NCBI RefSeq assembly: GCF_019048065.1
Contig: NZ_CP077291.1
Location: forward strand, 1,922,001 to 1,986,000
Direction of reading: 5' to 3'
DNA: 64,000 nucleotides
Source of the DNA: Citrobacter farmeri
Lineage (GTDB): Bacteria; Pseudomonadota; Gammaproteobacteria; Enterobacterales; Enterobacteriaceae
The notes below the pieces were generated by a model. That model was not told the DNA's origin and searched no databases. It saw only the letters and a program-made list of their open reading frames with translations. The stretch's first letter is position 1, and every line of letters starts with the position of its first letter. This document shows, in pieces, positions 1 to 64,000 of the stretch. A program made the translations under genes and the position numbers.

Positions 1-1404
1 GATGGTGCTCATCACGTCACCCTGAGTCACGATAACCAGATCGCCGGACACCAGGTAGCCTTTATCACGCAGCAGATTTACCGCTTCGCTTGCCGCGACA
101 ACGCCATCCGCGGCGCTGTCGAAATAGACTGGCGTAACGCCACGGTACAGCGATGTCAGGTTCAGCGTACGCTCATGTCGGGACATGGCAAAAATCGGCA
201 GGCCGGAACTGATGCGAGAGGTCATCAGCGCAGTACGACCGGATTCTGTCATGGTAATGATCGCGGTCACTCCTTTCAGGTGGTTCGCCGCGTACATAGC
301 AGACATCGCGATCGCTTCTTCAACATTGTCGAATTGAATATCCAGACGGTGTTTAGAGACATTGATGCTGGGGATCTTTTCTGCGCCCAGGCAGACGCGT
401 GCCATTGCTGCGACGGTTTCCGCCGGATACTGGCCTGCGGCCGTCTCGGCTGAGAGCATGACCGCATCGGTACCATCCAGCACGGCGTTTGCGACGTCCA
501 TTACTTCCGCACGGGTTGGCATTGGGTTGGTGATCATCGACTCCATCATCTGGGTCGCGGTAATCACCGCGCGGTTCAACTTACGTGCACGACGAATCAA
601 CGTCTTCTGGATGCCGACCAGTTCCGGATCGCCAATCTCAACGCCGAGGTCGCCACGTGCGACCATCACCACGTCAGAAGCCAGAATGATGTCATCCATC
701 GCATTCTGATCGCAGACTGCTTCAGCACGCTCAACTTTTGCCACAATCTTGGCATCGCAACCTGCATCACGCGCCAGTCGGCGAGCGTAGTTCAGGTCTT
801 CCCCGCAGCGCGGGAAGGAGACCGCCAGATAGTCAACGCCAATCAGAGCGGCAGTAACGATGTCAGCTTTGTCTTTCTCGGTCAGGGCTTCTGCGGAGAG
901 ACCGCCGCCCAGTTTGTTAATGCCTTTGTTGTTGGAGAGCGGGCCGCCCACGGTCACTTCCGTGAACACTTTCATGCCCTGAACCTCCAGCACTTTTAAC
1001 TGCACGCGTCCATCGTCGAGCAGCAGAATGTCGCCTGGTACTACATCTGCCGGCAGACCTTTATAGTCAATGCCGACTTTTTCTTTGTCGCCTTCACCTT
1101 TACCCAGGTTGGCATCCAGGAGAAATTTGTCACCGATGTTGAGGAATACTTTGCCTTCTTTAAAGGTAGAGACGCGAATTTTTGGCCCCTGGAGGTCACC
1201 CAGAATGGCCACGTGGCGTCCCAGTTTGGCAGCGATCTCACGAACTTTATCCGCGCGCATTTTATGATCTTCTGGCGAACCGTGAGAGAAATTCATTCGC
1301 ACGACGTTAGCGCCTGCGGCGATAATCTTCTCAAGATTGTTATCGCGGTCAGTAGCCGGGCCTAATGTCGTAACGATTTTGGTTCTGCGAAGCCTTCTGG
1401 ACAT
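1..1404 (-). CDS. pykA: Pyruvate kinase II (partial, C-terminal end cut by window edge)
   Basis: Catalyses ADP plus phosphoenolpyruvate to ATP plus pyruvate, the last step of glycolysis, in the cytoplasm. The reverse-strand reading frame is open from the ATG at 1404 to the window edge. It begins [19 protein letters not shown] and contains the kinase signature with the catalytic Lys ([10 protein letters not shown]) and the metal-binding [10 protein letters not shown] stretch. It runs 468 codons, and E. coli PykA is 480 residues, so about 12 residues and the stop lie outside. The gene follows hexR on the same strand, as in E. coli. The identification as the PykA (AMP-activated) rather than the PykF isozyme rests on sequence recall and on the neighbouring hexR-zwf. 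Confidence 0.97.
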
Positions 1405-1528
1405 GTAATACTCCGTTGACTGAAACAACTAGGTGTTGCGTGAACAATAAACCGGTAGTTCTGAAAACCTTTACAAAGCATAGCGAACAAAACCGGATGA
1501 TGAATTTAAGTAGAACTTATTATTGCTG

Positions 1529-2398
1529 TTAGCGGTCATTACTCTTGATGAGCAGTTCTTTATCAAAACGCGATTCCCTGAGCGCTTCCTTGACACGCTT
1601 CAAGTTATCTCTGAATTTTGCTCCACGACGCAAAGTAAATCCCGTAGCCAGCACATCTATCACGGTCAACTGCGCAAGTCGAGAGACCATGGGCATATAA
1701 ATGTCAGTATCTTCCGGCACATCGAGGGTAATTGCCAGCGTTGCTTCACGCGCCAGCGGCGTATTGGCGGAGGTTAACGCAATCACCATGGCATCGTTTT
1801 CACGCGCAAGCTGCGCCAGCTCGACCAGACTCTTGGTGCGACCGGTATGCGAAATCAACACCACTACGTCATCGTCACTACAATTCATACAGCTCATCCG
1901 TTGCAAAACGACGTCGTCGGAGTAGACAACCGGGACATTGAAACGGAAAAACTTGTTCATGGCGTCATGGGCGACGGCGGCGGACGACCCCAGGCCAAAG
2001 AAAGCGATTTTCTTGGCCTGCGTCAGCAGATCCACGGCGCGGTTGATCGCCGATTTGTCCAGCGACTGGCGAACGTGGTCAAGACTGGCCATCGCCGATT
2101 CGAAAATCTTGCCCGTATAGGACTCGACGCTGTCATCTTCATCCACATTACGATTAACATAAGGGGTACCATTTGCCAGACTTTGTGCCAGATGCAGTTT
2201 AAAATCAGGGAAGCCACGGGTTTCCATGCTGCGACAAAAGCGATTCACCGTCGGTTCGCTGACGTTGGCTTCCTGTGCAAGCGTGGCAATACTGCAATGG
2301 ATGGCTCGTTCGGGCGAGGCAATGATGACGTCGGCGACTTTGCGTTCAGATTTGCTCAAATGTTCCAGTTGAGACTGGATCTTTTCCAGCATATTCAT
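1529..2398 (-). CDS. hexR: HexR, RpiR-family transcriptional regulator of hexose catabolism
   Basis: A 289-residue DNA-binding regulator. Residues 1-77 form the RpiR-type helix-turn-helix (ANVSEPTVNRFCRSM is the recognition region). Residues about 120-260 form a SIS sugar-phosphate-binding domain (FFGLGSSAAVAHDA, ISHTGRTKS). In gamma-proteobacteria HexR senses 2-keto-3-deoxy-6-phosphogluconate and controls zwf, edd-eda and other central carbon genes. It is divergent from zwf, and a near-perfect HexR palindrome lies in the shared intergenic region at 2668-2682. Length and start (MNMLEKIQ) match the E. coli protein, formerly YebK. Confidence 0.96.
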   Translation of the reverse strand: MNMLEKIQSQLEHLSKSERKVADVIIASPERAIHCSIATLAQEANVSEPTVNRFCRSMETRGFPDFKLHLAQSLANGTPYVNRNVDEDDSVESYTGKIFESAMASLDHVRQSLDKSAINRAVDLLTQAKKIAFFGLGSSAAVAHDAMNKFFRFNVPVVYSDDVVLQRMSCMNCSDDDVVVLISHTGRTKSLVELAQLARENDAMVIALTSANTPLAREATLAITLDVPEDTDIYMPMVSRLAQLTVIDVLATGFTLRRGAKFRDNLKRVKEALRESRFDKELLIKSNDR

Positions 2399-2607
2399 GA
2401 TGTAGACTCAAAGATATGACGATTTCAGCGATACAAGAAATCGAGAGGCAATTTTGGTAGATAGTACCCCTGCGAACCTGAGAAGGGGGCAAAATGGTCA
2501 GAATAGTTGTTGTTTTTTTTCATAACATGATCAGCATCGTGTTTTGACTCAACGTAGAGCGTCGCAAATCGACGACGTTTTTGACCATTTTGCGCCGTTA
2601 AGCGCCA

Positions 2608-2626
2608 ACCGCACGGCGGGTTAAGC
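2608..2626 (+). promoter_or_regulatory. Candidate Mar/Sox/Rob box upstream of zwf
   Basis: The 19 bases ACCGCACGGCGGGTTAAGC match the degenerate consensus AYnGCACnnWnnRYYAAAY at all but about two specified positions. zwf is a known SoxS/MarA/Rob target in E. coli, so a box about 100 bases upstream of the start is expected. This assignment is by consensus only. Confidence 0.55.
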
Positions 2627-2667
2627 GTTTACGGTTTCCGGAATCACGTAAAAGCAGTACAGTGCAC

Positions 2668-2682
2668 TGTAATAAAATTACA
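2668..2682 (+). promoter_or_regulatory. HexR operator in the hexR-zwf intergenic region
   Basis: TGTAATAAAATTACA is a 15-base near-palindrome matching the HexR consensus TGTAATTWAATTACA. It sits 46 bases upstream of the zwf start codon, where a repressor could block zwf transcription. The 330-base hexR-zwf gap holds no further gene that I can see. Confidence 0.85.
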
Positions 2683-2728
2683 AGTAATGCCTGGCAAAGT
2701 ACCAGGATAGCTAACTAAGGAGAATGAC

Positions 2729-4204
2729 ATGGCGGTAACGCAAACAGCCCAGGCATGTGACCTGGTCATTTTCGGCGCGAAAGGCGACCTTGCGCGTCGT
2801 AAATTGCTGCCTTCCCTGTATCAACTGGAAAAAGCCGGTCAGCTCAACCCGGATACCCGCATTATCGGGGTTGGCCGTGCGGACTGGGACAAAGATGCCT
2901 ACACGAAGGTCGTGCGCGAAGCGCTCGAAACCTTCATGAAAGAGAAGATCGATGAAGCACTGTGGGACACCCTGAGCGCGCGCCTGGATTTCTGCAATCT
3001 GGATGTGAACGACACTGCGGCATTTACCCGTCTGGGAGAGATGCTTGATCAGAAAAACCGTACCACGATCAACTATTTCGCCATGCCGCCAAGCACCTTC
3101 GGCGCAATCTGTAAGGGGCTGGGCGAAGCGAAACTGAATGCCAAACCGGCGCGCGTAGTCATGGAAAAACCGCTGGGTACCTCACTGGCGACCTCCCGCG
3201 AGATCAACGATCAGGTTGGCGAGTATTTTGAAGAGTGCCAGGTTTATCGTATCGACCACTATCTGGGTAAAGAGACGGTTCTGAACCTGTTGGCGCTGCG
3301 TTTTGCCAACTCCCTGTTCGTGAATAACTGGGATAACCGCACGATCGATCATGTGGAAATCACCGTGGCAGAAGAGGTGGGCATTGAAGGGCGCTGGGGC
3401 TATTTCGACCAGGCCGGCCAGATGCGTGACATGATCCAGAATCACCTGCTGCAAATTCTGTGCATGATTGCGATGTCGCCGCCGTCGGATCTAACCGCTG
3501 ACGCCATCCGTGATGAAAAAGTGAAGGTGTTGAAGTCACTACGTCGTATCGATCGCTCAAATGTACGTGAAAAAACCGTTCGCGGTCAGTACACCACGGG
3601 TTTTGCACAGGGTAAAAAAGTGCCGGGTTACCTGGAAGAAGAGGGCGCGAACAAGAGCAGTAACACCGAAACGTTTGTGGCGATTCGCGTTGACATTGAT
3701 AACTGGCGCTGGGCGGGCGTACCGTTCTACCTGCGCACCGGTAAGCGTCTGCCAACGAAATGCTCTGAGGTTGTGGTGTACTTTAAAACGCCTGAGCTTA
3801 ACCTGTTTAAAGAGTCCTGGCAGGATCTGCCGCAGAACAAACTGACCATTCGTCTACAGCCGGATGAAGGCGTGGATATCCAGGTTCTGAACAAAGTCCC
3901 GGGTCTTGACCACAAGCATAACCTGCAAATTACCAAGCTGGATCTGAGCTACTCCGAAACCTTCAATCAGACACATCTGGCGGATGCTTACGAGCGCCTG
4001 CTGCTGGAGACCATGCGCGGTATTCAGGCGCTGTTTGTGCGCCGTGATGAAGTGGAAGAGGCGTGGAAGTGGGTCGACTCCATTACCGAAGCGTGGGCGA
4101 TGGACAATGATGCGCCAAAACCATATCAGGCAGGGGCATGGGGACCGGTCGCCTCCGTGGCGATGATCACCCGTGATGGCCGTTCCTGGAACGAATTTGA
4201 GTAA
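2729..4204 (+). CDS. zwf: Glucose-6-phosphate 1-dehydrogenase
   Basis: Oxidises glucose 6-phosphate to 6-phosphogluconolactone with NADP+, the entry to the oxidative pentose phosphate and Entner-Doudoroff pathways. The protein has 491 residues, the same length as E. coli Zwf. The N-terminal nucleotide-binding motif [15 protein letters not shown] is at 17-30, EKPLG at 146-150, and the active-site RIDHYLGKE at 174-182 (catalytic His region and substrate-binding Lys). The ATG at 2729 follows a clear AAGGAG ribosome-binding site. It is transcribed away from hexR and is followed by a terminator and then edd. Confidence 0.98.
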
Positions 4205-4228
4205 AAAAACGGCTAACCCTTCCGTGTT

Positions 4229-4244
4229 ATTTTACCGGTAACAT
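4229..4244 (+). promoter_or_regulatory. GntR operator upstream of edd
   Basis: ATTTTACCGGTAACAT, read on the reverse strand as ATGTTACCGGTAAAAT, closely matches the GntR (gluconate repressor) consensus ATGTTACCCGTATCAT. GntR controls edd-eda in E. coli, so a site between zwf and edd is expected. It lies before the zwf terminator hairpin. Confidence 0.7.
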
Positions 4245-4283
4245 GATCTAACACAGATTGTTGAACAATTTTTGCACTTTTAA

Positions 4284-4318
4284 GCCTCGTGTGGATTCAC
4301 CCACGAGGTTTTTTTTAT
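4284..4318 (+). terminator. Rho-independent terminator of zwf
   Basis: A stem CCTCGTG...CACGAGG (4285-4308) with a short loop is followed by a run of eight T. It lies 80 bases after the zwf stop codon. Confidence 0.9.
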
Positions 4319-4438
4319 TACACTGCCTGAAACGATTTTGCCCCTGAGCTCCGGCGAACAAGCGTTTCCTGTGTTTATAACCATAGTAAATGAACTTGCC
4401 AAACCTACAGCTCTGACAGATAAATTTCAGGAGCCTCT

Positions 4439-6250
4439 ATGAATCCGAATTTGTTACGCGTAACACAGCGTATTGTTGAACGTTCCCGTGAAACCCGTTC
4501 TGCCTACCTCTCTCGTATCGAACAGGCTAAATCCTCGACCGTTCACCGGTCACAACTGGCATGCGGGAATCTGGCGCACGGATTCGCGGCCTGCCAGCCA
4601 GACGATAAAGCCTCTCTGAAAAGCATGTTGCGTAACAATATCGCGATCATCACCTCCTACAACGATATGCTCTCCGCACATCAACCCTACGAACATTACC
4701 CGGACATCATTCGCAAAGCGTTGCATAAAGCGAATGCAGTCGGACAGGTTGCCGGCGGCGTTCCGGCAATGTGTGACGGCGTGACTCAGGGGCAGGACGG
4801 TATGGAGCTTTCGCTGCTGAGCCGCGAAGTGATCGCCATGTCCGCCGCGATAGGGCTGTCTCATAACATGTTTGACGGCGCATTGTTCCTTGGTGTGTGT
4901 GACAAAATTGTCCCGGGGCTGGTGATGGCGGCGCTGTCATTCGGTCATCTGCCTTCTATCTTCGTGCCGTCAGGTCCGATGGCGAGCGGCCTGGCGAACA
5001 AAGAGAAAGTCCGCATTCGTCAACTCTATGCCGAAGGTAAAGTTGATCGCATGGCGCTGCTGGAATCTGAAGCGGCCTCCTATCATGCACCGGGTACCTG
5101 CACGTTCTACGGCACTGCTAACACCAACCAGATGGTGGTCGAGTTCATGGGGATGCAACTGCCGGGCTCTTCATTTGTTCACCCGGATGCCCCGCTGCGT
5201 GAAGCGCTGACGGCGGCAGCGGCGCGCCAGGTGACACGCCTGACCGGTAACGGCAATGAATGGATGCCGATCGGTAAAATGATTGATGAGAAAGTGGTGG
5301 TAAACGGAATTGTCGCGCTGTTGGCGACCGGTGGCTCAACGAACCACACCATGCACCTGGTGGCGATGGCACGCGCTGCCGGTATCCAGATTAACTGGGA
5401 TGACTTCTCTGATCTCTCCGACGTCGTGCCGCTGATGGCGCGTCTCTATCCTAACGGCCCGGCGGATATTAACCATTTCCAGGCTGCGGGCGGCGTTCCG
5501 GTCCTGATGCGCGAACTGCTGAATGCGGGCCTGTTGCATGAAGACGTCAACACCGTGGCCGGTTTCGGTCTGAAACGCTATACCCTGGAGCCGTGGCTGA
5601 ACAAGGGCGAACTCGACTGGCGTGAAGGCGCTGCCAAATCGCTGGACAGCAATGTGATTGCCTCTTTTGATCAGCCGTTCTCCCACCATGGCGGCACCAA
5701 AGTGCTGAGCGGTAACCTCGGTCGCGCGGTCATGAAAACGTCCGCTGTGCCGGTCGAGAATCAGGTAATTGAAGCGCCAGCCGTTGTTTTTGAAAGTCAG
5801 CATGATGTTTTACCGGCCTTTGAAGCGGGCCTTCTGGACCGTGACTGCGTGGTGGTTGTACGTCATCAGGGACCAAAAGCGAACGGAATGCCAGAATTAC
5901 ATAAACTCATGCCGCCACTTGGTGTATTATTGGACCGTCGTTTCAAAATTGCGTTGGTTACCGATGGCCGACTTTCTGGTGCTTCCGGTAAAGTGCCTTC
6001 CGCCATCCATGTCACTCCGGAGGCGTATGATGGCGGCCTGCTGGCGAAAGTGCGCGATGGCGACATTATTCGGGTGAACGGACAGACAGGTGAATTGACG
6101 CTGCTGGTTGATGAGGCGGAGCTTGCCGCTCGCCAGGCACACATCCCGGATCTGAGCGCCTCGCGCATTGGAACGGGGCGTGAAATGTTCAGCGCGCTGC
6201 GGGAGAAGTTATCCGGCGCAGAACAGGGCGCAACCTGTATTCATTTTTAA
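4439..6250 (+). CDS. edd: Phosphogluconate dehydratase (Entner-Doudoroff)
   Basis: Dehydrates 6-phosphogluconate to 2-keto-3-deoxy-6-phosphogluconate and needs a 4Fe-4S cluster. The 603-residue product has the same length as E. coli Edd. It shows the IlvD/Edd family blocks [24 protein letters not shown] and GGSTNHTMH, whose cysteines are the expected cluster ligands, and the C-terminal [11 protein letters not shown]. The start ATG at 4439 follows CAGGAG. It forms an operon with eda, 35 bases downstream, and is probably controlled by GntR (site at 4229) and HexR. Confidence 0.98.
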
Positions 6251-6285
6251 GGCATATTTTGTAATCAGTCGAGAGAAAAGCTCTG

Positions 6286-6927
6286 ATGAAAAACTGGAAA
6301 ACAAGTGCAGAAGCAATCCTGACCACCGGCCCGGTAGTCCCGGTGATCGTAGTGAATAAACTGGAACACGCTGTGCCGATGGCAAAAGCGCTGGTTGCGG
6401 GTGGGGTACGCGTACTGGAAGTAACCTTGCGTACCGCCTGCGCGATGGATGCTATCCGTGCTATCGCCAAAGAAGTCCCGGAAGCCATAGTGGGAGCCGG
6501 TACGGTGCTGAATCCGCAGCAGTTGGCAGAGGTCACCGCAGCGGGTGCGCAGTTCGCTATCAGCCCGGGTCTGACCGAGCCACTGCTGAAAGCGGCAACT
6601 GAAGGCACAATCCCGCTGATCCCGGGAATCAGCACCGTTTCTGAACTGATGCTGGGCATGGACTACGGTTTGAAAGAGTTCAAATTCTTCCCGGCAGAAG
6701 CCAACGGCGGTACCAAAGCGCTGCAGGCCATTGCAGGTCCATTCTCTCAGGTGCGTTTCTGTCCGACGGGCGGTATCTCTCCGGCCAACTACCGTGATTA
6801 CCTGGCACTGAAAAGCGTGCTGTGCATCGGCGGCTCCTGGCTGGTGCCGAATGACGCGCTGGAAGCCGGTGATTACGATCGCATCACCAAACTGGCGCGC
6901 GAAGCGGTTGAAGGCGCGAAGCAGTAA
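6286..6927 (+). CDS. eda: KDPG aldolase / 4-hydroxy-2-oxoglutarate aldolase
   Basis: Cleaves 2-keto-3-deoxy-6-phosphogluconate into pyruvate and glyceraldehyde 3-phosphate, the last Entner-Doudoroff step. The 213 residues show the class I aldolase residues Glu45 (LEVTLRT) and Schiff-base Lys133 ([12 protein letters not shown]), with the phosphate-binding GGI loop after it. It is the second gene of edd-eda. In E. coli eda also has its own promoter under KdgR, and kdgR is in this window at 28652. Confidence 0.98.
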
Positions 6928-6942
6928 GCTATCAATGTGTAA

Positions 6943-7028
6943 ACCGTAGGCCCGATAAAACGTATTAGCGTCATCATCGGGTCTTGCCGGATAGCGGCTT
7001 TACTGCCTTATCCGGCCTACGGTTTCTG
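6943..7028. repeat. REP/BIME palindromic element between eda and purT
   Basis: Two inverted REP-like units, one with CCGTAGGCCCGATAA and one ending TATCCGGCCTACGG, flank a GCCGGATAGCGGC core. The arms can pair over about 80 bases. It lies in the convergent eda-purT gap, the usual position for enterobacterial REP elements, and may act as the transcription end for both genes. Confidence 0.85.
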
Positions 7029-7032
7029 TTTT

Positions 7033-8211
7033 TTAACCAGCTACTTTTACCTGCGCAGCGGCGTTCTTCGCGCGTTCAATTGCCTCATCAACATTATTAG
7101 CTGTTGCCAGTGTGACACCGAGGCGACGTGCTCCATCAATTTCCGGCTTACCGAAGAAACGGACCTGTAAACCGGCACCGACGGCACGCTGAACATTGTC
7201 AAACGTTACGTCCTGACTGGTCAGTCGCGGCAAAATCACCGCCGAGGCGGCCGGACCATACTGACGAATAGCGCCGACGGGCAGGCCAAGAAAGGCGCGC
7301 ACGTGCAGGGCAAACTCCGACAGATCCTGAGAAATCAGCGTCACCATGCCGGTATCGTGTGGACGAGGGGAGACTTCGCTGAAAATGACCTCATCCCCGC
7401 AGACAAACAGTTCCACGCCAAACAGACCGTGGCCACCCAGGGCTAACACCACTTTACGGGCAATCTCCTGGGCGCGTTCCAGCGCCAGCGCGCTCATCTG
7501 CTGCGGCTGCCAGGATTCACGATAATCCCCTTCTTCCTGGCGATGCCCCACCGGAGCACAGAAATGGACGCCATCGACGGCGCTGACGGTGAGCAGGGTG
7601 ATTTCAAAATCAAATTTCACGACCCCTTCGACGATTACCCGTCCGGCACCCGCCCGACCACCCTGCTGGGCGTAATCCCAGGCTTGCGCCAGCTGTGCTT
7701 CAGTCCGAATAAAACTCTGCCCTTTGCCGGAAGAACTCATCACCGGTTTGACAATGCAAGGAAAACCGATTTCAGCCACGGCCTCGCGGAAGGTGGCTTC
7801 GCTGTCGGCAAACCGGAAGGTCGAAGTGGGCAGCGCCAGCTCTTCCGCCGCCAGACGGCGAATGCCTTCACGGTTCATCGTCAGCTTTGTTGCGCGTGCG
7901 CAGGGTACGACGTTCAATCCTTCCTGTTCCAGCGTCACCAGCATGTCTGTGGCGATGGCTTCAATTTCCGGTACGATATAGTGTGGTTTTTCTAACTCAA
8001 CCACGCGGCGAAGCGCGGCGCCATCCAGCATATTAATGACGTGCGAACGATGTGCGACATGCATTGCTGGCGCGTCGGCATATCGGTCCACCGCGATGAC
8101 TTCCACCCCGAGGCGCTGGCACTCGATAGCCACTTCTTTACCCAGTTCGCCTGAACCCAATAACATCACCCGAGTTGCTGCCGGACGCAGCGCTGTGCCT
8201 AATAACGTCAT
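7033..8211 (-). CDS. purT: Phosphoribosylglycinamide formyltransferase 2 (formate-dependent)
   Basis: Uses formate and ATP to formylate GAR to FGAR in purine synthesis, bypassing folate-dependent PurN. It is an ATP-grasp protein: an N-terminal Rossmann part ([12 protein letters not shown]), then the ATP-binding region ([12 protein letters not shown]) and the metal-binding [10 protein letters not shown]. The ATG at 8211 ([10 protein letters not shown]) gives 392 residues, matches E. coli PurT and follows a strong GGGGGAG site. An upstream in-frame start at 8229 would add six residues and lacks this spacing. A PurR box lies upstream. Confidence 0.97.
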
Positions 8212-8246
8212 GAATATCTCCCCCAACAAATTTGGCCGCAGTATAT

Positions 8247-8262
8247 ACGAAAACGTTTGCGT
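8247..8262 (-). promoter_or_regulatory. PurR operator of purT
   Basis: ACGAAAACGTTTGCGT is the classic PUR-box palindrome around the central AACGTT and matches the ACGCAAACGTTTNCGT consensus. It is 36 bases upstream of the purT start codon, so PurR with hypoxanthine or guanine would repress purT. Confidence 0.9.
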
Positions 8263-8304
8263 CTGTCTTTATTGCCAGGTTGATTTCGGCCGTAAAATAG
8301 AATA

Positions 8305-8324
8305 TACTGTACATAAATACAGTA
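8305..8324 (+). promoter_or_regulatory. LexA (SOS) box of yebG
   Basis: TACTGTACATAAATACAGTA contains CTG-N10-CAG and is almost palindromic. It matches the consensus TACTGTATATATATACAGTA and ends 18 bases before the yebG start. yebG is an established LexA regulon member in E. coli. Confidence 0.93.
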
Positions 8325-8342
8325 ATATTGAGAGGCTGCAAT

Positions 8343-8633
8343 ATGGCGGTTGAAGTTAAATACGTAGTCATTCGGGAAGGTGAGGAAAAAATGTCATTTA
8401 CCAGCAAAAAGGAAGCCGATGCGTATGACAAGATGCTGGATACGGCGGATCTGCTCGATACCTGGCTTGAGCAGTCACCGTTAACGCTGGAAGACGAACA
8501 GCGTGAAGCGCTGTCGCTGTGGCTGGCAGAACAAAAAGAGGTGCTGAGCACCATCCTCAAAACCGGTAAATTGCCTTCTCCGCAGGCGGTTGAGAATGAC
8601 GCTTCTGCCGAAGATGATACTCAGGCAGCCTGA
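8343..8633 (+). CDS. yebG: YebG, DNA damage-inducible (SOS) protein
   Basis: A 96-residue acidic protein starting MAVEVKYVVIREGEEKMSF. It has the YebG family fold and no known enzymatic motif. Its role in the SOS response is uncharacterised beyond LexA and cAMP-influenced induction in E. coli. The start at 8343 gives the family length; an in-frame start 15 bases earlier would overlap the promoter close to the LexA box. It is divergent from purT. Confidence 0.95.
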   Translation: MAVEVKYVVIREGEEKMSFTSKKEADAYDKMLDTADLLDTWLEQSPLTLEDEQREALSLWLAEQKEVLSTILKTGKLPSPQAVENDASAEDDTQAA

Positions 8634-8706
8634 ATCTGACTTGCGCTCCTGACGTTTTGTACCATGCTTTTTCCTGAATCAATGTGCTATTGGGTAAAGG
8701 AAAAGT

Positions 8707-9060
8707 ATGAAAAGAAAAGGTGCGTTAATCAGCCTGCTGTTGCTGGGGGCCAGTCTGTCGGTGTCTGCTGCGGACACTGACAGTAAAACTGTCAAATTCC
8801 CTCAGTGTGATGGGCTTGATGCGGCAGGCATTGCCGCAAGTGTAAAACGTGATTACCAGCAAAATCGTGTGGTGCGCTGGGCTGACGACCAAAAACGGGT
8901 GGGGCAGGCTGACCCGGTTGCCTGGGTCAATCCGAAAGAGATTACCGGGCAGGACGGGAAATGGACGGTGCCGCTAACCGTGCGCGGGAAAAGCGCGGAT
9001 ATACATTATCAGGTGAAAGTCGACTGCAAGGCAGGCACAGCGGAATATCGCCCGCAATAG
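8707..9060 (+). CDS. yebF: YebF, secreted protein
   Basis: The 117 residues begin with a typical Sec signal peptide ([22 protein letters not shown], cut near residue 21). The mature domain of about 95 residues has two Cys likely to form a disulphide. E. coli YebF reaches the periplasm by Sec and is then exported to the medium; it belongs to the colicin M immunity-like fold family. The core [20 protein letters not shown] is strongly conserved. It is followed closely by yebE. Its biological role is not known to me. Confidence 0.95.
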
Positions 9061-9154
9061 CGCGAACATTTGCGCATCTTTAGCGCGGGCAGACATTTCC
9101 TGACATCCCCTCGGGTACGCTTTGAAAATTCATTGTCAGTACTTGAGGGATAAA

Positions 9155-9814
9155 ATGGCTAACTGGCTTAATCAATTACACTCTCTTCTCGGGCAAAACG
9201 GATCGTCTTCATCCTCTTCGGGTGAACAGGGATTAAGTAAGCTGCTGGTACCCGGTGCGCTGGGTGGTCTGGCAGGCTTACTGGTCGCCAACAAATCCTC
9301 CCGCAAATTACTCAGCAAATACGGCACCAGTGCGCTGTTGGTCGGGGGCGGCGCGGTGGCAGGTACTGTGCTGTGGAACAAGTACAAGGATAAAGTCCGC
9401 GCGGCGCATCAGGATGAACCGCAGTTTGGCACGCAAAGCACACCCCTGGATGTGCGCACTGAACGGCTGATCCTGGCGCTGGTCTTCGCCGCGAAAAGCG
9501 ACGGTCATATCGACGCCAAAGAGCGGGCGGCAATCGAACAACAACTGCGTGAGGCAGGCGTTGAAGAGCAGGGCCGCGTTTTTATCGAGCAGGCGATTGA
9601 ACAACCGCTGGATCCACAGCGCCTGGCGCAGGGGATCCGCAATGAGGAAGAAGCGCTGGAGATCTACTTTCTCAGCTGTGCCGCCATTGATATCGACCAC
9701 TTTATGGAACGTAGCTATCTGAACGCGCTGGGCGATGCGCTGAAGATCCCGCAGGATGTCCGTGACGGCATTGAGCAGGATCTGAAACAGCAAAAACAGG
9801 CGTTACCCGGTTAA
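9155..9814 (+). CDS. yebE: YebE, DUF533 inner-membrane protein
   Basis: A 219-residue protein from the ATG at 9155 ([14 protein letters not shown]), which follows GAGGGA and gives the E. coli length. An earlier start at 9122 would add 11 residues. A Ser-rich linker is followed by two short hydrophobic stretches ([13 protein letters not shown] and [16 protein letters not shown]). The C-terminal TerB/DUF533-like helical domain includes [19 protein letters not shown]. In E. coli it is induced by envelope stress through Cpx. Its function is unknown. Confidence 0.94.
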
Positions 9815-9901
9815 CAGAATACTTCCGGCGGCATGTTTCGCTTGCATCATTCGTCAGTTTTGCCACCCTTAGAGGGTGTATAAAGACGAAAGAACAATGA
9901 C

Positions 9902-11962
9902 ATGCTGCCGAAAGCCAATCGCAATCCCCACGCCATGACGCTCCATGGCGACACACGCATTGATAATTATTACTGGCTGCGGGACGACACCCGTTCGCAG
10001 CCGGATGTGCTGGATTACCTGAAACAGGAAAACCGCTACGGGCATCAGGTTATGTCTACGCAGCAGGCGTTGCAGGAGCGTGTGCTGAAAGAAATTATCG
10101 ATCGCATTCCTCCCCGTGATACTTCTGCACCGTATGTGAAGAACGGTTATCGCTATCGCCATCTCTATGAACCTGGATGCGAATACGCTATTTATCAACG
10201 CCAGTCGGCGTTGAGCGAAGAGTGGGATGACTGGGAAACGCTGCTTGATGGTAACAAGCGGGCGGCACACAGCGAGTTTTATACTCTGGGGGGACTGGCG
10301 ATAACGCCGGATAACACCATCATGGCGCTGGCGGAAGATTACCTTTCGCGCCGTCAGTACGGGATCCGTTTCCGTAATCTGGAAAATGGTAACTGGTATC
10401 CGGAGATGCTGGATAACGTCGAACCTGAGCTTGTCTGGGCGAATGACTCGCTGACCTTTTACTATGTGCGTAAGCATGCGACGACGCTGCTGCCCTGGCA
10501 GGTCTGGCGTCACACTGTCGGCACATCGTCGACGCAGGACGAACTGATTTACGAAGAAAAAGACGACACCTTCTACGTCAGCCTGCACAAAACGACGTCC
10601 CAACATTACATCGTCATTCATCTGGCTAGCGCGACGACCAGCGAGGTTTTACTGCTGGATGCTGAACTGGCCGATGCCGAGCCCTTCATCTTCCTGCCGC
10701 GGCGTAAGGATCACGAATACAGCCTCGATCACTATCAGCATACGTTTTACCTGCGCTCGAATCGCGAGGGTAAAAATTTCGGCCTCTATCGCACCCGTGT
10801 GCGCGATGAGAAACAGTGGGAAACGCTGATCCCGGCACGTGAAGCCATCATGCTGGAAGGCTTTACCCTCTTTACCGACTGGCTGGTGGTGGAAGAGCGC
10901 CAGCGCGGCTTAACCAGCCTGCGGCAGATCAATCGTAAAACCGGCGAGGTCGTGGGGATTGCCTTTGACGATCCGGCTTATGTCACCTGGATTGCTTATA
11001 ACCCGGAACCGGAAACTTCACGCCTGCGCTATGGCTACTCCTCGATGACCACGCCGGATACCCTGTTTGAACTGGATATGGACACCGGCGAACGACGGGT
11101 GATTAAACAGACGGAGGTGTCGGGATTTGACGCCGCGAATTATCGCAGCGAACACCTGTGGATCACCGCGCGTGATGGCGTCGAGGTGCCTGTCTCACTG
11201 GTTTATCATCAAAAGCACTTCCGCAAAGGGCAAAATCCTCTCCTGGTCTACGGCTACGGCTCCTACGGAGCCAGTATGGATGCCGATTTCAGCAGCAGTC
11301 GCTTAAGTTTGCTGGATCGTGGATTCGTTTATGCCATCGTCCACGTGCGGGGTGGTGGCGAACTGGGGCAGCAGTGGTATGAAGACGGTAAATTCCTGAA
11401 AAAGCGCAATACCTTTAACGACTATCTCGATGCCTGCGATGCGCTGATCGCCCAGGGCTACGGCTCTCCCTCCCTGTGCTATGGCATGGGCGGTAGCGCA
11501 GGAGGAATGCTTATGGGCGTGGCAATCAATGAACGTCCTGAACGTTTCCATGGCGTGGTTGCCCAGGTACCGTTTGTGGATGTGGTGACGACGATGCTTG
11601 ATGAATCGATCCCCCTGACAACCGGCGAGTTTGAAGAGTGGGGGAATCCGAAAGATCCGCAGTATTACACTTACATGAAAAGCTACAGTCCGTACGATAA
11701 CGTCAGAGCGCAGGCTTATCCGCATCTGTTGGTCACCACCGGACTGCATGACTCGCAGGTCCAGTACTGGGAACCGGCAAAATGGGTGGCGAAACTGCGC
11801 GAGCTGAAAACAGATGACCATCTGCTGCTGCTGTGTACCGACATGGATTCCGGACACGGCGGAAAATCAGGCCGCTTTAAATCCTGGGAGGGGGTTGCAC
11901 TGGAATTTGCTTTCCTGATTAGTCTGGCGCAGGGAACACTGCCCGGCAACGGCGCGGCTTAA
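9902..11962 (+). CDS. ptrB: Oligopeptidase B (protease II)
   Basis: A cytoplasmic serine peptidase of the prolyl oligopeptidase family (S9A) that cuts after Arg or Lys in short peptides. The 686 residues have an N-terminal beta-propeller and a C-terminal alpha/beta-hydrolase. The nucleophile Ser532 lies in GMGGSAGGM, with Asp in [10 protein letters not shown] and His in DSGHGGKSG completing the triad. The length is identical to E. coli PtrB. Its stop overlaps the 3' end of convergent exoX by four bases. Confidence 0.97.
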
Positions 11963-12621
11963 GCGTTATCCAGATAGTGCTTGAGAGTTAAACGCAGTTC
12001 CGGGCTCATGCTGTCAAGGTTGTTAAACAGCCAGCGCAGATAGCCCGGATCGCGTTCAGCGACATCCGAGACGGCTTTGCCGCGATACTTGCCAAAGGTA
12101 AAGGTAGTCAGCAACCCCGGTCGCCCGGTGATGTCAGCCATTTGTTCCGCCGTCCAGCCTGAGGTATTCATAATATCGATTAGCAGCGCGGCGGTGATAT
12201 AGCAGTCATAAAGTGCGCGGTGGTGGTGCAGTCCCACAGGGGTTTGCACGTTCAGTTTACGAGATTTGTAGAGCGCCATATTGCTGTACTTAATACCCGG
12301 CCAGAGGCGGCGGGAAAGCTTCATGGTGCAAATCCATTCTCCCGGCATGTCTGGCAGCACGCGACGGTCAAAGCTGGCGTTATGCGCCACATACCATTCA
12401 CTACCGTAATAGTGGGGGATGACGTCTTCAATCCAGGGCTTATCCGCCACCATTGCTTCAGTAATGCGATGAATCGCCATGGCCTGGGGCGAGATCGGTC
12501 GGTCGGGGCGCACCAGGTGGCTCATAGGGTTCACAATCTTACCGTCAACCACGTCGACAGAGGCGATTTCTACAATCCCGCCCTGCAGGCCGCAGGTTTC
12601 AGTATCGATGATGCGCAGCAT
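11959..12621 (-). CDS. exoX: Exodeoxyribonuclease X
   Basis: A 3'-5' DNA exonuclease of the DnaQ (DEDDh) superfamily that acts in mismatch repair and UV tolerance. The 220 residues include Exo I IIDTETCG (Asp6, Glu8), Exo [13 protein letters not shown] and Exo [12 protein letters not shown]. The C-terminal [23 protein letters not shown] segment is shared with other DEDD exonucleases. It overlaps ptrB tail to tail. The downstream neighbours yobB and holE keep the E. coli order. Confidence 0.97.
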
Positions 12622-12644
12622 GTAAAACTCCTGACCGAAAACGA

Positions 12645-13301
12645 TTAGCGTAATGGAATGATATCACCTTGCCAACCCTGCGCGGTACGCTGCCCCGTTA
12701 ATAACAGCGAACCGCGGTCGGCGCGGACAATTAATTGCCCGTTTTCATCCCATAATGCGCTGCTTCCCCGCGCATTGGCCATCAGTACGGCAATTGAGAA
12801 TTTATGCGAGAAATATTGTAATCGCGACGTTGAGGTCAATAATTCGGATTCGCTGACGCTTTGACTGGTGGTGAACAGAGAACACGCCGGATCCATATCG
12901 ACCCCCTCTGGTTGTTCATCCACCACGCTGATCGTTTTCAGGTCTTCACACAGACACGCGCCGTGGCTTTGATGAAACATGCGCGGTGAGGTCATCCACG
13001 GGGCGAAGACGGCAATCCCTTTGACAAAACGGTTGTTATGTTTGACCGGAAGACCGGCAATGATCGTCATACGGTGCGCGTGGGCGGCCTGTGAGAGTGG
13101 CTGTAGCAGACTGATATCCGGCGGCGCAGGCAGCGACTGCGATCCGTCCACACAGCCGAGTAATGAAAGAGAGGGAAAAACCAACAGCTCGCACTGTTGT
13201 CGGGCTGCTGCGTCGATGAATTTCAGATGATGAATGATATGTTCGCGAACAGAGGTTTTTAGCGGTTCATACTGTGCAGCAGCTATTTTCCAGCGTGACA
13301 T
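12645..13301 (-). CDS. yobB: YobB, nitrilase-fold protein of unknown function
   Basis: 218 residues with the N-terminal shape of the carbon-nitrogen hydrolase superfamily (KIAAAQYEPLKTS, CELLVFPSLSLLGC). The catalytic Glu normally seen as FPE is Ser here (FPSL), and I see no convincing catalytic Lys or Cys motif. The protein is therefore probably a catalytically inactive relative, as in E. coli YobB as far as I recall. It is just upstream of exoX, 23 bases apart, and likely cotranscribed with it. Confidence 0.9.
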   Translation of the reverse strand: MSRWKIAAAQYEPLKTSVREHIIHHLKFIDAAARQQCELLVFPSLSLLGCVDGSQSLPAPPDISLLQPLSQAAHAHRMTIIAGLPVKHNNRFVKGIAVFAPWMTSPRMFHQSHGACLCEDLKTISVVDEQPEGVDMDPACSLFTTSQSVSESELLTSTSRLQYFSHKFSIAVLMANARGSSALWDENGQLIVRADRGSLLLTGQRTAQGWQGDIIPLR

Positions 13302-13408
13302 AATGACTTCCTTTTCATAGTGTCTACAATCATCCTTAAATCATAGAATAAGAATGTACTTATACTGTAGCAGGCAATATGTAAGGATATGTAACTTCGA
13401 AACGAAAA

Positions 13409-13639
13409 TTATTTAGGCTTGGGCTCGTAGGGCAATCGGGACAACGAAACGGACGCCAGACGATGGGCGATCAGGCGCTCGCGAAACCAGTCACGCAGAT
13501 GCGCAGGCTGCTCACGTTCGACCACTTCGGCGACGACGGGCATATTGTAACGCTCTTTAAACGCGACGCCGGCAGCGGCCAGATCGACGTTTACCTTGTC
13601 CATTTCTGCCTGTTCAAGCTGAGCCAGATTTTTGTGCAT
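13409..13639 (-). CDS. holE: DNA polymerase III theta subunit
   Basis: A 76-residue accessory subunit that binds and stabilises the epsilon proofreading subunit in the Pol III core. The sequence ([49 protein letters not shown]) is near-identical to E. coli HolE. The ATG at 13639 follows AAGGAG with good spacing and gives the family length. The upstream in-frame start at 13666 would add nine residues not found in HolE. Confidence 0.97.
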
Positions 13640-13776
13640 GGGCTTCTCCTTCGGTGTTGCGCGCAAAAGTTACTAAGAGTCTGCCTGAATGGCAAGCCGC
13701 AATTGAAGATTGTCGACGCGAACATTATTGAAGGTTATCCTCTCAGGATAAGGTATTACAAAAGGGAATAGTTGAT

Positions 13777-14151
13777 ATGGTCTCTCCTGCACGTACTTTC
13801 CGCTATACGCTCCTTGTTCTGGCTTCTGCCCTGACAGCCCCGACCGTATGGGCCCATGCGCATCTGACCCACCAGTATCCGGCTGCGGATGCCGAGGTTG
13901 TTGCCGCGCCGCAGGCGCTGACCCTCAATTTTTCCGAAGGTATCGAGCCCGGATTCAGCGGGGCGACGATTACCGGTCCAAAGCATGAGGGAATCAAAAC
14001 CCGTCCGGCAAAGCGTAATGAACAGGATAAGAAACAGCTGATCGTCCCTCTCGATGAAACGCTTAAGCCTGGTCAATACACGGTGAACTGGCACGTCGTG
14101 TCCGTCGATGGACATAAAACCAAAGGACAGTACACTTTTCGCGTGAAATAA
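13777..14151 (+). CDS. yobA: YobA, CopC-domain periplasmic copper protein
   Basis: 124 residues with a signal peptide ending in VWA, then mature HAHLTHQYPAAD. The first His is the CopC copper(II)-brace ligand and another conserved His lies in VDGHKTKG. It belongs to the CopC family and is the first gene of the yobA-yebZ-yebY operon, with the next gene starting two bases after its stop. It likely delivers or stores periplasmic copper together with the CopD-like YebZ. Direct copper function is inferred from the family. Confidence 0.94.
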   Translation: MVSPARTFRYTLLVLASALTAPTVWAHAHLTHQYPAADAEVVAAPQALTLNFSEGIEPGFSGATITGPKHEGIKTRPAKRNEQDKKQLIVPLDETLKPGQYTVNWHVVSVDGHKTKGQYTFRVK

Positions 14152-14153
14152 AC

Positions 14154-15026
14154 ATGCTGACGCTGACCTGGGTTGCACTCCGCTTTATCCATTTTACCGC
14201 CCTGATGCTGGTGTTTGGCTCTGCGCTCTACGGCGCGTGGCTGGCACCGCTTTCTATCCGCCGTCTGATGAGCCGACGCTTCTTACGTCTGCAACAGCAC
14301 GCTGCGTTGTGGTGTTTTCTGAGCGCGTTATTGATGCTGGCGATCCAGGGGGGATTAATGGGCTCCGGCTGGCAGGATGTTATCTCCGTTTCGATCTGGG
14401 TTGCCGTATTGCACACTCAGTTTGGCGGGGTGTGGCTCTGGCAGATCGTTCTGGCGCTGGTCACGCTGGTTGCCTCGCTGATCGTGCCGCGTAATTTACC
14501 GCGACTATTACTGCTCTTAACCCTCGCGCAGTTTGCACTGCTGACAGGAGTGGGGCACGCCACACTGCACGCGGGGGTCGTTGGCGCGCTCCAGCAGACA
14601 AACCATGCTCTGCATCTGATTTGCGCCGCGGCCTGGTTTGGCGGCCTGTTGCCGGTGATCTACTGTATGCACATGGCAAGAGGACGCTGGCAGCAGCAGG
14701 CGGTTTACACCATGATGCGTTTTTCCCGCTATGGGCATCTTGCCGTGGCAGGCGTGTTACTCACCGGCATCGCCAATGTGCTGTTTATTCAGGGCTTTTC
14801 ACTCCCATGGCGGACAGCGTGGGGGCAACTGCTTTTGCTAAAATGTGCACTTGTCCTGCTAATGGTGGCAATCGCACTGGCGAATCGGTATCTTCTCGTA
14901 CCACGAATGCGCCAGGATAATCGACGCATCAATCTGTACTTTATTTGGATGACGAAGATCGAATGGGGAATCGGCGCTGTAGTGCTGGCAATCGTCAGTT
15001 TCTTTGCGACGCTGGAACCGTTCTGA
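14154..15026 (+). CDS. yebZ: YebZ, CopD-family inner-membrane copper protein
   Basis: A 290-residue polytopic membrane protein with about eight hydrophobic segments (for example [17 protein letters not shown] and [14 protein letters not shown]). It carries the membrane His residues typical of CopD ([30 protein letters not shown]). It starts two bases after yobA. The CopC/CopD pair suggests copper uptake across the inner membrane. The family assignment is strong; the transport direction is inferred. Confidence 0.94.
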
Positions 15027-15042
15027 GGGACAGGCAATATTC

Positions 15043-15381
15043 ATGAAAAAAGTGATTCTCTCTTTGCTGCTTCTGACCAGTTCAGGGGTTGCGCTGGCGG
15101 CACCGCAGGTCATTACCGTGAGCCGCTTTGAAATTGGTAAAGATAAGTGGGCGTTCGACCGCGAAGAGGTAATGCTGACCTGCCGGCCTGGAAACGCATT
15201 GTATGTGATTAACCCCAGCACGCTCGTGCAGTATCCGCTGAACAATATCGCGCAAGAGCAGGTGGCAAGCGGCAAAACGAATGCGCAACCTCTGTCGGTG
15301 ATTCAGATAGACGATCCGGCGAAACCGGGTGAAAAAATGAGCCTGGCACCGTTTATCGAACGAGCGGAAAAGCTCTGTTAG
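15043..15381 (+). CDS. yebY: YebY, DUF2511 periplasmic protein
   Basis: 112 residues from the ATG at 15043 ([21 protein letters not shown]), which encodes a signal peptide cut after ALA. The mature domain holds two Cys (MLTCRPG and EKLC) that could form a disulphide. It is the third gene of the yobA-yebZ operon, so a link to copper handling is likely from context; its biochemical role is unknown. A start at 15004 would lie inside yebZ and disrupt the signal sequence. Confidence 0.94.
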
Positions 15382-15410
15382 TTACCAAAAGCATCTTTCT
15401 GATTTCCAAT

Positions 15411-15450
15411 AAAAAACCGCAAGCCTTCTTAAGAGAAGCTTGCGGTTTTT
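15411..15450. terminator. Bidirectional terminator between yebY and the SdsR locus
   Basis: A long stem AAACCGCAAGC...GCTTGCGGTTT has a run of A on its left and a run of T on its right. It can end yebY on the plus strand and RyeA on the minus strand. Confidence 0.92.
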
Positions 15451-15524
15451 ACATTTCAGGCAGTGACCATCACCGTTTTTTTCAGGCCGCGTAAGCCGCG
15501 GACTGGAAAACCTGGCGTCGTCAT

Positions 15525-15531
15525 CTATTCT
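15525..15531 (+). promoter_or_regulatory. Sigma-S type -10 element of sdsR
   Basis: CTATTCT ends six bases before the RNA start and is close to the sigma-S -10 consensus CTATACT. SdsR is one of the most strictly RpoS-dependent small RNAs in enterobacteria. Confidence 0.7.
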
Positions 15532-15537
15532 TAAAGG

Positions 15538-15640
15538 GCAAGGCGACTTAGCCTGCATTAATGCCAACTTTTAGCGCACGGCTCTCTCCCAAGAGCCATT
15601 TCCCTGGACCGAATACAGGAATCGTATTCGGTCTCTTTTT
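15538..15640 (+). ncRNA. sdsR: SdsR (RyeB) small regulatory RNA
   Basis: A RpoS-dependent, Hfq-binding small RNA of about 103 nt that represses mutS, ompD and other mRNAs by base pairing. The sequence begins GCAAGGCGACTTAGCC, contains the hairpin GGCTCTCTCCCAAGAGCC and ends with the terminator GACCGAATAC...GTATTCGGTC plus a T run. It lies between yebY and pphA as in E. coli and Salmonella and is nearly identical to the E. coli RNA. Confidence 0.93.
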
Positions 15641-15789
15641 ATCTGTAGAACGAGTGCTTTCCTGAACCAAACGGCATTTCGCACTTATCATTCTGAGTAA
15701 ACCATACCTACACCCAGGCATAAACGTCCAGCGTTTTTTGCTGCTATTGTTAAATTTGTGTTAGGGCGCGACTGAGGACAAAAACGCTC

Positions 15790-16452
15790 ATGAAACAGCC
15801 TGAAAATAGTTACCAAATGATCGAAGGGACACATTGGCGGCACATCTGGGTGGTCGGGGATCTCCATGGCTGTTTTGCGTTATTGATGGCGAAATTGCGA
15901 GCCTGTCACTTTGATCCCTGGCAGGATTTGTTGGTCTCGGTAGGCGACCTCATCGATCGCGGCCCTGACAGTCTACGCTGCCTGCAACTGCTGCATAAGC
16001 GCTGGATGGTGGCGGTCAGAGGGAATCATGAGCAGATGGCGATTGATGCCATGCGCACGTCTCAGTGGTCGTTGTGGACAATGAATGGCGGTGGCTGGTT
16101 TACGATGTTGCCTGCGCAGAAGCGTCATCAGGCCACGCTGGCGCTGGCGTATTGTCAGCAATTGCCGTGGATCCTGGAGCTGCATTGCCGCGAAGGGAAG
16201 CATGTGATTGCCCACGCCGATTACCCGGGCGAGATTTATCAGTGGCAAAAGCCGGTTAACCTCGAAGAAGTGCTGTGGCGACGTGCACGACTGAGTGCGC
16301 ATCTTGCGGGAGAAGGCGCTGCTATCGCCGGTGCCGACAATTTCTGGTTTGGTCATACCCCGCTGCGTCAACGTTTTGATAGCTACAATCTGCACTACAT
16401 TGATACGGGGGCGGTATTCGGCGGGGAGTTAACGCTGGTACAGCTACAGTGA
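15790..16452 (+). CDS. pphA: Serine/threonine protein phosphatase 1
   Basis: A 220-residue PPP-family metallophosphatase. The signature motifs are GDLHGC, GDLIDRGPDSLRC, RGNHEQM and IAHADYP, supplying the metal-binding Asp, His and Asn residues and catalytic His. E. coli PphA responds to protein misfolding. It is more divergent from E. coli than its neighbours but keeps the length and position. It is convergent with yebW, with one base between the stop codons. Confidence 0.94.
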   Translation: MKQPENSYQMIEGTHWRHIWVVGDLHGCFALLMAKLRACHFDPWQDLLVSVGDLIDRGPDSLRCLQLLHKRWMVAVRGNHEQMAIDAMRTSQWSLWTMNGGGWFTMLPAQKRHQATLALAYCQQLPWILELHCREGKHVIAHADYPGEIYQWQKPVNLEEVLWRRARLSAHLAGEGAAIAGADNFWFGHTPLRQRFDSYNLHYIDTGAVFGGELTLVQLQ

Positions 16453-16644
16453 TTAAAAGTCACTGTATTGCTGCGCGGGCGCCCAAAAGCCATCGATAAA
16501 ATCCTCTACCGGGAAGCAACCACCCTGGCGAATTCGTTGATCGTCCATATAATACAGGCACTGCTGCTCTGTATCGTAAACATCCACTACGATATCTTCG
16601 CAACCGCCATCCAGATAACAGACAAACAGAACCAGTGCGAACAT
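16453..16644 (-). CDS. yebW: YebW, small DUF1482 protein
   Basis: A 63-residue protein (MFALVLFVCYLDGGCEDIVVD) nearly identical to E. coli YebW. It has a short hydrophobic N-terminus and four Cys. Its function is unknown. It is convergent with pphA and downstream of yebV on the same strand. Confidence 0.92.
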   Translation of the reverse strand: MFALVLFVCYLDGGCEDIVVDVYDTEQQCLYYMDDQRIRQGGCFPVEDFIDGFWAPAQQYSDF

Positions 16645-16718
16645 CCTATCCTCATTTTGTACAACCCTAACAAAAGTGTAGGAGGAATTAACGCAAGCGG
16701 GAAGGGGGGAAATAAATA

Positions 16719-16742
16719 ACCCGCCGGCAGACGGGTTCTTTT
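16719..16742. terminator. Hairpin terminator downstream of yebV
   Basis: The stem AACCCG...CGGGTT is followed on the minus strand by a T/A-rich tract (TTATTTATTT). It sits directly after the yebV stop codon. Confidence 0.65.
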
Positions 16743-16745
16743 GAA

Positions 16746-16985
16746 TCAGGCAAGACGCATGATCCAGGCATCAGACTTACGATCGTAATGGTTGCGGAAG
16801 AGGACCGAATGTTCTCCGTTAAGAAGGGCAGGAATGCTGGTTTCATCGTCCCAGGCATCCAACTGCATGCATAAATCCGGATCGGATTTACACGGAATGG
16901 TTAACGTTCGGTCTCCCGGCGATTCGCCGTGTAACTCGGCATCGTCAATTTCAAAGGCGCCAATGCGCACACTGGTTTTCATCAT
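16746..16985 (-). CDS. yebV: YebV, small DUF1480 protein
   Basis: A 78- to 79-residue protein beginning M(M)KTSVRIGAFEIDDAELHG. Two adjacent ATG codons (16985 and 16982) are possible starts. The GGAG site is 6 bases from the first and 9 from the second; E. coli annotation uses the second. Its function is unknown. It lies between yebW and rsmF as in E. coli. Confidence 0.93.
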   Translation of the reverse strand: MMKTSVRIGAFEIDDAELHGESPGDRTLTIPCKSDPDLCMQLDAWDDETSIPALLNGEHSVLFRNHYDRKSDAWIMRLA

Positions 16986-17096
16986 CGTGCTCTCCGTTGA
17001 TTCGCTGATTGTGGTACGACCAGTTAGGCCGTCCAGTTTTCAGCGTAGTCAACGCAGGAAAAAGCGCCAGTCAAAAAATGCGCAAATTTTCCGATT

Positions 17097-18536
17097 TCAG
17101 ACGTTACCGGTAAACAATTTGCCATCGCGAACGAGTTCGCGCGGGTAGCTGTTTTTCAGTCGCGAACCGATTCGTTTAGCAAGCCCGATCGGTTGATGCT
17201 GGAAGGTTACCAGCGCTTCGTCAGTGGTGGGGGTGGTCTGCGGATAGACATCGCGACCTCGATACCACTCTTCCGCTTCCTGGCGAGACAGCTCAAACGC
17301 GCAACGGTGATGCACATCAGCGAGCGCGATGACCGCTTCATGCTGCCAGCGATAACCTTTATTATGAATTTCTGCCAGCTTAATGCCGAGGCGGGAGAAG
17401 CGGACTTTACCGATCAGCGGTTCAATCTCCGCCGGGAAAAGCCAGACTTCTTTATCACGCTGCCAGAGGTGCAGGTTTTCATTCCATTGCAGACCCAGGG
17501 CGTTAGCCGCCTGGACTATGCTTGTGGCGTCGCGACCTTTGACGGGGCTAAAAGGGAAATTCCCCACTTTGTATTTCGGCGCAGGCAGCGCGGGAATGGA
17601 TGCCGTTTTACGCAGACGGGCGACGAAGAATCCTTCGCAGTCATAAATCTGGGGGAAAACATGCAGGAAACCTTCTGCTGTCAGCGCCTGAGTCGCCTCA
17701 GGGAAAAGATCGTTTAACGGTAAAAATTCCACAGCCTCAGGCCAGGTCTCCTTCAGCCAGGCAACCACCGATTCGTTTTCTTCACGGTTCAACGTACAGG
17801 TTGAATAGACCAGCGTACCCCCAGGGCGCAGGGCGTGAAACGCGCTTTCGATCAGTTCGCGTTGGGTCGCGGCAATCTCAAGATTGCTCTCAATGGACCA
17901 GTTTTTCAGCGCATCCGGATCTTTTCGTACGACCCCTTCACCTGAGCAGGGAGCATCAAGCAAAATCGCGTCGAACGTTTCCGGCAGTGCCGCTCCGAAT
18001 ACGCGACCGTCAAAATGGGTGAGCGCCACGTTACTGATCCCACAGCGACTGATATTGGCGTGCAGCACTTTCACCCGACTGGCGGAGTACTCATTGGCGA
18101 GAATTGCCCCGCGGTTGCCCATGCGCGCTGCGATTTGTGTGGTTTTTGAACCCGGTGCCGCGGCGACGTCCATTACGCAGCTCGGTAAATTATCGTCGGC
18201 AAACAGCGCGGCAACCGGCAGCATGGAACTGGCTTCCTGAATATAAAACAGACCGCTCAGATGTTCGGCGGTACTGCCGAGCGGCAGGGCTTCTTCATCG
18301 TCACGCTCAATCCAGAAACCTTCTTCACACCAGGGAACCGGCGTCAGCGACCAGCCATACGGGGCGGTTAAGGAGAGAAAATCGGCAACCGAAATCTTAA
18401 GCGTATTAACGCGGATGCTGCGGCGTAACGGGCGCTGGCAGGCGGCGAGAAAATCATCAAAAGAGAGGTGCGCAGGCATTGCCTCGCGCATTTGCGTCAA
18501 AAAGGCGTCAGGGAAATAAACAGCGTGTTGAGTCAC
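17097..18536 (-). CDS. rsmF: 16S rRNA m5C1407 methyltransferase
   Basis: Methylates C1407 of 16S rRNA using S-adenosylmethionine. It has 479 residues when read from the GTG at 18536 ([20 protein letters not shown]), matching E. coli RsmF. Longer in-frame starts would add about 34 residues with no family counterpart. It shows the RsmB/RsmF core: SAM site [32 protein letters not shown] and the catalytic Cys in [13 protein letters not shown], then a C-terminal PUA-like domain. The start lacks a strong ribosome-binding site. Former name YebU. Confidence 0.95.
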
Positions 18537-18613
18537 GGGGGAGCACCACCGGCAGTAAAACAAGCGCGCAGTGTAGCATAAAGGCTCCGGCGCGAGCACG
18601 CCGGAGCCTGATA

Positions 18614-21247
18614 TTAACGTGGCAGAGCCGTACCCCATTCACGCCATTCTTTCGGCTCACTTTCCAGCAGCAGGAAGTGTTTTCCCGCCTGCGCTTTCGG
18701 TGCCAGCGGGGTGCCTGGCGGCGTGGCGAACGCAATGCCGCCGCGAATGAACTGATTAAAGGTACCGGTCTTCACTACGCCGCCCGTCAGGCCAAAATCC
18801 AGACTGTATCCGGAGGCCAGCCAGAAGACGGAGTTGTTGCGAACCAGGTGCTGATAGCGTTGACTGATACGCAAGGCGATCATCACGCGGTCAGACAATG
18901 TACCAAGCGTCATGCCGGTGACGGTACCGACTTCAATCCCACGGAACAGCACCGGCGTACCAATCGCCAGCGAGCCCGCTTCGGGGACTTCGAGCACAAT
19001 ACTCAGCCCGTCAAGATAGCGCGAGTCAGTAATGGTTGCTTCCTGTAGCTCGAAATCTCGACGAGGATTACCCCGGCCCGGCTCGACGTTGATGTAGGGT
19101 TGCAGGATCGTGTCGAGGTGCTCCACGCCAGCGGCCGAGATTTGCGGTGTAATTACGGAGAAGCGCGTCCCGCCACGCGCGAAGGTCTGCACATATTCTG
19201 GATACAACACCGCCTTTGCCTGTACTTCGTTGCGCGAGGTGAGCAGTTCCAGCGTCTGAATCTGTCCGATATCGATGCCGAGGTAGCGAATGGGCATCCC
19301 GGCAGCCAGTTTCCCGGCATCAAAGGCGTGGAGCGTAATCTGTCCACCAACCGCACGCGCGGCGGTTTCAGAGGCATACAAAATACGTTTATCGCCTTTG
19401 CGCTGACTGGCGCTGGCACCGCTCAGGTTATCAAAGCTGATAGCCCCCTTAAGTGCACGTGACAGAGGAGAGGCCTGTACGGTCAGACCGCTGCCGTTGA
19501 GTTGCACTTTGGCGCCGCCTTCCGCCCAGAATACGCTGTTGCTGGTCAGCAGGTTGCGGTACTCCGGCTTAATGTGAAGGTCGATATCAAAGGCGTCGGC
19601 GCGTGGGCGAACGGTGATCACTTCGCCCACCTCAAATTTACGATACAGCACCACAGAACCGGCCTGCACGTCCGGCAGCGTTTCCGCTCGCAGACTCAGG
19701 GTAGTGGTCGGCAGATCGCTCAGGCTATTCTCTACCGCTTTTTCCAGGTTAGCATACAGCGGATAACTGGACTTCATTTCCCCTTTGCTGCCAGGCAATA
19801 TGCGGATACCGCCGCTGATCCATTCGCTGGCGCTGGCCCCAAGGAACTCAACACCATCCAGACCCACTTTGACATCCACACGACTGTTGACCACGAATTT
19901 ACTGTCACCCTGAACCAGGTCGCGATGCTGTGGATCAACAGCCACGGTGAACTCGACTCCTTTGCTGGTCAGCCTGCGTTCGATCACCTGGCCTACCTGG
20001 ACACCGTGGAGGATCAGCGGTTGACCTGCATCGATGCCGTAGCTTTCGGGGGCGGTCAGGGTAAACGTCAGAACGTCCGGTTCGTGAAGTAGCGCTTTTT
20101 CACCAGGGACAACCACGAACTCACTGCGCGGTTCACCGGTACCAGGCACCAGTTCAAAGGTTTTTCCTGTCAACAACGAGCTGATATTGGCGTCACTTAA
20201 CGAGAGTTTGGGACTGCGCAGTTCAATGCGCGTGCCGTCACGCAACAGCGTCACGACGCTGGGGTCAACGGTCATTTCGCCAGTGACTTTACCGCCCGGC
20301 TGTAAATCCAGTTTGGTGAGCTGGCCGACTTCCAGACCCTGATACATCAAGGAGGTGGAATCTGCTCTCAGCCCTTCGCCGCTGGGCAGCTCAAGTTTAA
20401 TAATGACCCCGCGCTGGCTGTGAGCCAGATCTTTATACAGGCCAAAGGTATCATCTTGTTCTGCGGATTTTGAGTCATCGGGCGAGTCAAAAGCGATTGC
20501 ACCATTCACCAGGGCTGCCAGGCTTTCCAGTTTAACTTTCGCGCCGCTCAGGCTGACGTCAGCGTCCACGCCGGAAACGTTCCAGAAGCGACTGCCTTTC
20601 TTCACCAGGTTAGTGAAGCGGCGTTCCACCAGGACATCGATAGTGACGCCCTGTTTGTTTGGGTTAATGCTGTAATCGTAAACCTTGCCGACCGGGATCT
20701 TACGGAAATAAACCAGCGAACCGCTGTTCAGTGACCCCAGATCGGGCGCATTGAGATGAATCATCAGATCGCCATTATCCAGGCGATATTTCGGCTGGGT
20801 ATCGAGGGCGACGAAATGATCTTGCTCTTTGCCTTTGCCGGGCATCATGCCGATATAGTTACCGCCAACCAGCGCATCAAGGCCAGAGACCCCCGCAAGC
20901 GACGCTTTGGGCGTCACCAGCCAGAACTGCGTGTCTTCGCGCAGGGCATCTTTCATGTCGGACTTTATGCTGACGCGCACCTCAATTTTACGCAGATCCT
21001 TGCTCAGGCTGATGTCCTGAACCGTACCCACCTCAACGCCCTGATAGCGAACGGGTGTACGGCCCGGTACGATGCCATCCGCAGACATAAAGTCGATGGT
21101 TACGGTGTTACCGCGATCTTCATAGCTGTTCCATATCAGCCATCCCGCAATCATTAATGCAATCAGCGGGAGTAACCAGAATGGTGAGATACGGCGTTTC
21201 GTTTTAATCTGCGCTTCAGTCTGCGAAGCGGGCGTTTCCTGACTCAT
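18614..21247 (-). CDS. letB: LetB (YebT), MCE-domain lipid transport tunnel
   Basis: 877 residues from the ATG at 21247 ([20 protein letters not shown]). One N-terminal membrane anchor ([17 protein letters not shown]) is followed by seven tandem MCE domains, each with a GxPVRYxGxxVG-type motif (for example [13 protein letters not shown] and [12 protein letters not shown]). In E. coli seven rings stack into a periplasm-spanning tunnel that moves phospholipids between membranes. The start overlaps the end of letA by 32 bases, so the two are translationally linked. Other names are mam7 and yebT. Confidence 0.96.
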
Positions 21248-22499
21248 GTGCATCCCAAAGTAAGCGGCTGTCCAGCCATTCCACTGCAAGAATAGTCAAA
21301 ATGACCGCTGAGCCGAAATAAAACGCAGCCGGTCCCATAGTAAAAGCAAGAATCTGGTCGCGGTTAATTAGCGACATGGTTAAAGCGATAACAAAAAGGT
21401 CCAGCATCGACCAGCGACCAATCCACGTGACCAGGCGCAAGAGTTGCATACGCGTGCGTAGACCCTGTTCACATTTGAACTGAATACTGAGCAACAGCGT
21501 AAACATGACGATCACTTTGGTAAATGGCACCAGAATACTGGCGATAAAGACCACGGCGGCCACGGCGACATTGCTGTTTGCCAGTGACAGGATACCGGAC
21601 ATGATCGTGTCTTCCTGCCGCCCACCGTTCACGTAGATAACCGAGATAGGCATCAGGTTAGCAGGCAGCAGTAAAACAATCGATGCCAACAACGCCGCCC
21701 AGCATTTTTGGATACTCTGATTTCGGCGCACGCGCAGGGGAATATGGCAGCGCGGGCAGCGTCCACGTGGATCCGGATAGCCGGTAAAATGACAGCCGAG
21801 ACAAATACGCAACTGTTCATCCGGGCGTTTGGCGGGTCGCTGTGGATAAAAGCGTTCCCACAACTGTTCAATGTTCAGGTGCGATAGCGTCAGGATACTG
21901 AGGATCACCAGCGCGATAAAAGCGTAAAGCCCAACGCCAGGCTGCAAGAAGGCATAATCCTGAACTTTGATCGATGCCACGCCAATGCCCACCAGATAGA
22001 TGTCCAGCATTACCCACTCTTTGAGCTTCTCCAGCATCAGCAGCACCGGGCGCAAATTCATGCCGAGAATATTGCCGAACCACAGGTATGCAATCGAGGT
22101 CACGAGGATCAGCGGCGCGCCCGCGACGCAAAACAGCACCATCGCGGCGGTAATCGGATCGCCTTGTCGCGTCATCTGCCAGATCCCCTGCATCACGTTG
22201 GCGTCAATGCGGATACCCAGCAGATAGATATGTAGCAGCGGTTCGCCCCAGGCGAAGGGCATCAACAACAGCATGGTGACGGCCATCGCCCCCAGGCGCG
22301 TCAGCGACCAGTCACGGCCATCACGAATTTTCGCCTGGCAGCGGGGGCAGTAGGCGCTCTGGTGAGAGCGCATCTTCGGCAGACTAAACAGCAGATCACA
22401 CTGAGGGCAACGCTGATAGTGCGCACGAGGTAGTGCTTCGCTGATGGATCGGATCGCTATCTTTTTTGTCGGCGTGATCTGGGGTGTCTTGAGAGCCAT
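21216..22499 (-). CDS. letA: LetA (YebS), inner-membrane partner of LetB
   Basis: A 427-residue PqiA-family membrane protein. Two zinc-ribbon-like Cys clusters (CPQCDLLF...CPRC near residues 35-55, and CLGCHFTG...CPRC near 235-255) each precede a block of four transmembrane helices. The two repeats point to internal duplication, as in PqiA. It works with LetB in lipid trafficking. The gene is first in the letA-letB operon and divergent from msrC. Confidence 0.96.
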
Positions 22500-22629
22500 G
22501 TATCGCGAATCAAAGTGTTAGAATTATGTAATCTTAACTCATGACGGGAATGATCTTGAGCATTAACGCATTTAATGCTTATTTTAATAGGCTGGCAGTA
22601 TCAGAGTAAGACAACTAAGTGATTATATA

Positions 22630-23127
22630 ATGAACAAGACAGAGCTATACGCGGATCTGAACCGCGATTTTCAGGCATTAATGGCAGGAGAGACCAGTTT
22701 TCTGGCCACGCTGGCGAACACCAGCGCACTGTTGTACGAACGTCTTTCGCAAGTGAACTGGGCGGGATTTTACCTGCTTGAAGGCGATACGCTGGTATTA
22801 GGTCCGTTTCAGGGCAAAATTGCCTGCGTGCGGATCCCGGTGGGGCGTGGCGTGTGCGGCACAGCTGTTGCCCACAACCAGGTGCAGCGGATTGACGACG
22901 TTCACGCCTTTGATGGTCACATCGCCTGCGATGCGGCCAGTAATGCGGAAATTGTCCTGCCATTAACCGTCAAGGGCCATATTATTGGCGTGCTGGACAT
23001 CGACAGTACGGCGTTTGGACGCTTCACCGCTGAGGATGAAGAGGGGCTTCGCCAGCTCGTCGCGCAACTTGAAACCGTGCTTGCAATGACGGATTACACA
23101 AAATTCTTTGCGAGCGTCGCAGGATAA
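22630..23127 (+). CDS. msrC: Free methionine-(R)-sulfoxide reductase
   Basis: Reduces free methionine-(R)-sulfoxide, protecting against oxidation. It is a 165-residue GAF-domain protein. The three functional cysteines are visible as Cys66 (KIACVRIP), Cys76 (GRGVCGTA) and Cys100 (HIACDAAS), in the family pattern. It is divergent from letA. Former name YebR. Confidence 0.95.
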   Translation: MNKTELYADLNRDFQALMAGETSFLATLANTSALLYERLSQVNWAGFYLLEGDTLVLGPFQGKIACVRIPVGRGVCGTAVAHNQVQRIDDVHAFDGHIACDAASNAEIVLPLTVKGHIIGVLDIDSTAFGRFTAEDEEGLRQLVAQLETVLAMTDYTKFFASVAG

Positions 23128-23224
23128 TCAACGGATAACGTAGCAATTACTGATGGCGTCATTATAATGTCGCCTGTTCATGCCTGCTGCTTGTTGGCTA
23201 CGTCCGTTGTAATCAGGAAATTTC

Positions 23225-23914
23225 ATGGAAAATCAACCTAAGTTGAATAGCAGTAAAGAAGTCATCGCGTTTTTGGCCGAGCGTTTTCCGCAGTGTTTTA
23301 GTGCGGAAGGCGAAGCGCGCCCACTGAAAATTGGCATTTTTCAGGATCTGGTAGAGCGTATTGAGGGCGAAATGAACCTCAGCAAAACGCAACTTCGTTC
23401 CGCTTTACGTCTTTATACTTCAAGCTGGCGTTACCTGTACGGCGTTAAGCCGGGCGCAACGCGTGTCGATCTCGACGGCAACCCATGTGGTGAGCTGGAT
23501 GAGCAGCACGTTGAACATGCGCGTAAGCAGCTTGAAGAAGCGAAAGCTCGCGTTCAGGCGCAGCGGGCAGAGCAGCAAGCGAAAAAACGCGAAGCTGCCG
23601 CCGCCGCAGGGGAAACCGAAGACGCCCCTCGCCGTGAACGTAAGCCGCGTCCTGCAGCACCGCGCCGCAAAGAAGCGACTGAGCGTAAACCGCGTGCTGA
23701 AAAACCGGCCGTGAAAGCGCCACGCGCACCTCGTGAAGAGAAATTGACTCCGGTTTCGGATATTTCAGCGCTGAGCGTTGGACAGTCTCTGAAGGTGAAA
23801 GCTGGCAACGATGCGATGGATGCCACCGTATTAGAAATCACCAAAGATGGCGTCCGTGTACAGCTGAATTCGGGTATGTCTTTGATTGTACGCGCAGAAC
23901 ACCTGGTGTTCTGA
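23225..23914 (+). CDS. proQ: ProQ, global RNA chaperone
   Basis: A 229-residue RNA-binding protein. The N-terminal FinO/ProQ domain (residues about 1-120, [16 protein letters not shown]) is followed by a long basic, Ala-rich linker. The C-terminal Tudor-like domain ([30 protein letters not shown]) closes the protein. It binds hundreds of small RNAs and mRNA 3' ends; it was first described through osmotic control of ProP. It is three residues shorter than E. coli ProQ, which I place in the linker. It is followed by prc 19 bases later. Confidence 0.96.
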
Positions 23915-23933
23915 AACGGAGGCCAGGCCTGGC

Positions 23934-25982
23934 ATGAACACATTTTTTAGGCTTACCGCGTTAGCTGGCCTGCTTGCAATAGCAGGCCAGACCTTCGCTG
24001 TGGACGACATTACGCGTGCCGATCAGATTCCTGTTCTTAAGGAAGAGACCCAGCACGCCACGGTGAGTGAACGCGTTACGTCGCGTTTTACACGTTCTCA
24101 TTATCGTCAGTTCGATCTCGATTCAGCCTTTTCCGCCAAAATTTTCGACCGCTATCTGAATTTACTCGACTACAGCCACAACGTGCTGTTGGCGGGAGAT
24201 GTCGAGCAGTTTGCGAAGAAGAAAGGGCAGTTGGGGGATGAATTGCGTTCGGGTAAGCTCGACGTTTTTTACGATCTCTATAATCTGGCGCAAAAGCGTC
24301 GCTTCGAACGTTTTCAGTACGCGCTGAAAGTGCTGGAACGTCCGATGGATTTCACCGGCACTGATACCTTTAATCTTGATCGCAGCAAAGCGCCCTGGCC
24401 GAAAGACGAGGCCGAGTTGAATGCGCTGTGGGACGGCAAGGTGAAGTTCGATGAGTTAAGTCTGAAGCTGACCGGCAAAGACGATAAAGAAATTCGCGAG
24501 ACGTTGACGCGTCGCTATAAATCCGCGATCCGTCGTCTGACGCAAACCAACAGTGAAGACGTTTTCTCACTGGCGATGACGGCGTTTGCCCGCGAAATTG
24601 ATCCGCACACCAACTACCTTTCGCCACGCAATACCGAACAGTTTAATACCGAGATGAGCCTGTCCCTGGAAGGGATTGGTGCCGTATTGCAGATGGACGA
24701 TGACTATACGGTTATCAACTCCATGGTCGCAGGCGGCCCGGCGGCGAAGAGCAAAGCGATTAGCGTTGGCGATCGCATCGTCGGCGTGGGGCAGACGGGA
24801 AAAAGCATGGTCGATGTGATCGGCTGGCGCCTGGATGACGTTGTTGCACTCATCAAAGGGCCAAAAGGCAGTAAAGTTCGTCTTGAAGTTCTGCCCGCCG
24901 GCAAAGGAACAAAAACCCGAACGGTTACACTGACGCGGGAACGCATCCGTCTGGAAGACCGCGCGGTTAAGATGTCAGTGAAAACAGTGGGTAAAGAGAA
25001 AGTCGGCGTGCTGGATATCCCTGGCTTCTATGTTGGCCTGACTGACGATGTCAAAGTTCAGTTGCAGAAACTGGAAAAACAGAATGTCAGCAGCATCGTC
25101 ATCGATCTGCGGACCAATGGTGGCGGCGCGCTGACTGAGGCGGTTTCTCTGTCTGGTCTGTTTATTCCTTCTGGACCGGTGGTTCAGGTTCGCGACAATA
25201 ATGGCAAAGTCCGTGAGGACAGCGATACCGATGGCGTTGTTTACTACAAAGGTCCGCTGGTGGTGCTGGTCGATCGCTTCAGTGCGTCGGCATCGGAAAT
25301 TTTTGCGGCAGCCATGCAGGATTACGGTCGTGCACTGATCGTCGGCGAACCGACCTTCGGTAAAGGTACCGTACAGCAGTATCGTTCGCTGAACCGTATT
25401 TACGATCAGATGCTGCGTCCGGAATGGCCTGCACTGGGCTCTGTACAGTATACGATCCAGAAGTTTTATCGTGTGAATGGCGGTAGTACCCAGCGTAAAG
25501 GCGTCACGCCGGATATCATCATGCCGACGGGGAATGAAGAGACAGAAACCGGCGAGAAGTTTGAAGATAATGCGTTGCCGTGGGATAGCATCGACGCCGC
25601 AACGTATGTGAAATCAGACGATCTGACACCGTTCGGTCCTGAATTACTCAAAGAGCACAATGCGCGTATCGCGCAGGATCCTGAGTTCCAGTACATCATG
25701 AAGGATATCGCTCGTTTCAATGCGATGAAGGACAAACGTAACATCGCGTCTCTGAATTACGCGCAGCGTGAAAAAGAGAATAACGAGGATGATGCGATGC
25801 GTCTGGCGAGAATCAACGACCGGTTTAAACGTGAAGGGAAACCGGTTCTGAAGAAACTGGATGATCTGCCAAAAGATTACCAGGAGCCGGATCCGTATCT
25901 TGATGAAACGGTGAAGATCGCGCTGGATTTGGCGACGCTTGAGAAAGCGAAGCCAGCGGAACAACCCACCGCGGCGAAGTAA
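23934..25982 (+). CDS. prc: Tail-specific periplasmic protease (carboxy-terminal processing)
   Basis: A periplasmic serine protease that degrades proteins with nonpolar C-termini and processes PBP3 and MepS. The ATG at 23934 gives 682 residues, the E. coli length, and starts with a signal peptide cleaved after TFA. A PDZ domain (GIGAVLQMDDDYTVINSMVAGG) is followed by the Ser-Lys catalytic core FSASASEIFAAAMQ...GEPTFGKGTVQQ. An upstream in-frame start at 23886 lies inside proQ. It forms an operon with proQ. Confidence 0.97.
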   Translation: MNTFFRLTALAGLLAIAGQTFAVDDITRADQIPVLKEETQHATVSERVTSRFTRSHYRQFDLDSAFSAKIFDRYLNLLDYSHNVLLAGDVEQFAKKKGQLGDELRSGKLDVFYDLYNLAQKRRFERFQYALKVLERPMDFTGTDTFNLDRSKAPWPKDEAELNALWDGKVKFDELSLKLTGKDDKEIRETLTRRYKSAIRRLTQTNSEDVFSLAMTAFAREIDPHTNYLSPRNTEQFNTEMSLSLEGIGAVLQMDDDYTVINSMVAGGPAAKSKAISVGDRIVGVGQTGKSMVDVIGWRLDDVVALIKGPKGSKVRLEVLPAGKGTKTRTVTLTRERIRLEDRAVKMSVKTVGKEKVGVLDIPGFYVGLTDDVKVQLQKLEKQNVSSIVIDLRTNGGGALTEAVSLSGLFIPSGPVVQVRDNNGKVREDSDTDGVVYYKGPLVVLVDRFSASASEIFAAAMQDYGRALIVGEPTFGKGTVQQYRSLNRIYDQMLRPEWPALGSVQYTIQKFYRVNGGSTQRKGVTPDIIMPTGNEETETGEKFEDNALPWDSIDAATYVKSDDLTPFGPELLKEHNARIAQDPEFQYIMKDIARFNAMKDKRNIASLNYAQREKENNEDDAMRLARINDRFKREGKPVLKKLDDLPKDYQEPDPYLDETVKIALDLATLEKAKPAEQPTAAK

Positions 25983-25989
25983 CTTCATA

Positions 25990-26019
25990 CAGGCACAAGA
26001 AATTGTGCCTGTTTTTTTT
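25990..26019 (+). terminator. Rho-independent terminator of prc
   Basis: A perfect nine-base stem CAGGCACAA/TTGTGCCTG with a GAAA tetraloop is followed by eight T. Confidence 0.95.
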
Positions 26020-26175
26020 AACAAGCGCATGAAGTCGTCAGCCTGGTGCAACAAAATGTAAAGTTGTGTCTTTCTGGTGACTTACCGGGCATTGATGCTT
26101 GAAAATAGCGGTACGACCCATACGATGTGGGTAATCGCATAGTGCGTTTTGTTAAGTTGAGGTTAAAAGAAGATT

Positions 26176-27057
26176 ATGATGCGAATCGCGCTTTTCCTGT
26201 TGACGAACCTTGCCGTTATGGTCGTTTTCGGGCTGGTGCTGAGCCTGACAGGGATTCAGTCGAGCAGCGTCCAGGGCCTGATGATTATGGCGTTGCTGTT
26301 CGGTTTTGGTGGTTCCTTCGTTTCACTGCTGATGTCCAAATGGATGGCGTTACGTTCCGTCGGTGGGGAAGTGATCGAGCAACCGCGTAACGAAAGAGAA
26401 CGCTGGCTAATGAATACGGTTGCCACGCAGGCGCGTCAGGCCGGTATCGCCATGCCGCAGGTCGCTATTTACCATGCGCCGGACATTAACGCGTTTGCCA
26501 CCGGGGCGCGCCGTGATGCGTCTCTGGTCGCAGTCAGTACCGGCTTGCTGCAAAACATGAGCCCGGATGAAGCTGAAGCGGTTATTGCCCATGAAATTAG
26601 CCATATCGCGAACGGTGACATGGTCACCATGACGCTGATTCAGGGCGTTGTGAACACCTTTGTTATCTTTATCTCGCGTATTCTGGCGCAGATCGCCGCC
26701 GGTTTTCTCGGTGGCAACCGTGATGAAGGTGAAGGCAGCAACGGTAACCCGATGATCTATTTTGCGGTTGCGATGGTACTGGAACTGGTCTTCGGTATCC
26801 TGGCGAGCATCATTACCATGTGGTTCTCTCGCCACCGTGAATTCCACGCCGATGCAGGTTCCGCCAAACTGGTAGGGCGTGAAAAGATGATAGCTGCGCT
26901 ACAGCGTCTGAAAACCAGCTACGAACCGCAGGAAGCGTCCAGCATGATGGCTTTCTGCATTAATGGTAAAGGTAAATCGCTGAGCGAGCTGTTCATGACT
27001 CACCCGCCGCTGGATAAACGTATCGAAGCGCTGCGCAGTGGGGAATACCTGAAGTAA
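26176..27057 (+). CDS. htpX: HtpX, inner-membrane zinc metalloprotease
   Basis: A 293-residue M48 metalloprotease for membrane protein quality control alongside FtsH. It has two N-terminal membrane helices, the zinc motif HEISH (His139, Glu140, His143) and two further hydrophobic segments, with the third ligand in [10 protein letters not shown]. In E. coli it is induced by Cpx and heat. A GTAAAGTTGTGTCTT stretch at 26058 resembles one and a half CpxR half-sites, but this is weak. Confidence 0.96.
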
Positions 27058-27075
27058 GCCTGTCAGCATGAAGAG

Positions 27076-27103
27076 AAAGCGCGTCCGGGGACGCGCTTTT
27101 TTT
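27076..27103. terminator. Bidirectional terminator between htpX and yebQ
   Basis: The stem AAAGCGCGTCC...GACGCGCTTT is followed by a T run. It separates the convergent genes htpX and yebQ. Confidence 0.9.
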
Positions 27104-28475
27104 ACGCTTGCGCCCGGGGTTGTGTAATGCGTAAACCACTCACCACCGCCGCCACGGTCGCCAGAATCCCCGCAGCCAGCAGAGAAACATGCGTGCCGTT
27201 ATCCCCGAACTGGTTCAACAACAGCGCGACCAGCGCCGCGCCCGAGCTTTGTCCCAGCAGACGAGCGGTTCCCAGCATGCCGCTTGCGCCACCGCTGCGT
27301 TCACGCGGTGCTGACGTGATGATCGTATGATTATTGGGTGACTGAAATAAACCAAACCCGGCACCGCAGAGGATCATCGGCCAGATGATATTCAGATCGG
27401 ACGGCACGTCAGGAAGCAACACCAGGGCAAACAGCCCGCTTGCCATCACCAGCAGACCCAGCGCCCCCAGCAAACCAGCATGGACGCGTTCGATCAGATA
27501 GCCGGCCAGTGGTGCCATGACCATCGTTGCCAGCGGCCAGGGGGTGAGCAGCAACCCCGTCTCAACTTCACTGCGTCCCAGTACCGTTTGCAGGTAGAAG
27601 GGGAGGGAGACCATCGCCAGCATTTGAGCGCAGAAGGAGCAGATCGAGGTGCCAATCGACAGTGAAAAAAGCGGAATACGCAGCAGGTCAACCGGTAATA
27701 ACGGCACCGGCAATGCGAGCTGACGGCGGATAAAGAAGTAGCCCACCAAGACCATTGCCATGAGTTCAGCACTGACCAGCGTCAGGGACTGACCTTGCGC
27801 AAAGCCGCTCAGGGCGGTGATCAACAGGCCAAACGTCAGGGCATTCATCACGGCGCTGGGGATATCAAAACGCGGTTTATTGCTGCGTGAACCATTGGGC
27901 GGGAGAAAGCGTATCGCCAGAATTAGCGCAATAATTCCTAACGGCACGTTGATCAGAAACAGCCATTTCCAGGAAGCGATCGAAAGGATTGCTGCGGCAA
28001 TGGTTGGGCCTGCGGCCGCAGAGACGGCGACAATAAAGGAGTTGATGCCCATCCCGCGCCCCAAATGGCGCTGAGGATAAATCAGACGGATCAGCGCGGT
28101 GTTGACGCTCATCAGCGCCGCGCCACCAAACCCCTGCACGATACGCGCCATCGTTAACATCTGTAGCGAGTCTGCGAGTGCGCAGAACAGTGAAGCCAGC
28201 AGAAAGACGACCAGCCCGCATTTGTAGATGCGGCGATAGCCAAACATATCGCCAAGAAATGACAGCGACAGTAACGAAACGACAATGGCGATCTGATAAG
28301 CGTTAACGACCCAGATTGAGCTGGCGGCTGAGGCGCGTAAATCAGCGGCAATGGTGGGGAGAGCCACGTTGGCAATGGCACCGTCCAGTACGGCCATCGA
28401 AATACCAATAACAATGGTTAAAATGGCGCCATATCGCTGCGGAAGCGGCAGGCCATCGGCCTGGGATTTATTCAT
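27102..28475 (-). CDS. yebQ: YebQ, MFS transporter of the 14-helix drug-efflux type
   Basis: A 457-residue major facilitator protein with about 14 hydrophobic segments. It has the DHA2/EmrB-type motif near the first helix (VLDGAIANVALPTI) and motif A (GDMFGYRRIYKCG). It is very similar to E. coli YebQ, a putative drug or metabolite efflux pump with no firm substrate. It is divergent from kdgR, which suggests but does not prove regulation by KdgR. Confidence 0.94.
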   Translation of the reverse strand: MNKSQADGLPLPQRYGAILTIVIGISMAVLDGAIANVALPTIAADLRASAASSIWVVNAYQIAIVVSLLSLSFLGDMFGYRRIYKCGLVVFLLASLFCALADSLQMLTMARIVQGFGGAALMSVNTALIRLIYPQRHLGRGMGINSFIVAVSAAAGPTIAAAILSIASWKWLFLINVPLGIIALILAIRFLPPNGSRSNKPRFDIPSAVMNALTFGLLITALSGFAQGQSLTLVSAELMAMVLVGYFFIRRQLALPVPLLPVDLLRIPLFSLSIGTSICSFCAQMLAMVSLPFYLQTVLGRSEVETGLLLTPWPLATMVMAPLAGYLIERVHAGLLGALGLLVMASGLFALVLLPDVPSDLNIIWPMILCGAGFGLFQSPNNHTIITSAPRERSGGASGMLGTARLLGQSSGAALVALLLNQFGDNGTHVSLLAAGILATVAAVVSGLRITQPRAQA

Positions 28476-28651
28476 GTGATTGATAGTTTCTGCGAAGAAT
28501 ATGATCAGGGTAGTGATTCTAGCATTGATATTCAGGCTTTATGTCGCAGATTTGTAACGGAGTTAGCAAAGATGGATTGCGGGCGCCTGACCATGAAATT
28601 ATAATAAAAAATCGTTCTGATTTTTATAAAACACTCGTAATGAGGTGATAG

Positions 28652-29443
28652 ATGGCTAACGCAGATCTGGATAAACAACCCGATTCTGTATCTTCCGTGC
28701 TGAAAGTTTTTGGCATTTTGCAGGCGCTGGGTGAAGAGCGCGAAATAGGGATTACCGAGTTATCACAACGCGTCATGATGTCAAAAAGCACCGTTTATCG
28801 CTTTTTACAGACCATGAAAACACTGGGTTATGTGTCACAGGAAGGTGAGTCCGAGAAGTATTCTCTGACGCTGAAACTGTTTGAACTGGGCGCGCGTGCG
28901 CTACAGAATGTTGACCTTATCCGCAGCGCGGACATCCAGATGCGCGAACTCTCTCGTCTGACTAAAGAGACCGTGCACCTCGGAGCGCTGGATGAAGATA
29001 GCATCGTATACATCCATAAGATTGATTCGATGTACAATCTGCGCATGTATTCGCGCGTAGGACGTCGTAACCCGCTTTACAGCACCGCAATTGGTAAAGT
29101 GCTGCTGGCCTGGCGCGATCGTGATGAGGTGAAGCAGATTCTGGACGGTGTTGAGTACAAACGCAGCACCGGACGCACCATCACCACCACAGAAGCATTG
29201 CTGCCAGTGCTGGATAAAGTCCGCGAGCAGGGCTACGGTGAAGACAACGAAGAGCAAGAAGAAGGTTTACGCTGCATCGGTGTACCGGTATTCGATCGTT
29301 TTGGTGTCGTGATCGCTGGCCTGAGCATCTCCTTCCCGACGCTGCGTTTTTCTGAAGAAAACCTGCATGAGTACGTTTCGATGCTGCATACCGCGGCGCG
29401 TAAAATCTCTGAGCAGATGGGTTACAACAATTATCCCTTCTGA
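28652..29443 (+). CDS. kdgR: KdgR, IclR-family repressor of 2-keto-3-deoxygluconate catabolism
   Basis: A 263-residue IclR-type regulator. The N-terminal winged helix (TELSQRVMMSKSTVYRFLQTM) is followed by the IclR effector domain. KdgR represses kdgK, kdgT, eda and pectin or hexuronate genes in enterobacteria, with KDG as inducer. One target, eda, is 22 kb to the left in this window. The length equals that of E. coli KdgR. Confidence 0.96.
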   Translation: MANADLDKQPDSVSSVLKVFGILQALGEEREIGITELSQRVMMSKSTVYRFLQTMKTLGYVSQEGESEKYSLTLKLFELGARALQNVDLIRSADIQMRELSRLTKETVHLGALDEDSIVYIHKIDSMYNLRMYSRVGRRNPLYSTAIGKVLLAWRDRDEVKQILDGVEYKRSTGRTITTTEALLPVLDKVREQGYGEDNEEQEEGLRCIGVPVFDRFGVVIAGLSISFPTLRFSEENLHEYVSMLHTAARKISEQMGYNNYPF

Positions 29444-29464
29444 TGACGTCATGATGTTGATAAT

Positions 29465-29495
29465 AAACTGCCGGCTTTTGCGCCGGCAGTTTTTA
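29465..29495 (+). terminator. Rho-independent terminator of kdgR
   Basis: The stem AACTGCCGGC...GCCGGCAGTT is followed by a T run, shortly after the kdgR stop codon. Confidence 0.9.
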
Positions 29496-29551
29496 CCCAG
29501 ATGACAGCCTGCTTAAGAGATATGCATTATGGACATCAGAGTGGCGGAAGA

Positions 29552-29791
29552 TTAACCGTTATCGACGACCACGGTGCTTTTACGCAATAGCGGGCAATCC
29601 GTTAACCCTATGATACCGCTATCGGTATGAACATATTGCGCGGTGGCGGTTCCTCGCGCGGTAAGATATTTGCACTGCAATCCCAGTCCGGCCGCATTCT
29701 CCTGACTACCTATCAGAACACCATACCCACTGAGTAATAATCCAATCCAGACAAGCGCAAACAGCACGATAGCGCGAATAATCAAACGCAT
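29552..29791 (-). CDS. yobH: YobH, small membrane-anchored protein
   Basis: 79 residues from the ATG at 29791 (MRLIIRAIVLFALVWIGLLL), matching E. coli YobH in length. It has one N-terminal hydrophobic segment that could be an anchor or uncleaved signal, then a small domain with two Cys (LQCKYLT and LTDCPLL). Its function is unknown. A longer start at 29842 would add 17 residues without family support. Confidence 0.92.
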   Translation of the reverse strand: MRLIIRAIVLFALVWIGLLLSGYGVLIGSQENAAGLGLQCKYLTARGTATAQYVHTDSGIIGLTDCPLLRKSTVVVDNG

Positions 29792-29885
29792 TATGACCTC
29801 TTTTCTTCTATACGTTAGACTGAGCTTAGCGCTTACGCACATTGATACAAGTAAAGGATTCTTAAAAAAACGCTAATGTCTCCTG

Positions 29886-29902
29886 TAGTTAGTCCTGGTT
29901 TA
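29886..29902 (+). promoter_or_regulatory. Candidate PhoP box of mgrB
   Basis: TAGTTA-N5-GGTTTA resembles the PhoP direct repeat (T/G)GTTTA-N5-(T/G)GTTTA, with the second half perfect and the first half four of six. A GATAAT -10 element follows 10 bases later. mgrB is an established PhoP target. Confidence 0.6.
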
Positions 29903-29951
29903 AGATAGACATGATAATTTGGAGGCATAAGATGTTGATGCGGAGAGTGGA

Positions 29952-30095
29952 GTGAAAAAGTTTCGATGGATAATTCTGGTGGTGGTGGTGCTTGTGTGCC
30001 TGTTGCTGTGGGCCCAGGTGTTCAACATCATGTGTGACCAGGATGTACAATTTTTCAGCGGAATTTGCGCCATCAATAAATTTATCCCCTGGTGA
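29952..30095 (+). CDS. mgrB: MgrB, small membrane inhibitor of PhoQ
   Basis: A 47-residue peptide read from a GTG start ([20 protein letters not shown]), preceded by CGGAG. It has a single membrane helix and a periplasmic tail with the essential Cys28 and Cys39 ([22 protein letters not shown]). It binds PhoQ and damps its kinase activity in negative feedback. Its loss gives colistin resistance in Klebsiella and other enterobacteria. The reading frame here is intact. Confidence 0.96.
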
Positions 30096-30169
30096 GATCA
30101 TTTTTTCATCTGTTGATTTCCTTCCTGTGGCGCGGTGGTAAAATGGCGCGTCTACATTGAGGTGGTGAA

Positions 30170-30457
30170 ATGAATGAAGTAGTGAATTCCGGCGTGCTTA
30201 ATTTTGCGTCGTTGATTGTATCGGTGGGGGTTCTGATTGTTGGGCTGGTGCTGTGGTTCTTTATCAACCGAGCCAGCTCGCGGACCAATGAGCAGATTGA
30301 GCTGCTGGAAGCGTTGTTAGATCAGCAGAAGCGACAAAATGCCTTACTGCGTCGTCTCTGTGAAGCGAACGAGCCGGAAAAAGTGGCTGAGGCGTCGCCG
30401 AAGGCCAATGAGCCGCAAGAGGACGACGACATCATCCGTCTGGTTGCAGAGCGTTAA
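30170..30457 (+). CDS. yebO: YebO, small single-pass membrane protein
   Basis: 95 residues with one N-terminal membrane segment (SLIVSVGVLIVGLVLWFFI), a coiled-coil-like stretch (TNEQIELLEALLDQQKRQNALLRRL) and an acidic tail. It is highly similar to E. coli YebO, of unknown function. It lies just downstream of mgrB and may be cotranscribed with it. Confidence 0.93.
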   Translation: MNEVVNSGVLNFASLIVSVGVLIVGLVLWFFINRASSRTNEQIELLEALLDQQKRQNALLRRLCEANEPEKVAEASPKANEPQEDDDIIRLVAER

Positions 30458-31113
30458 TCTCCTTGTAAACAGGAAGCGAATGGACTGGCGTCCCGTCGGT
30501 CTTTCCTTCCTGGTCATTATCCTGCACGCAATTAGTGCAGTTGCACACCCCATCGCTATATCCGTTTCTTCCTGACGCATTTCGTCGGTTATTGTCTGCA
30601 CACACTTAATTATATTTTTCCATACGTTAATAATGCGATCTTCCCCGTTTTGTGAGAATGATCGGCTTTATAAAAAGCGAAACGTTTCTTTCCCTATTTT
30701 TGTGCATTGTCATCATTCTTTCATTAAATGAGTGCATAAGAACAGTGGATATCAAGATAGGGCGAAATGTGTCGTTATTATGATAAGGGGTCATTTTGTG
30801 TTGAGACAAATTATGCATAACAAAGCAGAATTTGTGATAACGACCTGACTCCGCATTTCACCATCGCGATGATCTGGAAGTCGTGAAGTTATTGGGCTAT
30901 GGTTGAAAAGTCCCCGCTGCGATGCTGGTCTGACAAGGGCTCAGCAAGAAAGCGGGAATATATCGGCTTGAGAATTGACGCATAACTGTGCAGATACTCT
31001 GTGTCGACTGGTGAGATTTGTGCGACCGATCGAGACACGTTTAAAAATGGCTTGCCATAATTAACGTTGTATGTGATAACACGTTTTGGGTTAAACGAGG
31101 TACAGTTCTGTTT
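30458..31113. other. AT-rich 656-base gap between yebO and yobF
   Basis: The region holds no gene that I can name. It includes a 31-codon open frame at 30480-30575 (listed separately). Near its right end, TTGCCA and GATAAC with 17 bases between them (about 31,050-31,075) could form the yobF promoter. It probably includes the leader of the yobF-cspC mRNA. Confidence 0.6.
30480..30575 (+). CDS. Possible 31-residue hydrophobic small protein
   Basis: The ATG at 30480 is preceded by AGGAAG with suitable spacing. It opens a frame for MDWRPVGLSFLVIILHAISA followed by VAHPIAISVSS. The peptide has one hydrophobic stretch long enough to enter the membrane. I do not recognise it. The next gene on this strand is yobF. 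The frame may be chance: the evidence is only the ribosome-binding site and the composition. Confidence 0.35.
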   Translation: MDWRPVGLSFLVIILHAISAVAHPIAISVSS

Positions 31114-31257
31114 ATGTGTGGCATTTTCAGTAAAGAAGTCCTGAGTAAACACGTTGTCGTTGAATACCGCTTCTCTGCCGAACCTTATATTAGTGCCTCA
31201 AGCAGTAATGTCTCAGTTTTATCTATGTTAGGCCTGCGGGCTAAGAAAACACTCTAA
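31114..31257 (+). CDS. yobF: YobF, small stress-induced protein
   Basis: A 47-residue protein ([20 protein letters not shown]) matching E. coli YobF, which accumulates under several stresses and is encoded directly upstream of cspC in the same mRNA. The stop is 12 bases before the cspC start. Its molecular function is unknown. Confidence 0.93.
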
Positions 31258-31269
31258 GGAATTTTGCAA

Positions 31270-31479
31270 ATGGCAAAGATTAAAGGTCAAGTTAAGTGGT
31301 TCAACGAGTCTAAAGGTTTTGGCTTTATTACTCCGGCTGATGGCAGCAAAGATGTGTTCGTACACTTCTCCGCTATCCAGGGTAATGGCTTCAAAACTCT
31401 GGCTGAAGGCCAGAACGTTGAGTTCGAAATTCAGGACGGCCAGAAAGGTCCGGCTGCTGTTAACGTAACAGCTATCTGA
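31270..31479 (+). CDS. cspC: CspC, cold-shock-family RNA chaperone
   Basis: 69 residues forming a single cold-shock domain with RNP1 (KGFGFI) and RNP2 (VFVHF). It is a constitutively expressed RNA-binding protein that stabilises rpoS and other stress mRNAs. The start [12 protein letters not shown] follows AAGGAATTTTGCAA. It shares its mRNA with yobF and is followed by a terminator. Confidence 0.97.
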
Positions 31480-31525
31480 TCGACACCACTGATTTGAAGC
31501 GCGTCTGCGCATCAACCTCAGATTT

Positions 31526-31551
31526 AAAGCCTCGCTGATGCGGGGCTTTTT
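31526..31551 (+). terminator. Rho-independent terminator of cspC
   Basis: The stem AAGCCTCGC...GCGGGGCTT is followed by a T run, about 45 bases after the cspC stop. Confidence 0.88.
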
Positions 31552-31699
31552 CATGCATCTTCCTTCAAAGTATGTCTGAACGCCTCCTTCGTTAGCGCTT
31601 TGTTGCAAAGCCGTGATGTTATTAGCACAGTTCTCACCGCTTTCCCGCCGTTATTCCCGTTAAATCAGTCACCTGAATATTATGTTTGCCGGAGAACAG

Positions 31700-33445
31700 G
31701 TGAAAAAGAAAAGTGATGGTACAGGGCGAAGTTTTACACCGCTACGCTTTGCTCTGCTTTGTATAGCCATATTGCTGAGTCTGGGGGGGTTACTGGGGCG
31801 CGTCGCATGGTTGCAGATTGTCGAACCCGATCCCCTGGTCAGGCAAGAAGACATGCGTTCGTTACGCGAAGTCACCACGGCATCGCCGCGCGGAATGATT
31901 ACTGACCGGCAGGGACGACCGCTGGCGGTGAGCGTGCCGGTGAATGCGGTCTGGGCGGACCCGCAAACCGTGCTGAGCAAAGGCGGTGTCGGCATCAGTG
32001 AGCGCTGGCAAGCGCTGGCGAATACGCTGCATCTCTCGCTCACAACCCTGGCGGCACGCGTTAATCACGATCCTTCTGCACGGTTTATCTATCTTGCGCG
32101 TCAGGTTTCTCCTCAACAGGCGAAGTGGATCGACAAGTTGCATCTTCCCGGGATCAGCTTGCGAGAGGAGTCCCGGCGATTTTACCCGGCAGGACATGTG
32201 GCGGCGAACCTGATTGGTTTTACCAACATCGATGGACAGGGCATTGAAGGCGTTGAGAAAAGCTTTAACGCGCAGTTAATGGGTAAGCCGGGTTCCCGTC
32301 TGGTCCGCAAGGATAAGTTCGGGCATGTGATTGAAAACATCACGGAAGTCAATCCTGTACCGGCGCATGAACTTCAGCTCAGCATTGATGAGCGACTACA
32401 GACGGTCACCGAGGATGCACTGGACAATGCGGTTAGCTGGAACAAAGCGGAATCCGGCGCTGCCGTGCTGGTCAACATCGCCACCGGTGAGATTCTGGCG
32501 ATGGCCAGCTTCCCCGATTTTAACCCGAATAACCGTGACGGGGCGGTACTCGACGATTTTCGCAACCGTGCGATTAGCGACACCTTTGAACCGGGGTCAA
32601 CGGTGAAACCACTGGTCATCATGACGGCGCTTGAGCAGGGGATTGTGCAGCCTGACAGCGTCATTGATACCCATCCGTTTTTCCTCGACGGACATCGCAT
32701 TCGTGACGTAGGTTTTTATCCGGAACTGACGCTGACTGGTATTTTGCAGAAATCGAGTGACACCGGCGTATCGCATCTTTCGTTAGCGATGCCCATTCAG
32801 CGATTAGAAGATACCTATCAACGATTTGGCTTCGGTCAGCCTACGGGGCTGGGACTCACCGGGGAGAGTCAGGGACTGATGCCACAGCGCCGCTACTGGA
32901 GCGATCTGGACCGCGCAACCTTTGCCTTTGGTTACGGCCTGATGGTGACGCCGCTACAACTGGCGCACGTCTATGCCACGATTGGTAGTTTTGGCCTGTA
33001 CCGTCCGCTCTCCATCACGCGTATCGATCCGCCCGTCATCGGCAAACGGGTCATGTCGGAAACATTGGTCAGACAGGTAGAACATATGATGGAGAGTGTC
33101 GCTTTGCCGGGTGGCGGTGGGACGAAGGCGGCAGTCAGGGATTATCGTGTGGCGGTTAAAACCGGGACGGCGAAGAAAATCGGTGATGACGGCAAATACG
33201 TGGATAAGTATGTGGCCTACACCGCAGGTGTGGCACCGGCAAGCAACCCGCGGTTTGCGCTGGTGGTGGTGATCAACGATCCGCAGAACGGTGCCTATTA
33301 TGGCGGCGCGGTATCAGCACCGGTTTTTAGCCAGATTATGGGGGATGTGTTGCGACTGGAAAACGTCAAACCGGATGGCATGCCCGCCGACTCCCGTCAT
33401 CTGCTGGTGATGCACAGCGATCCGCAGCCACTCCCTGCGCGCTAA
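31700..33445 (+). CDS. PBP3SAL-like class B penicillin-binding protein (FtsI paralogue)
   Basis: A monofunctional transpeptidase of about 581 residues resembling FtsI (PBP3). One N-terminal membrane helix (FALLCIAILLSLGGLLGRVAWL) is followed by the pedestal domain. The catalytic motifs are STVK (Ser300), SSD (from Ser352, where FtsI has SSN) and KTGT (Lys487). The GTG at 31700 follows GGAGAACAG with good spacing; an ATG at 31682 lacks a ribosome-binding site. E. coli K-12 has no gene here, while Salmonella has PBP3SAL, an acidic-pH division synthase, between cspC and rlmA. I infer the same orthologue. Confidence 0.9.
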   Translation: MKKKSDGTGRSFTPLRFALLCIAILLSLGGLLGRVAWLQIVEPDPLVRQEDMRSLREVTTASPRGMITDRQGRPLAVSVPVNAVWADPQTVLSKGGVGISERWQALANTLHLSLTTLAARVNHDPSARFIYLARQVSPQQAKWIDKLHLPGISLREESRRFYPAGHVAANLIGFTNIDGQGIEGVEKSFNAQLMGKPGSRLVRKDKFGHVIENITEVNPVPAHELQLSIDERLQTVTEDALDNAVSWNKAESGAAVLVNIATGEILAMASFPDFNPNNRDGAVLDDFRNRAISDTFEPGSTVKPLVIMTALEQGIVQPDSVIDTHPFFLDGHRIRDVGFYPELTLTGILQKSSDTGVSHLSLAMPIQRLEDTYQRFGFGQPTGLGLTGESQGLMPQRRYWSDLDRATFAFGYGLMVTPLQLAHVYATIGSFGLYRPLSITRIDPPVIGKRVMSETLVRQVEHMMESVALPGGGGTKAAVRDYRVAVKTGTAKKIGDDGKYVDKYVAYTAGVAPASNPRFALVVVINDPQNGAYYGGAVSAPVFSQIMGDVLRLENVKPDGMPADSRHLLVMHSDPQPLPAR

Positions 33446-33508
33446 GTGATTCTCCCAGGGCGTAAATCGCGTTACACTTGCGCCCTGAATTCACCTGCCG
33501 GAGTTGTT

Positions 33509-34318
33509 ATGTCGTTTTCCTGCCCACTTTGTCACCAGCCTCTTGCGCACATCAATAACAGTTTTATCTGTCCGCAGCGGCATCAGTTTGATGTGGCAAA
33601 AGAGGGATACGTCAATTTGTTGCCGGTGCAGCATAAGCGCTCGCGCGATCCGGGTGACAGTGCGGAGATGATGCAGGCACGGCGTGCATTTCTCGATGCC
33701 GGACACTATCAGCCGCTGCGTGATGCCATCGTTGAACAACTTTCCATGCGCCTCGACGCGTCGGCGACCTCGATTCTTGATATCGGTTGTGGGGAAGGGT
33801 ATTACACTCACGCCTTTGCAGATGCGCTGCCGACGGCGACCACGTATGGACTGGACGTGGCGAAGGTCGCCATCAAAGCGGCGGCCAGGCGCTATTCCCA
33901 GGTGACATTCTGCGTCGCATCGAGCCATCGTCTGCCGTTTGCTGATGCCAGCCAGGATGCGATTGTGCGAATTTACGCGCCGTGTAAAGCGCAAGAGTTG
34001 GCGCGCGTGGTCAAGCCGCACGGCTGGGTTTTCACCGCAACACCGGGACCGCGCCATTTAATGGAGCTGAAAGGGCTGATTTACGATGAAGTTCGACTCC
34101 ATGCACCGCATACTGAGCAACTGGCAGGGTTCAACCTGCTGGAAGATATCGCGCTGGCGTACCCGATGCGCCTGAGCGGAAAGGAAGCGGTGGCGCTATT
34201 GCAGATGACACCTTTTGCCTGGCGGGCGAAGCCGGAGGTCTGGGAACAGCTGGCGAATCGAGAAACGTTTGACTGCCAGACGGATTTTCGTCTTCACCTC
34301 TGGCAACGCGCGGATTAA
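33509..34318 (+). CDS. rlmA: 23S rRNA m1G745 methyltransferase
   Basis: Methylates G745 of 23S rRNA. It has 269 residues from the ATG at 33509, the E. coli length. An N-terminal zinc finger (CPLCHQPL...ICPQRH) precedes the SAM-binding core ([19 protein letters not shown]). The upstream in-frame start at 33446 would overlap the region right after the preceding gene and adds 21 unrelated residues. It overlaps the end of convergent mntP by four bases. Confidence 0.96.
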
Positions 34319-34881
34319 CCGTGAAAGTGCGTCCAGAGGATCTGGACGCCGATGCCGATCAGCACCACTCCCCCCAGAATTTCAGCCCGTTTACCAAGCA
34401 GCGGGCCAATGAAACGACCGACCATCATCCCCAGCGTGGACATCATCAGCGTGGCGCAGCCGATAGCCAGTGCGGTAGCGATAATGTTGACCTGCAGGAA
34501 CGCCAGCCCTACACCGACCGCCATGGCGTCGAGGCTGGTGGCGATGGCGGTAGTGACCAGTAACCAGAAACCGTGACGGCGCAGCGGTTCATCGTCTTCA
34601 TCATCCGCGCCACGAAATCCTTCTATAATCATTCGTCCGCCCAGAAAGGCCAGCAGAATGAAGGCAATCCAGTGATTCCATTCCAGCACAAATTTGCTGG
34701 CTAACATGCCCAGCGCCCAGCCGATCAGCGGCGTCAATGTTTCAACTGCGCCGAAGATCAAACCGGTGCGCAGCGCTTCAGAGAATTTGGGTTTATGCAG
34801 GGTGGCACCTTTGCCAATTGACGCCGCGAAAGCATCCATCGACATGCCGAAAGCGAGAATAATAGTGGCGGTGATATTCAT
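34315..34881 (-). CDS. mntP: Manganese efflux pump MntP
   Basis: A 188-residue inner-membrane exporter with six membrane helices. The conserved Asp residues of the family are visible in [15 protein letters not shown] and [14 protein letters not shown]. The ATG at 34881 ([12 protein letters not shown]) gives the E. coli length. Expression is controlled by a yybP-ykoY manganese riboswitch in the leader and a MntR box further upstream. Former name YebN. Confidence 0.97.
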
Positions 34882-34894
34882 GACAGCGTCCTGA

Positions 34895-35095
34895 CCGGGG
34901 TTTCCATAAAACACACCACTGCCCCCAGTAAACATGCGCACCTGAACACGGGAGTTCATACAGTACGCATAGCAGTTGATGTGCCTATGGTCTCGCCTGA
35001 CTGAAAGAGGTTTCAGTCCGTACGTGCCACGTTTTGCAACGAGTATGTTGACACGTACATTTCCGGAGTCTGGAAATCGGCTACTCCCCAAATGA
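34895..35095 (-). promoter_or_regulatory. yybP-ykoY manganese riboswitch, leader of mntP
   Basis: The minus strand of the mntP leader begins TTTGGGGAGTAGCCGATTTC near 35,095. The GGGGAGTAG element and the following stems are the recognised features of the yybP-ykoY family, which binds Mn2+ and permits mntP translation. The ends are approximate; the 3' part runs to near the mntP ribosome-binding site. Confidence 0.88.
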
Positions 35096-35156
35096 CGGCG
35101 CAACCTTAACATATTTTTTGAATATAAAACAACTGTAGGGAAATATTATTTAACTT

Positions 35157-35180
35157 CTGATTGAAAACGATTTTCATTTA
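35157..35180. promoter_or_regulatory. Candidate Fur box upstream of mntP
   Basis: TTGAAAACGATTTTCATTT contains the inverted repeat TGAAAA-N-TTTTCA and resembles the Fur consensus GATAATGATAATCATTATC in layout. It lies between the MntR box and the riboswitch. Assigned by consensus only. Confidence 0.5.
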
Positions 35181-35230
35181 GATTTATTGGTAGATAGAAC
35201 GTTAAGATAAATAACATTTTTACGACTTGG

Positions 35231-35250
35231 GTATAGCCTTAGCTATGTTT
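35231..35250 (-). promoter_or_regulatory. MntR box upstream of mntP
   Basis: GTATAGCCTTAGCTATGTTT, read in reverse as AAACATAGCTAAGGCTATAC, matches the E. coli MntR palindrome AACATAGCAAAGGCTATGTT at nearly all positions. MntR with Mn2+ activates mntP in E. coli. Confidence 0.8.
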
Positions 35251-35298
35251 TTAACTGTTATAAATTTTGAAAAACAAAGCACAGGCTATGTTTGTAAC

Positions 35299-35757
35299 TT
35301 ACTGAGAAGAAACGAGAAGCTTATATATCTTTTCCAGATCGTCGATATTTCGTACGCGAATAAGCAGACGCCGTTGTTCTAATTGCATCACCAGAACGCC
35401 ATCTTCTGATAAATTCATCTCTTTAATACGGTTATATTCTATCCACACATTGGCGAAGAAAAATCCACCCTGTTTGAAGAGGATCTTCGGTACCCGGATC
35501 CAGAAAATATAAAACCCCATCAATGCGAGTGCGCATAATAACCATGTGGTCACGACAGCCCCATTGCTGGTGACATTGTTGTAGATAAGAATCGCAATGA
35601 GGCCAATGAAGATGACGCTGTCCACGCGGCTTCGGCGTAAGAGGGGGATGGCAAGCAAAGTCGGGCCATTGCGGCGTGGCATGATGAACTGATCGTAAAT
35701 AGCGTAAGCCAGCAGCGCAGCAATAAAGATAACCAGCACCAGGTCCGTAATAGTCAT
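35299..35757 (-). CDS. yobD: YobD, DUF986 inner-membrane protein
   Basis: A 152-residue membrane protein with three or four hydrophobic segments, near-identical to E. coli YobD ([20 protein letters not shown]). Its function is unknown. It lies downstream of manZ on the same strand, after the manXYZ terminator. Confidence 0.93.
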
Positions 35758-35775
35758 TAATCCTTGTTCCTCCAG

Positions 35776-35803
35776 ATAAAAAACGGGGCCTTAGCGGCCC
35801 CGT
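35776..35803 (-). terminator. Rho-independent terminator of manXYZ
   Basis: On the minus strand, ACGGGGCCGCTAAGGCCCCGT is followed by a T run. It lies directly after the manZ stop. Confidence 0.92.
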
Positions 35804-35817
35804 AGTGTACTACAGTC

Positions 35818-36669
35818 TTACAGACCTAACAGGCCGACCGCGTAACCCGCGATACCGATGACGAAGAAGCCAACGATAATCCACAGCGGGTTTACTTTCT
35901 TACGCAGCAGCCACATACAGGCGAAGGTAAGCAGCAACGGAACCAGACCCGGCATCAACTGGTCGAGAATGGTTTGTACGGTGGTAACGCGCGTCTGACC
36001 ATCCTGACCGGTGATGGTTGAGACCACCAGCGGAATGTTCACGTGCGTCCACTTGTTAACCAACGCCCCCATGACAAACAGGCCGAGGATTGACGCCCCC
36101 TCGGTCAGTTTTTGCAGGAAGCCGCCGCCCATATCTTTAACAATATCGACGCCTTTGCGGTAGCCGTAGGCGACGCCGTAATAACGGGTCAGCAGACGAA
36201 CTGCGTTAAACAGAATGAAGAACAGCAGCGGACCGAGCAGGCTACCGCTCATCGCAATACCCGCACCTAACGCAGCGAATACCGGACGCACAGTACCCCA
36301 GAAAATCGGGTCGCCTACGCCTGCCAGCGGCCCCATCAGACCGACTTTGATACCGTTGATGGCACCATCGTCAATCTCTGCGCCGTTAGCACGCTGTTCT
36401 TCCATCGCCAGCGTTACGCCGAGAACCGGCGCCGCAACGTACGGATGGGTGTTAAAGAATTCCAGGTGACGCTTGATGGCTTGCTTACGCGCATCGTTGT
36501 TCTCCGGATACAGGCGACGAATAGCCGGTACCATAGAGAAGCAGAAACCCAGCGCCTGCATACGTTCGAAGTTCCATGAACCCTGAAACAGGTTAGAACG
36601 AATGAACACGCCACGAATGTCACTCTGTGTGAGTTTTTTCTCAGTGGTAGTTTTAGTCATATCAACCAT
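35818..36669 (-). CDS. manZ: Mannose PTS EIID component
   Basis: A 283-residue membrane component of the mannose/glucose/glucosamine phosphotransferase permease (EIID). The ATG at 36669 (MVDMTKTTTEKKLTQSDIRG) follows AGGTGAG; a GTG three codons earlier lacks a ribosome-binding site. The MarR-like motif GVGDPIFWGTVRPVFAALGAG is typical of EIID. It is the last gene of manXYZ and directly follows manY. Confidence 0.97.
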   Translation of the reverse strand: MVDMTKTTTEKKLTQSDIRGVFIRSNLFQGSWNFERMQALGFCFSMVPAIRRLYPENNDARKQAIKRHLEFFNTHPYVAAPVLGVTLAMEEQRANGAEIDDGAINGIKVGLMGPLAGVGDPIFWGTVRPVFAALGAGIAMSGSLLGPLLFFILFNAVRLLTRYYGVAYGYRKGVDIVKDMGGGFLQKLTEGASILGLFVMGALVNKWTHVNIPLVVSTITGQDGQTRVTTVQTILDQLMPGLVPLLLTFACMWLLRKKVNPLWIIVGFFVIGIAGYAVGLLGL

Positions 36670-36681
36670 TTCGCTCACCTG

Positions 36682-37482
36682 TTAGTCCAGTTCGTTATCG
36701 AGGGAGTTGTCACCAGCAGCCTGCGCGGGTGCACCCGCCACGCGGTTATATTTCGGGCTCAGTTGGATGTAGAGGATGGCCATTACCGCACCAATCACAC
36801 CCAGAGCAACCAGGTTGAAGTTAGTAAATGCTGCAGTCACGAAGCCGAGATAGAAGAACGGCATCAGATAGCCTGCACGCATCATGTTGATAACCATCGC
36901 GTAACCGACCACAACGATCATGCCACCGGCGATGTTCAGACCGCCCGTTACCACTTCCGGAATCGCATTGAGCATGCCCTGAACTTCGCTGGTACCTACG
37001 GAAATCGCCACGATTACCGCCGGGATAGCGATACGCATCGCCTGCAGGAACAGGGAAGAGACATGCAGCCAGGAGAGCGCCGTCAGGTTACCGTTTTCCG
37101 CCGCTTTATCCGCCGCGTGCTGGAATGCCACGGTGATAGTACGAACGATAATGGTCAGAACCTGACCTGCTGCGGCCAGCGGAATAGCCAGCGCGATACC
37201 GGCACCGATACTTTGGTGGCCCGCAATAACCAGAACGGTAGAGATAATGGACGCCAGTGCGGCATCTGGTGCAACGGCAGCACCGATGTTCATCCAGCCC
37301 AGGGCGATCATTTCCAGGGTACCACCGATGATAATACCGGTTTTCATATCCCCGAGAACGGCGCCAATCAGCGTACAGGCCACCAGTGGGCGGTGGAACT
37401 GAAATTCATCGAGTACCGACTCCATACCCGCGATACATGCGACGATGAACACCAGCACAATCTGAAGAGTGGTAATCTCCAT
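36682..37482 (-). CDS. manY: Mannose PTS EIIC component
   Basis: A 266-residue EIIC sugar-transporting membrane subunit with repeated hydrophobic helices. The EIIC motif GGTLEMIALGWMNIGAAVAPDAALAS is conserved. It forms the translocation channel with ManZ. In E. coli the ManY-ManZ complex is also the entry site of phage lambda DNA and of some bacteriocins. Confidence 0.97.
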   Translation of the reverse strand: MEITTLQIVLVFIVACIAGMESVLDEFQFHRPLVACTLIGAVLGDMKTGIIIGGTLEMIALGWMNIGAAVAPDAALASIISTVLVIAGHQSIGAGIALAIPLAAAGQVLTIIVRTITVAFQHAADKAAENGNLTALSWLHVSSLFLQAMRIAIPAVIVAISVGTSEVQGMLNAIPEVVTGGLNIAGGMIVVVGYAMVINMMRAGYLMPFFYLGFVTAAFTNFNLVALGVIGAVMAILYIQLSPKYNRVAGAPAQAAGDNSLDNELD

Positions 37483-37540
37483 TGTACTTCTCCTATTGCT
37501 ATAACAGCCTTAAGTGTGAAAGCTCATTCAATGCCAGGGG

Positions 37541-38509
37541 TTACTTACCCACTTTGGCAATCAAATCCATCATTTTCAGTTTCTGATCGGTCGACACTTT
37601 ACGCGCCTCAAGCTCAATACCGCGGGCATTGAGTTTGTTAAAGGCTTCGATGTCTTTCTCATCGACAGAAATGGCGTTGTTGACCTGCGTTTTGCCCTGA
37701 CGGAAAGCCATACCGCCAATGTTAACGGAGGTGATTTTCACGCCGCCTTCGACAATGCGCTCAACATCAGTCGGGTTGGTGAACAGCAGCATCACACGTT
37801 CGCCAGCGTATTTCGGGTTGTTGTAAACGCGAATCATCTTGGCTACATCCACCACGTGAGCGGTCACGCCAGGAGGCGCTACCTGCGTCAACAGCGTTTT
37901 ACGCACGGTGTCTGCAGCCACTTCATCGCTGACAACGATAATGCGGGTAACGTTGGTTTCTTTGGTCCAGCGGGTAGCCACCTGACCGTGGATTAAACGG
38001 TCATCAATACGGGCCAGACCGATTTGCATATAATCGTTCGGTCCCATCGGTTTTGCCGGGGCCGCCGCTTTGGGGGCTGCGGCGACGGGGGCAGGGGCGG
38101 CTTTTTCCACCGGTTTCGCTTTCAGCGCTTTCACGCCTTCGCGGCCGGTTTCAACAGCCAATGCCACCAGTTCGTCGAAGCTCGGGTTGTCGTCACGCGC
38201 CATCAGCGTTTCGACCAGCATGGGGATGTTCACCCCGGCAATGACTTCATACTGTTCTTTGTCGACGACAATGCGGCTGGCAGCGTTGAACGGACTGCCT
38301 CCCCATGTATCGACGAGAAACAGCGCGCCGTTACTGGTGTCGAGTTTTGCCAACTGAGCGTTGTACTTTTCAATCAGCGTTTCAGCATTCTCGCCGGGCA
38401 CGAAATCGATCCAGCCGACGTTTTCCTGCTCGCCTAACAGCATTTCTGCTGTCTTGAGTAACTGCTCTGCAGCCCAACCATGTGTGCCTATAACAATAGC
38501 AATGGTCAC
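37541..38509 (-). CDS. manX: Mannose PTS EIIAB component
   Basis: A 322-residue cytoplasmic protein that passes phosphate from HPr to the sugar. The N-terminal EIIA domain carries His10 (IVIGTHG). An Ala/Pro-rich linker (residues 136-154) leads to the EIIB domain with His174 (RIDDRLIHGQVATRW). The mRNA leader of the E. coli orthologue is repressed by SgrS; I did not trace the pairing here. It is first in manXYZ and divergent from yoaE. Confidence 0.97.
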   Translation of the reverse strand: MTIAIVIGTHGWAAEQLLKTAEMLLGEQENVGWIDFVPGENAETLIEKYNAQLAKLDTSNGALFLVDTWGGSPFNAASRIVVDKEQYEVIAGVNIPMLVETLMARDDNPSFDELVALAVETGREGVKALKAKPVEKAAPAPVAAAPKAAAPAKPMGPNDYMQIGLARIDDRLIHGQVATRWTKETNVTRIIVVSDEVAADTVRKTLLTQVAPPGVTAHVVDVAKMIRVYNNPKYAGERVMLLFTNPTDVERIVEGGVKITSVNIGGMAFRQGKTQVNNAISVDEKDIEAFNKLNARGIELEARKVSTDQKLKMMDLIAKVGK

Positions 38510-38950
38510 TTGCTACCTCCTTTATTATCGTTAACACATCAACGTGAGAGATGTATTTGAATCGCCGTCCGCAACAGAATCGATTCAGATAAGGGTTACA
38601 ATGAAAAACATATGATGTCCGCGAATTATTTTAGATATCGAAAAAAATATTTTATGTGATGAAGATCCGTAATTTAGCTTTCGCCAATGAGAAATTTCGT
38701 AGAGTAAAATATCCCTGTGACACTCTTTGCAAAGGAAGGTAAATCTTTGCCAAAAACACGTTGCCTCTGTTATGTTTACGTTCTGTTTAACTTACCAGGA
38801 GTATAGGGCACTAGCCCGCTGTATGGATCGTCACCGACGTCATTTCACCTTCAGGCCGCATCGCGCCTGCCAGTCTGGCATTTCTTGCCACACGTTTTGT
38901 CTGCATCGTGTTTTATCGCCTGTTAACCATTCCTTAAGCAGGAGCTTGTC
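38510..38950. promoter_or_regulatory. Divergent manX-yoaE control region
   Basis: This 441-base region has no gene. A/T-rich symmetry TATTTTAGATATCGAAAAAA near 38,628-38,648 resembles an Mlc-type operator, and TGTGA at 38655 is one CRP half-site without a clean partner. In E. coli manXYZ is controlled by Mlc and CRP, so both sites are plausible but weak. The 120 bases before yoaE are a leader with no obvious structure. Confidence 0.4.
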
Positions 38951-40510
38951 ATGGAATTCTTAATGGACCCCTCGATTTGGGCGGGTTTGCTCACGCTTGT
39001 CGTCCTGGAAATTGTCCTGGGTATCGATAACCTGGTCTTCATTGCGATTCTTGCGGATAAGCTGCCGCCGAAGCAGCGTGACAAAGCGCGCCTGATTGGT
39101 TTATCCCTGGCGCTCGTGATGCGTCTGGCCTTGCTGTCCATTATTTCGTGGATGGTCACCCTGACAAAGCCGCTGTTTTCCGTCATGGATTTCACCTTCT
39201 CCGGTCGCGATCTGATCATGTTGCTGGGGGGGATTTTCCTGTTGTTCAAAGCCACGACGGAACTTCATGAACGGCTGGAAAACCGTGAGCATGACTCCGG
39301 GCATGGCAAAGGGTATGCCAGCTTCTGGGTGGTTGTGACGCAGATCGTTATCCTGGATGCCGTGTTCTCGCTGGATGCGGTCATTACGGCCGTCGGCATG
39401 GTGAACCACCTGCCCGTGATGATGGCGGCGGTGGTCATTGCGATGGCGGTGATGCTGTTGGCGTCCAAGCCGCTGACGCGTTTCGTCAACCAACATCCGA
39501 CGGTGGTGGTGCTCTGCCTGAGCTTCCTGCTGATGATTGGTCTGAGCCTGGTCGCCGAAGGTTTTGGTTTCCATATTCCGAAGGGCTATCTGTACGCCGC
39601 GATTGGCTTCTCGATCATTATCGAAGTGTTTAACCAGATTGCGCGTCGTAACTTTATTCGCCATCAGTCAACGTTGCCGCTGCGTGCGCGTACGGCTGAC
39701 GCGATCCTGCGCCTGATGGGCGGAAAACGTCAGGCGGCGGTGTCGCATGAATCCGACAGCCAGGCTGCCGTCCCGATCCCTGAAGGGGCTTTTGCGGAAG
39801 AAGAGCGTTACATGATTAACGGCGTTCTGACGCTTGCACAGCGCTCGTTGCGCGGCATTATGACCCCGCGCGGCGAAATTAGCTGGGTGGATGCCAATCT
39901 GAGTGTCGATGAGATCCGCGAGCAGTTGCTCTCCTCCCCGCATAGCCTGTTCCCGGTATGTCGTGGCGAACTGGATGAGATCATCGGTATTGTACGGGCG
40001 AAAGAGTTGCTGGTGGCGCTGGAAGAAGGTGTCGACGTGGCGGCTATCGCGTCTGCGTCACCGGCAATTGTGGTGCCGGAAACCCTGGATCCTATCAACC
40101 TGCTGGGCGTTCTGCGTCGTGCACGCGGTAGTTTTGTTATCGTCACCAACGAGTTTGGCGTGGTACAGGGGCTGGTTACGCCGCTGGATGTCCTCGAAGC
40201 CATTGCCGGTGAGTTCCCGGATGCGGATGAAACCCCAGAAATTACCGCTGACGGCGATGGCTGGTTAGTCAAAGGCGGTACCGATCTGCATGCCCTGCAA
40301 CAGGCGCTGGCGGTGGATAATTTGGTCGATGAAGACGAAGACATCGCGACGGTCGCGGGGCTGGTGATTGCGGCTAATGGTCACATTCCCCGTACGGGCG
40401 ATGTGATCGAGGTTCCTCCGCTGAGTATTACTATTATCGACGCCAATGATTACCGCGTGGATCTGGTACGAATTGTTAAAGAGCAACCTGCGCAAGAAGA
40501 AGAGGAGTAA
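38951..40510 (+). CDS. yoaE: YoaE, TerC/CBS/CorC membrane protein
   Basis: A 519-residue inner-membrane protein. An N-terminal TerC domain of about seven helices (residues about 10-215) includes [10 protein letters not shown] and the [11 protein letters not shown] motif with its conserved Asp. A CBS pair (residues about 300-425) and a C-terminal CorC/HlyC domain follow. The architecture suggests metal ion or membrane homeostasis; the exact role is unknown. One residue longer than E. coli YoaE. Confidence 0.94.
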
Positions 40511-40516
40511 TCTTTT

Positions 40517-42115
40517 CTAACGCAGAGGCATAACGGGCGTCATGCGTCCGTTATGCCTGGGCGGCGGCGGAAGACTTCCCGCCAGCCATTGCGGAAAGTC
40601 GCGCAGCGGCATCGGCTTTGCAAATAAAAACCCTTGTAATAAATCCACACCATGACGGCGCAGATACTGCGCCTGTTCCTGTGTTTCAACCCCTTCCGCA
40701 ACCAGTTCGATATGCAGACGCTGCCCAAGGGCGATGATGATGTCGGTCACCGTTGAATTGACCGCATCAGTACCAATCGCATTGGTAAAGGACTTATCAA
40801 TTTTCAAAATGTCAGGACGCAACTTTTCCAGCCATGACAACGAACTGTTGCCGGTACCAAAATCATCGATCGCCAGTTTAATGTTTTGCCGTTGCAACTC
40901 GCGAACGATGCGATAATCGACATCCCGCAGCGCATCCCGCTCGGTGAGTTCAATCACCAGTTGCTGAATGGGTTGCTGACTGAACCAGTACTGTTCGAGA
41001 TCTTTTAATAATTCCCCTTGTTGAAAATGGCTGGCAGCAACGTTAATGCCAATATGGAACTGGTTGCTCATGGGGAAAAAATGACGTTGCCGAATGGTTT
41101 CTGCTATCACATAGCGCGTCAGCGGTGCGATCTGGTGATGCTCTTCGGCAATCGGGATAAACACATCCGGTGAAATCCACCCCTGACGAGGATTATTCCA
41201 GCGCAACAGGATCTCCACCCCCATGCACTGTTTCGTCCGCGCGTTCAGCAGCGGCTGGCAAAAAAGCTCAAATTCGCGTTGTGCCAGCGCGAGATTGATC
41301 TCCCAGGAAAAGCTCATCCGATTGGCAGTGGCCAGCCACGCCAGATACCCCACCAGCAGACTGAGCATCAGTGCCAGCGGCAGTTGCGTGGGTAAGGTTT
41401 TGAGCGCCAGTTCTTCTGCGGCAGGTCCGGTCACGCTAATGGTAAAAGGATAGTGTTGCGACGTGAGTTGATAACGCTGCTCATTTTTGAGCGTGGGGAG
41501 TGTTTCCACTACGCCGTTCCCGTAAATCAAATGTCGGTTGCCGACTGTCAGGCTGGCTCCGGTAATCAATGGCTTACGTGGTTCCAGTAGCAGGGTGGTC
41601 AGTAGATCAATATTAACAATTTCCAGCACACCGTCCTTACCATCGGGAGAGGACGGATACCACTGGATGAGAATCGGGCTGCCTTTGATGAGCAGCGGAT
41701 CGGTGGACAACAGCAGTTGCGCATTTGTAGTGGGGAGCTCGGGCTGAAGCTGGTGAATCGGGATATTACGATAACCAAAGACGCTCGAGCAGTAGAGTAT
41801 GCCGCGCTGGACCAGGGCGATTGCGCGTACCGTTTGCAGTCTGGCGGCCTGTTTGCGTAGCGGGAGATGCGTAACGGAACAAGGAAGGCCAATCAGCGGT
41901 AACAGAATATCCCGGCCGTTTTGCAACGGACGCAATACTTCATCAAGCGTGGCGACCGCCCGGGAGGCAAAGGTAACCGTGTGGTGGTGATTTAAATTCC
42001 GCTGTGAAATAAATCGGATGCTCAGTGTCAGGATGAGCGTAGCAAGCGCGCAAAATGCACAGAGAATAAAGCGATTGCGACGATACTTTTTTATGATCCG
42101 TTGTGCTGTCTGCAT
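40517..42115 (-). CDS. pdeD: Cyclic-di-GMP phosphodiesterase PdeD (YoaD)
   Basis: 532 residues from the ATG at 42115 (MQTAQRIIKKYRRNRFILCA), preceded by AGGTGG, giving the E. coli YoaD length. Two membrane helices flank a periplasmic CSS-motif domain (GLPCSVTHLPLRKQ). The cytoplasmic EAL domain keeps ExLLRW, DDFGTGNSSL, KIDKSF and VAEGVET, so it should be active in hydrolysing c-di-GMP to pGpG. The CSS domain is a redox-regulated sensor in relatives. Confidence 0.95.
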   Translation of the reverse strand: MQTAQRIIKKYRRNRFILCAFCALATLILTLSIRFISQRNLNHHHTVTFASRAVATLDEVLRPLQNGRDILLPLIGLPCSVTHLPLRKQAARLQTVRAIALVQRGILYCSSVFGYRNIPIHQLQPELPTTNAQLLLSTDPLLIKGSPILIQWYPSSPDGKDGVLEIVNIDLLTTLLLEPRKPLITGASLTVGNRHLIYGNGVVETLPTLKNEQRYQLTSQHYPFTISVTGPAAEELALKTLPTQLPLALMLSLLVGYLAWLATANRMSFSWEINLALAQREFELFCQPLLNARTKQCMGVEILLRWNNPRQGWISPDVFIPIAEEHHQIAPLTRYVIAETIRQRHFFPMSNQFHIGINVAASHFQQGELLKDLEQYWFSQQPIQQLVIELTERDALRDVDYRIVRELQRQNIKLAIDDFGTGNSSLSWLEKLRPDILKIDKSFTNAIGTDAVNSTVTDIIIALGQRLHIELVAEGVETQEQAQYLRRHGVDLLQGFLFAKPMPLRDFPQWLAGSLPPPPRHNGRMTPVMPLR

Positions 42116-42265
42116 GCGGGCCACCTGAAAACCGTCAGCCACAAAAGCCGACCGTAACAGAGCAAGTGTAGTGGGGAAACGGCAAACAGACGAGTAAGGG
42201 GACAAATTTCGCCCATCCGTTGCAGATGGGCGAGGAAAAAGTATTAGTCTTGCTGGTTGATTGGT

Positions 42266-43630
42266 TTAGTCACACTGAACTTTAATGGCCAGACCGCCGC
42301 GCGAGGTTTCGCGGTATTTGGCATTCATATCCTTACCGGTTTCGTACATCGTTTCGATGACCTTATCCAGTGAGACGCGCGGCGCGCTGGTACGACGCAT
42401 CGCCATCCGGGCGGCGTTGATCGCTTTAACAGAGGCAATCGCATTACGTTCAATGCACGGCACCTGCACCTGACCAGCAACCGGATCGCAGGTCAGTCCC
42501 AGGTTATGTTCCATGCCGATTTCAGCGGCAACGCACACCTGCTCCGGGCTCGCGCCCAGCAGTTCTGCAAGACCGGCCGCTGCCATTGAACAGGCCACAC
42601 CGACTTCGCCCTGACAGCCGACTTCCGCACCCGAAATCGAGGCATTCATCTTATACAACGCGCCGATAGCGCCTGCCGCCAGGAAGTAGCGGGTATAAAT
42701 ATCCGGGCTGACGGATTCAATGAAGTGATCGTAGTAGGCCAGCACGGCAGGCACGATACCGCATGCACCGTTGGTTGGCGCAGTGACTACACGACCACCC
42801 GCCGCGTTCTCTTCGTTGACGGCGAGGGCGAACATGTTCACCCAGTCGATCACGTTCATCGGGTCGTTAGAGAGCTTATCGCTGGAAACCAGCATTCGAC
42901 GCAGCGCAGAGGCGCGACGCGGGACGCGCAGCGGACCTGGCAACACGCCTTCGGTATTCATGCCGCGATCGATACAGGCCTGCATGGTCTGCCAGACGTG
43001 ACCGAAATACTCTTCAATCTCTTTCTTGTCGTGTAAGGCCAGCTCGTTCTGCATCGCCAGCCCGGAAAGGGACAGGCCAGTGCTGTTACAGTACTCCAGC
43101 AGCTCGGTTGCGGATTTGAACGGATAAGGGACACTCACCTCATTCGCTGCATCCTGGCCGAAATGCTCTTCATCGACGATAAAACCGCCGCCGATGGAGT
43201 AGTAGGTTTTGCTGTAAACGACGGCATCGCCGTTATACGCATGGATCTGCATACCGTTTTCGTGCAGCGGCAGATTGCCGTTATGAAAACGCATGCCGTC
43301 ATTCTGTGGAAAATCCACTTCGTGCTGACCGCATGCCAGCAGGAGGCGACCGCGCGTCTCTACGTCGCGGATGAAGCCTGGGATACTATCAATATCCACG
43401 GTAGCAGGTTCATTACCTGCCAGACCCATAATAATGGCGATATCGGTGTGGTGACCTTTACCCGTAAGCGACAGTGAACCATACACGTCGACGGCAACAC
43501 GGGTAACGCTATCCAGTAATCCTTTTTCGACCAGGTCATCGACGAACTGTTTACCCGCCTTCATAGGCCCTACAGTATGGGAGGATGAGGGACCAATCCC
43601 CACCTTAAACATGTCGAATAGACTAATCAC
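42266..43630 (-). CDS. sdaA: L-serine dehydratase 1
   Basis: Deaminates L-serine to pyruvate and ammonia with a 4Fe-4S cluster. The 454 residues match E. coli SdaA in length. The N-terminal beta domain ([16 protein letters not shown]) is followed by the alpha domain with NGACGIVP, the conserved cysteines ([13 protein letters not shown] and LTCDPVAG) and the serine-binding region. It stands alone between pdeD and nudL. Confidence 0.98.
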
Positions 43631-43815
43631 GATAATACTCCTGACAGGGTGACTGGAAACTTCCAGAAACGATGTAATAACTGCGCATAGTGTAAGAGGG
43701 AACGCGGGGATCGGCTTAACTATTCACATGAATTAAACTAATGAGTAACCGCGTTTTTACTAATGTTGTGATGGGAGTTTCAGATTGTGTCTTCCGCGCG
43801 TAAAGATAAGTATAG

Positions 43816-44394
43816 TCAGGGTTTCACGCCAATCTGTAGCGCCAGCTCACGAATAATTCCCGCAGTCATGCCCCAGACGAAATAATGTTCATACCACGAA
43901 AGCCACACGCGATGCGAATCACCACGACGCCAGACATCCAGAGGGTGATAGCGACCTAAATGCAGCGCCTGCGCCAGCGGCATTTCAAAGACCGCAGACA
44001 CCTCGTCTTCGCTGGCACGCCAGGGCAAATTGGGCGGGATGATGCCAACCACTGGCGTCACCTGGAACCCGGTCACGCTGTCAACCGGCGGCAGGACGCC
44101 GATCACCTCAACGGCTTCTGGTGGGATCGCGACTTCTTCTTCTGCTTCGCGCAGCGCGGCGGCGATGAGCGAGGCATCGGTGCTGTCAACCGCGCCGCCC
44201 GGGAAGGCCACCTGTCCGGCATGTTTGCGTAAATGTACTGAACGCTGGGTCAGCAGCAGTCCCGGTTGGGGGCGGCGAACCACGGGAACGAGCACGGCGG
44301 CCTGGCGCAGGTTCAGCGACTCGCGATTAATCTGCGGGCGCAAAAGTTGGAAGCGCGATAAAAAATCATCCAGCGTCAGGCTCTTGTTATCCAC
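43816..44394 (-). CDS. nudL: NudL, Nudix hydrolase
   Basis: A 192-residue Nudix protein similar to CoA pyrophosphatases. The Nudix box G-X5-E-X7-REUXEEXGU is represented by [23 protein letters not shown], preceded by [10 protein letters not shown], typical of the CoA/UPF0035 subgroup. The E. coli orthologue is YeaB/NudL. It is three bases downstream of pabB and likely translated from the same mRNA. Confidence 0.94.
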
Positions 44395-44397
44395 GTT

Positions 44398-45759
44398 TTA
44401 GTTCTCCAGTTGTTGCAGGATACGATTAACTTTATCAAAGGTTTCCTGATATTCCGCCTGTTCCTCGCTATCAGCCACGATGCCGCCGCCGGCGGAGCAG
44501 TACAGTTGACCGTTCACGGCGGTCAGGGTGCGGATGGTAATGCTGGTATCCATATTGCCGCAGACGCTCAGATAACCAATGCTGCCGCACCAGGCATTGC
44601 GCCGATGCGGTTCCAGTTCATCAATGATTTCCATCGCGCGTACCTTTGGTGCGCCGGTAATCGAGCCGCCCGGAAACGCGGCGCGGAGCAGGTCGCTGGC
44701 ATGTCGTGTGGTCGGTAAGCGCGCGGTGACGGTGCTGACCAGATGATGCACCGCCGGGAAGGGCTCGACCACGAACAACTCTGGTACTTTCACCGAGCCC
44801 GGCGCTGCCACGCGACCAATGTCGTTGCGCATCAGATCGACAATCATTAAATTTTCCGCCCGATCTTTCGCTGAGTTCGCCAGTTTCTGCGCCTGCTTTC
44901 GGTCTGCCTCTTCCTGTGGAAGACGTGGCAGAGTGCCTTTAATCGGGCGGGTCTGAATCTCGCCGTCGGCCAGAAGAATAAACCGTTCGGGCGACAGGCT
45001 CAGAATAGCGCCTTCATCCAGGCGTAAAAATGCGCTGAACGGGGCGCGGTTCTCCCTGTTCAGCCGCTCGAAGGCCAGCCACTCATCGCCCTGATAAGAC
45101 GCCTGAAAACGCTGGGCCAGATTGACCTGATAGCAGTCGCCGCTGTGCAGATACGCCTGCACCTGGCGGAATTTCTTTCCATACTGCTCGCGCGTCATAT
45201 TCGAGCGCCAGTTTGCGGTTAACCTGAACGGCGCACGCTCAGGGGATTGCTGGCTTTCCAGCCAGGCGAGTCTGGCCTGGACGTCCGAATGGCTGAGCAG
45301 GGTTACGGTCTGGCGCGAGTGGTCGACAACGAGTGCCCAGTCGTAGAGGCCGATCGCCATGTCTGCCAGCGCGATATCCTGCCGGGCGTGACTGGGCAGA
45401 ATTTCGAATCGACGCCCCAGATCGTAGCCGAATAACCCCAGCGCACCGCCCTGGAACGGTAAGTCGGCGTTCACCGGCGGCTGGAGGTTCAGCGCCGTCA
45501 GCGTTTTTTGCAGCACCGTCAGAGGGTCGTCGTGAGTAAGACGAGCGCCCTGTGCATCGCGGATCTGCGTCGTCTCGCCGTGCGTTTTCACGGTGCAAAC
45601 CGGATCGGCCACTACGATGTCAAAGCGGCTATGCGGGTGATCCGCATGACCAGAGTGCAACAGCATCGCCCACGGCAGATGGCTTATTGGCGCGAAATAC
45701 TGTTCGGCGGCGTCCTGGCGCCAGGGGAGCGTGATAATAGCGGGAGATAACGTCTTCAT
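44398..45759 (-). CDS. pabB: Aminodeoxychorismate synthase component 1
   Basis: Aminates chorismate to 4-amino-4-deoxychorismate for folate synthesis, with PabA supplying ammonia. It is a 453-residue chorismate-binding enzyme. The catalytic-Lys motif PIKGTLPR, the GNMDTSITIRTL block and the Mg-binding C-terminal EEQAEY helix are present. It is followed directly by nudL and is divergent from yoaH. Confidence 0.97.
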   Translation of the reverse strand: MKTLSPAIITLPWRQDAAEQYFAPISHLPWAMLLHSGHADHPHSRFDIVVADPVCTVKTHGETTQIRDAQGARLTHDDPLTVLQKTLTALNLQPPVNADLPFQGGALGLFGYDLGRRFEILPSHARQDIALADMAIGLYDWALVVDHSRQTVTLLSHSDVQARLAWLESQQSPERAPFRLTANWRSNMTREQYGKKFRQVQAYLHSGDCYQVNLAQRFQASYQGDEWLAFERLNRENRAPFSAFLRLDEGAILSLSPERFILLADGEIQTRPIKGTLPRLPQEEADRKQAQKLANSAKDRAENLMIVDLMRNDIGRVAAPGSVKVPELFVVEPFPAVHHLVSTVTARLPTTRHASDLLRAAFPGGSITGAPKVRAMEIIDELEPHRRNAWCGSIGYLSVCGNMDTSITIRTLTAVNGQLYCSAGGGIVADSEEQAEYQETFDKVNRILQQLEN

Positions 45760-45832
45760 TGATCCTGACTGTACTGGCTATGTTCCGGGTTGCATGAAAT
45801 AATTAGCGCTGACAATTTAGCAGGAGTTAACG

Positions 45833-46015
45833 ATGTTTGCAGGTTTACCTTCACTCAGTCACGAGCAGCAACAGAAAGCGGTTGAGCGTATTCAGGAACT
45901 CATGTCACAGGGAATGAGCAGCGGTCAGGCGATTATGCTAGTGGCAGAAGAACTGCGCGCCACTCATACCGGCGAGCGGATTGTGGCGCGTTTTGAAGAT
46001 GACGAAGATGAGTAA
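45833..46015 (+). CDS. yoaH: YoaH, UPF0181 small protein
   Basis: A 60-residue protein ([20 protein letters not shown]) with a helical core ([19 protein letters not shown]) and an acidic tail. Its function is unknown. It is divergent from pabB. In E. coli K-12 yoaC follows; here yoaB follows after only seven bases, so yoaC is missing. Confidence 0.93.
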
Positions 46016-46022
46016 TCCCGGC

Positions 46023-46367
46023 TTACACCGCGGCGATTATCTTAATCTCAACCTTGTATTTTGGATTCATTAACCCAGCCTGAACCGTGCAGCGTACCGG
46101 CGCATGACCGGCCACGACCCAGGCATCCCAGGCCTTATTCATCGCCGCGAAGTCGTTCTTATCGGCGAGAAAAATAGTGGCGTCAAGAATACGTGACTTG
46201 CTGCTGCCTTGCTGTTCCAGCGCGGCGTCAATCTGCGCCAGCGTATTAGCGGTCTGCTCAAAGGCGTCGGCATCGAGGTTTGCCGGTACGCCAGTGTAGT
46301 AGAGCGTATTGTTGTGGATCACCACGTCAGACCAACGATCTTCGGCATCGATACGGATGATAGTCAT
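46023..46367 (-). CDS. yoaB: YoaB, RidA-family protein
   Basis: A 114-residue Rid/YjgF/UK114 fold protein. Classical RidA proteins need an Arg near residue 105 (motif CVQVARLP); here the segment is CTVQAGLMNPKYKVEIK, without that Arg. The protein therefore belongs to a Rid subgroup that probably lacks the enamine/imine deaminase activity of RidA. It is divergent from yoaA. Confidence 0.92.
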   Translation of the reverse strand: MTIIRIDAEDRWSDVVIHNNTLYYTGVPANLDADAFEQTANTLAQIDAALEQQGSSKSRILDATIFLADKNDFAAMNKAWDAWVVAGHAPVRCTVQAGLMNPKYKVEIKIIAAV

Positions 46368-46501
46368 AAACCCTTCCTCTTTAACTTAACGTTCTGCATC
46401 AAATGGCAAGACTGCCATATTGTCAGGGCGTCGTCATCTCTTCAACTGGCGTAACCCCCTCCAGCCTGACATAATCCCTGTTCAAATCAACAGGGGGTAG
46501 T

Positions 46502-48412
46502 GTGACGGACGATTTTGCACCAGACGGTCAACTGGCTAAAGCGATACCAGGATTTAAACCGCGCGAACCACAGCGGCAGATGGCGGTGGCCGTCGCTCAG
46601 TCCATTCAAAAATCACAGCCTCTGGTGGTCGAAGCCGGAACGGGGACGGGGAAAACCTACGCCTATCTGGCACCGGCGCTGCGCGCAAAAAAGAAAGTGA
46701 TTATCTCGACCGGTTCGAAGGCGCTGCAGGATCAGCTCTACAGCCGCGATCTTCCGACGGTCGCCAACGCGCTGAAGTACACCGGAAGACTGGCCCTGTT
46801 GAAAGGACGTTCAAACTATTTATGCCTGGAACGCCTCGAACAACAGGCGCTGGCGGGCGGCGATCTGCCCGTTCAGACCTTAAGCGATGTGATCCTGCTG
46901 CGGTCGTGGTCGAATCAGACCGAAGATGGCGACATCAGCACCTGCGTCAGCGTGGCTGAGGATTCTCAGGCCTGGCCGCTAGTCACCAGCACCAACGACA
47001 ACTGCCTCGGCAGCGACTGCCCGCTGTATAAAGACTGCTTTGTCGTGAAAGCGCGTAAAAAAGCGATGGACGCAGACGTGGTGGTGGTGAACCATCACCT
47101 GTTTCTGGCCGATATGGTGGTCAAAGAGAGCGGTTTCGGCGAACTGATCCCGGAAGCGGAAGTGATGATTTTCGATGAAGCCCATCAGCTACCGGATATC
47201 GCCAGCCAGTATTTTGGTCAGTCGCTCTCCAGCCGTCAGCTTATGGATCTGGCGAAGGATATCACCATTGCCTATCGTACCGAGCTGAAAGATACCCAAC
47301 AATTACAGAAATGTGCCGACCGTCTGGCGCAAAGCGCGCAGGACTTTCGTCTGCAACTGGGCGAACCGGGGTATCGCGGCAACCTGCGTGAACTGCTGGC
47401 CGACCAGCGTGTGCAACGCGCTTTTTTACTGCTCGATGACACGCTGGAGCTGTGCTACGACGTGGCGAAATTGTCCCTCGGACGTTCAGCGTTGCTTGAT
47501 GCCGCGTTTGAGCGCGCTACGCTGTATCGTGCACGTCTCAAGCGGCTGAAAGAGATCAACCAGCCCGGCTATAGCTACTGGTACGAATGCACCTCGCGCA
47601 ATTTTACCCTCGCGCTGACGCCGCTGACGGTGGCGGATAAGTTCAAAGAGGTGATGGCGCAGAAGCCGGGAAGCTGGATTTTCACCTCCGCAACGCTGTC
47701 GGTGAATGACGATCTCCATCATTTTACAGCGCGTCTGGGGATCGAAGAGGCAGAATCGATGCTGCTGCCGAGTCCGTTTGATTACACCCGCCAGGCGCTG
47801 CTCTGTGTGCCGCGCAATCTGCCGCAAACTAATCAGCCGGGCGCGGCGCGACAGTTGGCGGCAATGTTAAGACCGATTATCGAAGCGAATAACGGACGCT
47901 GCTTTATACTCTGTACCTCGCACGCGATGATGCGCGATCTGGCGGAGCAGTTTCGCGCCACCATGACGCTTCCGGTATTGCTGCAAGGGGAAACCAGCAA
48001 AGGCCAACTGCTGCAACAGTTCGTTAGCGCGGGTAACGCCTTGCTGGTGGCGACCAGTAGCTTCTGGGAAGGGGTGGACGTACGCGGTGATACGCTGTCG
48101 CTGGTGATCATCGACAAACTGCCGTTTACGTCGCCGGACGATCCGCTGTTGAAGGCGCGGATGGAAGACTGTCGCTTACGCGGTGGCGACCCGTTTGATG
48201 AGGTGCAACTGCCCGACGCGGTGATTACGCTGAAGCAGGGAGTTGGGCGTTTGATCCGTGATGCTGACGATCGCGGCGTGCTGGTGATTTGTGATAACCG
48301 ACTGGTGATGCGACCTTACGGCGCCACGTTTCTTGCCAGTCTGCCACCGGCGCCGCGCACCCGGGATATCGCCCGGGCCGTGCGATTTCTCGCGATACCA
48401 TCCTCCGGGTAA
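46502..48412 (+). CDS. yoaA: YoaA, XPD/DinG-family DNA helicase
   Basis: A 636-residue iron-sulphur helicase (5'-3') of the DinG/XPD group. It has Walker A (VEAGTGTGKTYAYLAP), four cluster cysteines (LCLERLEQQ, CVSVAED, CLGSDCPLYKDCF), DEAHQLPD (motif II), SATLS and QGVGRLIRD (motif VI). In E. coli YoaA binds HolC and helps repair replication forks. The start is GTG (46502) after GGGGG. Confidence 0.95.
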   Translation: MTDDFAPDGQLAKAIPGFKPREPQRQMAVAVAQSIQKSQPLVVEAGTGTGKTYAYLAPALRAKKKVIISTGSKALQDQLYSRDLPTVANALKYTGRLALLKGRSNYLCLERLEQQALAGGDLPVQTLSDVILLRSWSNQTEDGDISTCVSVAEDSQAWPLVTSTNDNCLGSDCPLYKDCFVVKARKKAMDADVVVVNHHLFLADMVVKESGFGELIPEAEVMIFDEAHQLPDIASQYFGQSLSSRQLMDLAKDITIAYRTELKDTQQLQKCADRLAQSAQDFRLQLGEPGYRGNLRELLADQRVQRAFLLLDDTLELCYDVAKLSLGRSALLDAAFERATLYRARLKRLKEINQPGYSYWYECTSRNFTLALTPLTVADKFKEVMAQKPGSWIFTSATLSVNDDLHHFTARLGIEEAESMLLPSPFDYTRQALLCVPRNLPQTNQPGAARQLAAMLRPIIEANNGRCFILCTSHAMMRDLAEQFRATMTLPVLLQGETSKGQLLQQFVSAGNALLVATSSFWEGVDVRGDTLSLVIIDKLPFTSPDDPLLKARMEDCRLRGGDPFDEVQLPDAVITLKQGVGRLIRDADDRGVLVICDNRLVMRPYGATFLASLPPAPRTRDIARAVRFLAIPSSG

Positions 48413-48469
48413 TCTGCTACGGAGTATGGTAAGATGCGGGCCATTTTATTGATCTAAGCACGAAGACTC

Positions 48470-49165
48470 ATGCGAATTCTGGCTATCGATACCGCCACAG
48501 AAGCTTGTTCTGTGGCTCTGTGGAACGACGGTACTCACTCTGCTCATTTTGAGCTTTGCCCACGAGAACATACTCAACGCATCCTGCCGATGGTGCAGGA
48601 TATCCTTGCCGCTAACGGCACCTCTCTGACGGAACTTAATGCGCTGGCCTACGGGCGTGGCCCCGGCAGTTTCACCGGCGTGCGTATTGGGATTGGCATT
48701 GCCCAGGGGCTGGCGTTAGGCGCAGATCTGCCGATGATCGGCGTCTCCACGCTGATGACGATGGCGCAGGGCGCGTGGCGTAAAACCGGCGCGACTCGCG
48801 TCCTGGCCGCCATTGACGCGCGCATGGGCGAAGTCTACTGGGCCGAATATCAGCGCGATGAAAATGGCGTCTGGCACGGTGAAGAGACGGAGGCTGTGCT
48901 GAAACCTGAGCAGGTGACCGAGCGTTTACAACAGCTTTCTGGTGACTGGGTGACCGTCGGGACGGGCTGGCCTGCCTGGCCTGAACTCGGTAAAGAGAGC
49001 GGGCTGACGCTGCGCGATGGCGATGTCCTGCTGCCAGCGGCGGAGGATATGCTGCCGATCGCCTGTCAGATGTTAACCGATGGCAAAACCGTGACGGTCG
49101 AACATGCTGAACCGGTTTATTTACGTAACAACGTGGCCTGGAAGAAACTTCCCGGAAAAGAATGA
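48470..49165 (+). CDS. tsaB: TsaB, tRNA t6A37 synthesis subunit
   Basis: 231 residues with the ASKHA-like fold of the TsaB/YeaZ family ([31 protein letters not shown]). It forms the TsaB-TsaD-TsaE complex that adds threonylcarbamoyl to A37 of ANN-decoding tRNAs and is essential. The reading frame starts at 48470, 57 bases after yoaA. Confidence 0.97.
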
Positions 49166-49171
49166 ATCTCA
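49145..49171 (+). promoter_or_regulatory. Possible sigma-E promoter of yeaY
   Basis: AAACTT, then 16 bases, then TCTCA resembles the sigma-E pattern GGAACTT-N15/16-TCTGA only loosely, and overlaps the 3' end of tsaB. In E. coli yeaY is a sigma-E target, which is the reason to note it. Confidence 0.3.
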
Positions 49172-49223
49172 GTAGTATGACCAGTAAATGCCGGGTCAAT
49201 GCGCTGAGAAAAGGAGTCGCAAC

Positions 49224-49808
49224 ATGGCGGTTCAAAAACAAGTGGTTAAAGGTTTGCTCGCAGGGGCTATTGCGATCATGCTGAGCGGCTGCGTCACGGT
49301 TCCGGATGCAATTAAGGGCTCAAGCCCCACGCCACAAGACGATCTGGTGCGCGTGATGAATGCCCCGCAACTGTACGTGGGGCAGGAAGCGCGCTTTGGC
49401 GGCAAAGTGGTGGATATTCAAAATCAGCAGGGGAAAACGCGTCTGGAAATTGCTACCGTTTCGCTCGATAGCGGTGCGCGCCCCATTCTGGGCGAACCAT
49501 CACGCGGACGTATTTACGCTAACGTGAATGGGTTCCTTGATCCGGTCGATTTCCGGGGGCAACTGGTGACCGTCGTTGGGCCGATTACCGGTACTGCCGA
49601 AGGCAAAGTGGGCAATACGCCGTATAAGTTCATGACCATGGACGTATCGGGTTATAAGCGCTGGCGACTCGCCCAGCAGGTGGTGATGCCTCCGCAACCG
49701 ATCGACCCGTGGTTCTACGGCGGAAGAAGAGGCTGGCCGTACGGCTATGGCGGCTGGGGGTGGTATAACCCGGGGCCCGCACAGGTACAAACGATAGTCA
49801 CAGAGTAA
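49224..49808 (+). CDS. yeaY: YeaY, Slp-family outer-membrane lipoprotein
   Basis: 194 residues with a lipoprotein signal peptide and lipobox LSGC, so the Cys becomes the acylated N-terminus. The Slp domain follows, then a Gly/Trp/Tyr-rich tail ([14 protein letters not shown]). The ATG at 49224 follows AAGGAG; an earlier start at 49188 would add 12 residues and displace the signal. In E. coli it is a stress-induced lipoprotein of unknown role. Confidence 0.93.
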
Positions 49809-49828
49809 CGCGTTGTATTATCAGTAAA

Positions 49829-49860
49829 AGAAACAGCGGCTGGTCCGCTGTTTCTGTTTT
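49829..49860 (+). terminator. Rho-independent terminator of yeaY
   Basis: The stem AGAAACAGCGG...CCGCTGTTTCT is followed by GTTTT, 20 bases after the yeaY stop. Confidence 0.9.
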
Positions 49861-49923
49861 ATTAATGTCATAACAAAAATAAATAGTGACGCGCTTCGCA
49901 ACCTTTCAGTTGAGTGATTAATA

Positions 49924-49940
49924 AACTGGTACGCTGAGTT
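49924..49940 (+). promoter_or_regulatory. FadR operator upstream of fadD
   Basis: AACTGGTACGCTGAGTT matches the E. coli fadD operator core AGCTGGTATGATGAGTT at most positions and lies about 80 bases upstream of fadD, as expected for a FadR-repressed promoter. Confidence 0.75.
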
Positions 49941-50012
49941 AATATTATGTTAACAGCTTGTTTATTATCTGAGGTTGCGATGACGACGAACACTCATTTT
50001 AGAGGTGATGCA

Positions 50013-51698
50013 GTGAAGAAGGTTTGGTTAAACCGTTATCCCGCGGATGTGCCTGCGGAGATCAATCCTGACCGTTATCAATCCCTGGTGGAACTGTTTG
50101 AACATGCTGTTGCGCGCTATGCCGATCAGCCCGCGTTTATGAACATGGGGGAGGTGATGACCTTCCGCAAGCTGGAGGAGCGCAGCCGCGCCTTCTCTGC
50201 TTACCTACAGCAGGGGCTGGGGCTGAAAAAAGGCGACCGTGTCGCGCTGATGATGCCAAACCTGCTGCAATATCCGGTGGCGCTGTTTGGCATTCTGCGT
50301 GCCGGGATGATCGTGGTGAACGTCAATCCACTTTATACCCCGCGCGAACTGGAGCATCAGCTAAACGACAGCGGCGCGGCGGCGATTGTGATTGTCTCCA
50401 ACTTCGCCCATACCCTGGAAAAGGTGGTTGATAAAACCAGCGTTAAGCACGTCATTCTGACCCGTATGGGCGACCAGCTCTCCACGGCCAAAGGCACGCT
50501 GGTGAACTTCGTTGTGAAATATATCAAACGACTGGTACCGAAATATCATCTGCCGGATGCGATCTCTTTTCGCCGTGCGCTGCATGCCGGTTACCGTATG
50601 CAATATGTGAAGCCGGAAGTGGTTTCTGCGGATCTGGCGTTTTTACAGTACACCGGCGGGACCACCGGGGTGGCGAAAGGGGCGATGCTGACACACCGCA
50701 ACATGCTGGCCAATCTGGAGCAGGTGAAAGCCACTTACGGGCCGCTTTTGCACCCGGGTAAAGAACTGGTGGTGACCGCGCTGCCGTTGTACCACATTTT
50801 TGCCCTGACTATGAACTGCCTGCTGTTTATCGAGTTGGGGGGGCAGAACCTGCTTATCACCAACCCGCGCGATATTCCGGGTCTGGTGAAAGAGCTGGCG
50901 AAGTATCCATTTACCGCCATGACCGGCGTGAATACCTTGTTTAACGCCTTATTGAACAATAAAGAGTTCCAGCAGTTGGATTTCTCCTCTTTGCATCTTT
51001 CTGCGGGCGGCGGCATGCCGGTGCAACAGGCGGTGGCTGAACGATGGGTAAAGCTGACCGGACAGTATCTGCTTGAAGGGTACGGGCTGACCGAATGTGC
51101 GCCGTTGGTCAGCGTTAACCCGCACGATATTGATTATCACAGCGGCAGCATCGGTTTGCCGGTGCCGTCGACCGAAGCCAAACTGGTGGATGACGACGAC
51201 AACGAAGTGTCCCCCGATCAGCCAGGCGAACTGTGCGTGAAAGGACCGCAGGTGATGCTGGGCTACTGGCAGCGTCCAGACGCGACGGATGAGATCATTA
51301 AAGATGGCTGGCTGCATACGGGCGATATCGCGGTCATGGATGATGAAGGCTTCCTGCGCATTGTCGACCGCAAGAAAGATATGATTCTGGTCTCTGGTTT
51401 TAACGTTTATCCGAATGAGATCGAAGATGTGGTGATGCAGCATCCGGGGGTCCTGGAAGTGGCTGCCGTCGGCGTCCCGTCCGGCAGCAGCGGCGAAGCG
51501 GTGAAGATTTTTGTGGTGAAAAAAGAGGCTTCGCTCACTGAAGAAGCGCTGGTCACCTTCTGCCGCCGTCAGCTCACGGGCTATAAAGTCCCGAAACTGG
51601 TTGAATTCCGCGATGAACTGCCGAAATCAAACGTCGGCAAAATTTTACGTCGAGAATTGCGTGACGAAGCCCGCGCCAAAGTGGACAATAAGGGCTGA
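50013..51698 (+). CDS. fadD: Long-chain acyl-CoA synthetase FadD
   Basis: Activates long-chain fatty acids to acyl-CoA at the inner membrane, coupled to FadL uptake. 561 residues from the GTG at 50013 ([14 protein letters not shown]), which follows GAGGTG; the E. coli gene also uses a non-ATG start (TTG) here. An ATG at 49980 with a GAGG site would add 11 residues and cannot be fully excluded. Motifs: AMP-binding [18 protein letters not shown] and the fatty-acid signature [25 protein letters not shown] in pieces. Regulated by FadR (site upstream). Confidence 0.96.
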
Positions 51699-51718
51699 GC
51701 GTTAAGCAACACGTCAAA

Positions 51719-51744
51719 CGCCGGGTGAATCCGGCGTTTTTTTT
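51719..51744 (+). terminator. fadD terminator / U-rich leader of rnd
   Basis: The stem CGCCGG-GTGAAT-CCGGCG is followed by eight T. The same element lies 25 bases before the rnd start and forms the U8 run known to be needed for rnd translation in E. coli. Confidence 0.9.
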
Positions 51745-51768
51745 GGCGTAAACCGAAGAGAATGTAAT

Positions 51769-52896
51769 TTGAATTACCAAATGATCACCACTGACGACGC
51801 GCTGGCGACCCTGTGCGAAGCGGTCCGTGCGTTTCCTGCAATTGCTCTGGATACTGAGTTTGTTCGTACCCGTACCTATTATCCGCAGTTGGGCCTGATC
51901 CAACTGTTTGACGGCGAACATGTCGCACTGATCGATCCGCACGGTATTAGCGACTGGTCGCCGCTGAAGGCAATTCTGCGCGATACCGCCATCACCAAGT
52001 TTCTGCATGCGGGCAGTGAAGATCTGGAAGTCTTTCTGAATGCGTTCGGCGAGCTGCCGCAACCGCTGATTGATACGCAAATCCTGGCGGCATTTTGCGG
52101 CCGTCCGCTGTCGTGGGGGTTTGCATCGATGGTGGAAGAATACACTGGCGTGGCGCTGGACAAGAGCGAGTCGCGTACTGACTGGCTGGCGCGGCCGCTA
52201 ACTGAGCGCCAGTGCGAATACGCCGCGGCGGACGTCTGGTATCTGTTACCAATAGCCGGAAAACTGATGGCGGAAACCGAGGCGGCGGGCTGGTTGTCTG
52301 CAGCACTGGATGAGTGTCGCCTGATGCAAACCCGTCGTCAGGAGATCCTGGCACCCGAGGATGCCTGGCGCGACATCACCAACGCCTGGCAGCTACGTAC
52401 GCGCCAACTGGCTTGTCTGCAACTGCTCGCCGACTGGCGTTTGCGTAAAGCGCGTGAGCGCGATCTGGCGGTTAACTTTGTGGTTCGCGAAGAGCATCTG
52501 TGGTCCGTGGCGCGCTATATGCCCGGCAGCATGGGCGAACTCGACAGCCTGGGGCTTTCTGGCAGTGAAATTCGCTTCCACGGCAAGACGCTGCTTTCAC
52601 TGGTAGCCAAAGCGCAGGCGTTACCGGAAGAAGCCCTGCCGGAACCACTGCTGAATCTGATGGATATGCCAGGTTATCGCAAAGCGTTTAAGGCGATTAA
52701 GGCGCTGGTAACGGAAGTGAGCGCAGAACATAACGTCAGCGCAGAGCTGCTGGCGTCGCGTCGTCAGATCAACCAACTGCTCAACTGGCACTGGAAGTTA
52801 AAGCCGCAGAGTATGGAGCCTGAATTGATTTCTGGCTGGCGGGCGGCGTTGATGGCGACGAAACTCAACGCGCTACTGGCAGAGTATCCGCTTTAA
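51769..52896 (+). CDS. rnd: Ribonuclease D
   Basis: A 375-residue 3'-5' exoribonuclease of the DEDDy type that trims tRNA and small RNA precursors. It has Exo I ALDTEFVRTRTYY (Asp28, Glu30), Exo II HAGSEDLEVF and Exo III CEYAAADVWYL, followed by an HRDC domain (VREEHLWSVARYMPGS). It begins with a rare TTG start codon, as in E. coli, with no strong Shine-Dalgarno sequence and a U8 leader. Confidence 0.97.
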   Translation: MNYQMITTDDALATLCEAVRAFPAIALDTEFVRTRTYYPQLGLIQLFDGEHVALIDPHGISDWSPLKAILRDTAITKFLHAGSEDLEVFLNAFGELPQPLIDTQILAAFCGRPLSWGFASMVEEYTGVALDKSESRTDWLARPLTERQCEYAAADVWYLLPIAGKLMAETEAAGWLSAALDECRLMQTRRQEILAPEDAWRDITNAWQLRTRQLACLQLLADWRLRKARERDLAVNFVVREEHLWSVARYMPGSMGELDSLGLSGSEIRFHGKTLLSLVAKAQALPEEALPEPLLNLMDMPGYRKAFKAIKALVTEVSAEHNVSAELLASRRQINQLLNWHWKLKPQSMEPELISGWRAALMATKLNALLAEYPL

Positions 52897-52902
52897 TGTT
52901 TT

Positions 52903-52978
52903 TGCCGGATGGCGGCTACGCCTGATCCGGCCTACAGAGTCTCAACCGTAGGCCTGATAAGCGCAGCGCCATCAGGCA
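52903..52978. repeat. REP palindrome between rnd and dmlA
   Basis: GCCGGATGGCGGCTACGCC and CCTGATCCGGCCTAC face a second unit CCGTAGGCCTGATAAGCGC, giving the inverted-repeat layout of enterobacterial REP elements. It lies in the convergent gap. Confidence 0.85.
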
Positions 52979-52986
52979 TTGAACCA

Positions 52987-54066
52987 TTATATCCTCGCGC
53001 AGATCGCTTCACCGACCTGTTGTGTTGAGGCACTCCCCTGCAAATCCGGTGTTTTAGGTCCGCTAGCTATCACCTGCTCAATCGCCGCCAGAATTCCGTC
53101 GTGTGCGGCGGTGTACTTCGCCTCTCCAGCGCCGAGGAAATCGAGCATCATCGCTCCAGCCCAGATGGTCGCAATCGGATTGGCGAGGTTTTTGCCATAA
53201 ATATCCGGAGCGGAACCATGTACCGGTTCGAACAACGACGGGAAGGTACGCTCAGGGTTCAGGTTAGCCGAGGGGGCAATGCCGATGGTGCCGGTACACG
53301 CCGGGCCGAGATCGGAAAGGATGTCGCCAAACAGGTTTGAGGCGACCACCACATCGAAGCGCTCCGGTTGCATTACAAAGCGGGCGCAAAGGATATCAAT
53401 GTGCTGCTTGTCCCAGCGGATATCGGGATAGTGTTGCGCCATGACCTCGACGCGTTCATCCCAGAACGGCATACTGATCGCCAGACCGTTGGATTTGGTC
53501 GCCGACGTCAACGTTTTGCGCGGACGGCTTTGGGCTAATTCAAACGCATAACGCAGAATACGATCCACGCCCCGGCGGGTGAAAACGGACTCCTGGATGA
53601 CCACCTCATGCTCGGTACCAGGATTAATATGTCCGCCCAGCGATGAGTATTCCCCTTCGGTGTTTTCACGCACAACATAGAAATCAATGTCGCCCGGCTT
53701 CTTGCCGGCCAGCGGGCAGGGCACACCGGGGAAGAGACGGACCGGGCGCAGATTTACATACTGATCAAATTCCCGACGGAATTTCAGTAGCGAACCCCAC
53801 AGGGAAATGTGGTCCGGAACCGTGTCCGGCCAGCCGACGGCACCAAAGTAAATGGCATCAAAAGAGGATAGCTGTTCGCGCCAGTCATCCGGCATCATTT
53901 TCCCGTGCTCAAGGTAATAATCACAGCTGGCCCATTCGAACGTCTCAATGCTGAGGGACAGGTCCCAACGTCTGGCGGCAGCCTGCAACACGCGAATGCC
54001 TTCTGGCAGCACTTCCTTACCGATACCATCCCCGGCGATGGCGGCAATACGACAGGTTTTCTTCAT
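52987..54066 (-). CDS. dmlA: D-malate dehydrogenase (decarboxylating)
   Basis: Oxidises D-malate to pyruvate and CO2 with NAD+. It is a 359-residue isocitrate/isopropylmalate dehydrogenase-family enzyme (AAIAGDGIGKEVLPEGIRVL, SVFTRRGVDRILRYAF, NLFGDILSDLG). The ATG at 54066 (MKKTCRIAAIAG) is favoured; a GTG four codons earlier is possible. It is divergent from dmlR, its activator. Former name YeaU. The neighbouring yeaVWX genes of K-12 are absent. Confidence 0.95.
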   Translation of the reverse strand: MKKTCRIAAIAGDGIGKEVLPEGIRVLQAAARRWDLSLSIETFEWASCDYYLEHGKMMPDDWREQLSSFDAIYFGAVGWPDTVPDHISLWGSLLKFRREFDQYVNLRPVRLFPGVPCPLAGKKPGDIDFYVVRENTEGEYSSLGGHINPGTEHEVVIQESVFTRRGVDRILRYAFELAQSRPRKTLTSATKSNGLAISMPFWDERVEVMAQHYPDIRWDKQHIDILCARFVMQPERFDVVVASNLFGDILSDLGPACTGTIGIAPSANLNPERTFPSLFEPVHGSAPDIYGKNLANPIATIWAGAMMLDFLGAGEAKYTAAHDGILAAIEQVIASGPKTPDLQGSASTQQVGEAICARI

Positions 54067-54169
54067 ACCAGTTCTCACTTGTAGGGTAGCGAAATTGACT
54101 TCCTCCTTATCCTATAATTGACTGTTCGGGAGTTAATCTCCCCAACTGGTGAAACATAAAACACAGATC

Positions 54170-55087
54170 ATGAACAATCCTCCTTTGCTGACTGATTTAC
54201 GCGTCTTTATTCTGGTCGCCCGACGGGCGGGATTCGCCGTCGTCGCCCAGGAACTGGGTGTTTCGCCGGCCTATATCAGTAAACGCATTGCGCTGCTTGA
54301 GCAGAACCTGAATGTGGTTTTGCTGCACCGCACCACGCGTCGCGTCACCATTACCGAAGAGGGCGAGCGCATCTATGAATGGGCGCAGCGCATTCTGCAT
54401 GATGTCGATCAGATGATGGATGAACTCTCTGATGTCCGTCAGGTTCCGCAAGGGATGCTGCGCATCATCAGTAGCTTTGGCTTTGGCCGGCAGGTTGTGG
54501 CACCCGCGCTGTCTGCCCTGGCAAGACAGTATCCGCAACTGGAGTTGCGCTTTGACGTGGAGGACCGGCTGGTGGATTTAGCCAATGAAGGTGTCGATCT
54601 TGATATCCGCATTGGCGATGATATTGCGCCTAATTTGATCGCCAGAAAGCTGGGGACGAACTACCGAATCCTCTGCGCGTCTCCGTCGTTCCTGGCCCAG
54701 CACGGTACGCCAAAACAGCTTGCCGATCTTGCCACCTGTTCCTGCCTGGTGATCAAAGAGCGCGATCACCCCTTTGGGATCTGGCAGTTGCAAAATAAAG
54801 AGGGGGAGCATGTCATTAAGGTGACCGGACCGTTGTCATCAAATCATGGCGAAATTGTGCATCAATGGTGTCTGGACGGACAGGGAATTGCGCTGCGCTC
54901 CTGGTGGGATGTCTGCGATAACATCGCCAGCGGTCATCTGGTGCATGTTCTGCCGGAGTATTACCAACCGGCCAATATCTGGGCGGTGTACGTTTCACGA
55001 CTGGCGACCTCGGCTAAAGTGCGTATTACGGTGGAATTCTTACGCCGCTATTTTGCCGAGCGCTACCCGACGTTCTCACTGAAATAA
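54170..55087 (+). CDS. dmlR: DmlR, LysR-family activator of dmlA
   Basis: A 305-residue LysR-type regulator. The winged helix (FAVVAQELGVSPAYISKRIALLEQ) is followed by a periplasmic-binding-like effector domain. In E. coli it activates dmlA with D-malate. The ATG at 54170 (MNNPPLLTDLRVF) gives the family length; its ribosome-binding site is weak. A GTG seven codons earlier is the alternative. Confidence 0.94.
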   Translation: MNNPPLLTDLRVFILVARRAGFAVVAQELGVSPAYISKRIALLEQNLNVVLLHRTTRRVTITEEGERIYEWAQRILHDVDQMMDELSDVRQVPQGMLRIISSFGFGRQVVAPALSALARQYPQLELRFDVEDRLVDLANEGVDLDIRIGDDIAPNLIARKLGTNYRILCASPSFLAQHGTPKQLADLATCSCLVIKERDHPFGIWQLQNKEGEHVIKVTGPLSSNHGEIVHQWCLDGQGIALRSWWDVCDNIASGHLVHVLPEYYQPANIWAVYVSRLATSAKVRITVEFLRRYFAERYPTFSLK

Positions 55088-55180
55088 AGGTGTCGGTATA
55101 AGCGCTTCCCTTGAGCAGGTGCATCCGTTAGCATATTGTTTCGCAGTTAAGCGTAAACGTGGTGTCAGGAAGAGGTTAAC

Positions 55181-55819
55181 GTGTTTGCAGAGTATGGTGT
55201 ACTGAATTATTGGACTTATCTGGTCGGGGCTATTTTTATCGTCCTGGTTCCGGGACCGAACACGATATTTGTGCTGAAAAATAGCGTCGGACGTGGAATG
55301 AAAGGCGGTTACCTTGCAGCAGGCGGCGTATTTATTGGTGATGCGGTGCTCATGTTTCTGGCGTATGCTGGGGTGGCAACGCTGATTAAAACGACGCCAG
55401 TATTGTTTAATATCGTCCGCTATCTCGGTGCCTTTTACCTGCTTTATCTGGGCGCGAAAATCCTTTATGCCACGCTTAAAGCAAAAGGCGGCGACGCGGC
55501 TGAAGAGGCGGTCCCTTTTGGTGCCATTTTTAAACGTGCGTTGGTGCTGAGCCTGACGAACCCGAAAGCCATTCTGTTCTACGTCTCCTTCTTTGTGCAG
55601 TTCATTGATGTGAATGCCCCGCATGCGGGACTGTCGTTTTTCATCTTAGCGACCACGCTTGAAGTGGTGAGCTTCTGCTACCTGAGTTTCCTGATTATCT
55701 CGGGGGCGTTTGTCACGCAGTACATTCGTACCAAAAAGAAACTGGCGAAGGTCGGAAACTCGCTGATCGGCCTGATTTTTGTCGGTTTCGCCGCGCGGCT
55801 GGCGACATTGCAGTCGTAA
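55181..55819 (+). CDS. leuE: LeuE, leucine exporter (RhtB family)
   Basis: A 212-residue membrane protein of the LysE/RhtB amino-acid exporter superfamily with about six helices ([20 protein letters not shown] is the family signature). It starts at a GTG after AGGAAGAGG. E. coli LeuE exports leucine and other hydrophobic amino acids and is Lrp-dependent. It is followed by a perfect hairpin at 55905-55930. Confidence 0.94.
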
Positions 55820-55904
55820 GCCAGAAGGCCCGCTCCTGATGGGGGATTCGTATCTGGAGCAATTTGGTAATCCGCTCAAAACACCAGGTCGGTGAGATAA
55901 CAGA

Positions 55905-55930
55905 AGGAAAGCCTGGGCTCAGGCTTTCCT
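55905..55930 (+). terminator. Perfect hairpin after leuE
   Basis: AGGAAAGCCTG-GGCT-CAGGCTTTCCT is a perfect 11-base stem with a four-base loop, but it lacks a T run downstream. It probably marks the leuE 3' end. Confidence 0.5.
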
Positions 55931-55970
55931 CTGCCAGATAAAACCGGTGGTGAATATTACTTGCCCCTTT

Positions 55971-55989
55971 TGGTGTATTTAAAATGCCA
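55971..55989 (+). promoter_or_regulatory. Candidate NsrR operator of yeaR-yoaG
   Basis: TGGTGTATTTAAAATGCCA has the dyad GGTGTATTT-AAAATGCC and resembles the NsrR consensus AAGATGCATTT...AAATACATCTT. yeaR-yoaG is an NsrR- and NarL-controlled operon in E. coli, so the site is expected. Confidence 0.65.
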
Positions 55990-56062
55990 GTTATGAAGCG
56001 TAATCTTTCCGGAACAGCGGTTTACTCACAATCGCATCCTACCGACTGGAAGAGGGAAGGAC

Positions 56063-56425
56063 ATGCTTCAGATTCCACAACATTATATCCACACACGTGC
56101 CACGCCGTTCTGGAACAAAGAAACGGCACCTGCCGGAATTTTCGAACGCCATCTTGATAAAGGAACCCGACCGGGAGTGTATCCCCGTCTGTCGGTGATG
56201 CAGGGGGCGGTCAAATATCTCGGATATGCGGATGAACACAGTCCAGAAGCCGAAACAGTGATGATCATCGAAGCGGGTCAGTTTGGTGTTTTCCCTCCGG
56301 AAAAGTGGCACAACATCGAAGTGATGAGCGATGACACTTATTTCAATATCGACTTTTTCGTCGCGCCAGAGGTTCTGATGGAAAGTGCGAATCAACGAAA
56401 AGTCATTCATACCGGGAAGAAATAA
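56063..56425 (+). CDS. yeaR: YeaR, nitrate/nitrosative stress-induced protein
   Basis: A 120-residue DUF1971 (cupin-like) protein beginning MLQIPQHYIHTRATPFWNKE. In E. coli yeaR-yoaG is induced by nitrate and nitric oxide through NarL and NsrR, and the proteins help resist nitrosative stress. yoaG starts three bases after its stop. Confidence 0.93.
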   Translation: MLQIPQHYIHTRATPFWNKETAPAGIFERHLDKGTRPGVYPRLSVMQGAVKYLGYADEHSPEAETVMIIEAGQFGVFPPEKWHNIEVMSDDTYFNIDFFVAPEVLMESANQRKVIHTGKK

Positions 56426-56427
56426 TC

Positions 56428-56610
56428 ATGGGCAAAGCAACCTATACCGTCACCGTGACAAATAACAGCAATGGCGTCTCTGTTGATTACGAAACCGAAG
56501 CGCCAATGACCTTACTGGTGCCCGACGTCGCCGCCGAAGTGGTGAAAGATCTCGTCAATACTGTGCGTTCCTATGATACGGAAAATGAGCACGATGTCTG
56601 CGGCTGGTAA
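56428..56610 (+). CDS. yoaG: YoaG, small DUF1869 protein
   Basis: A 60-residue protein (MGKATYTVTVTNNSNGVSVD) from the yeaR-yoaG operon, with a mostly beta structure predicted from the alternating hydrophobic pattern. Its function is unknown beyond nitrosative-stress induction in E. coli. Confidence 0.92.
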   Translation: MGKATYTVTVTNNSNGVSVDYETEAPMTLLVPDVAAEVVKDLVNTVRSYDTENEHDVCGW

Positions 56611-56628
56611 GTGACGACACGCAGAGGA

Positions 56629-56656
56629 AACCGGCTGCCATCAGCCGGTTTTTTTA
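56629..56656 (+). terminator. Rho-independent terminator of yeaR-yoaG
   Basis: The stem AAACCGGCTG...CAGCCGGTTT is followed by a T run, 18 bases after the yoaG stop. Confidence 0.92.
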
Positions 56657-56831
56657 TGCTTCCCGGAACCGCTCTTGTACAATGCCCGCCCTAAAACGAC
56701 CAGAGGTCGTCATTCTGTGCAAAAATTTACAAATCGCATATTTGCAGGATCTATAAATGCTTACACGCAATACGGCGAAGCTTTGCGCCGTAACGTTTTA
56801 CCAATGACTTGATCCCTGACGCGGTTGAAAT

Positions 56832-56851
56832 TACTGTATATAAAAACAGTG
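56832..56851 (+). promoter_or_regulatory. LexA (SOS) box of umuD
   Basis: TACTGTATATAAAAACAGTG is nearly identical to the umuDC operator of E. coli. It lies 15 bases before the umuD start. Confidence 0.95.
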
Positions 56852-56866
56852 CTCAAGGTGTGCATT

Positions 56867-57286
56867 ATGATGTTGTACAGACCTGCGGAAGGGCGTGACG
56901 TTATCGCAGTCCCTCTTTTCAGCGATCGGGTTCCATGTGGTTTCCCCAGTCCGGCGACCGACTATGTTGAGCAACGTATTGATCTCAATGAGTTACTTGT
57001 TCAGCACCCCAGTTCGACCTATTTTGTGAAAACGGCTGGCGACTCGATGATCGACGCGGGGATTAGCGACGGCGATCTGCTGGTGGTGGACAGTTCACAC
57101 ACTGCCCGCCACGGCGATATTGTGATTGCGGTGGTGGAGGGGGAGTTTACGGTTAAGCGGTTGCAGTTACGGCCTACGGTTCAGCTTAATCCTATGAATA
57201 GCGCTTATTCGCCCATTATCATTGGCAGTGAGGGTGCTCTGGATATCTTTGGCGTCGTGACATTTATTGTGAAGGCGGTGAATTAA
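56867..57286 (+). CDS. umuD: UmuD, SOS mutagenesis protein (Pol V accessory subunit)
   Basis: 139 residues from the ATG at 56867, the E. coli length. It is a LexA-family self-cleaving protein: the Cys24-Gly25 cleavage site (VPCGFPSP), Ser60 (GDSMID) and Lys97 (TVKRLQ) are all in place, so RecA-stimulated processing to UmuD' should work. The usual next gene umuC is not adjacent: it begins 5.5 kb away at 62827. A nested hairpin follows at 57297-57345. Confidence 0.95.
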
Positions 57287-57296
57287 CCCGGATTGT

Positions 57297-57345
57297 GTGC
57301 ATCCAAATAGCGCCCCTGATGTCCGGGGATAATATCTGGATGCAC
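57297..57345. repeat. Nested inverted repeat after umuD
   Basis: An outer stem GTGCATCCA (57297-57305) pairs with TGGATGCAC (57337-57345), and an inner stem CCCC pairs with GGGG around CTGATGTC. There is no T run. It lies in the convergent gap between umuD and the binding-protein gene and may end transcripts from both sides. Confidence 0.65.
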
Positions 57346-57361
57346 GGTAATATCAGATAAT

Positions 57362-58159
57362 TTATGGTCTGTTAACGATCTCTGCCGGAACAGGTTCGCC
57401 ATGATATTTTTCGTAAATGGCATTCAGCTTCCCGTTTTTGAGATTAGTGACAATCCACTGATCGAGTTTCTCTTTTAGCTCTGGCTCATTCTTTTTCAGG
57501 CCAATGGCTAAATCAAATACGGTAAGCGTCATTTTTGGTTCAAATGCCAGCTTAGGGTTTTGTTTCTTAATCTGATTAACCAGTGTGGCTGAGGTGGCGA
57601 CAGCGTAAGCCTGACCACTCACCGCCGCCGTAACCAGCGTGGCATCATCATCGTAACGTTGAATAGTCACCCCATTTTTCATCGCATCTTTGGTCAGCAT
57701 TGAATCCTGAGTCGTGCCCCGGGTGACGGTAATAGCATGTCCTTTTAAATCGCCCCAGTCGCTTATTTTCGTGGCCGCCGGTGCGCCAATGACCGATCGT
57801 AATCCCGCATAGGCTCGGCTAAAGTCAATGACCTGTGCACGCTGTGGCGTGACGGAAAGGGTTGATATGATGATATCGGCCTTTCCGGTCTGTAAATTAG
57901 GTATCCGCGTCGGACCTGTTGTTTCAATGAATTTCAGTTTTACTCCCCAGTCTTTAGCCAATAATTCCGCGGTTTCAACATCGGAGCCAACCGGTTTCAT
58001 TGAGGCATCTAACATTCCTGAAGGTGGAATGGATAAATCGGTGGCAACGCGTATCTCACCTCGTTTTTGTATTTCTTCCAGGACATTTGCCGACGCGGGA
58101 AGGGTGATAACGGGGGACAGTAACGACGCGAGCAGTAAGATTTTTTTTGCAGGGCTCAT
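57362..58159 (-). CDS. Periplasmic solute-binding protein, polar amino acid ABC type
   Basis: A 265-residue family 3 binding protein. The signal peptide MSPAKKILLLASLLSPVITL is cut after ASA near residue 24. The ligand pocket keeps Arg107 (SVTPQRAQVIDFS), which binds the alpha-carboxylate in HisJ and GlnH. However, the Asp that holds the alpha-amino group in those proteins aligns to Ser190 (GQAYAVATSA), so I infer a carboxylate ligand without an amino group. It is the last gene of the seven-gene operon. The substrate is not known. Confidence 0.85.
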   Translation of the reverse strand: MSPAKKILLLASLLSPVITLPASANVLEEIQKRGEIRVATDLSIPPSGMLDASMKPVGSDVETAELLAKDWGVKLKFIETTGPTRIPNLQTGKADIIISTLSVTPQRAQVIDFSRAYAGLRSVIGAPAATKISDWGDLKGHAITVTRGTTQDSMLTKDAMKNGVTIQRYDDDATLVTAAVSGQAYAVATSATLVNQIKKQNPKLAFEPKMTLTVFDLAIGLKKNEPELKEKLDQWIVTNLKNGKLNAIYEKYHGEPVPAEIVNRP

Positions 58160-58199
58160 ATTATTTTCCTTCGTAGGGATATTTCGCTGGGGGAGTGGT

Positions 58200-58925
58200 T
58201 CACAAATCGTTAGAAATAAATTCCTGTAATGCCGCCGTGCCCGGCGTTTTCAGGATGTCTACCGTGCCGCTTTCATGGACGGTACCCTGATGCATAAAGA
58301 TAATTTTGTCGGCGACCCGGCGGGCGAAATTCATTTCGTGAGTGACCATAATCATGGTCATGCCGCTTCCCGCCAGGCGCTCAATGACGCGCAGGACTTC
58401 GCCGGTGAGTTTTGGGTCTAATGCCGATGTCACTTCATCAAACAACATCACTTTGGGTTTCATTGCCAGGGAGCGAGCGATGGCGGCGCGCTGTTGCTGC
58501 CCGCCCGAGAGTTGTTCCGGATAACTGTCTGCCTTATCGGCCAGACCCACCTGGTCGAGTACGGACAGCGCCAGCCTTTTGGCTTCAGCTTTAGCCATTT
58601 TTTGGACGGAGACGGGACCTAACGTAATGTTCTGCTCTATCGTCAAATGGGGAAACAGATTGTAACTCTGGAACACAATCCCAACGTCCTGCCGTAACTT
58701 GCGCAGATTGAGGTGTGGATCTTCAACGCGGTGTCCACAGACTTCAATGCTGCCGCCATTGATGGTTTCCAGTCGATCAATACAGCGCAGGGCAGTACTT
58801 TTACCTGAACCGCTGGCGCCAATCAGTGCCACAACCTGCCCCTGATTTACGGAAAAAGAGACGTTTTTCAGCACGGGGTTGTCGCCAAAGCTTTTTTGTA
58901 CGTTTCTGAGTGTAATAATGGACAT
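58200..58925 (-). CDS. ABC transporter ATP-binding subunit (polar amino acid type)
   Basis: A 241-residue GlnQ-like ATPase from the ATG at 58925 (MSIITLRNVQKSFGDNPV), which follows GAAGG. It has Walker A GASGSGKST, the Q-loop, the signature LSGGQQQRAAIARSLA, Walker B VMLFDEVTSALD and the H-loop. It powers the two adjacent permeases. A GTG at 58943 directly abuts the preceding gene and is a less likely start. Confidence 0.92.
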   Translation of the reverse strand: MSIITLRNVQKSFGDNPVLKNVSFSVNQGQVVALIGASGSGKSTALRCIDRLETINGGSIEVCGHRVEDPHLNLRKLRQDVGIVFQSYNLFPHLTIEQNITLGPVSVQKMAKAEAKRLALSVLDQVGLADKADSYPEQLSGGQQQRAAIARSLAMKPKVMLFDEVTSALDPKLTGEVLRVIERLAGSGMTMIMVTHEMNFARRVADKIIFMHQGTVHESGTVDILKTPGTAALQEFISNDL

Positions 58926-58943
58926 AGTATCAACCTTCAGCAC

Positions 58944-59630
58944 TTAATTGATTCGTGGACTTACCGTGGGTACAGGCTTAACTTTTTTCTCTGGCGCGCC
59001 CTGTTCAAGTCGGCGACTTAATACCGACACGGGAAAACACAGGCAAAAATACAATGCAGCAACAATGAGATAGATAATAAAGGGTTCAAAAATCGAGTTA
59101 TTAATTAACTGTCCGGCACGGGCCAGTTCGACAAATCCCACGACAGAAGCCAGTGACGTGTTTTTGATGATTTGAACCGAAAATCCCACGGTTGGCGGTG
59201 TCGCAAGCTTGATGGCTTGCGGCAGGATGACGTTAAACATGCGCTGCGTGCTGGAGAGTGCCAGGCATTCCGCCGCCTCCCATTGCGCGCGGGGAACGGC
59301 CTGAATGCAACCTCGCCAGATTTCGCCCAGATAGGCGCTCGCATAAATGGTGAGGGACAGTCCGGCAGCCAATAACGGAGAAATCGTCATGCCCAGTTGT
59401 GGCAATCCGAAATAGACCATAAACATGATAATCAGCAGAGGCGTTCCCTGAATGAACTGCACCCAGGCTGAAATGACCAGGCGTATTGCACGAACCGGCG
59501 CGATGCGGCCAAGTGCGATCAGAAAGCCCATTATGCCACCGCCGCCGAACGCCATGAGTGACAGGACTATTGTCCACAGCGTGCCTTCCAGTAGAAATTG
59601 AATATGGGCGAAATTGAGGGGAAAATTCAT
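58944..59630 (-). CDS. ABC transporter permease 1 (His/Glu/Gln/Arg/opine family)
   Basis: A membrane subunit of 228-230 residues with five or so helices and the EAA loop (QWEAAECLALSSTQRMFNVILPQA) that docks on the ATPase. An ATG at 59630 has a GGGAG site at better spacing than the one at 59636. It pairs with the second permease to form a heterodimeric channel. Confidence 0.9.
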   Translation of the reverse strand: MNFPLNFAHIQFLLEGTLWTIVLSLMAFGGGGIMGFLIALGRIAPVRAIRLVISAWVQFIQGTPLLIIMFMVYFGLPQLGMTISPLLAAGLSLTIYASAYLGEIWRGCIQAVPRAQWEAAECLALSSTQRMFNVILPQAIKLATPPTVGFSVQIIKNTSLASVVGFVELARAGQLINNSIFEPFIIYLIVAALYFCLCFPVSVLSRRLEQGAPEKKVKPVPTVSPRIN

Positions 59631-59642
59631 CGTCATTACTCC

Positions 59643-60320
59643 CTAAATCATGGTGCCAAGCCGGCGACGGCGAGGGAAAATAGCCTGCCCAAACAACCAG
59701 AATATCAGCCGCATTAACAGCGAGAGTGCGATATAAATCCCCGCCACAATCACGAAAGTTTCAAAGGGGCGGTAGGTTTCTGATTGAATAAAGTTAGCGG
59801 TCGCGGTGAGTTCTTCCGTGGATATTTGCGAGGTCACCGATGAGGCCAGCATTAATAAAATAAACTGGCTGGTCAGCGAAGGATAAACGCGCTCGATCGC
59901 AGGTCGTAATGCAACATGCCAGTATTGCTGCCATTTGGTTAATCCCAGGGTTTCAGCGGCCTCCCATTGCCCTTTATGCACAGATTCAAATCCGGCACGC
60001 ATAATTTCTGCGGTATAAGCGCCCACATTAATCGTCAGTGCAATCACCGAGACGGTGAAGGCGGTAAAGGAAAACCCCATGCTCGACAGGCCGAAATAAA
60101 CCAGAAAGATCTGGACCAGAAACGGCGTATTGCGAATAGATTCAACATAGATTGCCGCGACTCTCGCAAACACTCTGGACTGAGAGCGCCGGGCAATGGC
60201 ACAGAGCGTACCGATGAGAAAACCCGTCACTGTCGTCACTAAGGCCAGTTTGGCGGTCAGTTCCGCACCGTCCAGCAAGAGCTGCCATTGTGAAAGTATT
60301 GCTGTGAAATCGAGCATCAT
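59643..60320 (-). CDS. ABC transporter permease 2 (His/Glu/Gln/Arg/opine family)
   Basis: A 225-residue permease with the same layout. Its EAA loop is QWEAAETLGLTKWQQYWHVALRPA. It begins with two ATG codons in a row (MMLDFTAILSQWQLLLDGAE). It lies between the dehydrogenase gene and permease 1, with 6-14 base gaps, so the operon is tightly packed. Confidence 0.9.
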   Translation of the reverse strand: MMLDFTAILSQWQLLLDGAELTAKLALVTTVTGFLIGTLCAIARRSQSRVFARVAAIYVESIRNTPFLVQIFLVYFGLSSMGFSFTAFTVSVIALTINVGAYTAEIMRAGFESVHKGQWEAAETLGLTKWQQYWHVALRPAIERVYPSLTSQFILLMLASSVTSQISTEELTATANFIQSETYRPFETFVIVAGIYIALSLLMRLIFWLFGQAIFPRRRRLGTMI

Positions 60321-60334
60321 GACTTTCGCCCCGG

Positions 60335-61243
60335 TTAATTTGTGTTTACGGTCCGTTGGCCGGTTAACCGGTCATAGACTTTGAACAGCGCCTGATTGCC
60401 GTTTGCACCTTCACCATAGGCCTGCGCATTCTGGTACTGGCTAGCCACAAGGGCGGTTGCCGGCAGGGGAACGGGATGTTTTTGCGCGGCTTCTAAAACC
60501 AGGCGAAGATCTTTCATCATCAGATCGATGCGGAAACCGGCTGAGGTATCGCCTTCGATCATGGCTGGCCCCAGTTTGTCGAGCATCCACGAGGCTGCAG
60601 AACCGCCCAGCAACACTTCCCGCATTTGTGGCAAGTTGATGTCCCAGGCGCGCGCCAGTGCCAGTGCTTCGCAAATCGCCTGAATATTGATCCCGCAAAT
60701 CAGTTGATTACACAGCTTCACGGTCTGTCCGGCCCCGGATGCGCCGACATGATTTAACGTCGTCCCCATCGCGCGCAGATAAGGCGTGGCCCGCTCAAAA
60801 CCATCCGCGTCACCGCCAACCATGATGGTCAACGTGCCATTTTTAGCGCCAATCGGCCCGCCGGAGACGGGGGCATCAAGCATGGTTACGCCGATGGCCT
60901 GGAGCGCCTGGCTCAGCCTGCGGGTGGCTTCAGGCGCAATGGTGCTCATGTCGACATACAGTTTTCCGCGTGGCGGCACAGACAGCAGTCCCTGCAGGCC
61001 ACTCACGATCTCTTCTACCTGAGGCGTGTCCGGCAGCATTGAAATAACAATATCGGCATCGCGGACGGCAGAGGGGATATCGCTAACAATTTCAATACCA
61101 AACGGACGTAACGCATCGCCTGCGCTGCTGACGATATCAAACGCGCGTACGGTATATCCTGCCTGCGCAAGATTGCGTGCCATCTCGCGCCCCATCACAC
61201 CTAAGCCAAGAAAACCAACAACACCGGATCGAGTCGTTTTCAT
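60335..61243 (-). CDS. Beta-hydroxyacid dehydrogenase (3-hydroxyisobutyrate/tartronate semialdehyde reductase family)
   Basis: A 302-residue NAD(P)-dependent oxidoreductase. The Rossmann motif is GFLGLGVMGREMARNL. Asp36 ends the second strand, which favours NAD over NADP. The substrate-binding signature is DAPVSGGPIGAKNGTL and the catalytic Lys176 lies in GAGQTVKLCNQ. Family members oxidise beta-hydroxyacids such as 3-hydroxyisobutyrate, glycerate, tartronate semialdehyde or threonate. The substrate here is not known; the operon suggests that it is derived from the imported acid. Confidence 0.88.
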   Translation of the reverse strand: MKTTRSGVVGFLGLGVMGREMARNLAQAGYTVRAFDIVSSAGDALRPFGIEIVSDIPSAVRDADIVISMLPDTPQVEEIVSGLQGLLSVPPRGKLYVDMSTIAPEATRRLSQALQAIGVTMLDAPVSGGPIGAKNGTLTIMVGGDADGFERATPYLRAMGTTLNHVGASGAGQTVKLCNQLICGINIQAICEALALARAWDINLPQMREVLLGGSAASWMLDKLGPAMIEGDTSAGFRIDLMMKDLRLVLEAAQKHPVPLPATALVASQYQNAQAYGEGANGNQALFKVYDRLTGQRTVNTN

Positions 61244-61263
61244 TATGATTTCCTTCAGATTTA

Positions 61264-61710
61264 TCAGTTATGTTGCTCAAGCAATGCCAGTTTCTCGACG
61301 CGGCGGACGAAGTCAGCGTCCTGAACAAATGTCGCCTGCAAAAAGGCGTCAATGAGATCGCGCGCCAGCCAGGGGCCAACGATCTGTGCGCCGATACACA
61401 TCACATTCACGTCATCGTGCTCAACAGCCTGGTGCGCGGAATGCACGTCATGACAAACGGCAGCGCGGATGCCTTTTACTTTATTCGCGGCAATCACCGC
61501 GCCCACGCCAGTGCCGCAAACCAGGATCCCACGCAGACCGTTTTCCTCGCGCACCTTGCTGCATACGGCATAAGCAATGTCAGGAAAATCCACCGGATCG
61601 GGGGTGTAACTCCCGATATCGTTGAGCTGGTGGCCTGCCTGTTGCAGCCACTGAATGAGTTCTTGTTTGAGGTGGAATCCGGCGTGGTCACTGCCAATGA
61701 CGATTTGCAT
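61264..61710 (-). CDS. RpiB/LacAB-family sugar-phosphate isomerase
   Basis: A 148-residue protein of the ribose-5-phosphate isomerase B fold. The catalytic Cys65 lies in GILVCGTGVGAVIAANK; Asp8-His9 (GSDHAG) and His98 (AVEHDD) are in the expected positions. RpiB-like enzymes act on ribose, allose, galactose or tetrose phosphates, and the family does not reveal which. No sugar kinase lies in the operon. It starts 12 bases after the regulator gene. Confidence 0.88.
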   Translation of the reverse strand: MQIVIGSDHAGFHLKQELIQWLQQAGHQLNDIGSYTPDPVDFPDIAYAVCSKVREENGLRGILVCGTGVGAVIAANKVKGIRAAVCHDVHSAHQAVEHDDVNVMCIGAQIVGPWLARDLIDAFLQATFVQDADFVRRVEKLALLEQHN

Positions 61711-61722
61711 CTGTTTATCCTT

Positions 61723-62472
61723 TTACGGGGTGTGGGGAATGGACTGGGAACCGACCATGCGAATGGTGGCGCGACGACGAAAATCCGCACCAATTTCAAA
61801 ATGGCGACTTAATAATTCATCGGCCTTGTCCTCGTCACGTTCGACGATGGCGGCAAAAATGGCGCGATGATGGTCAATGAGAAACGCTTCAATGCCTTCC
61901 ACCTGCATAATCTGTTCACGCCTGTCGAGGTGAGAGCGCTGCATCAGTACGCTAATGGACTGATAAATGCTGATAAGCGTTGGTGAGCCTGACGCGCTGA
62001 CAATGGTTTCATGGAAGCGAAAGTCGGCGCGTCCACCTGTCTCCGGGACATGGATCGTTTCGCTAATTTCACGCAGGCAGTCTGCTAACCGATCGTAGTC
62101 ACTCTGCGTTCCCCGGCGGCAGGCCAGGCGGATCGCCTGACGTTCAATGGCGATCCGGGCTTGCATAACGTCATCAACCACATTGGGTTGATGAGCCAAA
62201 ACGAAGGTGAAAAATTCGCCAAAAAGCGAAACGTCCGGTTTTGTGACAACCGTACCGACCCCGTGACGGATCTCTACTGCACCTATCATGGCCAGCGCTC
62301 TCAGCGCTTCTCGCAATACCGGACGGCTGACTCCTAATTTTGCAGACAGTTCGCGCTCAGGTAGCAGGCTGTCGCCAGCTTTTAATACCCCGCTTAGTAG
62401 CTGTTCGCGTAAAAATTTAACAACGCGGTCATGCCCGCTACAGTTCTCCGTTACTTCACGCTTGATTTCCAT
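61723..62472 (-). CDS. GntR-family transcriptional regulator, FadR/FCD subfamily
   Basis: 249 residues from the ATG at 62472 (MEIKREVTENCSGHDRVVKF); a GTG three codons earlier is possible. The N-terminal winged helix (LLPERELSAKLGVSRPVLREALRAL) is followed by the FCD effector domain with metal-binding His and Asp residues (ADFRFHETIV). It is the first gene of the operon and should control it. The palindrome TGGTAATACCA, 22 bases upstream, is a likely operator. Confidence 0.92.
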   Translation of the reverse strand: MEIKREVTENCSGHDRVVKFLREQLLSGVLKAGDSLLPERELSAKLGVSRPVLREALRALAMIGAVEIRHGVGTVVTKPDVSLFGEFFTFVLAHQPNVVDDVMQARIAIERQAIRLACRRGTQSDYDRLADCLREISETIHVPETGGRADFRFHETIVSASGSPTLISIYQSISVLMQRSHLDRREQIMQVEGIEAFLIDHHRAIFAAIVERDEDKADELLSRHFEIGADFRRRATIRMVGSQSIPHTP

Positions 62473-62494
62473 GCGATTCACCAGTGGTCTTAAG

Positions 62495-62505
62495 TGGTAA
62501 TACCA
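62495..62505 (-). promoter_or_regulatory. Candidate FadR-type operator of the ABC/RpiB operon
   Basis: TGGTA-A-TACCA is a perfect five-base inverted repeat matching the GntR/FadR core T-GGT-N-ACC-A. It sits between the regulator gene and its presumed promoter. Confidence 0.65.
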
Positions 62506-62572
62506 ATGGTAGATATGTTAATTAAATATTAATGTGATGTTGATCGATAATTAACCTGCTTGTTTTGTGAGC

Positions 62573-62586
62573 AAACTTGCAAGTTT
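62573..62586. repeat. Perfect 14-base palindrome in the umuC upstream region
   Basis: AAACTTGCAAGTTT is fully self-complementary. The core CTTGCAAG recurs at about 62764-62771, 28 bases before the umuC LexA box. Its role is unknown; a second operator is one possibility. Confidence 0.6.
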
Positions 62587-62701
62587 TGATTTGATCCATT
62601 GGGAAGGGGGTGGAGCTGTCCGGCTAACGTGCGGGAACGGCATGCGGACGAACGTGATTAACAACGTCATGCCACTCACCCACAGAGTTATGCACCGTTT
62701 C

Positions 62702-62710
62702 TGTGGATAA
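62702..62710 (-). promoter_or_regulatory. Perfect DnaA-box sequence
   Basis: TGTGGATAA reads TTATCCACA on the reverse strand, the high-affinity DnaA box. A second site, TTATGCACC at 62687-62695, matches eight of nine of TTATNCACA. A single box may be chance. Confidence 0.4.
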
Positions 62711-62791
62711 CCGACGACTTTTTCAGGCAGAACAATCCACTAAGAAAAAGCGCCAGAATTTTGCTTGCAAGTTAAAAAATATCTTAAATAA

Positions 62792-62811
62792 TACTGTATA
62801 TAGATACAGTT
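62792..62811 (+). promoter_or_regulatory. LexA (SOS) box of umuC
   Basis: TACTGTATATAGATACAGTT matches the LexA consensus TACTGTATATATATACAGTA at 18 of 20 positions. It lies 15 bases before the umuC start, the same distance as the LexA box of umuD. This is a second, separate SOS operator. Confidence 0.95.
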
Positions 62812-62826
62812 CTTGTGAGGTGTGCC

Positions 62827-64000
62827 ATGTTTGCCCTATGCGATGTGAATTCATTTTATGCGTCCTGTGAGACGGTGTTCCGCCCCGATCTGAAAGGCAA
62901 ACCGGTCGTTGTGCTGTCGAATAACGATGGCTGTGTGATTTCCCGCAGCCCCGAAGCGAAACCGTGGGTGGTCATGGGGGCACCTTATTTCAGGCAAAAA
63001 GAGGCGTTCCGGCGTCATGGGGTGGTGTGTTTCAGTTCAAATTATGAACTCTACGGCGACATGAGTAATCGGGTCATGACGACGCTCGAAACGCTATCGC
63101 CGCGCGTTGAAATTTACAGTATCGACGAGGCTTTTTGCGATCTAACAGGCGTTCGGAACTGCCGGGATCTCACGGATTTTGGCAAAGAGATCCGCAACAC
63201 GGTCCTGCAGCAGACACATCTGACGGTCGGCGTGGGAATTGCGCAGACAAAAACCCTGGCCAAACTGGCTAATCACGCGGCGAAAAAGTGGCCGCAACAG
63301 ACGGGTGGGGTCGTGGATCTGTCGAATCTTGAACAGCAGCGAAAATTGATGGCGGCTTTGCCGGTTGATGAGGTGTGGGGCGTTGGCCGTCGTATCAGTA
63401 AAAAGCTGACGGCGATGGGCATAAAAACGGTACTCGATCTGGCAGATACGCACATTGCGGTGATACGAAAGCACTTCAATGTTGTACTGGAAAGGACGGT
63501 GCGGGAGTTACGCGGCGAGCCCTGTCTGGCGCTTGAGGAGTTTGCGCCCGTGAAGCAGGAGATCGTTTTCAGTCGGTCATTTGGTGAGCGCATTACGGAA
63601 TACGAGCAGATGCGCCAGGCGATTTGCGCTTACGCAAGCCGGGCGGCAGAGAGACTCCGGAGTGAGCATCAGTATTGCCGGTTTGTCTCAACATTCGTGA
63701 AGACGTCGCCGTTTGTGCCGAATGAACCCTTTTACAGCAATAGCGCGTCCGTGAAACTGCTGACACCGACGCAGGACAGTCGGGACATCATCAGCGCGGC
63801 CACGCGATGCCTGGATGCGGTCTGGAAAGAGGGACATCGTTATCAAAAGGCAGGGGTTATGCTCGGCGATTTTTTCAGTCAGGGCGTGGCACAACTCAAT
63901 CTGTTTGATGATAACGCACCGCGTCCCGGCAGCGAGAAGTTGATGGAAGTCCTTGATACGCTCAATGCCAAACAGGGGAGAGGAACGCTGTACTTTGTCG
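62827..64000 (+). CDS. umuC: UmuC, DNA polymerase V catalytic subunit (partial, cut at window end)
   Basis: A Y-family translesion polymerase. The visible 391 residues include [10 protein letters not shown] (catalytic Asp), [19 protein letters not shown] (Asp100, Glu101), a helix-hairpin-helix region and the beta-clamp motif QLNLFD. About 30 residues of the E. coli length (422) lie beyond the edge. Residues 44-50 read AKPWVVM where E. coli has AKALGVKM, one residue shorter. The gene has its own LexA box and is 5.5 kb from umuD. Reading is open to the window edge. Confidence 0.93.

Follow-up and report, generated by a model that had tools for sequence, protein, structure and literature searches.

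We estimate, with a probability of about one half, that a conserved gene cluster in Citrobacter farmeri serves the uptake of a sugar acid or hydroxy acid, which would be broken down by an NAD dehydrogenase resembling GarR together with an RpiB-fold isomerase acting on the unphosphorylated acid. The cluster lies in a 64,000-nucleotide stretch of contig NZ_CP077291.1, which we call the window. We infer this uptake and breakdown from residue changes in the isomerase and the binding protein, together with the GarR catalytic residues of the dehydrogenase. We also propose, tentatively, that the RpiB-fold protein is a new family of free-acid sugar-acid isomerase in which the phosphate grip was traded for a carboxylate grip. 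It would be the central enzyme of a catabolic pathway not described before, in which the isomerase and the GntR switch stay the same and the importer is of either the ABC or the TRAP type. If this is true, proteins annotated as “ribose 5-phosphate isomerase B” in Citrobacter, Sinorhizobium meliloti, Agrobacterium vitis, and Paracoccus are misnamed, and the operator, the binding protein, and the isomerase offer three independent handles on the one substrate of a new sugar-acid pathway.

The ORF listing of the window places seven ORFs, all on the minus strand, across 57362-62481, transcribed in the order gntR, rpiB-like gene, dehydrogenase, permease, permease, ATPase, and binding protein (Table 1). 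Successive genes are separated by 12, 20, 14, 6, 18, and 40 bases, and this spacing suggests that the seven likely form one operon. A preliminary description of closely spaced genes on one strand behind a FadR-type regulator was thus confirmed, with gaps of 6-40 bases. Its family assignments for the regulator, RpiB-like protein, dehydrogenase, and importer also held, as all Pfam matches (GntR/FCD, LacAB_rpiB, NAD_binding_2 with NAD_binding_11, two of BPD_transp_1, ABC_tran, and SBP_bac_3) exceeded their cut-offs. The regulator begins with GTG at 62481 in the ORF list, with an ATG at 62472 as an alternative start. The preliminary description mentioned neither the position of the cassette between umuD and umuC nor the operator-like palindrome at 62495-62505. 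A megablast search of the 7.5 kb region against E. coli complete genomes gave no match, and searches of the open-access literature, including searches on the gene combination, returned no description of the cluster, in line with the earlier view that it is undescribed.

Table 1. Features of the cassette and its flanks in the window
Feature	Coordinates	Strand	Basis and remarks
umuD	56870..57286	+	NF007621 above cut-off; LexA-like box at 56834; flank, outside the pathway
SBP_bac_3 periplasmic binding protein; pocket residues not of the amino-acid type	57362..58159	-	PF00497
ABC importer ATPase	58200..58925	-	PF00005; GTG at 58943 possible as start
ABC importer permease 2, polar-amino-acid type	58944..59636	-	TIGR01726 above cut-off; PF00528
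ABC importer permease 1, polar-amino-acid type	59643..60320	-	TIGR01726 above cut-off; PF00528
NAD-type beta-hydroxyacid dehydrogenase, closest to tartronate semialdehyde reductase	60335..61243	-	PF03446 and PF14833
RpiB/LacAB-fold isomerase, distinct subfamily with altered phosphate site	61264..61710	-	PF02502
gntR, FadR-type regulator (GntR and FCD)	61723..62481	-	PF00392 and PF07729 above cut-off
Operator-like palindrome TGGTATTACCA (plus-strand reading TGGTAATACCA)	62495..62505	-	directly upstream of gntR
umuC	62827..64000, runs off the window	+	NF002955 above cut-off; own LexA-like box at 62794; flank

The cluster genes recur together in distantly related bacteria. The neighborhood check suggested for the RpiB-dehydrogenase pair covered 80 loci retrieved with the RpiB protein; in 48 of them, the dehydrogenase and the complete set of four ABC genes lie near the RpiB gene, so this grouping is far beyond chance. 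Relatives in these loci share 54-97% identity with the window's proteins, with ORFs picked by a home-made codon score. A TRAP transporter replaces the ABC importer in 24 of the 80 loci, leaving isomerase, importer, and GntR regulator as the constant core. None of the 24 TRAP-form loci encodes a dehydrogenase above 45% identity, and a search of the 24 TRAP-form genomes found no dehydrogenase relative above 42% anywhere. In Sinorhizobium meliloti 1021, the RpiB-like gene lies at pSymB 383357-383794, and in strain AK57 the genes next to it are annotated as TRAP genes. When the TRAP binding protein of one such locus (L083) was compared with PDB sequences, the nearest were DctP entries such as 4pc9 and 4pdd, whose ligands we take to be sugar acids; we treat this as a lead only.

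The window's RpiB-like protein has the PF02502 fold over its full length and, like ribose-5-phosphate isomerase B, keeps Asp8, His9, the catalytic Cys65 and Thr67, and the ring-opening His98. However, it departs from that enzyme at Ct Arg109 (Gln or Lys), Ct Arg132 (mostly acidic), and Ct Asn99 (Asp). Further differences from that enzyme are a near-invariant HDxHSAH motif, W114, and an ABC or TRAP importer adjoining the subfamily gene in 74 of 80 loci. The roles of the phosphate-holding residues in RpiB and LacAB are set out in PMC3755991, and PMC4783025 also treats these active sites. We counted these residues in the 80 genome-contig loci, which were retrieved by peptide patterns that in some cases overlap the counted residues, and repeated the count on sequences obtained by other routes, namely 120 database proteins and 16 loci. 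The equivalent of Mt Arg113 was Gln or Lys in all 80, 120, and 16, compared with Arg in 11 of 13 ordinary RpiBs. At the LacA Arg130 equivalent, Arg occurred in none of the three sets and the residue was mostly acidic; the Ct Arg132 column shifts by one between alignments (E in 60/80 vs. D in 120/120) but is never Arg. The LacA Asn97 equivalent was Asp in 80/80, 119/120 (one gap), and 16/16, and Asn in 13/13 ordinary RpiBs. Thus, among the three phosphate arginines (equivalents of Mt Arg113, LacA Arg130, and Arg134), two are absent subfamily-wide and the third is kept, while Asp replaces Asn at the enediol site. Structure models of the protein were built with 13 RpiB sequences. From these residues, the subfamily is predicted to act on an unphosphorylated acid. 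A precedent is DhuI, an RpiB/LacAB-family enzyme that, according to PMC12838403, acts on an unphosphorylated uronate and is paired with a dehydrogenase.

The main rival remains an ordinary sugar-phosphate route, which we consider rather unlikely. In this alternative, the dehydrogenase would oxidize and decarboxylate an aldonate-type acid to a ketose, a ribokinase-like kinase would phosphorylate it, and the RpiB protein would then isomerize this phosphate, which might be erythrulose-4-phosphate or ribulose-5-phosphate, to feed the pentose phosphate pathway. The window protein does score above the RpiB equivalog cut-off, and the fold includes a D-erythrulose-4-phosphate isomerase family, although the match to its model (NF051858) reached 108 bits against a cut-off of 240. 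The change of two of three phosphate arginines and of the Asn across the subfamily argues against a phosphorylated substrate.

Kinases bear on the same question. The preliminary description noted that the cluster has no kinase, which was correct for the 15 enterobacterial ABC loci (0/15) but not for many relatives, where a ribokinase-like kinase is part of the module. Among the 33 ABC loci from outside the enterobacteria, at least 13 have such a gene next to them, a lower bound because kinases past contig ends would be missed; it stands within the gene row in Ancylobacter, Paracoccus alcaliphilus, and two further genomes (G404 and G519). In the TRAP-form locus L095, the kinase gene overlaps rpiB. 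These placements favor the sugar-phosphate route, but 23 of 24 TRAP-form loci have no kinase nearby. Of 14 proteins in the kinase cluster, four were compared with the ribokinase model TIGR02152 (cut-off 299.65): the ABC-form kinases fell below it (L032, 240.5 bits; L057, 275.2 bits; L139, 244.2 bits), and that of L095 passed at 373.3 bits. Comparing kinases from three relatives with 20 of the 25 PfkB matches in the C. farmeri genome found no close orthologue, the best pair being 38% identical. In two loci (L093 and L142), a lactonase-like amidohydrolase follows the isomerase, and the L142 protein scored 85 bits against an L-fuconolactonase model with a cut-off of 400.

The dehydrogenase resembles GarR and GlxR in its active-site residues, and it carries Asp36 for NAD. 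Ser127-Gly-Gly, Lys176, Asn179, Arg238, and Lys244 of GarR are identical in 48-49 of 50 orthologues. Still, unlike those enzymes, it falls under the curated TIGR01505 cut-off for tartronate semialdehyde reductase (289.8 vs. 340.75 bits). E. coli Hyi and GlxR interconvert hydroxypyruvate and tartronate semialdehyde and then reduce the latter to D-glycerate, and the RpiB-fold protein and dehydrogenase could catalyze the same two steps here. The GarR residues and the best scores, which are to tartronate semialdehyde reductase models, fit this alternative. We nevertheless regard it as improbable: TRAP-form loci encode the isomerase but lack this dehydrogenase, hydroxypyruvate could be reduced without any isomerase, and the usual glycerate kinase is not ribokinase-like as the module's kinase is. 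The L-threonate pathway (LtnD, OtnI, OtnK, and OtnC) likewise uses a beta-hydroxyacid dehydrogenase, an isomerase, and a kinase on a sugar acid, but its isomerase and kinase belong to other families than those here, and the match to an L-threonate dehydrogenase model was 211.6 bits against a cut-off of 350. A sulfonate-sugar substrate was also considered and dropped because the dehydrogenase carries the carboxylate-type Ser-Gly-Gly loop, which tells carboxylate-type from sulfonate-type dehydrogenases.

The transporter, with an SBP_bac_3 protein, two HEQRo-type permeases, and a cognate ATPase, is a polar amino-acid ABC importer by type; the ATPase is GlnQ-like at 302.1 bits, under the equivalog cut-off of 379. 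All four parts falling in polar-amino-acid families, and the many amino-acid binders among the nearest solved relatives, would suit a standard amino-acid importer that merely adjoins sugar genes. We find this highly improbable, given that the importer genes accompany those of both enzymes in 48/80 loci and that its binding protein differs at the ligand site. Arg107, the carboxylate arginine, is kept in 55/55 ORFs (51 loci), yet positions 189/190, which we take to be the acidic alpha-amino site of amino-acid binders, hold Asp or Glu in 0/55, with Thr189 and Ser190 instead. A Glu occurs at position 191 in 13/55 ORFs, and Arg85, Arg147, and Arg168 are also conserved. The structure model (pLDDT 83.5) used a nine-row alignment covering 9 of the 55 ORFs. 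We infer that the ligand of the binding protein is a carboxylate that lacks an alpha-amino group. This site and the GarR-like dehydrogenase back the earlier best guess of a sugar acid or hydroxy acid.

In the proposed pathway from acid uptake to breakdown, the binding protein would capture this carboxylate, the dehydrogenase would interconvert hydroxy acid and oxo acid, and the isomerase would shift the carbonyl by an enediol step. The ribokinase-like kinase clustered in many relatives may then phosphorylate the product so that it can enter central metabolism; in Citrobacter, phosphorylation, if needed, would fall to another of its PfkB kinases. No substrate for the cluster is named in the available parts of PMC3755991, PMC4783025, PMC12838403, PMC9594981 and PMC11659671 (SqwI), PMC12542648 (S. 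meliloti proteins), PMC11668362 (TRAP binding proteins), or PMC5812351.

A gntR relative is clustered with the RpiB gene in 74 of 80 loci, and the GntR/FCD protein may act at TGGT-N3-ACCA as a repressor of the operon that encodes it, with repression lifted once the acid or a product binds. Of 62 testable loci, 57 carry this palindrome upstream of gntR (13 GntR loci lacking a recognizable helix motif were left out), against an expected 0.029 per 400 bases, and it is found in both ABC-form and TRAP-form loci. The two forms thus appear to rely on the same kind of regulator. In absolute terms, a differently anchored search found 68 loci with the site. In the C. farmeri genome, TTGGTATTACCAC has one exact copy, the cluster's own. 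With up to one mismatch there were 8 sites (1 exact) vs. 10 for a reversed-pattern control, and in looking for missing pathway steps, the three inspected of the seven others all lay within unrelated ORFs. AGTGGTNNNACCACT was present in 10 of the 14 TRAP-form genomes searched (of 24), at per-genome counts overall no higher than the control. Three genomes with alike neighborhoods carry a second AGTGGTNNNACCACT site, apparently by chance, next to an acyl-CoA synthetase gene and ruv genes.

The cluster is real, conserved and, as far as our searches show, undescribed, and it offers a sharper lead than the preliminary description, whose seven closely spaced genes on one strand were confirmed (minus strand; gaps of 12, 20, 14, 6, 18 and 40 bases). 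These genes are probably expressed as a single transcript. Overall, the cluster resembles familiar catabolic operons but centres on an unusual isomerase, an RpiB-fold protein whose best match carrying an organism name is a Citrobacter farmeri protein (98% identity).

Features of the cluster, its flanks and related loci (L numbers, loci of relatives)
Feature	Location	Description
Cluster	window, 62481 down to 57362	GntR/FCD regulator, RpiB-fold protein, beta-hydroxyacid dehydrogenase, two polar-amino-acid-type permeases, ATPase, SBP_bac_3 binding protein
Operator-like site	window, 62495-62505	TGGT-N3-ACCA upstream of gntR
LexA-like box, umuD	window, 56834-56849	CTGTATATAAAAACAG
LexA-like box, umuC	window, 62794-62809	CTGTATATAGATACAG
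Putative remnant in genome G001	L178, about 3659-3709 of reverse complement	52-column match to operator end of cluster
Amidohydrolase near isomerase	L093, about 8635	
Amidohydrolase near isomerase	L142, 7060-7959	
Amidohydrolase near isomerase	L176, 782-1705	
Second binding protein	L042, 12405-13220; L049, 12396-13223; L057, 12499-13302	58-61% identity to window's

At E 1e-45, the isomerase subfamily was found in 8 of 295 genomes sampled from the family, 6 of 398 from the phylum and 1 of 321 from the class; these samples overlap, and each includes the source genome. It is well separated, because members scored 276-288 bits and other reported matches at most 172 in the eight genomes carrying it; one member in the phylum sample scored 254. 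Among the best 80 of 416 loci on genome contigs, 48 (15 Enterobacterales, 33 others) combined a dehydrogenase (threshold, 45% identity to that of the window) with four ABC parts, three of the 33 also having a TRAP gene nearby. Another 24 had a TRAP transporter without the ABC set, two had ABC genes without the dehydrogenase, and six were others, several of them short contigs.

The isomerase-dehydrogenase pairing whose co-occurrence was to be checked held for the 48 ABC loci; in the 24 TRAP-form genomes, no dehydrogenase relative above 42% identity was found. The dehydrogenase proper therefore belongs to the ABC form, whereas the isomerase is common to both. In L142, another TRAP locus, a relative at 36% identity lies two genes past the isomerase. 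Asp36, Ser127-Gly-Gly, Lys176, Asn179, Arg238 and Lys244 are as in the tartronate semialdehyde reductase GarR in 48-49 of 50 orthologues.

Binding-protein residues were compared with three solved relatives in 55 ORFs from 51 loci. Arg107, the carboxylate-binding arginine of those relatives, was retained in all 55. Positions 189-190, Asp or Glu in each reference, were Thr, Ser or Ala and never acidic, with Glu at 191 in 13 ORFs; we take positions 189-190 to be the amino site of the family and Arg107 its carboxylate site. Arg85, Arg147 and Arg168 were invariant and absent from the references. In three rhizobial loci (L042, L049 and L057), a second binding protein follows the first, perhaps widening the importer's range.

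The reported lack of a kinase is a trait of the enterobacterial form, since 13 of the 33 ABC loci from other bacteria had a PfkB, ribokinase-like gene vs. none of the 15 enterobacterial ones. This gene either came immediately after the binding-protein gene or lay next to gntR in divergent orientation. Only L095 among 24 TRAP loci had a kinase, which overlaps rpiB and scored above the ribokinase cut-off; three tested ABC-form kinases fell below it. In the simplest reading, to which we give a probability of about 0.5, the importer would take up a carboxylate, followed by redox adjustment, enediol isomerisation of the free acid and, where a kinase is present, phosphorylation. That the kinase instead acts before the isomerase, the main rival, seems less likely: the kinase's very presence and an arginine retained in the isomerase would fit it, but residue evidence favours isomerisation of the free acid.

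The operator-like palindrome occurred at a similar distance ahead of gntR in 57 of 62 testable loci, in ABC and TRAP forms alike, against a background of 0.029 sites per 400 bases on average in the same loci. Because regulator type and site are shared, both transporter forms may respond to the same effector. The fifteen enterobacterial sites have a near-invariant stretch of ~27 bases in common, and the source genome contains a single exact copy of the extended site, making control by the GntR regulator look local.

Flanking the cassette are umuD and umuC, which are not joined as an operon in the window and have a LexA-like box each. All eight searched genomes of the genus contained umuC, and three (the source, G002 and G004) contained the cluster isomerase at a minimum of 97% identity, the latter two likewise with the cluster between umuD and umuC. 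In G001, these genes are ~400 bases apart, and ~120 bases stand in place of the window's 5.3 kb. A stretch there matches window 62457-62508 (83%, E 8e-7), a segment covering the operator-like site together with the start of gntR. This match suggests deletion in the G001 lineage rather than recent insertion in the window. Two LexA-like boxes were also seen in G001 and G006, and the cluster isomerase was found in neither.

Gene order varied among relatives. Genomes G404 and G519 have, in order, GntR, dehydrogenase, permeases, ATPase, binding protein, RpiB and kinase; an Ancylobacter polymorphus plasmid carries the same eight genes, and a Microvirga terrae plasmid carries the seven in this order with a short (462-base) PfkB annotation 0.5 kb further. 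In Paracoccus alcaliphilus, a ribokinase is added to the gene order of the window, and the locus is bordered by transposases at one end and by an integrase at the opposite end. On a pSymB of S. meliloti, rpiB is grouped with genes for DctP and for a TRAP small permease. L095 (7042-14141, Paenibacillaceae MAG) encodes consecutively a ribokinase, the isomerase, an inositol 2-dehydrogenase-type dehydrogenase and a TRAP transporter. In L093 and L142, the isomerase is followed by an L-fuconolactonase-like amidohydrolase (85 bits for the L142 copy), and L176 has an annotated amidohydrolase and an NAD(P) oxidoreductase near it. L064, titled Mycobacterium sp. KBS0706, shares many neighbourhood ORFs with Inquilinus loci L067 and L076, and its record title may be wrong.
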